The position numbers and the translations under genes are program-made. From a virus, in IMG/VR virus record IMGVR_UViG_3300037041_000747, positions 1 through 28,695 of that record: a DNA stretch of 28,695 nucleotides; one strand, given 5' to 3'. The notes beneath the pieces are model-generated. The model was not told the origin of the DNA, did not search any database, and saw only the letters and a list, made by a program, of their open reading frames with translations. Numbering within the stretch: position 1 is the first letter of the stretch; each line of letters opens with the position of its first letter. Below, in pieces: positions 1 to 28,695 of this stretch.

Positions 1-9
1 TATTTCTTG

Positions 10-285
10 TTAATTTTCTTTTAAGTAATCTTCCAGTGTCAAATCAGTTAAATAAAGATGGCGTTCAGGTCGTTTAAGTTCTAAATTATAAGTGCGAATT
101 CTTTTTACTAAACCAGAGTTTTCTAAGTTAGCAATATGAAATGACAGTGTTATCTTATTACTGATACTTAGTTTTTCTTGCATTGCTTCATTTGATAGTG
201 AACAGAATCCTTTTTCTTCGGCTTCTGACAAAATAAGAGAGAAGATTCTTTTGGTTGTTTGATTAAAATGTGGTTTCTTGTACAT
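10..285 (-). CDS. winged-helix DNA-binding regulator
   Basis: A 91-residue protein that looks like a single winged helix-turn-helix domain. Residues 8-27 form a first helix, about 30-60 contain the helix-turn-helix (LSNEAMQEKLSI, then FHIANLENSGLVKRI resembling a recognition helix), and 61-80 look like the wing strands before a short acidic tail. The pattern of an amphipathic helix followed by LENSGLVKR is common in MarR-like and replication-initiator-like winged helices. It probably acts as a small repressor or activator of phage genes. ATG at 283-285 follows an A-rich leader, and a TATATA-rich promoter candidate lies about 20-40 bases upstream. The gene sits outside the putative circular unit that starts at 452, so whether it belongs to the same molecule is unclear. 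The fold is fairly sure; the target is unknown. Confidence 0.6.
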   Translation of the reverse strand: MYKKPHFNQTTKRIFSLILSEAEEKGFCSLSNEAMQEKLSISNKITLSFHIANLENSGLVKRIRTYNLELKRPERHLYLTDLTLEDYLKEN

Positions 286-451
286 AGTTGTGTGTTGTTT
301 TTATTTGTTATATAGTATATATGGCGGCACATAGTTAAAATAGGCCCTTTTTGAGAATTATTTAGAAAAAATGTTATAAATCCTTTCAATAGTTCCATCC
401 CTAAGTATTGACGTACTCTATAGTATTCCGTAAAGCATTGGCTAGCTCACT
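286..451. other. intergenic region unique to the window's left end
   Basis: This holds the leader and candidate promoter of the leftward regulator and then about 125 bases with no convincing gene. The six-frame reading frame at 168-398 has no leader and overlaps the regulator in another frame. The sequence does not match the region preceding the second copy of the direct repeat (28053-28503), which matters for judging whether the window is circular. Confidence 0.5.
305..323 (-). promoter_or_regulatory. candidate promoter, TATATA-rich core
   Basis: Read leftward this gives a CATATATACTATATAAC core about 20-40 bases before the regulator start. Related cores (ATATATAGACTATAC or similar) occur at 554-574 and 28172-28190, and a looser one at 26189-26205. 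Sharing between otherwise unrelated upstream regions is the evidence; no start site is known. Confidence 0.35.
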
Positions 452-461
452 ACTAGAGACT

Positions 462-494
462 AAAAAACCGGAAGCGAATCAGACTTCCGGTTTA
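462..494 (-). terminator. intrinsic terminator
   Basis: Perfect 10-bp stem (465-474 with 484-493, AAACCGGAAG / CTTCCGGTTT) and a 9-base loop. Read leftward it is followed by a run of six T. It can end transcripts of the 577-1053 gene or of the candidate promoter at 554-574. Confidence 0.8.
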
Positions 495-553
495 ACCACA
501 ATAAAAATTCAAATGAAAAACATTTATAAACAAACTCATGAAAGCAACAATTG

Positions 554-574
554 TTTTGTATAGTCTATATATGG
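554..574 (-). promoter_or_regulatory. candidate promoter downstream of the 577-1053 gene
   Basis: Contains TGTATAGTCTATATAT, a string also present upstream of the primase-like gene at 28172-28189. Read leftward it is CATATATAGACTATACA. It lies just past the stop codon of the 577-1053 gene and only about 60 bases before the terminator at 462-494, so it could drive a very short transcript. Confidence 0.35.
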
Positions 575-576
575 AC

Positions 577-1053
577 TTAGCCAGCAATAATCTTTTCCCA
601 CTCCCTCCATTCCATTTCTACTAACATTTGGTGTCCACTTTTAAGTGTTACCCAGACACCACAACCATCTCCAATACATCTAGCCCAACTAGCTTGAATA
701 GAACTCAAGTCTAGCGACATTTGGTGACATGAATAGGTATTCATGTCGCTTGAAAAAAAGAGTACGCTAGTCTTGAGTTCTTTTGTACGACGAATTACGG
801 GCATTCCTATTGGTCTGCCCCGTTTACACCACTTTGTTTTCCATTCCTTTTCACTACCCCTAACTCGTATAGTATCTCCTTCAGCAAAAGTAATCTGGAC
901 AATTGGTTCGCCTTCATAAAGACCATTGTATTTAATATCTACTATTTTAGCAAGGTCTAACTGACACTCGAAGAATATTAGTCGGTCATTTGGGTAGTCA
1001 ACAACAAGTTTTTCACAATTTGTCGGATATTTGTAACCTAATAAATTTTCCAT
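577..1053 (-). CDS. unknown protein with internal duplication
   Basis: A 158-residue protein of unknown function. It seems to be built from two related halves. Residues about 24-73 (LIFFECQLDLAKI, then VQITFAEGDTIRVRG, then EKEW) parallel residues about 97-155 (VLFF, then HQMSLDLSSI, then VWVTLKSGHQMLVEME, then REWEKI). Each half looks like a small all-beta unit ending in a tryptophan-containing helix. There is no signal peptide or membrane segment. ATG at 1051-1053 follows a run of nine A. A terminator at 462-494 lies downstream. The C-terminal end is duplicated in the direct repeat at the right end of the window. It is a real gene by length, leader and neighbours, but no family was recognised. 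Confidence 0.6.
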   Translation of the reverse strand: MENLLGYKYPTNCEKLVVDYPNDRLIFFECQLDLAKIVDIKYNGLYEGEPIVQITFAEGDTIRVRGSEKEWKTKWCKRGRPIGMPVIRRTKELKTSVLFFSSDMNTYSCHQMSLDLSSIQASWARCIGDGCGVWVTLKSGHQMLVEMEWREWEKIIAG

Positions 1054-1086
1054 ACCATTTCAGTGTTTTTTTTTAATATTAACCTT

Positions 1087-1099
1087 GTTTAACTAAGTT
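1087..1099. promoter_or_regulatory. GTTnAAC-type inverted-repeat motif
   Basis: GTTTAACTAAGTT, a member of the motif family also at 9236-9252, 20862-20874, 25394-25406 and 28261-28273. It sits about 33 bases upstream of the 577-1053 gene start, in its leader. Confidence 0.35.
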
Positions 1100-1101
1100 A
1101 T

Positions 1102-1151
1102 AAAAAGGACACCAGCATTTACTAGTTCAAGTCTAGTGAATAGTGGTGCCC
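1102..1151 (-). terminator. intrinsic terminator of the 1202-1540 gene
   Basis: Long two-part hairpin. Outer arms GGACACCA (1106-1113) and TGGTGCC (1144-1150) enclose inner arms ACTAG (about 1121-1125) and CTAGT (about 1133-1137). Read leftward the stem is followed by TTTTTA. It lies between the stop of the 1202-1540 gene and the start of the next gene. Confidence 0.7.
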
Positions 1152-1201
1152 AAGTTGTGTATTATATCGTCTTACAGTTTATACTTGCTTAAGCCTCAAG
1201 T

Positions 1202-1540
1202 TTAAGCTATAGCTTTTAATGGATTCCAAAGGATAACCGAGTCACGGCCTGGACGAGTTACAATATCATTAATTATCTGAATCTCAAACAGCTGTTGTGC
1301 TCCAATGAAGCCTCCGTCAATCAAAGTGTTTAAGTCTTTTACAACAGCACTTGGATGATTTTTTGCCATAAGTCCAAGGTCATTAAAGCTAACAACTATA
1401 AGGTCAACTCCAGTAGTAATACGGACAATTGCAGCATAAAGTGGAATAAGATATTCTGGTAATCCAGTAGGAAGTTCTGGGATTGGTAACTCCTGAGCAC
1501 TAGGTGTGTCATGAGTAATCATAGAAGGTGGGTTTGTCAT
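1202..1540 (-). CDS. unknown 112-residue protein
   Basis: A small protein with a proline-rich N-terminus (residues 1-30, PIPELPTGLPEY) and a hydrophobic middle (YLIPLYAAIVRITTGVDLIVV, about 30-50) that may be one membrane-associated or buried helix. The rest is mixed. No family was recognised. Its start is preceded by one of three copies of a hairpin-plus-TATATAAATAAAACC leader shared with the portal gene and the plus-strand 7146 gene, so it may be expressed with structural genes. A terminator lies just downstream at 1102-1151. It follows the holin-like gene, a place where lysis genes often sit, but nothing in the sequence shows an enzyme. Confidence 0.5.
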   Translation of the reverse strand: MTNPPSMITHDTPSAQELPIPELPTGLPEYLIPLYAAIVRITTGVDLIVVSFNDLGLMAKNHPSAVVKDLNTLIDGGFIGAQQLFEIQIINDIVTRPGRDSVILWNPLKAIA

Positions 1541-1543
1541 AAT

Positions 1544-1577
1544 AGTTTTGGTTTTATTTATATATCCACTTCGTGGA
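1544..1577 (-). promoter_or_regulatory. hairpin leader element, copy 1
   Basis: Read leftward: TCCACGAAGTGGA (1565-1577), then TATATAAATAAAACC, then the ATG at 1540. The 24-base spacing from hairpin to ATG nearly matches the copies before the portal gene (23) and the 7146 gene (22). It could be an operator, a promoter or a translation-leader hairpin. Confidence 0.55.
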
Positions 1578-1605
1578 ATCGTCTTATAGACGTATATGGC
1601 TAGAG

Positions 1606-1645
1606 CTAAAAATGCCCAAGAACTCGTTTGAGCTCAAGGGCATTA
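1606..1645 (-). terminator. intrinsic terminator of the holin-like gene
   Basis: Arms AATGCCC (1611-1617) and GGGCATT (1638-1644), extended inward by CTC/GAG pairing with a few mismatches. Read leftward it is followed by TTTTTAG. It lies directly downstream of the 1665-2237 gene. Confidence 0.7.
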
Positions 1646-1664
1646 TATCTTTACTTAAATTGTG

Positions 1665-2237
1665 TTAATCTTTCTTTCCTGGATTTATGCTTTCGAAGGT
1701 TTTCTTTACTTTTTTAGTAGTTTTAACCAAGTCTAAAAAATATTGGAAGAATGATTTTCCAGTAATCTTCTCAAATGTTTCATCTATAGACAGTATTTCA
1801 ATGTAGCATAAGACAAATGCAGCAGCTTTAGTCAATAGGTATTCAAAGTGAAACACCAAATTAACCATTTCATTCAAGATGGCATAGTCCAGGAAGAAAA
1901 GTACTACAACAATCATTTGGTATACGAGCATTTTAGGCACTAAGCCCATTCTCATCTTACGACTAGTCCATGTTGCTTTGTCGATATCTTCTGCACTTAA
2001 AGTTTCACCTTTAGCTACTTTAATTTTATTTCTTTTCTTATAAAGTGCTACTCTAACTCTTGCTAAAGCAGTGTCCAATAAGATAAATCCACCTACTGCT
2101 AAGAGCACAAATTGAATAGGCTGGAAGAAGAGCGCAATAGTAACCAGTGCGGGCTTAATTACTAGTGCCATTTTTAGTAGCACTTCCTTGGTGTGTAACA
2201 ATAAGTGATTCATTTTTATAAATAAGTTATTTGTCAT
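1665..2237 (-). CDS. putative phage holin
   Basis: A 190-residue membrane protein. Hydrophobic segments appear at about residues 23-42, 44-58, 103-121 and 133-150, with a basic loop (KKRNKIKVAKGE) between the second and third and a lysine-rich tail. The LLDTALARV stretch after the second segment and the EILSIDETFEKITGKS stretch after the last resemble the D..TG and E..SI.EN..K.G signatures of the Phage_holin_4-type family, which is longer than minimal holins. It would form lesions in the inner membrane at lysis. It lies directly downstream of the head genes and ends in its own terminator. The usual partner endolysin was not found beside it. Membrane nature is clear; the holin call is by pattern and context. 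Confidence 0.6.
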   Translation of the reverse strand: MTNNLFIKMNHLLLHTKEVLLKMALVIKPALVTIALFFQPIQFVLLAVGGFILLDTALARVRVALYKKRNKIKVAKGETLSAEDIDKATWTSRKMRMGLVPKMLVYQMIVVVLFFLDYAILNEMVNLVFHFEYLLTKAAAFVLCYIEILSIDETFEKITGKSFFQYFLDLVKTTKKVKKTFESINPGKKD

Positions 2238-2257
2238 ATTATCTCAACTGGATTTAG

Positions 2258-2779
2258 TTAGATAAAAATTATGTCACTGCCATAAGTATTTGAGCCTCCG
2301 CAATCTTGGCAACGTGCTAATGAATCAGTGTTTAAAACATTAGTCAATGCTGGAAAGAGTGCTCGGTTGGTAGATAAACTCAAGTACTTAAGTAATCTAC
2401 CTTCTAAATTTTCCGCTATTTGCCTGAAATGGTGCTGCATAGTAGAAACCGTTCTAGCGTCAGCTGGTTGTGTAAAGTCACCAGACTGTGTAACCATACC
2501 CTTATTACGGATTTGATAACTAGTGGCGAATACTGCTTCAGCACACGCTCTCCACGCTACTGCATCCTTAATGTAGTCTTCTACTAGTGTAATTTCATCA
2601 CCACTTAGGGTTTGAGCATTGTACTTTACTAGAAGGTCATTATAAAAGTAAGTACCAAGTATTGACCGGACATAACTATCAGCGGCAACTTTAATAAAAG
2701 GAGCTAATACTACATCATCTACTGACTCACCGACAGCAGTAATGTTCTTCAAATATAGCGGCGTTAAAAAATAATTCAT
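2258..2779 (-). CDS. head-tail connector/adaptor-like protein
   Basis: A 173-residue, mostly helical protein that starts 8 bases after the portal gene stop. The pattern (N-terminal YFLTPLYLKN, then IKVAADSYVRSILGTYFYNDLL, YIKDAVAWRACAEAV, and late NLEGRLLKYL) resembles the head-completion/adaptor proteins (gp6-like, DUF6712-like) found beside portal genes in Bacteroidota phages. It would sit on the portal ring and join head to tail. The C-terminus has a CQDCGG motif that could bind metal or form a disulfide. The family call rests on overall pattern and position, not on a diagnostic residue. Confidence 0.5.
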   Translation of the reverse strand: MNYFLTPLYLKNITAVGESVDDVVLAPFIKVAADSYVRSILGTYFYNDLLVKYNAQTLSGDEITLVEDYIKDAVAWRACAEAVFATSYQIRNKGMVTQSGDFTQPADARTVSTMQHHFRQIAENLEGRLLKYLSLSTNRALFPALTNVLNTDSLARCQDCGGSNTYGSDIIFI

Positions 2780-2787
2780 TATTTTAG

Positions 2788-3963
2788 TTATATTTTTGTA
2801 GTTTTATCGACTATTTCACCATCAATGATCTGAAAATTATTAAACTTTATACCAGTTTCCACGCCAGCACAGAATAACAATGACTTAATAAAATCTTCGA
2901 CCTGAGTTCTGGTAGGAATAACTACTGACTTCTCATAAATACCATAAGACATTTGAAGTTCCGAAGCATTTCCCAAACTTCCGGCCACTTTTAAACCCAT
3001 TAAGCTTGGATTTATGCCCCAAGCAAAACATATTTGCTCCTTGCATTCACGGCCAGCATTAACAAATAAACTTTCATTGTTATTAGCACTAATCTGACCA
3101 AACTCAGGAACATCATCTTTGCCATTTCCACTTAAAACCAATACTCTACCAGCATTTCCTGCTCCTTGGTTTTCTGTAATTCCAGCTTTGAATTTTTCTA
3201 CTTCGTCTAGTGATTGAAACTCTTTAGGTCGTCTAATTACTATACTTGGAAAAATACTATTCTGCATATTAGACTTTTGGAAAAAAGCAATATCAGAGTC
3301 TAGTGCTGCCCAGTTTAAGATACTATTGTAAGCTGGTATTGGATAAACGTCTTGGCCAGGAGTTTCGTCTTGGTAAACAAACAGTGATTCCTTTTCAGCA
3401 CTGTTTGGATAACACTTCTTATATGTTTTAAGTGCTGTAACACCACCACGCCAATCATTTGACCAATAAAATGTTTCTAAATCAGCACTGTTACGGACAT
3501 AAGATGGGTCTACCCTAGTTAAAGAAGTTCGATTTGGGTGCTTAGTAACTAAAACCGTTACTCTTCGGTGCATTAACCAGTCTCTAGTTAATAGTCTAAT
3601 TAGTTTATTTAGGTTATTAGCTTTATCGAAAGTAAACAAGTCAATCTTTTCTCGAGTATTCTTCTTAGTATCCCATTCCCAACCACCACCAACAATTGAG
3701 TTAGTGATAAACTCTATAATAGCACCATGAAGTGGTGACTGGAAATAAAGTTGTGTTAGTATCTGTGGATAATCGTTAGCAGCACCAAAGTTCACCCAGT
3801 TACCATTACTGTAACGGTTTTGGATATAAGGCTGTGATAGATTGCCCTTTGGTAAAGTAATAAAAGGAGAAGAAAAAGCCATTGGAAGAGCATCTGCTAC
3901 AGGCGGCATTACTACTGCTTGTTTAGATTTTGCTGCTCCAAATTGGAATCCAAATATTTTCAT
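2788..3963 (-). CDS. phage portal protein
   Basis: A 391-residue protein. The N-terminal third carries WVNFGAANDYPQILTQLYF, then SPLHGAIIEFITNSIVGGGW (about residues 57-94), the usual signature of Bacteroidota phage portal proteins. A helical crown or wing region follows, with CKEQICFAWGINPSLMGL and QMSYGIYEKSVV (about 308-350) corresponding to the conserved portal core helices. The dodecameric portal would occupy one capsid vertex and dock the terminase. ATG at 3961-3963 follows copy 2 of the shared hairpin leader. The portal is transcribed after the capsid and protease genes and far from the terminase genes, the reverse of the common order. Confidence 0.8.
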   Translation of the reverse strand: MKIFGFQFGAAKSKQAVVMPPVADALPMAFSSPFITLPKGNLSQPYIQNRYSNGNWVNFGAANDYPQILTQLYFQSPLHGAIIEFITNSIVGGGWEWDTKKNTREKIDLFTFDKANNLNKLIRLLTRDWLMHRRVTVLVTKHPNRTSLTRVDPSYVRNSADLETFYWSNDWRGGVTALKTYKKCYPNSAEKESLFVYQDETPGQDVYPIPAYNSILNWAALDSDIAFFQKSNMQNSIFPSIVIRRPKEFQSLDEVEKFKAGITENQGAGNAGRVLVLSGNGKDDVPEFGQISANNNESLFVNAGRECKEQICFAWGINPSLMGLKVAGSLGNASELQMSYGIYEKSVVIPTRTQVEDFIKSLLFCAGVETGIKFNNFQIIDGEIVDKTTKI

Positions 3964-3965
3964 AA

Positions 3966-3999
3966 TTGTTTGGTTTTATTTATATATCCACTTTGTGGA
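3966..3999 (-). promoter_or_regulatory. hairpin leader element, copy 2
   Basis: Read leftward: TCCACAAAGTGGA (3987-3999), then TATATAAATAAAACC, then the portal ATG 23 bases from the hairpin. The loop is AAA here instead of GAA, while the stem bases are kept, which favours a real structured or dyad site. Confidence 0.55.
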
Positions 4000-4016
4000 A
4001 TATTCTAATATAAGGA

Positions 4017-4451
4017 CTAGTCGTAAAGTCTAGATGAAACCAGACCGTCTACAGCACCATCATAAAGAGTATCTAAAAAAGTATTTGTTCCAGTAACAGT
4101 CATTGTGCCACGCCAGATAGGGTCACTACCTGTAAAAGCGGTCATGTTAGCCCAGTTAATAGCAGCAGTTCCAGCATAGACGTTATATTGCCATTCACCC
4201 GGTGTTAAGTTAACTGCTACACCAGCAGTGGCACCAGTTGAACCAGTACTACCAGTTGAACTCTCCACTAGTGTAAATTGTATGCTACGACAAGTAGCGG
4301 TTCCTCCAGTTCCAGCAAACCACCACCGATTTGGATAAATAGTAGTGTTTTCCGGAATAAATTGGAACAAGTATTGGTCATAAGTGCTCGTGGTAAGCCC
4401 AAATAACTCCACCGTAAGCTGATTTGATGTATTTTTGTTTATCCAGAGCAT
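4017..4451 (-). CDS. beta-rich structural protein
   Basis: A 144-residue protein, probably all beta. It shows the pattern QLTVELFGL, then YLFQFIPENTTIYPN, then SIQFTLVES, a TGSTGSTGA linker (about residues 68-78), then NLTPGEWQYNVYAG. This arrangement (YLFxF, a short polar segment, RxxxFxLxE, then L.PG.W.Y.VY) occurs in small structural proteins of Bacteroidota siphophages, where the role is often head or tail decoration. It lies between the tail-tube-like and portal genes. The terminator hairpin of the preceding gene ends only 15 bases before its ATG, so it either has its own promoter inside that region or depends on readthrough. Confidence 0.45.
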   Translation of the reverse strand: MLWINKNTSNQLTVELFGLTTSTYDQYLFQFIPENTTIYPNRWWFAGTGGTATCRSIQFTLVESSTGSTGSTGATAGVAVNLTPGEWQYNVYAGTAAINWANMTAFTGSDPIWRGTMTVTGTNTFLDTLYDGAVDGLVSSRLYD

Positions 4452-4460
4452 AGTTGAGTC

Positions 4461-4494
4461 TAAAAAGGCAGTACAGAAGTCTTCCGCACTGCCC
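4461..4494 (-). terminator. intrinsic terminator of the 4527-5075 gene
   Basis: GGCAGT (4467-4472) pairs with ACTGCC (4488-4493), plus a wobble and one further pair. Read leftward it ends in TTTTTA. It falls between two genes of the head/tail module. Confidence 0.65.
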
Positions 4495-4526
4495 AGTGTT
4501 TTATTTTTAGTTTTTTGCCTTAAATA

Positions 4527-5075
4527 TTAGACAAAAGTACCAGTTGAAATCAAACTAGCGGCACCTGAAGCACCAACAACACCTGCTAAGTAAATGTTTT
4601 CAGCAGTTAAAGTTACAGTATATTTTGAACCGTCTCCTTTTACTGTTCCAGAACCTTCACCAGTTGCGGTCAGTTGCAAGTCTTCAATCAACCAATATGT
4701 GTCATTAGCATCTTTAATAAGGGCACCTAACTTACGCTGGCCTTCTCCCATCAAGTGGATAGAAGCACTCTTTGCAGCACTACGTCTGTTGAATACTAGG
4801 TTTACAGTTTGAGTATTATAAGTTGAGCCGTTTTCAAGACTAACTACAGTTTCTTCAGTAAAGTTCGAAGCTTTATCATTGAAAATATATGCAATTGGTG
4901 GATTAGAGCCAGTTGTACCAGCAGTAATATCGTACGCAGTCCATGTAAAAGTTGTAGTACTGAACGTTGAAGCAGCAGCTACATTATCGTCCATATCCCA
5001 CAAATATAACTCAGATATACCACCAGCATTATTTCCACAAGTTCCACTGATAGTGGTCAAAGTGTTACAAGCCAT
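4527..5075 (-). CDS. putative major tail tube protein
   Basis: A 182-residue protein with an N-terminus ACNTLTTISGTCGNNAGGI followed by SELYLWDMDD. The pattern C..L..I...C..N.GG....Y is shared by tail-tube-like proteins of Bacteroidota siphophages. The rest is strand-rich, with a conserved-looking middle (RKLGALIKDANDTYWLIED, about residues 115-133) and a glycine/alanine-rich end. It would polymerise into the tail tube around the tape measure. The gene has its own A-rich leader after the capsid gene terminator and its own terminator, consistent with a highly expressed single-gene transcript. A capsid decoration protein is the main alternative. Confidence 0.5.
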   Translation of the reverse strand: MACNTLTTISGTCGNNAGGISELYLWDMDDNVAAASTFSTTTFTWTAYDITAGTTGSNPPIAYIFNDKASNFTEETVVSLENGSTYNTQTVNLVFNRRSAAKSASIHLMGEGQRKLGALIKDANDTYWLIEDLQLTATGEGSGTVKGDGSKYTVTLTAENIYLAGVVGASGAASLISTGTFV

Positions 5076-5096
5076 TTTTATTTAGTTTTATTTTAT

Positions 5097-5127
5097 AAAA
5101 AGAAGGGGCACGTTAAGCACCCCTTTA
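5097..5127 (-). terminator. intrinsic terminator of the capsid gene
   Basis: AAGGGG arm (read leftward) pairs with CCCCTT over a 9-bp stem containing two G-T wobbles and a 5-base loop, followed by CTTTTTAT. It lies 10-35 bases past the capsid stop codon. Confidence 0.7.
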
Positions 5128-5138
5128 TTCAGTTTTTA

Positions 5139-6056
5139 TTAAGCGTAGTAAACAATCTGTGCTGGGTTAACAAAGTTAAATCCAACTTTCAAGTTTGCAG
5201 CAGTTCGAATCTTAGATTCAGCAGTTGTCTTTCTCATGTTTACGGCCTCAAGTTGTTCAGCATCTTCCATCAAGTCAAAGGCATAAATCAAGTTATCCTT
5301 AATTGTCAATACCATTTTACCAGTTGTCATACCTTCTTGTGGAACAACAGTGATACCAAGGAATGTCAAAGGCATAGCAGCAGTGATATAAGCTTGAGTG
5401 TTACCAGAAGCAGCAGCCAACATATAAGAAGCAGCAATATCAGCAGCAACATAGAAACGAAGGTCCTTAGTTTTGAATTTACAAGCAGCAGGAAGAGCAG
5501 TATAAACCTTAGTCATTTCAGTAATAACATTACCAGCAGTGATACCAGTTGCAGTTACACCTACAGCACTACCAGCAGCAAGTTTCTTTTCTAAACCATC
5601 ACAAAGGTCAAGATAAGTACCACCTGTACCAGATGCATTACCTTTCCAACGAAGAACAGAGATTTCTTCTTGTGCTTTCTTAGCCAATTCGTCCCAGTAG
5701 AAATTCATGAAAGCAGCAGGAGCAACTTCACCGTTTGAACCACGAGCCATTGACAAGCTAAGGAAAGAGCTTTCAATATCAAATTGACATACTTCTTGCT
5801 GGATAGAAAGAGCACAAACGTCAATTGTTTTAGAATCTAAAGTACCAGTGCCAGAAACGAAGTCACAGCTAGATGCTTTAAGAACGTCGTTGAATACAAC
5901 GTTTGAGATTTTAGTACTGTCCTTTACACCCGGAATAACACGGAAGTTGTTAACTACATCTTCAGATATATAACATTTTGAGTAAAATTCAGTTGAGTTT
6001 GGACATAACAACGCATTAGAGTTTACGTTCAAGTCAAATTTTAATTTACGAGCCAT
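5139..6056 (-). CDS. major capsid protein
   Basis: A 305-residue protein with the overall pattern of an HK97-fold capsid subunit. It has a charged N-arm, a long helix-containing middle (EVAPAAFMNFYWDELAKKAQEEISVLRWKG, about residues 110-140, the spine-helix region), a Gly/Ala-rich stretch, and a strand-rich C-terminal half with LRFYVAADIAASYM and FLGITVVPQEGM typical of the A-domain. It begins 6 bases after the protease gene stop and is followed by a terminator. It contains an unusual number of cysteines for a capsid protein (about residues 18, 28, 64, 81, 90, 152, 192). Assignment rests on size, pattern and the adjacent protease/scaffold gene. Confidence 0.75.
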   Translation of the reverse strand: MARKLKFDLNVNSNALLCPNSTEFYSKCYISEDVVNNFRVIPGVKDSTKISNVVFNDVLKASSCDFVSGTGTLDSKTIDVCALSIQQEVCQFDIESSFLSLSMARGSNGEVAPAAFMNFYWDELAKKAQEEISVLRWKGNASGTGGTYLDLCDGLEKKLAAGSAVGVTATGITAGNVITEMTKVYTALPAACKFKTKDLRFYVAADIAASYMLAAASGNTQAYITAAMPLTFLGITVVPQEGMTTGKMVLTIKDNLIYAFDLMEDAEQLEAVNMRKTTAESKIRTAANLKVGFNFVNPAQIVYYA

Positions 6057-6062
6057 TGTCTT

Positions 6063-7037
6063 TTAGTTTTTATTTTTGTTTTTAGCAATTCGTGCATCCA
6101 GAGCTTCCTTTTCTTGCTTGCGTAACACAGCAAAGGTCTCATGAACAGACATTTTTTGAGCAACTAGTGTAACTTCTTCTACTGGTACTTCAGTTTTCAA
6201 GATTTGAGCTTTAAGTTCAGCAATAACGTCATAAAGTTCTGCAAGTTTTTGCTCAATAAGAGCTTCAATCTGTTCAGTAGTAATTACTTGAGCAGGAACT
6301 TCATCAACTATTGGTTCAACTTCAGCCATTTCTTCTTTCTTAGGTCCACCACAGTTACATTCACCAGCCATTTCTTCTTTAGCATCTATAATTTCAACTA
6401 CTTCACCGTTTTTAACGATATAAGTTTTGTCGCCAATCAGGTGCTCGCCATCCGGTAATTTAAACATATTTTTTTCGGGATTTTTTTGTTCTTCTAAAAT
6501 TTCAGCAAACATTCCAAGAAATCCTTCTATAGAAAATCCAGTTTGTCCACTGTTTACTAATTTATGGTAATATTCTTTATCCGTAATTTGAGCAGTTAAC
6601 ATCATTGTGCCTACTGGCACTTCAATACCCCACTTGGTGAAAGCTTTATCAGTTTTTGAGTCTTCTACCAACCAAGTTTCTAAAACAAATGCTGGCACAG
6701 TTACTGCTTGATTGTGTTCTAAGTTAAAAACATTCTTAACTTTACCAAGATTTTGCATAAACTTAACAAAAATCTTTTCAATCTCACTCTCTGTAAATTG
6801 GACAAAATACTCACCGCTTTCATCTCTTCGGTAAATCTCCATTGGTATCATTGCTGGTGCAGTTATACGATACTTTAAATCGTCTGCAAATTGCATAACT
6901 TTTTGTTGACTTGCGAATGCTACACCTTTTACCACAATAGCTGGATTGCTAGTAAAAGCAATCTGCTCAATACCTAAATCTTCTGGAGAATTAGGATCCT
7001 CAATAGTGATTGTATATGTTGGTAATTGGTCTTTCAT
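6063..7037 (-). CDS. XkdF-like prohead protease with scaffold-like tail
   Basis: A 324-residue protein. Residues 1-180 fit the Phage_XkdF-type serine protease family: VFNLEHN with candidate catalytic His108, then LVED, VPVGTMMLTAQITDKEYY and SGQTGFSIEG with candidate nucleophile Ser169. Residues about 225-232 hold a CNCGG motif. From about 250 to the end it is acidic, then strongly helical (EQIEALIEQKLAELYDVIAE), then basic, like a capsid scaffold. The protein would chaperone capsid assembly and clip itself and perhaps the capsid N-arm. The capsid gene follows directly. The ATG at 7035-7037 is preceded by TATATATA and by the divergent plus-strand gene. Confidence 0.75.
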   Translation of the reverse strand: MKDQLPTYTITIEDPNSPEDLGIEQIAFTSNPAIVVKGVAFASQQKVMQFADDLKYRITAPAMIPMEIYRRDESGEYFVQFTESEIEKIFVKFMQNLGKVKNVFNLEHNQAVTVPAFVLETWLVEDSKTDKAFTKWGIEVPVGTMMLTAQITDKEYYHKLVNSGQTGFSIEGFLGMFAEILEEQKNPEKNMFKLPDGEHLIGDKTYIVKNGEVVEIIDAKEEMAGECNCGGPKKEEMAEVEPIVDEVPAQVITTEQIEALIEQKLAELYDVIAELKAQILKTEVPVEEVTLVAQKMSVHETFAVLRKQEKEALDARIAKNKNKN

Positions 7038-7110
7038 ATATATATTGTTGCAGCCCAGTAAAAATATACAAAGTTTTTAGTAAGGCAGTGTCACACGACT
7101 TCTAAACGAT

Positions 7111-7140
7111 TCTACGAAGTGGATATATAGATAAAACCAC
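7111..7140 (+). promoter_or_regulatory. hairpin leader element, copy 3 (plus strand)
   Basis: TCTACGAAGTGGA (7111-7123), then TATATAGATAAAACC, then the ATG at 7146, a 22-base spacing. It is the same element as at 1544-1577 and 3966-3999 but in plus orientation, which shows it tracks the gene start rather than a strand. Confidence 0.55.
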
Positions 7141-7145
7141 AAACT

Positions 7146-7685
7146 ATGATTACGATCCAAAACTTTTCGCTTAAAACTAGTGCTACTGAATTTACACTGT
7201 CGGAATGGGAGACACTTTCTGAATTGTTGACAGATTCTACTGGCGGCTACATTGTCCGATACCTTTCAGCAATGACTTTGCTTGGTATACCAGATGACAT
7301 ACTAGACTTAGTGACTGAAGACGAGCTCTTTGCATTTGCTATGGCAATTAACGAAGACAGTGCAGTAATTGACCCTGCTTTGCCGCAGTTTATTACTATT
7401 GGTGACGAGATCTTTACTACTTACGTTGGAAATCAATTTGGTTTACGTGCTAGAGATGCTAGTTACATTGAATCTTCTATGCGAGTTGGTGACAATACTA
7501 TTTCCAATATGGTAGCAGTATGTTTTCGCTCAAACAAAACCGATAAGCACTATAGCGACGAAGAAATTGCTCGTAAAGTTCAATTATTTAAGAGTGAACC
7601 AGCAAAGATATTTATACCATTTGCAGTAGCAATTACTGAAAACTTATCCAAGAAAATTAATGCTGTGTTAAATGTCAATAAATAA
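7146..7685 (+). CDS. putative tail assembly chaperone, first gene of pair
   Basis: A 179-residue protein encoded on the opposite strand to the other structural genes. It opens with strands (ITIQNFSLKTSATEFTLSEWETL), has an acidic helical middle and a basic C-terminus (ENLSKKINAVLNVNK). No diagnostic motif was recognised. Its last 14 bases overlap the next gene in another frame, and the pair lies between the capsid and neck/tape-measure genes. That size, overlap and position recall the G/GT tail chaperones that coat the tape measure, but canonical pairs are made by frameshifting and here the second gene has its own ATG. The start carries the shared hairpin leader. It is surely a gene; the function is by context. 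Confidence 0.45.
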   Translation: MITIQNFSLKTSATEFTLSEWETLSELLTDSTGGYIVRYLSAMTLLGIPDDILDLVTEDELFAFAMAINEDSAVIDPALPQFITIGDEIFTTYVGNQFGLRARDASYIESSMRVGDNTISNMVAVCFRSNKTDKHYSDEEIARKVQLFKSEPAKIFIPFAVAITENLSKKINAVLNVNK

Positions 7686-8427
7686 AACACTACCTGCTAG
7701 TTGGAGTGAAGTTTCATTAGCTACTTGGCTTGAGTGGGAAGAAATAAAGGGCGACCCAGATGCTAGTTCGTTAGATATGGAAGCAATTGCACTTTTTAAG
7801 GATATTACACTTGAAGACCCTTACTTTGACCAGTCTATTGATGACATTCTACCGGATATCCGGAAGACTAAGTTCGTCCATGAATCACCAACTGGATTAG
7901 AGTGGTCAGAATGGAATGAGTGGAAACTACTTCACCCAAATGACTTAACACTAGGTGAGTTTATAGATATGGAAAACTGGTGCCGAGATACTAGTGAAAA
8001 TCTTACACTAATACTTGCTCTTATGCTCCGAAAGTGGTCAACTAATGAGTGGGGGCATTTAATCTATGAGCCTTATGGATTTAATCCTGAAGTTAGAAGA
8101 AAGGAGTTCACTGAAATACCAATAACTAGTGCTATTTGGGTGCTAGAGACTTGGTTTAAGTGGCGAGAAGCATTCTTAAAGGAATTTGCTCCACTATTTG
8201 CTCCAAATGAAGAAGAAGTAGACCAGCTAGAAGAGACTGAAAACGCTCGACAGCAGGTTGCAAATAAAATTGCTCAAAGACAAGCTGAAAATGCTAAAGC
8301 ATGGAGTTGGCAAAGACTGATATGGGACTTAGCTGGAGGAAACCTTGTCCAGATTAAACCACTTACTGAAGTTTCAGTAGTTCTAGTGTTTAAATTATTG
8401 GCAATGAAGCATTCACTTGAGCTTTAA
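7672..8427 (+). CDS. putative tail assembly chaperone, second gene of pair
   Basis: A 251-residue protein starting at an ATG inside the end of the previous gene (14-base overlap), so translation is probably coupled. It is rich in tryptophan. The N-terminus LPASWSEVSLATWLEWEEI recalls a family in Bacteroidota phages beginning LP..W.EV.L..Y, found near tape-measure genes. Residues about 180-230 form a charged helix (EEEVDQLEETENARQQVANK), and the end is hydrophobic. Its stop codon is one base away from the stop of the convergent 8429-8758 gene, with no terminator seen between them, so transcripts from the two strands probably overlap. Function is inferred from context. Confidence 0.45.
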   Translation: MSINKTLPASWSEVSLATWLEWEEIKGDPDASSLDMEAIALFKDITLEDPYFDQSIDDILPDIRKTKFVHESPTGLEWSEWNEWKLLHPNDLTLGEFIDMENWCRDTSENLTLILALMLRKWSTNEWGHLIYEPYGFNPEVRRKEFTEIPITSAIWVLETWFKWREAFLKEFAPLFAPNEEEVDQLEETENARQQVANKIAQRQAENAKAWSWQRLIWDLAGGNLVQIKPLTEVSVVLVFKLLAMKHSLEL

Positions 8428-8428
8428 G

Positions 8429-8758
8429 CTACTCGCCATTAAAAAGTATCACTAACTCAGGCTTAAACTGCACTGGGACTCCACTGGTGAAACTTGCTTC
8501 AACTGCTCTTTCCAGAGGAGCTGCTAGTTCTTTTTCGACCAAATTGCTGAAACCGGATTGCTCAGAAAACAACTGAGCAATCCTTTCAGCAGTAATGTAG
8601 TATTTAATGTAATCTTCACTCCTGCAATCTAACACTATCTTAAAACCATCCACTTGGCTCCAGACTTCCACTGAGCGATAAAGTGCACCAGTGTCTACTA
8701 AGTCTATATCCAGAATAGTCTTTTTCATTAGTTGGGTAAATCCAGGAGAGTATCGCAT
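8429..8758 (-). CDS. neck protein, HK97 gp10-like
   Basis: A 109-residue protein. The LVDTGALYRSVEV segment (about residues 20-32) is the hallmark of gp10-like head-tail joining/tail completion proteins, which carry VDTG.LR.SI at the same place. The remainder alternates strands and helices, with an FSEQSGFSNLVEKELAAPLERAVEASF helix region. It would act at the head-tail interface. The ATG lies inside the end of the 8728-9216 gene, overlapping by 31 bases, and the stop abuts the convergent plus-strand gene. Confidence 0.55.
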   Translation of the reverse strand: MRYSPGFTQLMKKTILDIDLVDTGALYRSVEVWSQVDGFKIVLDCRSEDYIKYYITAERIAQLFSEQSGFSNLVEKELAAPLERAVEASFTSGVPVQFKPELVILFNGE

Positions 8759-9216
8759 TGGTGTTTTCTACCAGGTATTTTTATAAGTAATTTGTATTCA
8801 AGCCATAATTGGTATATTTCTGACCAATAACCAACAAACCAACAACCAAGACCAAAGAGTTCATTCATTGCTTGCTCAATCTTTTTATCTGAGCCTATAA
8901 GACAAGCAATTAAAAAATCTTTTTTGCTCTCTTCAACACTTGAGTCTAAGTCAGCGTCGTTAGCTTCAAACCAGTCTGCTGCTCTGTTATAAATTTGTTT
9001 TAGTTTTGCTTCTTTTGCTTTTGAGTATTCCATATCAGATAATCTTTGTATAAACTCACCGTCTGAATTATAATAGTGTAAGGGACTTGCCCCAGTTGAA
9101 TTTAAAATTTCAGGTTCACCAAGACCACGCCGGTTCCATGCAGATAATAAGTGTTTCTTTAAGTGAAATTTGTGAACCTGAAGCCCAGCTGGTGTGTTTA
9201 GTAAGTAAAACGGCAT
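8728..9216 (-). CDS. unknown protein of the neck/tail module
   Basis: A 162-residue, mainly helical protein. The N-terminus (FYLLNTPAGLQVHKFHLKKHLL) is strand-like and basic. The middle (SDMEYSKAKEAKLKQIYNRAADWF) is a charged helix. The C-terminal third (AMNELFGLGCWFVGYWSEIYQLWLEYKLLI) is aromatic and hydrophobic and could be membrane-associated or a buried core. No family was recognised. It overlaps the gp10-like gene by 31 bases, which suggests a joint role in the neck. An inverted-repeat motif sits 19 bases upstream of its ATG. Confidence 0.5.
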   Translation of the reverse strand: MPFYLLNTPAGLQVHKFHLKKHLLSAWNRRGLGEPEILNSTGASPLHYYNSDGEFIQRLSDMEYSKAKEAKLKQIYNRAADWFEANDADLDSSVEESKKDFLIACLIGSDKKIEQAMNELFGLGCWFVGYWSEIYQLWLEYKLLIKIPGRKHQCDTLLDLPN

Positions 9217-9235
9217 TTAGTAAAGGTTTAAAATG

Positions 9236-9252
9236 GTTCAACGAAGTTTAAC
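9236..9252. promoter_or_regulatory. GTTnAAC-type inverted-repeat motif
   Basis: GTTCAACGAAGTTTAAC, with AAC-GAA-GTT dyad symmetry. It is 19 bases upstream of the 8728-9216 gene start. It matches 20862-20874 and 25394-25406 at nearly every position. Confidence 0.45.
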
Positions 9253-9266
9253 AAATTATTTTATAT

Positions 9267-10541
9267 TTAAGCTATTCTAAACCATAAACCATTTAGAGCT
9301 GCTGTACCCGTACTTACTCCCCCAGCAGGGAACGTTGTTGGTAGTGTTGTTGAATATGTTGTCGCTACATCATATCCTCGTGGTACAAAAGAAGCTGATA
9401 CATCTGTTGTTCCAATAGCTGTATTAGCTATGACAAATCTTGTGAATCCAATCATACCTCCACTTGAACTATTCATATTAGCAGCTACAAAATATGTTCC
9501 AGCACTTAAACTCCAACTTACTGCTTGAGTTTGTGATGTACCTACAGCTAATGTAAATTCAGTAGAATTAAATAATTTAGTATCAGGGTAACCTGTTGAA
9601 TTTATACTATAAATACCATAAGTTATCCTTGCTCCAGCGTTTGTTGTACCTGCCCTTACATATAAAGTATCAATACTTATATTTTTTTCAATTGTTATAT
9701 AATACCCTACTAGTCTATTAATTTGCATTGTTCCAACAGTAGTTGAAAAATCATTACTTTGTAAAAGTGGTTGTATTGTTCCAACAGGATATTTGGCACT
9801 AGAACCACCTGTTGCCCCTGTAACACCTTGAATGCCGGTTGGTCCTGTTGCTCCATTATATGCTGATTGAATAACCGAAACAATAACAGAAGGTATTGTT
9901 GGATGAACTGCAGGTACTACACTAGCAGGTAAGGCATCTATATGAATATTAGCATTATTATTAGCCCAATATATTTCAAAGTAATCTCCTGCATTAGCTT
10001 GGATTAACCAATCCCAAGCAGGTACTACATATTTTGCAGAAGATGTAATAGTGACACTTGTAGCTGTGTTTGGAACATCTACACCATTTTTACGCAACCA
10101 AATATCAACTTCATCCCCAGAACCACCACCACCAGTATGATGAAATTGTGCTGAAAATTGAATATCATAAATCCCAGTTTGTGCAAATGTGATTTGTGTA
10201 TTACCAACTATACTTATTCCATTAGAAAAAGCATTGGTATTTAACTCCATTGCAGTTGGTGTGTTAATTACTGCAGTTTGGGTAGTAGTATCATAAGCAG
10301 AAAGATGGTAACCAGTAGCACCACCTGCTCCAGCAGCACCTGTAGGACCTTGTGGTCCTGTTGCACCATTAATACCTGTAACACCTTGTGGCCCAGTTGC
10401 TCCTGTTGCTCCGGTTGTCCCGGTTGGACCTGGAACAAAAGATTCAAGACCTATCCAGGCATTTCCATTCCATTCCCAAACATCACCATTCGGACTTGTG
10501 TATAATTCACCTATAAAACTAGGTATCGGCCAATTTATCAT
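9267..10541 (-). CDS. collagen-like tail fibre with C1q-like domain
   Basis: A 424-residue fibre subunit. Residues 1-35 (SPNGDVWEWNGNAWIGL) form a short N-terminal attachment-type motif. Residues 38-77 are Gly-X-Y collagen repeats. Residues about 78-226 look like a compact beta jelly-roll of the C1q/TNF or BclA type (GIYDIQFSAQFHH, DVDIWLRKNG-like strands, DYFEIYWANN). Residues 230-246 are a second short collagen segment, and 250-424 are a beta domain homologous to the C-terminus of the 10999-12654 protein. Collagen segments imply a homotrimer. It probably binds the host surface. It lies between neck genes and the fusion protein. Confidence 0.75.
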   Translation of the reverse strand: MINWPIPSFIGELYTSPNGDVWEWNGNAWIGLESFVPGPTGTTGATGATGPQGVTGINGATGPQGPTGAAGAGGATGYHLSAYDTTTQTAVINTPTAMELNTNAFSNGISIVGNTQITFAQTGIYDIQFSAQFHHTGGGGSGDEVDIWLRKNGVDVPNTATSVTITSSAKYVVPAWDWLIQANAGDYFEIYWANNNANIHIDALPASVVPAVHPTIPSVIVSVIQSAYNGATGPTGIQGVTGATGGSSAKYPVGTIQPLLQSNDFSTTVGTMQINRLVGYYITIEKNISIDTLYVRAGTTNAGARITYGIYSINSTGYPDTKLFNSTEFTLAVGTSQTQAVSWSLSAGTYFVAANMNSSSGGMIGFTRFVIANTAIGTTDVSASFVPRGYDVATTYSTTLPTTFPAGGVSTGTAALNGLWFRIA

Positions 10542-10561
10542 TTTATATTGTTATAGTTATT

Positions 10562-10972
10562 TTATAAATATCCTGCAATTAAAGCTAAATATTTGTCCTT
10601 TCTGGCTTGCGTGAAAAGTCGTGGGTCAGTTTGCACTGCATTTAAAAGTATTTGTGCTGACCTAATATCACCTAATGAAGCTAATTTTTCTATATTTTGA
10701 AATTTCGCCAATAGTTCTAAACTTTCGATAGGTGTAACTGCTGGAGTAATCAATCTATTATCCAACAAAAACATTTCTATTAAAGTTGCACCAAAATTCT
10801 GGTCATTCAGAAGTTTTTCTTCAGGTGACACGGGTGTAACTTGAATATCAGGTGACAATTCAACTGTATATCCTGGGCCTAAGTTAGATTTTGTCCATGA
10901 CTCAGCAGCTTGTAAGTCACTGAATAATTGATAAGTAGCCCAAGCAGCTTTCGATATTTTATAAGTATCCAT
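10562..10972 (-). CDS. small protein between two fibre genes
   Basis: A 136-residue protein. The first 45 residues (AWATYQLFSDLQAAESWTKSNLGPGYTVEL) suggest a small alpha/beta domain, and the C-terminal half is helical (SLELLAKFQNIEKLASLGDIRSAQILL). Its place between two genes for collagen-like fibres fits an accessory or assembly factor, but no motif proves this. It has a very A-rich leader and no terminator on either side, so it is probably cotranscribed with the fibre genes. Confidence 0.5.
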   Translation of the reverse strand: MDTYKISKAAWATYQLFSDLQAAESWTKSNLGPGYTVELSPDIQVTPVSPEEKLLNDQNFGATLIEMFLLDNRLITPAVTPIESLELLAKFQNIEKLASLGDIRSAQILLNAVQTDPRLFTQARKDKYLALIAGYL

Positions 10973-10998
10973 TTTTTATTTATTTTTATTTTATATTT

Positions 10999-12654
10999 TT
11001 ATACTATTCTAAAAACAATATGAGGTATGCTAAATCCAGTACCAGCACCAGTTACCGTTACTGGATATGTATCCCAATTTGATGGTAGACTACCTGAATA
11101 AGTAAGACTTTTGAACAAAGCGCTTCCATTAGCTGTATTGGCATTACCTTGTGCGAATACCGCCACAGGTGCCCCAAAACTGATTGACCTAAAAGTTGCA
11201 GCAGAACTACTATTCCAAGCTACATAATAAACTCCAGCTTGTAGTGAAATCGGTGAAGGTAAAGTCCAAGTTTGTACAGAAATAATACCATTGTTGAAAG
11301 GACTTGCTGTATTAGCGAATAAAAGATTATTCGGAACTCCATTTATGTTATCATATAAACCAAAAACACTATTACCAGCTAATGGACCGCCTATGAATAC
11401 ACCAATTTGGTCAATAGTTACACTCTTTCTGATATAAATTGGACTGATACCAAGTTGGTTTGTGAGTATCGCTGTATTTATTAGTCCAACATTTGTGACA
11501 TGGAATGAATGATATGAACCTAGTGCTGGTGAAGTATAATAATTGAAGTTCATATCACCTGCAGGACCAGTAGCACCGGCTGCGCCTGTTGGACCAACCA
11601 TATTCAACGGTGTAACCCATTGCGTTGTAGTTCCATCGTCTATATAAACATATAGATTTCCTAAATCGCTATCAAACCAAAAACTACCAGGTGTTATTGT
11701 CCCAGTTGGTAATGTATCTTGAAAGAAAAATGGATAAGGTCCTGTCGGTCCTGTAACACCTTGAGGTCCAGTATCTCCAGTTGCACCAGTTTGTCCAGTA
11801 TCGCCTTGAATACCCTGTGGCCCTGTTACACCTTGAGGGCCTTGTGGACCTGTATCTCCAGTTAATCCAGTTGCACCAGTAACACCATCAATACCTGTAA
11901 CACCTTGAGGACCCGTTGGACCTTGTGGCCCGATTATACCTTGAGGTCCTGTAACACCTTGAGGTCCTGTAAGACCATCAATACCTGTAACACCTTGAGG
12001 ACCTTGCGGTCCGGTTGGCCCGATTATACCTTGAGGTCCTGTAACACCTTGAGGTCCTGTAACACCTTGAATGCCTTGTGGTCCTGTAACACCATCAATA
12101 CCTGTAACACCTTGAGGACCCGTTGGACCTTGTGGTCCAGTAGGACCCATCCAAGGAGAATAAGTAATATCACAAACTGGTGTTAGAACTGTTGGCTGGT
12201 CACCAAAAGGAATATCACAAACTGTAGTGGTTTCAATCTCAACTACAAAGTTCATTTGCCATCCAGCCCATCTATCATTTCCACCATTGTTTAGTGGCAC
12301 CAATTGAGAAGTAGAAATAACTTCAATACCAGGAAGATTGCCTTCTTTTAGCCACTTATGCAAGTCACCAAGGATTTCACTAGTTGTAGTTAAAACTTCA
12401 TTGATATCTGAACGGTCTTCTCTAAATAACTCAACTGCATAAGCAGTAAACTGATATTGGTTTAAATAAGTCTGGTAAATACCACCGTTTAGTGTACTAT
12501 TGACTGGAGTTATATAAAGCACTGGATAATCCGCACCAGTAGAGGCCCAAGTAGACATCTGCTCGAAGAAATCAGATTTAAATCTTCTTACTTGTAAGTG
12601 ACTAGAAGCAAATGCTTCCAAGACATTAAGTAATGTGATATAATTGTGAGTCAT
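10999..12654 (-). CDS. tail-completion domain fused to collagen-like fibre
   Basis: A 551-residue multidomain protein. Residues 1-168 resemble tail terminator/completion proteins: [55 protein letters not shown], and [19 protein letters not shown]. Residues about 170-308 are nearly uninterrupted Gly-X-Y repeats (GPQGVTG type). About 309-352 ([19 protein letters not shown]) is a small beta motif seen in phage fibres. About 353-368 is a second collagen segment, and 369-551 is a beta domain homologous to the end of the neighbouring 9267-10541 fibre. The product would put a trimeric fibre on the neck or tail end. It starts just after the tape-measure gene. The fusion within one frame looks genuine. 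Confidence 0.75.
11720..12150 (-). repeat. collagen-coding DNA repeat tract
   Basis: This stretch encodes the Gly-X-Y repeats and is made of near-identical units such as GGTCCTGTAACACCTTGA. A longer block beginning CCGATTATACCTTGAGG occurs twice about 91 bases apart (about 11935 and 12026), and CCATCAATACCTGTAACACC occurs three times (about 11885, 11975, 12092). It is prone to slippage or recombination that would change fibre length in steps. Confidence 0.8.
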
Positions 12655-12690
12655 TTAAGTTTGTTTGATTTTATCTATATATTATTAAGC

Positions 12691-14892
12691 TTAAAGTTCG
12701 CTATTTTCAGCGTATCTTCGGTTTCTTCTTTGAACAGCACTAATTTCTGTTTCAGAAACTGTAGCAATAACTCGCATTTGTCCACCCGGGCCAGTGACAC
12801 TAGTATTTGCTGTAGCAGCTTGAACATTACCAGTGTTAGCATTCCCAAACAAGTTAAGATTCGGTGTAGCACCGGCACCACCAGCACTTGGAATAGCACC
12901 AGCTCCACTTGGAGCACTAAGTGTTGCTGTGCCTTTAAACTGTGTACCAGCTATTTTAGCAACTGTAGCAGCAGACAGTGCAACTTGAGCACCGATACGT
13001 AACGCAGTCTGAACACCAAGGGTAAAGTCTGGAACAGTTGTAATTGCTAAGATACCTTGTAAGCCAGACATAACAGCACCACTAATTTGTAATGCTTTAT
13101 TTATAGCAAACTGTTTCTTAGCATATTCATTCTCAATAGCAATTTGCTTGTTCTTAGCAGTAACATAAGCAGCACTTCCTTCTTCTAAACCTTTCAGCTC
13201 ATCAGTGTTTCTTCGTTCCCTAGCAGCATTACTGATTTCAAAAATAGAATCTGACACCGCTTGAAACGCAGCTAAAGTTTCACCAGCTGTTTTAAAGACT
13301 AAAGCTTGAATTTCTTTCTTACGGTCAAGTTCTTCTTTATCTGTTTTTTCTTTCAACGCTTTTGTATCTGCATCCAGTTTATCCTTGTCAGCTTTATTCT
13401 TTAAAACAAGGTCAGCTTGTGTTTTCTGAATATTGGCTACAACACCAGCAGTTTCTTGCTCACGCTGTATTTGGAGAATAGCATACTTTTCTCTGATTTG
13501 CTTCTTTGCTTCTTCACCACCAGTAGTACTAGCAAGTTCATTTGCTAATTGTTCTTCAAGTAGTGCCTTTTTACTTAAACCTTTCTTAAGTTCTAGTTCA
13601 ATCAGTTTATCACTATTGTCTTTAGCAGCAACTATTTCTGTATTTAAGCGCTCTATAGCAAGTTTAGTGGACTCAATAGCAAAATCTCTCTTAGCTTTAG
13701 CATCTGCTGCCTCTTTCTTAGCTTGAGCATCTTGTTTATCAGTGAATCCTTTCTCAAGTGCTAATCGCTTATCAATATTATCAGCAATTAGAATAGTTTT
13801 ACCAGCTTCAGTGATTTCTAATGCTTTAAAATTTAATAGTTGGTATTCTTCAGTGGCTTTAAGTGCGGCAATTTCAGCAGCAAGACGTTCAGTTGAACCT
13901 TCTACTGTTTTAACTACCTTTGCTTTTTCAGATTCTTCAAGTGCTTTAAGACCATCTGCTATCCGAGTTTTATACTTATCATAAGCTGCTTGGCCCTCTG
14001 CTGCTGTTTCTTTAATAGCATTAAGTTCAACAACTTTAGATTCTACTATAGCATCTTTCTCTTGTTTAGTTAACTCAATAGTCCTTTCTTTAGCTTGATT
14101 TGCTAATTTCTCGAAACCAAACTTAGTAGCAACATCGCCAATTGCATTAGCTAATTCTTTATCTTGAGCAATAATAATTAAATTATTGGCAATTATCTTC
14201 TGTTGCTCAACTGCAATTTCTGCGCTTGAAGCACCTTGAGCCTCTAATAGTTTTATATTTCTTGCACTTTCTTCATTAAGAAGAACTAGACTAGCTTTAT
14301 ATTCTTTACTAGCTTCATTCATTTTAGTGAAACTTCCAGCAACATATCCAGAGGCTTCAGTAGTTAAACCTAGCCAGTCAGTTAGTGACCGGAATCCAGC
14401 AATTAAACCATTTACTACATTGCCGATACCATCTAAGACTGGTTGAAGCAAACCAAAAGCATTTAAGACAAGACCTACTGCGGCAACTATTGCAACAATT
14501 GCTGCGCTGATTAAGAAGATTGGATTAGCAAGAAGTGCAGCACCCATTTGGATAAACTGAACCTTCAATGCTTTAATGCCACCAGTAAGCGTTGGGAAAG
14601 CACTACCTAATCCTTGAGCAACGTCTCCCAAGTCGCCAAATAAACCAAGATTCGTACCAATAGAGCGGTCCAAACCATTGAAAGCCTTGTCCAGTCCAGA
14701 AACACCGTTGCTTACTCCTTGTAAATTAGTCTTAGCTTTGTCGGTTCCTTTCTTAAGGCCATTACCAATTTGAGACTCAAGCTGGTCTACTCGCTTCTGA
14801 GCTTCACTTAAAGACTGGTTAGTGTCATTAAGTGCTGCTAAGAGTTGGCGTACTGAAGCATCATTAGTTTCTATATTGATTTGGATTGCCAT
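12691..14892 (-). CDS. tail tape measure protein
   Basis: A 733-residue protein from the ATG at 14890-14892. A TTG two codons earlier opens the frame but is less likely. The N-terminus (IQINIETNDASVRQLL, then a charged coiled coil SLSEAQKRVDQLESQIG) is typical of tape measures. Residues about 110-165 hold a hydrophobic segment (ANPIFLISAAIVAIVAAVGL). About 190-600 are long alanine/lysine/glutamate coiled coils (KKEAADAKAKRDF and similar), and the end is Gly/Ala/Pro-rich (SAPSGAGAIPSAGGAGA). It sets tail length and may help DNA pass the host membrane. At about 730 residues, a tail near 110 nm would be expected by the usual 1.5 angstrom per residue rule. Confidence 0.85.
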   Translation of the reverse strand: MAIQINIETNDASVRQLLAALNDTNQSLSEAQKRVDQLESQIGNGLKKGTDKAKTNLQGVSNGVSGLDKAFNGLDRSIGTNLGLFGDLGDVAQGLGSAFPTLTGGIKALKVQFIQMGAALLANPIFLISAAIVAIVAAVGLVLNAFGLLQPVLDGIGNVVNGLIAGFRSLTDWLGLTTEASGYVAGSFTKMNEASKEYKASLVLLNEESARNIKLLEAQGASSAEIAVEQQKIIANNLIIIAQDKELANAIGDVATKFGFEKLANQAKERTIELTKQEKDAIVESKVVELNAIKETAAEGQAAYDKYKTRIADGLKALEESEKAKVVKTVEGSTERLAAEIAALKATEEYQLLNFKALEITEAGKTILIADNIDKRLALEKGFTDKQDAQAKKEAADAKAKRDFAIESTKLAIERLNTEIVAAKDNSDKLIELELKKGLSKKALLEEQLANELASTTGGEEAKKQIREKYAILQIQREQETAGVVANIQKTQADLVLKNKADKDKLDADTKALKEKTDKEELDRKKEIQALVFKTAGETLAAFQAVSDSIFEISNAARERRNTDELKGLEEGSAAYVTAKNKQIAIENEYAKKQFAINKALQISGAVMSGLQGILAITTVPDFTLGVQTALRIGAQVALSAATVAKIAGTQFKGTATLSAPSGAGAIPSAGGAGATPNLNLFGNANTGNVQAATANTSVTGPGGQMRVIATVSETEISAVQRRNRRYAENSEL

Positions 14893-14915
14893 TAGCAAGT
14901 AGTGTTTTTATTTAT

Positions 14916-14926
14916 AGACATTGTCT
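14916..14926 (-). promoter_or_regulatory. mini inverted repeat in tape-measure leader
   Basis: AGACATTGTCT in the leader, 23 bases before the tape-measure ATG. Read leftward it is followed by ATAAATAAAAACACT. Spacing and following A-rich string match the portal and 7146 leaders, although the stem sequence differs. Confidence 0.35.
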
Positions 14927-14961
14927 TTACTGATAAGTTTTGTAAATTGAAAAGACAGAGC

Positions 14962-16227
14962 TTAAAATATTCTCTTATAGTTTAATCTTGCAACCCAAGT
15001 TATAGTGGTAGAAGCTTCACCAGTAACTGTTAATACTACATTTGTTCCAGTTACAGATATATTACTAGTTGCAGTAGAATAATTGGTTTTCTCACTTTTA
15101 TCTGTTGTTCCTAATTGGGCTACAACACCAGCTGTATTTTTAAAGGCAGCAAACAGTGTAGCACCATAACCACCTGTTGTTCCAGTACCAGAACCAGTTA
15201 CAATACCATCCACTGCTACACAAGCTCCAGTAAAACCTAAATCTATTGTATAAATTGTAGTCTGAGTGGTATTAGTAGTAACACCAGCCACTAAATCATA
15301 TACTAGGGGCTCAGTGATATTATGTTTTGTGTGTTGGATGCCATCATAAGTAATCTTTAAGCTTGTAGCTGTTCCACTTATAAGATTTGTATTATTTAGA
15401 TTTACGCAAATACCTCCACCTTGGCCTAATTGGACTTTACTAGTATAACTTGCATCAGAAGAAACCATATCAAACTCAGTATCGTCCATGTCAATAAACT
15501 GCTGATTATAGACACTAACGTTAAACGAACCTGTAGCTGTCATGCCAATTGCTAAGCTTGACAAGTTCAGCTCATTATCACCAGTTAAACCAATAACACC
15601 GCTTTTAAATGACATATTAGTGGCGGCATAGGCAGTCATTCCAGTGCTTGTGTATGACATTTCTGTAGCACTTGTTATTAAAGAAGTATCATTTACTGTT
15701 ATGACCAAACTATCTAAACCTACAGATACAGAATTAAATTTATTACTATTGTCAGTATAGGCCAAACTACTGCTACTAGTATTTGCATATACTGCAGCAT
15801 AATTAACACCACTGTTTGTATAACTCATTCCGATTGCCGACGCCGATGCTGCTGAAAATTCTGCTGATGCAGAACCAGTAAATGATTTAAGAATAACATT
15901 AGCATTATTTAGTTGCAACTCAGCAGAACCAGAGGCACTTGTTATAACATCACCAGCAGTTAAAATAATATTACTACCACTAGTAGTGTTTCCATTAAGT
16001 AGAGTAGCGGCAAGACCAAAGCCACCAGTTCCAGGGGTAGTAGCAATAACATTTATAGCACTACCATCTGAGATATAGAGCTTATTGTCAGGAATGTTAT
16101 AGAACATTTCACCTTCAATAATATCTGTGTTTAAGAAAGTGTTAATATCTAAACTGGCTGGAATAGTTGGCATGGTACCAGTAATTCCAGATCGTTTTAC
16201 TAGTGGTCTTGAGTATTGAGTTGACAT
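14962..16227 (-). CDS. tail fibre-like structural protein
   Basis: A 421-residue, Ser/Thr/Asn/Gly-rich protein with predicted beta structure throughout. The N-terminus RSGITGTMPTIPASLDINTF then EGEMFYNIPDNKLYISDGSA (about residues 13-57) matches the N-terminal anchor motif of many phage fibres, where EGE.FYN..DNKLYI.DG marks the first repeat. The middle (about 90-260) has loosely repeated units containing MSYT or similar. The end (about 290-421) ends in WVARLNYKRIF, a pattern often seen at fibre C-termini. It would be a host-contact fibre or spike near the tail tip. Upstream lies a nested-hairpin terminator; the start has a typical A-rich leader. Confidence 0.6.
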   Translation of the reverse strand: MSTQYSRPLVKRSGITGTMPTIPASLDINTFLNTDIIEGEMFYNIPDNKLYISDGSAINVIATTPGTGGFGLAATLLNGNTTSGSNIILTAGDVITSASGSAELQLNNANVILKSFTGSASAEFSAASASAIGMSYTNSGVNYAAVYANTSSSSLAYTDNSNKFNSVSVGLDSLVITVNDTSLITSATEMSYTSTGMTAYAATNMSFKSGVIGLTGDNELNLSSLAIGMTATGSFNVSVYNQQFIDMDDTEFDMVSSDASYTSKVQLGQGGGICVNLNNTNLISGTATSLKITYDGIQHTKHNITEPLVYDLVAGVTTNTTQTTIYTIDLGFTGACVAVDGIVTGSGTGTTGGYGATLFAAFKNTAGVVAQLGTTDKSEKTNYSTATSNISVTGTNVVLTVTGEASTTITWVARLNYKRIF

Positions 16228-16247
16228 ATTTTTGTTTTTATTTTAAG

Positions 16248-16328
16248 AAAAGGACATTAACTTCATTGAGCCCTATTATATCTAAATTAGCTTTAGTAAT
16301 AGTGGTCAACCTAAAGAATGTCCTTTTT
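16248..16328 (-). terminator. nested-hairpin terminator
   Basis: Outer arms AAAAGGACATT (16248-16258) and AATGTCCTTTT (16317-16327) enclose inner arms CTATTA (about 16272-16277) and TAATAG (about 16297-16302). Its architecture mirrors the 26673-26765 element. It ends transcripts of the 16345-19047 gene. Confidence 0.6.
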
Positions 16329-16344
16329 ATGGTTTTCTTCTTTG

Positions 16345-19047
16345 TTAGAATTTTTTAGGGTCAATCCAAGTTGGACCTGGCACACCACCAAATGGTAAAA
16401 CTGTATCTTCTCCTGGGTCAATCCAGACTGGATCACTACCAGCACTGAATGGTCGAACAATGTCTTTGCCTGGCTCAATGTAGAAACCATTTGCTTGAAT
16501 AACGTTACCATTTAAGTCAATGTATATATTATCACTCAGCCAGATCCCTGAAGCAGTTACGTGGTTTCCATCGCCAATAACCATTCCACGAATACCAGCA
16601 TCTATAACGTTATACTTACCAAGCTGAAGTAGACTTTCATTACTATTGTTAGTGCTTGTCCTTTGGTTATGCTCAACTCCCGTACTTTGTCGGACAATTT
16701 GAGAACTATGTCGAACATTGGTTGGTTTAATTGGTGTAAATGTCACTGGCAGTACACTTTCAGGCAGTACTGTACTTGGATTGTTAGTAGTTAAGAGTCT
16801 TAAAGCTTCGTCAACCGACATTAGTTCTACTTTGGTAAGTTTACCGCGGCCAGCATCATAGTCAATTACTTTATTAATATTCCACCAACTATTGTCGATT
16901 CTTATCTTGTCATTTAGTTTAAGCTGAGCGACGTCTAAAGGAGTTAATGCAAAATATGCAGTAAACAGTTTTCCAGTGTCTAGCTGGGCAAGTGTGCGAC
17001 GCCAGTAATTGTTATAGAGGTTGTTTTCAGTAGTAATATTTGGATCATAGAAGTAATAATCACAAATACCAAAGTTAATATCGAAAGTAGGGTTGACAGC
17101 TTTGTCAAAGTGGCTAACTGCTGGATAATAGCTAGCACCAGTTACTGAACCAACATAATTAGTAACAGTTATTGGTTGACAAGTTGCAGTACCACCATCT
17201 ATAAGTATTCTTGGCTTAGTCTTCGGTGCAGCAAGTGGAATAAGTGGACAATAAGAGTCCCATTGAGTGTTCATGCCAGGAGTTGGTCCAAATAAGATCT
17301 CCTTTCGGTCTACACCTTTAACATACTCATTGCCAAAAATTATTTCTTGTTGACCCCAAGTTTCACCAATCTCTTCTTGGTAAATCTTATTCCATCTGTC
17401 GTCTTCAGCAGCATAACTTAGGACAATCCTTTTGGTGTTAAGCTCAGGCATGAATTGTAGTACTTGTTCTCTGTCTCTTGCTAATTTATAAGTCCAGTCT
17501 TTAGTAGCACCGGAGTCATAGAACTCATCTCGGTGACGATATATGAGCTTAGTGTCATCATTTGGGTCTACTTCAACAAACAAGTTATACATTGTCATAA
17601 TTGACTTGATAAACTCAGACTGTTTAATCTTTAGTAAGCTATAGTCATTAAGTCTAACCATTGTACCGTATACTGCTGACTCAGCATTAAGTTGTATAGT
17701 CAGTGTTAAACTTCTAATTCTTATTATTAGTTCAACGTCTGGCGGTGTAGCTGATGCAGGAATTTCTTTAAAAGTTACTCCTCCACTAGGTGGTGGTGAC
17801 AGATAGCCTCCACTTGGATTAACTGACGTATTTTGACAGTTTATATTAAAGAAATACCTATCCCCTATTGTTGCATTAGTAGCAGTTATAACAGTTCTTG
17901 CTATAGTATTTGTATTCACTATAGTTTCTCCAGGCGCGAATACTCCACTAATACTTACAGGAGTTGAAGTAAGTTGAGCTGAAGTAACCATTTGATTTAC
18001 TTGAGCATCTAAATTAAAAGTATTTAGTGTAATAATTTGCTCAGCTGGGTATACTGTCTCAACATTAAGAACACCATTGTTTTTAACTATTAAATCGTAG
18101 TCTATCTCAAATATAAAGTCTTGAGCATTAGGTGAAGACAAATAATACCGATTAGTATAACTACTAGTAGTAGGGTTATAAGCATTATCTGGGTCTAAGA
18201 TTTCTGTGTCGATAATTAATCCAGTTACAAAATTAAGAACGTTTAGTACTTTAATTGAAGAACCTGGAACAGTTATTTGAGCAGTTGCGCCTGAATAGTC
18301 ATTTGCTATTGCCGACTCAGCAATTATTTTACTTGCTTCAGTTACTGCTTCACTAACTCTCTTCTCGTCACCGTTAAATGGAATCAATAAATCACTGAAG
18401 CGGACATTATCATCTGCTTTAGTAGCCCAAGTCCATTGGTAACCAGCAGCAGCATGGATTCGGTTCCAATAATCTTCAGCCCAAAGTGCAGGTTTAAGGT
18501 CATTAAGTGTAAAATCTGGTGAATCTGACCAAGGAACAATGTACTTGTAACCTTGACCAGCAGTGTGCCCAAAGGAGCCAACAATATTTTCAGCAGTTAA
18601 CGAGTGGTCCCACTTCGAGAAATCAAGGTCAGTTAGTTCAACACCATTAATCTTAGAGAAGAAATCACCAACAGTGTCTTTAATAACTACATTATAAGTA
18701 ACTTGGTCGTCTCCGTAGTCTGTAGCATTCTCCTTTTGAACACTAAGCAGTTGAAGATAAGTATTTTGTAGCAACTGGATACCGTCTTGGATAAGAATAC
18801 ACTTCTGGACCTTATTAACATCGAAACTACCAGCTAGGACATTAACATCGTAGTAATGTCCAAGTAACCGGTTGTTATTTTTAGTTCCAGGCAGTACAAT
18901 GGTCTTGGAAAAAGAGCCAGTACGCTTCTGGATATCTCGAATATCCGATATTGCTAAGTTAAGTGGTACAATAGTATCGCTGTCAACGTCTAAAGTACCA
19001 ACTACACTAGTATTATCAACAAGTTGTAACTGCGTCCGTAAATTCAT
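16345..19047 (-). CDS. tail hub / tail-associated protein
   Basis: At 900 residues this is the largest protein in the window. The N-terminus (LNLAISDIRDIQKRTGSFSK then TIVLPGTKNNNRLL, about residues 29-63) is a signature of a Bacteroidota siphophage tail-tip family where K..S.SKTI.LPGT..NN is conserved. The body is strand-rich with several aromatic clusters and FVEVDPNDDTKLIYRHRDEF (about 490-510), resembling hub-type domains. The C-terminus (about 780-900) turns into a beta-helix-like NNSNESLLQLGKYNVIDAG and ends with two imperfect repeats around WIDPGEDTVLPFGG. It would form the tail tip with the 19054-20829 product. No lysozyme or peptidase motif was seen. Terminator at 16248-16328. Confidence 0.6.
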   Translation of the reverse strand: MNLRTQLQLVDNTSVVGTLDVDSDTIVPLNLAISDIRDIQKRTGSFSKTIVLPGTKNNNRLLGHYYDVNVLAGSFDVNKVQKCILIQDGIQLLQNTYLQLLSVQKENATDYGDDQVTYNVVIKDTVGDFFSKINGVELTDLDFSKWDHSLTAENIVGSFGHTAGQGYKYIVPWSDSPDFTLNDLKPALWAEDYWNRIHAAAGYQWTWATKADDNVRFSDLLIPFNGDEKRVSEAVTEASKIIAESAIANDYSGATAQITVPGSSIKVLNVLNFVTGLIIDTEILDPDNAYNPTTSSYTNRYYLSSPNAQDFIFEIDYDLIVKNNGVLNVETVYPAEQIITLNTFNLDAQVNQMVTSAQLTSTPVSISGVFAPGETIVNTNTIARTVITATNATIGDRYFFNINCQNTSVNPSGGYLSPPPSGGVTFKEIPASATPPDVELIIRIRSLTLTIQLNAESAVYGTMVRLNDYSLLKIKQSEFIKSIMTMYNLFVEVDPNDDTKLIYRHRDEFYDSGATKDWTYKLARDREQVLQFMPELNTKRIVLSYAAEDDRWNKIYQEEIGETWGQQEIIFGNEYVKGVDRKEILFGPTPGMNTQWDSYCPLIPLAAPKTKPRILIDGGTATCQPITVTNYVGSVTGASYYPAVSHFDKAVNPTFDINFGICDYYFYDPNITTENNLYNNYWRRTLAQLDTGKLFTAYFALTPLDVAQLKLNDKIRIDNSWWNINKVIDYDAGRGKLTKVELMSVDEALRLLTTNNPSTVLPESVLPVTFTPIKPTNVRHSSQIVRQSTGVEHNQRTSTNNSNESLLQLGKYNVIDAGIRGMVIGDGNHVTASGIWLSDNIYIDLNGNVIQANGFYIEPGKDIVRPFSAGSDPVWIDPGEDTVLPFGGVPGPTWIDPKKF

Positions 19048-19053
19048 ATTAGA

Positions 19054-20829
19054 TTAGATATTAATATTTTGCTGTAGTGCGGTTTTAATCTGCACAGTTT
19101 TTCTCACTAGGGTTTTATTGGCTGTTCTTTCAGTCCTCCAGCTACCATCAACGATTTGACAGCGTTGCCAGTCACCATTAGCAGTGAATCTAACCAAGAT
19201 TTCTGGACTAGACATTAGCTGGTCAAAGTAAACTGACATTTCGTCGGTCATCCAGTCACCATTTAGTGTCCAGATTTCTTCTAGTAGAACTCCCCAAGTA
19301 GTATTCCCTGCACTATATGTATCATAGGTCCACACTGAACTTGCGACTGCTCCATATTCTTTGTTATAGCTTTCCTTAGTGGTAGTATTAGCCTTTTCTT
19401 GGTTTAAAGTGAAAGCAAAACTACCCCAGCTACCCATTCTATCTAAGAAAAGTAGTTGAGTTTCATTTTTAGCACATCGGTCATCTATAGCAATTCGGTA
19501 TGTTTGGCTAGTTTTATTTGTAGCATAAAGTGGAATATCAGTAGTAGTGAAAGCAGAGATATAAGGCTGGTCAGTGCCATCAGTCCAAGTTACTGGATAA
19601 GAACCTGCTGGTGGATTTATACCATTGCCCGGAACTGAACTAATTAAATATTGGTTACCACCACCTAAAGCACTAGTTACTTCCCACCAAGAGTTTGCAG
19701 AAGACCACCAAACGTAGAACGATGCTGCGCCAATGATAAAAGTATAATAAGCTCGACCATTATAAGTACCAGCTTTTGCAATAGTAGTTGGTAAACTAGA
19801 ACCAGGAGTAGAAGAAATACTAAAATTTAAGAAGTCGTCGTTTGCAGCATTAACTGACCATAAGTCATAGTAAGTAACACCGGCACGAACTAGTGAACCA
19901 GTTCCAGCAATTAAGACGGCGCTAGCAGTAACTCCTGGAGAAACATTAACACCCTTTAAGTAAGTTGCAGTACCAGAAGTATTAAGTTCCCAAATATCTC
20001 CTAAATTATTTTGGAATATTACAGCTTTTGCTTGGTTAGTTTTATTGTCGCCAAAGTTCCACCACATATTCTGCCAAGGCTGAATAGAAATGCCGCTAGT
20101 TGGTGCACCAGTTTGAATATGTCTAGTTCCAGTACCGATATTAAAGTCGGCAGTCATTCCCCAACTAGGCCATTCTGTAGGAGCAATTGCAGCATTATAA
20201 ATTACTCTAGCAGATAAAGCTGTTAAACCTTCTGCTCTAGTTTTTCGGTTATCAGCATAGGTAACATAAGCACCAGTAATGCCAGCAGTGACCCCACACT
20301 GCGTGAAGCGGTTAAGGACAATAGAATTCACAGCACCGATACGAACTGTTGAGACACCTTCAATAGCGTCACGGCAGTCGCCATAATCAGTGGGAAGTGT
20401 TATTCTTATTTGGTCACCAGTAAGAAATATTGAGCCGGTAATTGCTACTGTAGCATATTGGTCTTCTGGTGGTACTAATGGTGCTGGATAAGTTCTTAGT
20501 GCTGACTGACTAGTAATGTAGTCTTCTCCAAACGCAATGTCAAATGCTTTAGTCGAACCACTATCTGCTGAATACCAGCTCGTAGAGGTTAAGTTAAGCG
20601 TGCTAGTTAAGTAGCTTTGAAGTATTTTAGCAACGTCTATATAGCCATAACCGTCTGGTGCTGCGGCGACTTTAAACTCCGCAATTAAGTTTGTTGTGCT
20701 AGGCTCAAAGAGCTGGAAAAGATAGCGGAATCCTGGAAGTGCTTTGTTTGTTGAGTCAACTACATAAGTCACAGCATTATAGCCAGGTTGTACTATGCCA
20801 GTTGGTTTTGCTATAAAGGAAATAGCCAT
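19054..20829 (-). CDS. tail-tip protein, possibly distal tail protein
   Basis: A 591-residue strand-rich protein. The N-terminus (ISFIAKPTGIVQPGYNAVTYVVD then FRYLFQLFEPSTTNLIAEFK, about residues 3-52, and DVAKILQSYL) fits a family of minor tail proteins in Bacteroidota siphophages. The C-terminal part (about 455-590) has LLFLDRMGSWGSFAFTLN, then WTLNGDWMTDEMSVYFDQL and LVRFTANGDWQRCQIVDGSW, repeating aromatic strands like a distal tail domain. It ends 7 bases before the hub gene start, so the two are cotranscribed and probably partners. Two inverted-repeat motifs lie in its leader. Exact role (Dit versus baseplate fibre) is not settled. Confidence 0.55.
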   Translation of the reverse strand: MAISFIAKPTGIVQPGYNAVTYVVDSTNKALPGFRYLFQLFEPSTTNLIAEFKVAAAPDGYGYIDVAKILQSYLTSTLNLTSTSWYSADSGSTKAFDIAFGEDYITSQSALRTYPAPLVPPEDQYATVAITGSIFLTGDQIRITLPTDYGDCRDAIEGVSTVRIGAVNSIVLNRFTQCGVTAGITGAYVTYADNRKTRAEGLTALSARVIYNAAIAPTEWPSWGMTADFNIGTGTRHIQTGAPTSGISIQPWQNMWWNFGDNKTNQAKAVIFQNNLGDIWELNTSGTATYLKGVNVSPGVTASAVLIAGTGSLVRAGVTYYDLWSVNAANDDFLNFSISSTPGSSLPTTIAKAGTYNGRAYYTFIIGAASFYVWWSSANSWWEVTSALGGGNQYLISSVPGNGINPPAGSYPVTWTDGTDQPYISAFTTTDIPLYATNKTSQTYRIAIDDRCAKNETQLLFLDRMGSWGSFAFTLNQEKANTTTKESYNKEYGAVASSVWTYDTYSAGNTTWGVLLEEIWTLNGDWMTDEMSVYFDQLMSSPEILVRFTANGDWQRCQIVDGSWRTERTANKTLVRKTVQIKTALQQNINI

Positions 20830-21033
20830 ATTTTAGTGTTTATATTTTTTTGATTAACGTCGTTCAACGAAGTTGTAGCAGTTTGTTAGAAAAAGTGTAA
20901 AACATCTAGATGTATCTACTTAACTACTTCTATCTTTATATTCTTTATCTTTAATCTTCTTAACATTGATTAATGTTGTGTTCTACCTGCACTTTGGATT
21001 TAGTAACTACTAGCATTAAGATAGTTTAGTGGT
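20830..21033. other. 204-base gap between terminase and tail genes
   Basis: No gene was seen. It holds an A-rich leader for the tail gene, tandem dyads AACGTCGTT and CAACGAAGTTG (20856-20875), the perfect palindrome ACATCTAGATGT (20902-20913) and the dyad AACATT-GATT-AATGTT (20962-20977). It is the likely place for a terminator of the terminase operon and a promoter for the tail-tip operon. Confidence 0.5.
20862..20874. promoter_or_regulatory. GTTnAAC-type inverted-repeat motif
   Basis: GTTCAACGAAGTT, identical over 13 bases to the start of the 9236-9252 motif. It lies 32 bases upstream of the 19054-20829 gene start. Confidence 0.45.
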
Positions 21034-22221
21034 TTATAAGCTAAATGTGAAAGCAGACATTGAATCTACATTACCTTCTGAGACAATGTGTTTTCTTAGA
21101 TACACTAATCCATATCTTATAGCATCCATAGCGTCATCGTTTGCTTTAACCACAGTGTCAGTTAAAATACCATTTATCTTTTGCCACTTATAGCCACGAT
21201 TCTCATTAATTATATTGTTACTAGTGGGTGAAATTGTAATTTGAAATGTTTTCACTGTGTTAATACCATCTATAACTGCTTTATCAGCATTCATTATAGC
21301 AAAACCAGCTTTACGGATATCAGCAGTGATTTCTGGTCTAGCAGTTTCTGAGATTATTGGTATTGACCGAGAGACACCGAGTTCTATCATTCTATCCACT
21401 ATTTGTGTGGAAGTTAGTTCTCGAGCATAGATTACTTCTTCAAGATAAACTTCTCTAGACTTCCTCTTATACCAGATTTTTATTAGTGCCATTGGGTGAT
21501 TAAATCCAAAGTCTAGTCCATAAATGTAACCATCCCAGTCTTCTTCTTTAAACTCTCCAGTCTTCCACTCAACAAATACATTTTCTCGAGAATGTGCTCG
21601 AACACCAAGTGCAAATATTTGGTAATAAGATGGGTCAGATAAGCTATAGCTCATAATCTTATCAACAATTTGTGGTTCTAAGAATGGATTATCTAAGAAT
21701 GTTGAGTGTATAGTTACTTTCTTTTCAAGCTGACTAGCACTAACTTCATAGAGAAAACTAGCGTTCATGCTGGGGTTGTAATCGTAGAATACTTTCTCTA
21801 CTGTACGCAAGTCAAGTTGCTCAAATGAGTCATAACCAAGCTCATTAGCTTCATTAACCCAACAGACATCTCTCTTTCGACCACGTAATTTTTGTTCTTG
21901 GTCAGCACTAAAGAACTCAATGATTGTACCATTAGGAAAAGTATAGCATCTATCTGAGACATTCCAACAACTACGGTCCCAAAGTTCTAAAGCATTCATA
22001 ACTTCAATGAAGTCTCGTTGTACTGAAGCACTTAAGGCTGGTCCAGTTGCTCTAACAATAGAGATTACTCGATTCGAATTTTGGATTGCCCAGAGGATTA
22101 AGACTTGACATAGTGAATAAGTCTTTGAGCTCCTTGAGCCACCAACGTTCTCAATATATCTTGTTTCACTGAGTAGAGCATTCCAGTTCCGTTCGAAAAC
22201 ATTAGTTACTTGAATCTCCAT
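21034..22221 (-). CDS. terL: terminase large subunit
   Basis: A 395-residue ATPase-nuclease that packages phage DNA into the prohead through the portal. Walker A is GGSRSSKT at residues 27-34. Walker B with the catalytic acid is CWVNE (Glu124), followed by a coupling motif YDYNPS at 146-151. The nuclease domain has YGLDFGF (Asp237), SETARPE (Glu292) and NDDAMDAIRYGL (Asp362/363/366) as metal ligands. The length is typical of the Terminase_3 type. Its start overlaps the end of the small subunit gene by 20 bases, so translation is coupled. A 204-base gap follows. Confidence is high from complete motifs. Confidence 0.95.
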   Translation of the reverse strand: MEIQVTNVFERNWNALLSETRYIENVGGSRSSKTYSLCQVLILWAIQNSNRVISIVRATGPALSASVQRDFIEVMNALELWDRSCWNVSDRCYTFPNGTIIEFFSADQEQKLRGRKRDVCWVNEANELGYDSFEQLDLRTVEKVFYDYNPSMNASFLYEVSASQLEKKVTIHSTFLDNPFLEPQIVDKIMSYSLSDPSYYQIFALGVRAHSRENVFVEWKTGEFKEEDWDGYIYGLDFGFNHPMALIKIWYKRKSREVYLEEVIYARELTSTQIVDRMIELGVSRSIPIISETARPEITADIRKAGFAIMNADKAVIDGINTVKTFQITISPTSNNIINENRGYKWQKINGILTDTVVKANDDAMDAIRYGLVYLRKHIVSEGNVDSMSAFTFSL

Positions 22222-22756
22222 CTTGTTCTGTTGGTTTATTTGGTGGTATTACCACTACTTTGTATTCTACTGGTCCAGTATTATGACTTACGTTTATAAG
22301 ATTAGTGTAATAACCTTGAACTCGAGCGATGGCTTCAAGTGCAGCAAGTTGGTACTTATAAGCTCTTGGGTCTTCTTCCATTATTCGATTATAAAGCATA
22401 AAGAGTTCAGTGATTAAAACTTCTCTACTTACCACTGAGCAAAGGTTCATAGCCATTAGTCTTTCTTCAATTGCTTCAGCAACTCTTGGTCTTTTCAATA
22501 ATTCTTGAGCTTGTTTACCACCAGTTTGTATTCTATATCCTGCTTCTTCAATGGCTTGTTTACCATTTAAGTGACTACAGTAAGCAATAACAAACATTCG
22601 TTCTTTAGCCGTTAACTTTTCATTAACTATATCTGGTATTGGTGGTAAGTGTTGTGTTTGTAGACCAGCAGGTGTCGGTACTTCACTGAGTAACCTTTGT
22701 AACTCGTCATGCTGGTCTAGTTCAGATATTCTTGGATTCTTTGGTCTTTTTGCCAT
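22202..22756 (-). CDS. terS: terminase small subunit
   Basis: A 184-residue protein if started at the ATG 22754-22756, two bases after the previous stop. A longer frame from a GTG at 22784-22786 is less likely because the ATG has the usual A/T leader. It carries the Terminase_2-type pattern LTAKERMFVIAYCSHLNGKQAIEEAGY (helix-turn-helix for DNA recognition) and ELLKRPRVAEAIEERLM, followed by a helical oligomerisation region (LITELFMLYNRIMEEDPRAYKYQLAALEAI). It would recognise the packaging site and load the large subunit, whose gene overlaps its end. Confidence 0.85.
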   Translation of the reverse strand: MAKRPKNPRISELDQHDELQRLLSEVPTPAGLQTQHLPPIPDIVNEKLTAKERMFVIAYCSHLNGKQAIEEAGYRIQTGGKQAQELLKRPRVAEAIEERLMAMNLCSVVSREVLITELFMLYNRIMEEDPRAYKYQLAALEAIARVQGYYTNLINVSHNTGPVEYKVVVIPPNKPTEQDGDSSN

Positions 22757-22758
22757 AG

Positions 22759-23283
22759 TTAGATAAATGTGTTTTCTACTACCCACGCACGGAATGCAGC
22801 TTCGTATTTTCTAGCACGAGCTAGATAAATGTAACCTTGACTAATTGATACATTGATATGACTAGATAAAAGTGCACCAGTCTGTAAGCCAGTGACCCAA
22901 TAAAGCAGAAAGATACGTTTATCTAGCTTGTCAGTAATAGTAGCAGCAAATCCTTGGACAAGTTCATTAATTTTAGCATCCAGACTATATTCAACTCGAG
23001 TATTACCAATCTCAGTGGACATTTCTTTGGCTCTACTGGTTTCAGTTTTGCTTAGTTTATTCTCTTGCCAGTCAATATTCTTTTTTAACCAGTGTTTAGT
23101 CCAAGCTGACAGTTGACCAGCGTCTTGGATATCATTTCTTCTGTCATAAATGTAAATATAAGCTTCGGCAAGAGCAGCAGCTGGTTCAATTTGTCTTTTT
23201 CTAGAAATTATCCATTTCTTAGCATAAAGTAGCAAGTCTTTATAATTTGCTGTCCACCAATTATTTATTTGAATCTGTTGCAT
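22759..23283 (-). CDS. sigma-like / helix-turn-helix regulator
   Basis: A 174-residue helical protein. Residues 1-80 (YKDLLLYAKKWIISRKRQIEPAAALAEAYIYIYDRRNDI, then SAWTKHWLKKNIDW) resemble sigma region 2 as found in phage sigma-like proteins. Residues about 118-168 (DKRIFLLYWVTGLQTGALLSSHINVSISQGYIYLARARKYEAAF) resemble a region 4 helix-turn-helix. It could direct host RNA polymerase to late phage promoters. It is translationally coupled to the terminase small subunit (two bases between stop and start) and overlaps the previous gene by 23 bases. The match is by pattern only; a general DNA-binding protein is the alternative. Confidence 0.5.
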   Translation of the reverse strand: MQQIQINNWWTANYKDLLLYAKKWIISRKRQIEPAAALAEAYIYIYDRRNDIQDAGQLSAWTKHWLKKNIDWQENKLSKTETSRAKEMSTEIGNTRVEYSLDAKINELVQGFAATITDKLDKRIFLLYWVTGLQTGALLSSHINVSISQGYIYLARARKYEAAFRAWVVENTFI

Positions 23284-23491
23284 AAGATACTCCTTTATTT
23301 GACCACCAGCTAGACATTTCTATAATAAAAGATTTCCTAGCTTGTTTGTTACAATAGCAACCTTCCGGTCTTCGTGGCCAGTCCGGTTCTATTAGTGTCC
23401 ACAGATCATTAATTTGGTGGCAAGTACTCTTTGCTTGGTTTGACCACTCTAAGTTACTGGTGAATAATTCTACTTCTTCAGGTGTTAGCAT
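23261..23491 (-). CDS. unknown 76-residue protein with Cys motif
   Basis: A small acidic-to-aromatic protein. It contains C..INDLWTLI (about residues 24-34) and CYCNKQARK (about 45-53), followed by a C-terminal helix with two adjacent tryptophans. The three cysteines and one histidine (STCHQ) might bind zinc. It overlaps the sigma-like gene by 23 bases and begins one base from the end of the previous gene, so all three are one translation unit. No family is known to me for certain. Confidence 0.5.
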   Translation of the reverse strand: MLTPEEVELFTSNLEWSNQAKSTCHQINDLWTLIEPDWPRRPEGCYCNKQARKSFIIEMSSWWSNKGVSYATDSNK

Positions 23492-23492
23492 T

Positions 23493-23714
23493 CTAGAAAA
23501 GGTCTTTTTTAGATTTCTTTGACTTCTTTAGCACTGGAGTAACAGGAGGCATTACCGGTTCTGGTGCAGGAGGTGGTGTAGGACCTTCCCAGCCAAGCTT
23601 TGGCAAATCAAAATTGGTAAAATCGGCGCGGAATGATAGGCCACGAAATTGTGTTGGTTCTTCCAGTCCCAGGAAGTCCGGGTGTTTTTCGATTGGATTA
23701 GTTTCTTCTGACAT
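23493..23714 (-). CDS. unknown proline-rich 73-residue protein
   Basis: A small protein in two parts: an acidic N-terminal half (EETNPIEKHPDFLGLEEPTQFRG) and a proline-rich then lysine-rich tail (TPPPAPEPVMPPV, then KKSKKSKKDLF). It is probably unstructured. The stop is one base from the next ATG. The leader holds the dyad CGAC-AAA-GTCG. Length and leader suggest a real gene that begins the operon leading to the terminase. Confidence 0.45.
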   Translation of the reverse strand: MSEETNPIEKHPDFLGLEEPTQFRGLSFRADFTNFDLPKLGWEGPTPPPAPEPVMPPVTPVLKKSKKSKKDLF

Positions 23715-23740
23715 ATTATTATAGTTTAAATTTTAAATTT

Positions 23741-23751
23741 CGACAAAGTCG
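23741..23751. promoter_or_regulatory. mini inverted repeat CGAC-AAA-GTCG
   Basis: Perfect 4-bp dyad with a 3-base centre, 26 bases upstream of the 23493-23714 ATG. Same geometry as the other leader dyads (3-base centre flanked by AC and GT) but with different outer bases. Confidence 0.4.
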
Positions 23752-23764
23752 TATTTTTAATTCA

Positions 23765-24487
23765 TTAGCACCAGATATCTAGTGTACCTTTTTCTTCATG
23801 CATTGGTATTACTATTGGTAATTTACCTTTGTCTAAGACTACAGCACAACCAAGTACAGGTCTCTTAGCAAAGTCTCGGCCGTAAGCAAATGCCATGTGT
23901 TCTGCATCAACACCGCAACCAACTTGACAAGCAAAGATACGGTTTAAATCACTTTGAGTCCATTGAACATACTGTAGTGAATGTAGGTGTCCTTGTACCA
24001 CTGACAGTCTAGTGGCAGTCATTTTGTTTAATGCGTTCGATGTCCCGTGAGTATAAAGAATGTCGTTAAGAACAAACTGCTTCGCAAACTTCCAGCCTGT
24101 AGGAGCATCAAATATTTGGTGCCAAGTAGGCATTAGTTTCTTAGAGAGACCACTAGCGAATGCTTTTCTCATTGGGATCAGATCGTGGTTTCCAATAGTG
24201 ACAATAGCATTTGGGAATGCTGCTTGCCAGGATTTAAGTTTATGGATGGCAGTATCATATTCAGCACCAGCACCCATTAAGTCTGGGTCAGTGGCATGAA
24301 AGCTGCTGGAGTGGAAATCAAGTATGTCTCCAATAAAGACAACTGTTCCGCAGTTAAAGCGTTCTTGTTGGTCAATACAGAACTGGAGGTAGTCTTTATG
24401 GTCATAAGGTAAATGTAAGTCTCCAATTACAAGTACATTGTCTGGATTTAATGGTTGCTTACCTGTTCTTTGATTCGCTTCATTCAT
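23765..24487 (-). CDS. calcineurin-like metallophosphoesterase
   Basis: A 240-residue enzyme with all five metal-binding motifs in order: GDLH (22-25), GDILD (53-57), GNHD (99-102), YTHG (145-148) and GHLH (166-169). It would hydrolyse a phosphomono- or diester using two metal ions in the cytoplasm. Phage members of this family are often linked to DNA or nucleotide metabolism, but the substrate cannot be told from sequence. The final 70 residues are variable. It lies between the Cys-motif membrane protein and the operon leading to the terminase, with a hairpin about 30-60 bases upstream of its start. Confidence 0.85.
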   Translation of the reverse strand: MNEANQRTGKQPLNPDNVLVIGDLHLPYDHKDYLQFCIDQQERFNCGTVVFIGDILDFHSSSFHATDPDLMGAGAEYDTAIHKLKSWQAAFPNAIVTIGNHDLIPMRKAFASGLSKKLMPTWHQIFDAPTGWKFAKQFVLNDILYTHGTSNALNKMTATRLSVVQGHLHSLQYVQWTQSDLNRIFACQVGCGVDAEHMAFAYGRDFAKRPVLGCAVVLDKGKLPIVIPMHEEKGTLDIWC

Positions 24488-24516
24488 TTTGGTTTTTAGC
24501 TATTTTAGAATAGTAA

Positions 24517-24548
24517 ACTCTCCTATCACTCAGTAGTAGTAGGAGAGT
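24517..24548 (-). terminator. hairpin, probable terminator
   Basis: ACTCTCCTA (24517-24525) pairs perfectly with TAGGAGAGT (24540-24548) around a 14-base loop. Read leftward it is followed by TTACTATTCTA, a weak T tract. It lies between the 24570-24863 gene and the metallophosphoesterase gene. Confidence 0.5.
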
Positions 24549-24569
24549 CACAATATATATTGGTCTAGG

Positions 24570-24863
24570 CTAGACTTTAATTTTGTCTAGTATAGTGGCA
24601 AATATAGCAAACATGATAGCAACTGGTAGATTTCCGGTCATTGCTAGTGTTAGCCAAAATGTTAAACACTTAGGACATTGAACAACGTCAAGCAAAGTAT
24701 CTAGTGACCAGAAGCACCACTTAGGCATCTTAAATCTTTTTGCATATAAGCTTTCGCTAGTATGAGCTAAGATAGCAACCAATGGTTCAAAATTAAGGAT
24801 TAACCAAGCGAATAAAAATCCAGCTAAGCCAAGTTCCATTGAGTATAATGTGAAGTATGTCAT
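24570..24863 (-). CDS. small membrane protein with CxxC motif
   Basis: A 97-residue protein with two hydrophobic segments, about residues 11-32 (LGLAGFLFAWLILNFEPLVAIL) and 67-92 (LTFWLTLAMTG then PVAIMFAIFATIL). Between them is a basic loop and QCPKCLTFW with Cys63 and Cys66. The CPKCL.FW motif next to a membrane helix recurs in small phage proteins from Bacteroidota; its role is unknown to me. A second holin or an envelope factor are possibilities, both speculative. A hairpin terminator lies downstream. Confidence 0.55.
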   Translation of the reverse strand: MTYFTLYSMELGLAGFLFAWLILNFEPLVAILAHTSESLYAKRFKMPKWCFWSLDTLLDVVQCPKCLTFWLTLAMTGNLPVAIMFAIFATILDKIKV

Positions 24864-24890
24864 ATTGTTATATTTTTTTAGTTTTAGTGT

Positions 24891-25367
24891 TTAAGCTTTA
24901 AAGTATTCCTTGTATTCTTCTCGAGCAGCAAGTGCAAGTTCAGGAGTAGCAAAGTATCCTAAGTTTTTTCGGTAAGTACCTGTGCGGACAATAACCATAT
25001 AAGCAGTTGCTCCATTAGACAATGTAACTTCAGTATAGCCTTTTCTCTCTGATTGGTTTTGGTTGTTAAGCCAGTAGTCAGCAGCTCTTAAGTTTTCAAT
25101 ACGATTGTCACTACGCATACGGTTAATGTGGTCAATTTGTGGTGGGCATTCACCAGTTGCACTCCAATAAACAAAACGGTGCAAGTAGTATTGTCTTTTA
25201 ACACCATTGGTAATAATTGAAGCATATAACCAACCCATTTTACGATTAGTTAGTGGCTTATTACGAGGAGTCCAAACAATTCCAGTTTCTAGGTCAGCAT
25301 GGTAACCCTTTTCAGTAAGCTCCATAAAAAATTCTTGTTCAGTTTGTTTGCTTGATTCATTTTTCAT
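24891..25367 (-). CDS. HNH endonuclease, probably homing type
   Basis: A 158-residue protein. The HNH core is at about residues 60-100: HRFVYW (His63), PPQIDHINRMRSDNRIENLR (Asp79, His80, Asn82, Asn88, Asn92). The C-terminal part (AYMVIVRTGTYRKNLGYFATPELALAAREEYKEY, about 121-155) resembles an AP2-like DNA-binding domain, the usual arrangement of free-standing phage homing endonucleases. It would cut related genomes and spread the gene; it may alternatively assist packaging. Tandem 3-base-centre dyads precede its start. No intron is seen around it. Confidence 0.85.
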   Translation of the reverse strand: MKNESSKQTEQEFFMELTEKGYHADLETGIVWTPRNKPLTNRKMGWLYASIITNGVKRQYYLHRFVYWSATGECPPQIDHINRMRSDNRIENLRAADYWLNNQNQSERKGYTEVTLSNGATAYMVIVRTGTYRKNLGYFATPELALAAREEYKEYFKA

Positions 25368-25386
25368 TTGATTTTGTGGTTATTTA

Positions 25387-25406
25387 CAACTCCGTTGAAC
25401 GAAGTT
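25387..25406. promoter_or_regulatory. tandem inverted-repeat motifs
   Basis: CAACTCCGTTG (25387-25397) overlaps GTTGAACGAAGTT (25394-25406). Both have a 3-base centre. They lie 19 and 26 bases upstream of the HNH gene ATG and touch the stop codon of the 25405-25671 gene. The second is one base different from the motif at 20862-20874. Confidence 0.45.
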
Positions 25407-25671
25407 AAAATTGAGCGTGGTTAGCTCCATACTGTTTTGGTATTCCGATTATACCACGTGGCTGGTGGTTAACAGTTTCAGCCACTAAGTCATTCATAAA
25501 TTCTTGGTATTGTTGTTGAGTTTCAGAGTCCCATGTAGTTATCCAGAGTGGTGTGCTTTCAGCTTCAGGCGTGCCAGCAATTATATGAGCGTCTGGTTGA
25601 CGGGAGAACCATTCATTGGCTTTCAGTGGAAGGAGGTAGTAAGGTAAGTGATAACGAGTAGTGGTTTTCAT
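25405..25671 (-). CDS. unknown 88-residue protein
   Basis: A small soluble protein (YHLPYYLLPLKANEWFSRQP at the N-terminus, then TPLWITTWDSETQQQYQEFM) without recognised motifs. It starts 11 bases after the 25683-26141 gene stop, so they share a transcript. Its stop codon overlaps the inverted-repeat motif in front of the HNH gene. Length, A-rich leader (AAAACCAAACCTA) and tight spacing support it as a gene. Confidence 0.5.
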   Translation of the reverse strand: MKTTTRYHLPYYLLPLKANEWFSRQPDAHIIAGTPEAESTPLWITTWDSETQQQYQEFMNDLVAETVNHQPRGIIGIPKQYGANHAQF

Positions 25672-25682
25672 TAGGTTTGGTT

Positions 25683-26141
25683 TTATTTTTTGTCATTTAA
25701 GAAGTAAAATTGGATTTTACATTGACCCCAATGAGTAACGATAACATCCATAAATTCTTCGCATTCGTGTTGGAGTATAATAGTATCTGTGTCACCTCCA
25801 GGAGTTATTGTAACCATTGTTTCGTCTATCCAGAGTGGCATTTCACCTTCTAGTATTGATTCGTCTACAGCATCATGCCAGTAATCAATAAATTCCATAG
25901 AGGAATCCGAAGGCAAGCGGTCAACAAAAGTAAATGTTTCTTCTGGCGTAGTAAGGTGGTTATAGTCTTCTGGATTAACACCGGATAAAATTTGCAGTGT
26001 GTTCTCCCATTCTTCAGCAGAGACATTATCAGGACCCCATCCATGGTCTTTATAGATTTGGATAAGAGTTTCAAGACATTCAGCATACTGACGTTTAGTT
26101 TGATTTGCTGGAATTTCGTGGTTTGGTTTAATTGAGTTCAT
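25683..26141 (-). CDS. unknown acidic 152-residue protein
   Basis: An acidic protein, helical in the first third (KRQYAECLETLIQIYKDHGWG) and strand-rich at the end (MPLWIDETMVTITPGGDTDTIILQ, then GQCKIQFYFLNDKK). No family was recognised. Its upstream region shares a TATATA core and the CCCCTTTT/AAAAATAA strings with the region before the primase-like gene, so both may be early genes. Small, acidic early phage proteins often target host factors, but nothing in the sequence shows which. Confidence 0.55.
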   Translation of the reverse strand: MNSIKPNHEIPANQTKRQYAECLETLIQIYKDHGWGPDNVSAEEWENTLQILSGVNPEDYNHLTTPEETFTFVDRLPSDSSMEFIDYWHDAVDESILEGEMPLWIDETMVTITPGGDTDTIILQHECEEFMDVIVTHWGQCKIQFYFLNDKK

Positions 26142-26184
26142 GATTCATTGTGGTTTTTTTGTGTGATGCATTGCAGCATTGGTT

Positions 26185-26232
26185 ATTGTAAGATATATAT
26201 AGTTATTTTTAGGGGAAAAAACTACAAAAGGG
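26185..26232 (-). promoter_or_regulatory. candidate early promoter region
   Basis: Read leftward: AGCCCCTTTT, then TTCCCCTAAAAATAACT, then ATATATATCTTACAATAA. Close relatives of these strings occur in the same order at 28172-28220 upstream of the primase-like gene. It starts about 45 bases upstream of the 25683-26141 ATG. Confidence 0.4.
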
Positions 26233-26332
26233 GCTAAAATGTGTGTTTTTGCTAAATAGTTTTGTTAATGTTTTGTTAAGGTTAGTATATGAGTAAAGCT
26301 TCATACGGGAGAGAGAAGTATAATCAAATTAG

Positions 26333-26653
26333 TTACAATGTAATCAAATCAGTGACATTAGCACTAAAAGTTAAATCAATAGCACTTAGTTCATAAGTAA
26401 TTAGCTCATAACCATCTATATAAATTTCAGTGCCAAAGATTCTATGTTCTTCATTAAGCTTAAACTTGTTTTCTTTAGTAAATTCCAACCATTGAGTCAT
26501 TGTATCTTTGAGTAAAGTATTGGACCAAAGCAATAAACAATTAGTGTCACCGATTTGAGTAGATATTTGGGCTCTAGTTAAAATATTAAAGGGCGGAAGA
26601 ATAGCTACAATTTGTAGTTGTTCAAATGTTATGTAAACTGGTAATTTAGTCAT
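26333..26653 (-). CDS. unknown 106-residue protein
   Basis: A small protein with mixed strands and helices: VYITFEQLQIVAILPPFNIL at the N-terminus, a central tryptophan helix (TMTQWLEFTKENKFKL) and a strand-rich end (EIYIDGYELITYELSAIDLT). No family was recognised. It starts 20 bases downstream of the nested palindrome that ends the primase-like gene, so it needs its own promoter or readthrough. ATG at 26651-26653. Confidence 0.5.
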   Translation of the reverse strand: MTKLPVYITFEQLQIVAILPPFNILTRAQISTQIGDTNCLLLWSNTLLKDTMTQWLEFTKENKFKLNEEHRIFGTEIYIDGYELITYELSAIDLTFSANVTDLITL

Positions 26654-26672
26654 AGTAGGTTTAGTTTATGTG

Positions 26673-26765
26673 TTAAGAAAAGGGGTTAAGCAGTGTTAAT
26701 ACCTCTATAATATAGCTTTGGTTTTAATTATAGAGGGTTCCTTAAGATTTAACCCCTTTTCTTAA
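26673..26765 (-). terminator. nested palindrome / terminator at the end of the primase-like gene
   Basis: Outer 17-bp perfect arms TTAAGAAAAGGGGTTAA (26673-26689) and its complement (26749-26765) enclose inner 10-bp arms CCTCTATAAT and ATTATAGAGG. The last five codons of the primase-like gene lie in the right arm. Read leftward the last arm ends in CCCCTTTTCTT. It can work as a terminator and can form a cruciform. Confidence 0.7.
26678..26763. repeat. 86-bp perfect inverted repeat, left copy
   Basis: The reverse complement of 26678-26763 is identical to 28410-28495 over all 86 bases. Each copy is a nested palindrome, but the copies are not simply self-complementary: the spacer sequences set an orientation, and the two copies are inverted relative to each other around the primase-like gene. 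Confidence 0.95.
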
Positions 26766-28119
26766 GTGTTTGGTTAAAGTCTTTAATTTTAGCAATTTGC
26801 TCTTTAGTTATATTTACTTTAATAGTAGATAAAGATATGCCTAAATCAGTAGCAATAGTTTCTCTAGTCACTTTGCTGGTTTTACCAGCCATAACATTGG
26901 TTATCCAATGGTCAATATTGTTTTCTTGCTTTGGTTTAGCACTAGAGTTTAAATTATCTAACATTGCTTGGTGTTCTGTCTGCCAGTATTTTCTCAAAGT
27001 AGTTAGAGACATACCAATACCACTTGCAATAACATCCATAGTTATCTTAGTAGAATATCCAGTTAAATTCTCACTTAACCAATCACTAATTAAACCAGTA
27101 TTTATCTCATGCTTAACTGATTTAACTTTTTGGTGGAAAGCAGCTACTTTATTTGTAACTGTTGGGTCAATCCAGTAGTATTTCATTTTAGTTCCCATTG
27201 GTGTTAATGTGTTTCTATTTTTAATTTTATAATCTAACAAACTTCTTAGTTCTTGCTTTTTCATTGGAGTTCTACACCATTTTCTATTAATTGTATCAAG
27301 TAAAGTTAACATTCTTTCAGTTGGAACATTTGGATTAAGAATAACCATATTGTTAGTGAAAGTAGATAAGATTTTGTTTCGTTCTCCATCGTTTATTAAT
27401 GCAACTATTCCTCTTCCTCTAAATTTTAAATGACAACCAAACCATGTTTTTCCTTCCGGGATATAGTGACATTCTTCAGTATAGCTACTTAAGGTCTGAT
27501 TCAGTCTAATTACACCAGTAAGGTTTTGTATTAAACCAATTGAACTAATCACTAGATCTTCGTCTGGTATATCTAAGCAGTCAATCTCATCACTGTTTGG
27601 ATTAAAATAAACTTCTGGGTCATACGCAAGCACTAGTGTTCTGTTAATTGTTTTAGCATTAGTGTCTATTCCAGTAAATCCTGCAAGTCCAATAACATTT
27701 TCAATTGAATTTTTGAAATTTTCCTTAGTTACTCCCAATGTTTTAACTAAAACAGAAACACCAGTACCACTAAGTGAAAACCAACAAGCATAAACAGAAT
27801 CATTATTACTTAATTCTTCTTTCTTAGCTTGAGCTTCTTCATGTGTTGTAAGGTCCCAATCAAAGTAAAGAAATCCAGTGGATTCAATTACATTTATATC
27901 TCTTCTAACTTTGTCGAAAAGAAAATTAGTTGTAATACATGGTAATTTTTTTGTTTTAACTGCTCTATATTCTTCTTTTGATTGACTTGTTTTAAGTAAT
28001 TTAGCTTCAAGAATGGTTTCTAAATTTTCACCACCAGTTCTTACCATTTCTATTACTTCTTCAGGAGTCACTATTTTTATTTGTACTGGCTCGGAGACAG
28101 CTTTCCATAAATTAAACAT
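26749..28119 (-). CDS. VirE_N/BT4734-like primase-like protein with two HTH repeats
   Basis: A 456-residue protein. Residues about 60-180 carry the signatures of the BT4734/VirE_N family: FLYFDWDL (Asp87, Asp89), SLSGTGVSVLVK (115-126) and NRTLVLAYDPEVYFNP (159-174). The hDhD-type motif and SGxG suggest a fold related to archaeo-eukaryotic primases. Residues about 230-315 are helical with a conserved-looking MKKQELRSLLDYK. Residues 341-380 and 402-437 are two similar helix-turn-helix units (DWLSE..TGYSTKIT.DVIA..IGMSLTTL; HWITN..AGKTSKVT.ETIA.DLGISLSTI). There is no helicase domain. It is probably the replication initiator/primase. It is flanked by perfect inverted repeats and has a TATATA promoter candidate 53 bases upstream. 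Confidence 0.7.
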   Translation of the reverse strand: MFNLWKAVSEPVQIKIVTPEEVIEMVRTGGENLETILEAKLLKTSQSKEEYRAVKTKKLPCITTNFLFDKVRRDINVIESTGFLYFDWDLTTHEEAQAKKEELSNNDSVYACWFSLSGTGVSVLVKTLGVTKENFKNSIENVIGLAGFTGIDTNAKTINRTLVLAYDPEVYFNPNSDEIDCLDIPDEDLVISSIGLIQNLTGVIRLNQTLSSYTEECHYIPEGKTWFGCHLKFRGRGIVALINDGERNKILSTFTNNMVILNPNVPTERMLTLLDTINRKWCRTPMKKQELRSLLDYKIKNRNTLTPMGTKMKYYWIDPTVTNKVAAFHQKVKSVKHEINTGLISDWLSENLTGYSTKITMDVIASGIGMSLTTLRKYWQTEHQAMLDNLNSSAKPKQENNIDHWITNVMAGKTSKVTRETIATDLGISLSTIKVNITKEQIAKIKDFNQTLKKRG

Positions 28120-28171
28120 AAATTTTAGATTTTTTTATTACACTTGAACGGCGCCAACCGTTTTGAATATT

Positions 28172-28190
28172 GTTGTATAGTCTATATATC
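28172..28190 (-). promoter_or_regulatory. candidate promoter of the primase-like gene
   Basis: Contains TGTATAGTCTATATAT, shared with 554-574. Read leftward the wider region (28172-28220) shares TAACCCCTTTT, AAAAATAA and an ATATATA core with 26185-26232, in the same order. It begins 53 bases upstream of the ATG. Confidence 0.45.
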
Positions 28191-28260
28191 AGTTTATTTT
28201 TGGAAAAGGGGTTATTTTAAGACTTATTTAGTAAATAAATGAAAATATTTAGTTAACCGT

Positions 28261-28276
28261 GTTCAACTTAGTTGAC
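28261..28276. promoter_or_regulatory. GTTnAAC-type dyad
   Basis: GTTCAACTTAGTTGAC. Centre TTA flanked by CAAC and GTTG. It is a variant of the leader motif family, here 141 bases upstream of the primase-like ATG, too far to be a translation-leader hairpin. Confidence 0.35.
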
Positions 28277-28354
28277 AACTTGATTTTAAAGCTAAGAAAG
28301 CTGGTCTCAGTTACGAAACCAGCAGTGGCGTTTCTCAAGAATAATAAAAACAAT

Positions 28355-28468
28355 ATGTTTAAAGGTTTTTACATTCTATATATCAAAGCTATTATAGAAA
28401 ATTTAAAAGAAGAAAAGGGGTTAAATCTTAAGGAACCCTCTATAATTAAAACCAAAGCTATATTATAG
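28355..28468 (+). CDS. possible 37-residue plus-strand peptide
   Basis: An ATG preceded by ATAATAAAAACAAT, a leader much like those of the phage's real genes, opens a 37-residue frame (MFKGFYILYIKAIIENLKEE and a basic remainder). Its last 19 codons or so lie in the right inverted repeat, where the left copy ends the primase-like gene in a different frame. A longer frame from a GTG at 28259 is less likely. It could be a real small peptide, the remnant of a gene, or chance. Confidence 0.25.
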   Translation: MFKGFYILYIKAIIENLKEEKGLNLKEPSIIKTKAIL

Positions 28469-28495
28469 AGGTATTAACACTGCTTAACCCCTTTT
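28410..28495. repeat. 86-bp perfect inverted repeat, right copy
   Basis: Identical to the reverse complement of 26678-26763. Just after the match this copy has TTCTT where the left copy (read in the same sense) has CTTAA, extending the T run to six and making it a stronger terminator in the plus direction. It ends 8 bases before the right copy of the direct repeat. Confidence 0.95.
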
Positions 28496-28497
28496 TT
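28410..28497 (+). terminator. nested-hairpin terminator, plus orientation
   Basis: Arms AAGAAAAGGGGTTAA and TTAACCCCTTTT with inner arms CCTCTATAAT and ATTATAGAGG. The plus strand ends in TTTTTT (28492-28497). It would stop rightward transcription from the 28355 region before the direct repeat. Confidence 0.5.
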
Positions 28498-28503
28498 CTT
28501 CTG

Positions 28504-28695
28504 ACTAGAGACTAAAAAAACCGGAAGCGAATCAGACTCCCGGTTAAACCACAATAAAAATTCAAATGAAAACATTTATAAACAAACTCATGAAAGCAAC
28601 AATTGTTTTGTATAGTCTATATATGGACTTAGCCAGCAATAATCTTTTCCCACTCCCTCCATTCCATTTCTACTAACATTTGGTGTCCACTTTTA
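28504..28695. repeat. 192-bp direct repeat, right copy
   Basis: Matches 452-643 with four small differences. The substitutions at 28539 and 28546 weaken the terminator stem that is perfect in the left copy. The match runs to the last base of the window, so the true extent of the repeat may be longer. Confidence 0.9.
28629..28695 (-). CDS. 3' fragment of the 577-1053 gene, second copy
   Basis: The stop codon (28629-28631) and the last 21 or so residues (ending EWREWEKIIAG) of the duplicated 158-residue protein, cut by the window edge. The bases are identical to those at 577-643. If the molecule is circular this is the same gene seen twice. Confidence 0.75.
   Translation of the reverse strand, partial: KSGHQMLVEMEWREWEKIIAG

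Follow-up and report, generated by a model that had tools for sequence, protein, structure and literature searches.

Inverted two-tier hairpins around a helicase-less BT4734-like primase gene as candidate replication-origin sites of a phage

The gene for a BT4734-like primase in this phage genome is bracketed by two identical, inverted 86-nt repeats, each of which can fold into a two-tier hairpin (Table 1). The hairpins could well be sites of the initiator/primase that together form the replication origin of the phage. This interpretation is held tentatively, and is favored because the window (the whole stretch of DNA analyzed here, 28,695 nt, which is the complete IMG/VR record IMGVR_UViG_3300037041_000747) unites features of the pRN1 type, of the RSF1010 type and of the helicase-less AEP-HTH type (see below). 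We know of no account of how helicase-less BT4734-like AEP primases start replication, and the locus, which pairs a single defined protein with two candidate sites of identical sequence, is a small, tractable system. A bolder proposal, which we consider quite doubtful, is that identical inverted hairpins, one per strand, around a helicase-less AEP initiator are paired priming sites for strand-displacement replication in a dsDNA phage, with the same slot holding different replication genes and lineage-specific hairpins or motif clusters in the relatives.

Table 1. Positions of the features discussed in the text (window coordinates).
Feature	Position	Strand	Remarks
Alternative strain branch	1..516	.	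Joins the same late-operon end
Overlap closing the circular map	517..643	.	127 nt, exact repeat of 28569-28695
Solo stem motif AAAAGGGGCTAA	26226..26237	+	Upstream of ORF 25683-26141
Left two-tier hairpin	26673..26765	.	93 nt; holds the left 86-nt arm, 26678-26763
BT4734-like AEP primase gene	26749..28119	-	456 aa; PF08800 match; two C-terminal HTH repeats
Promoter-like element GATATATAGACTATACAA	28173..28190	-	Upstream of the primase
Solo stem motif AAAAGGGGTTAT	28204..28215	+	Adjoins the primase promoter-like element on its upstream side
Right two-tier hairpin, inverted copy	28408..28502	.	Holds the right 86-nt arm, 28410-28495
Intrinsic-terminator-like hairpin with T-tract	28519..28545	-	Marks the end of the late operon, 16 nt beyond the right hairpin

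The two arms are exact reverse complements of each other over all 86 nt and are separated by a spacer of 1646 nt. When a 28.7-kb sequence is simulated 60 times with a first-order Markov model, the longest exact inverted repeat that arises by chance is 26 nt, and the arms are therefore far beyond chance. The unit common to both copies runs from AAG to CTT if a difference between 4 and 6 A residues is tolerated; in the right hairpin, one tract has 6 T where the left has 4. The two adjoining base pairs on the outside are not the same in the two copies (TTAAG/CTTAA in the left copy, AGAAG/CTTCT in the right copy), yet they pair within each copy. This pairing is at most suggestive, since its probability by chance is about 1 in 256.

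In each arm, the 12-bp outer stem is formed by AAAAGGGGTTAA and TTAACCCCTTTT, and the 10-bp inner stem by CCTCTATAAT and ATTATAGAGG. Flanking bases lengthen the outer stem of the left hairpin to 17 bp, all of them perfectly paired, with 59 nt enclosed. Both hairpins fold strongly, with z scores from -4.6 to -6.4 as DNA and from -4.6 to -8.2 as RNA. The hairpin (93-95 nt) is present in two inverted copies and in no others within the window, and it is absent from IMG/VR and from a genome collection of 84,980 species in both exact and relaxed searches. No Rfam family and no tRNA is found in the window.

The N-terminal domain of the primase matches PF08800 (BT4734-like AEP) with a score of 44.9 bits, compared to a cut-off of 22.4, and an E value of 1.6e-11. 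AEP motif I (hhhDhD) is present, with the DxD at residues 87/89, and the motif II histidine (sxH) is not seen in its usual form. Residues D87, D89, S115, G120, D152 and R160, which cover motif I and the conserved positions of motifs II/III, are invariant among six AEPs. The two HTH repeats are arranged in tandem in the C-terminal region and share 29% identity over 48 aa. There is also a sub-threshold NCBIfam match to CRISPR-associated primase-polymerase type B. In the viral collection, the full-length proteins most closely related to it have 402 and 424 aa, share 23-25% identity with it and are likewise helicase-less; with the primase as the query, no close relative is found in phages, viral contigs or genomes, and the match among plasmids is one distant plasmid protein. 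The AlphaFold2 model of the primase, with a mean pLDDT of 35, is too poor for use.

These results bear out what the preliminary description had noticed about the locus, namely the perfect 86-base inverted repeats, the two-tier hairpin in each copy, and a BT4734-like protein with two HTH repeats. It had also stated that the repeats enclose about 1.65 kb with one large gene. The spacing is correct, but the primase gene is not wholly located between the arms, as its stop codon and last codons (26749-26765) are inside the left hairpin.

The motif of the outer stem is confined to this locus. With up to one mismatch, AAAAGGGGTTAA has six copies in the window compared to 0.33 expected window-wide, and all six are found in 26226-28495, a cluster spanning 2.3 kb around the primase. 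Four of the copies are the hairpin stems themselves, while the remaining two are solo motifs, each with a promoter-like element downstream of it. Copies related to the promoter-like element GATATATAGACTATACAA are located at 28608-28625 and 556-573, with a weaker one at 28367-28384. The right hairpin and the start codon of the primase are separated by an interval that holds promoter-like elements and, in the presumed leader, a further hairpin (GCTGGTTTCGTAACTGAGACCAGC, 28300-28323). The location of the stem motif near promoter-like elements fits regulation, and counts against the origin reading. GC skew gives no clear origin signal.

The segment may be a replication module in which the cis-acting site of a helicase-less AEP initiator is present on either side of the gene, in two inverted copies that are each a two-tier hairpin made of AAAAGGGGTTAA and its complement. 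The HTH repeats would bind the motif, and possibly also regulate the nearby promoters. The DNA would then open or be extruded, and the AEP domain would prime on the exposed strand of the hairpin. As the copies are inverted, each strand has the site once and in the same orientation, and the duplication could thereby make both strands primable.

A detailed comparison can be made with three known types of replicon. The plasmid pRN1 requires a stem-loop of about 100 nt adjoining its AEP gene (orf904), and similar stem-loops have been proposed for AEP phages, including BIP-1 (PMC4234260). The pRN1 stem-loop is near the 3' end of the AEP gene, as is the 93-nt left hairpin, located at the stop codon. 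The stem has 17 bp with 59 nt enclosed here, and 21 nt with a 58-nt loop in pRN1. There are clear differences, however. Two copies are present rather than one, the left copy overlaps the stop codon, and there is a second, inner stem. Moreover, the pRN1 protein combines the AEP with an SF3 helicase and a winged helix, whereas the primase here is BT4734-like, has HTH repeats and is without a helicase.

In the oriV of RSF1010, the ssiA and ssiB hairpins, one per strand, are recognized by the AEP primase RepB' (PMC4434180, PMC4234260). An AEP-type primase and a hairpin site that occurs once per strand in a given orientation are common to both systems. On the other hand, the candidate sites in the phage are about 93 nt in length (93-95 nt), as compared to the 40-nt ssi with its short hairpin, and they are 1.65 kb apart with a gene in between. 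In addition, no RepA helicase, RepC or Rep family is found among the ORFs scanned.

Initiators with an AEP and an HTH but no helicase are exemplified by RepE/RepS, PrimHYQ and ColE2 Rep (PMC5862659). The phage protein likewise has an AEP domain followed by a C-terminal HTH; a profile scan finds no helicase domain in it, and no helicase family is found among the genome ORFs scanned. In comparison with these initiators, it belongs to the BT4734-like family, it gives no PriCT-1 match, and it has two HTH repeats. Literature searches gave no equivalent bracketed phage primase.

The relatives of the phage come from 80 viral loci gathered by alignment of tail proteins. A BT4734-like AEP is present in 7 of the 50 related records searched. 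Among the 21 relatives that were compared fully or over a large part of their sequence, the 86-nt repeat is absent, and no primase gene has a repeat of this kind at its sides; related architectures are observed in some relatives. In G003, the same gene slot is occupied by a different presumed replication gene (assigned by position, with no family match). Upstream of this gene, a terminator-like hairpin is closely followed by a pair of 36-nt hairpins in inverted orientation. The presumed replication gene of G042 (also assigned by position, with no family match) is preceded, at a distance of 3 nt, by a two-tier hairpin, which is the only perfect stem in that contig with at least 12 bp and at least three G-C pairs. 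Recurring hairpins beside differing replication genes would suggest that origins are exchanged along with initiators.

Inverted GCGTGACAACT motifs are located upstream of the AEP gene in several other relatives, where they form a two-tier fold in G019 and G024, and one with weaker stems in G034, G009 and G011. Like the present locus, these AEP loci have inverted motifs clustered near the gene, and a two-tier fold. They differ from it in that there is a single compact cluster upstream, with GCGTGACAACT as the motif, and in that the AEP protein is extended by PriCT and helicase-like regions. In other relatives, the replication gene is preceded by iteron-like clusters. The hairpins of the relatives vary in sequence and position, and none of them flanks the gene on both sides. 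For the G019-G011 set, pair counting finds a single compensated pair and 95% of cells paired, and a score as high is reached by 44 of 500 shuffles; by this measure, a conserved fold among the related hairpins appears to have little support. The preliminary description had regarded related genomes that have the gene and no flanking inverted repeat as refuting it. Relatives with an AEP gene and without this flanking pair do exist, which goes part of the way towards such a refutation; bracketing is thus no general feature, although several of them have other inverted motif clusters. Strong hairpins are also rare near the BT4734-like AEP genes of 53 other, more distant viral loci. The hairpin is therefore not a general requirement of the family, but a feature of some lineages.

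Several candidate parallels were discarded. In L133, a phage with a helicase-less AEP, AATTGTGTA repeats surround the AEP gene but also occur upstream of many other L133 genes, and they are probably promoter-associated. G049 was dropped as a parallel because its inverted repeats form weak hairpins. Those of G043 form no strong hairpins and flank a DNA methylase gene (26134-26896, L101:9134-9896); they are imperfect, with a length of about 70 bp, and the arrangement is cassette-like.

An internal segment is repeated exactly at the right end of the window. The map is therefore circular, and the nucleotides before that segment are an alternative branch, from another strain. Terminal repeats of 127 bp are also found at the ends of seven relatives (G003, G009, G018, G023, G025, G034 and G043), which would fit assembly with k = 127. 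Judged from these overlaps, the genome is a 28,052-bp circle; the record itself is classed as linear. The closed sizes of the relatives are 28.4-30.3 kb in six of the seven, and 35.6 kb in G043. The implied k-mer exceeds the 86-nt repeat in length, so that spanning 127-mers support the presence of each copy as well as the way the segment is oriented. Minor inverted forms of the segment may exist. Position 452 of the branch (equivalent to 28504) is where its homology with the main path sets in, 2 nt beyond the right hairpin, and the early region thus differs between strains from there on. Two early regions (window 1-516 and 28504-28695) join one late-operon end. ORF 10-285 of the strain branch (minus strand) is short and of the winged-helix type, and it weakly matches families of phage replication initiation; a search for relatives of this ORF found none.

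The main rival to the origin reading, which we regard as somewhat unlikely, is that the hairpins are bidirectional terminators/operators, insulating the primase transcript and controlling it, like those of a moron-like early gene that has a promoter and terminators of its own. The stems are of the A-tract/GGGG...CCCC/T-tract type and the hairpins fold strongly as RNA, the left one at the primase stop codon, while motif copies are found upstream of gene starts or promoter-like elements. However, the right copy directly follows a good terminator, which would make a second one redundant on that strand. The 59 enclosed nucleotides are unusual for intrinsic terminators, neither copy is listed by the terminator scan (which considers loops of 3-8 only), and 86 identical bases, including the unpaired parts, exceed the needs of a terminator. 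Plasmid-type initiators often regulate their own promoters, and control of transcription is therefore compatible with an origin at the same sites.

The preliminary description had suggested an invertible or mobile cassette, paired origin/termination sites, or a fold-back artefact. Among these three options, paired sites of the origin type, recognized by the HTH protein, fit best, given the local motif, the hairpins or inverted motifs of some relatives and the likeness to pRN1. For a cassette, the arms would be terminal inverted repeats for a recombinase or transposase that moves or flips the primase gene. Perfect 86-nt inverted repeats around a single gene, a low GC content (31%, compared to 37% for the window) and the end of the strain-branch homology 2 nt outside the right hairpin are consistent with this. 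But no recombinase or transposase family is matched among the ORFs scanned, no second location is found in the collections scanned, and there is neither a target-site duplication nor any direct repeat common to both outer ends. In addition, 127-mers span each repeat, and the contig is unbroken there and has the segment in one orientation, with which the pairing of the flanks agrees. The strain branch is also no simple empty site, and a cassette is improbable overall. There is little likelihood, too, that one regulatory or origin hairpin recently gave rise to a neutral inverted duplicate (template switching being one possible route), with the second copy not yet functional. A recent copy would account equally well for the perfect identity of the arms, as it would be expected to match in paired and unpaired parts alike, and two long copies are found in no relative compared. 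Arguing against it are the inverted hairpin pair of G003 and, weakly, the outermost pairs that differ between the copies but pair within each. A fold-back chimera of assembly or amplification is very improbable. Although the sequence is a metagenome contig and chimera formation can generate exact inverted repeats, both copies have unique sequence on either side and an intact gene between them. Moreover, the exact 127-bp overlap closes the contig, and each copy is shorter than the implied k-mer.

The strongest RNA-folding hairpin of the window is located elsewhere, at 700-781, and is also two-tiered. It lies inside ORF 577-1053, the protein of which belongs to no known family. The tail region encodes two proteins with collagen-like repeats (9267-10541 and 10999-12654).
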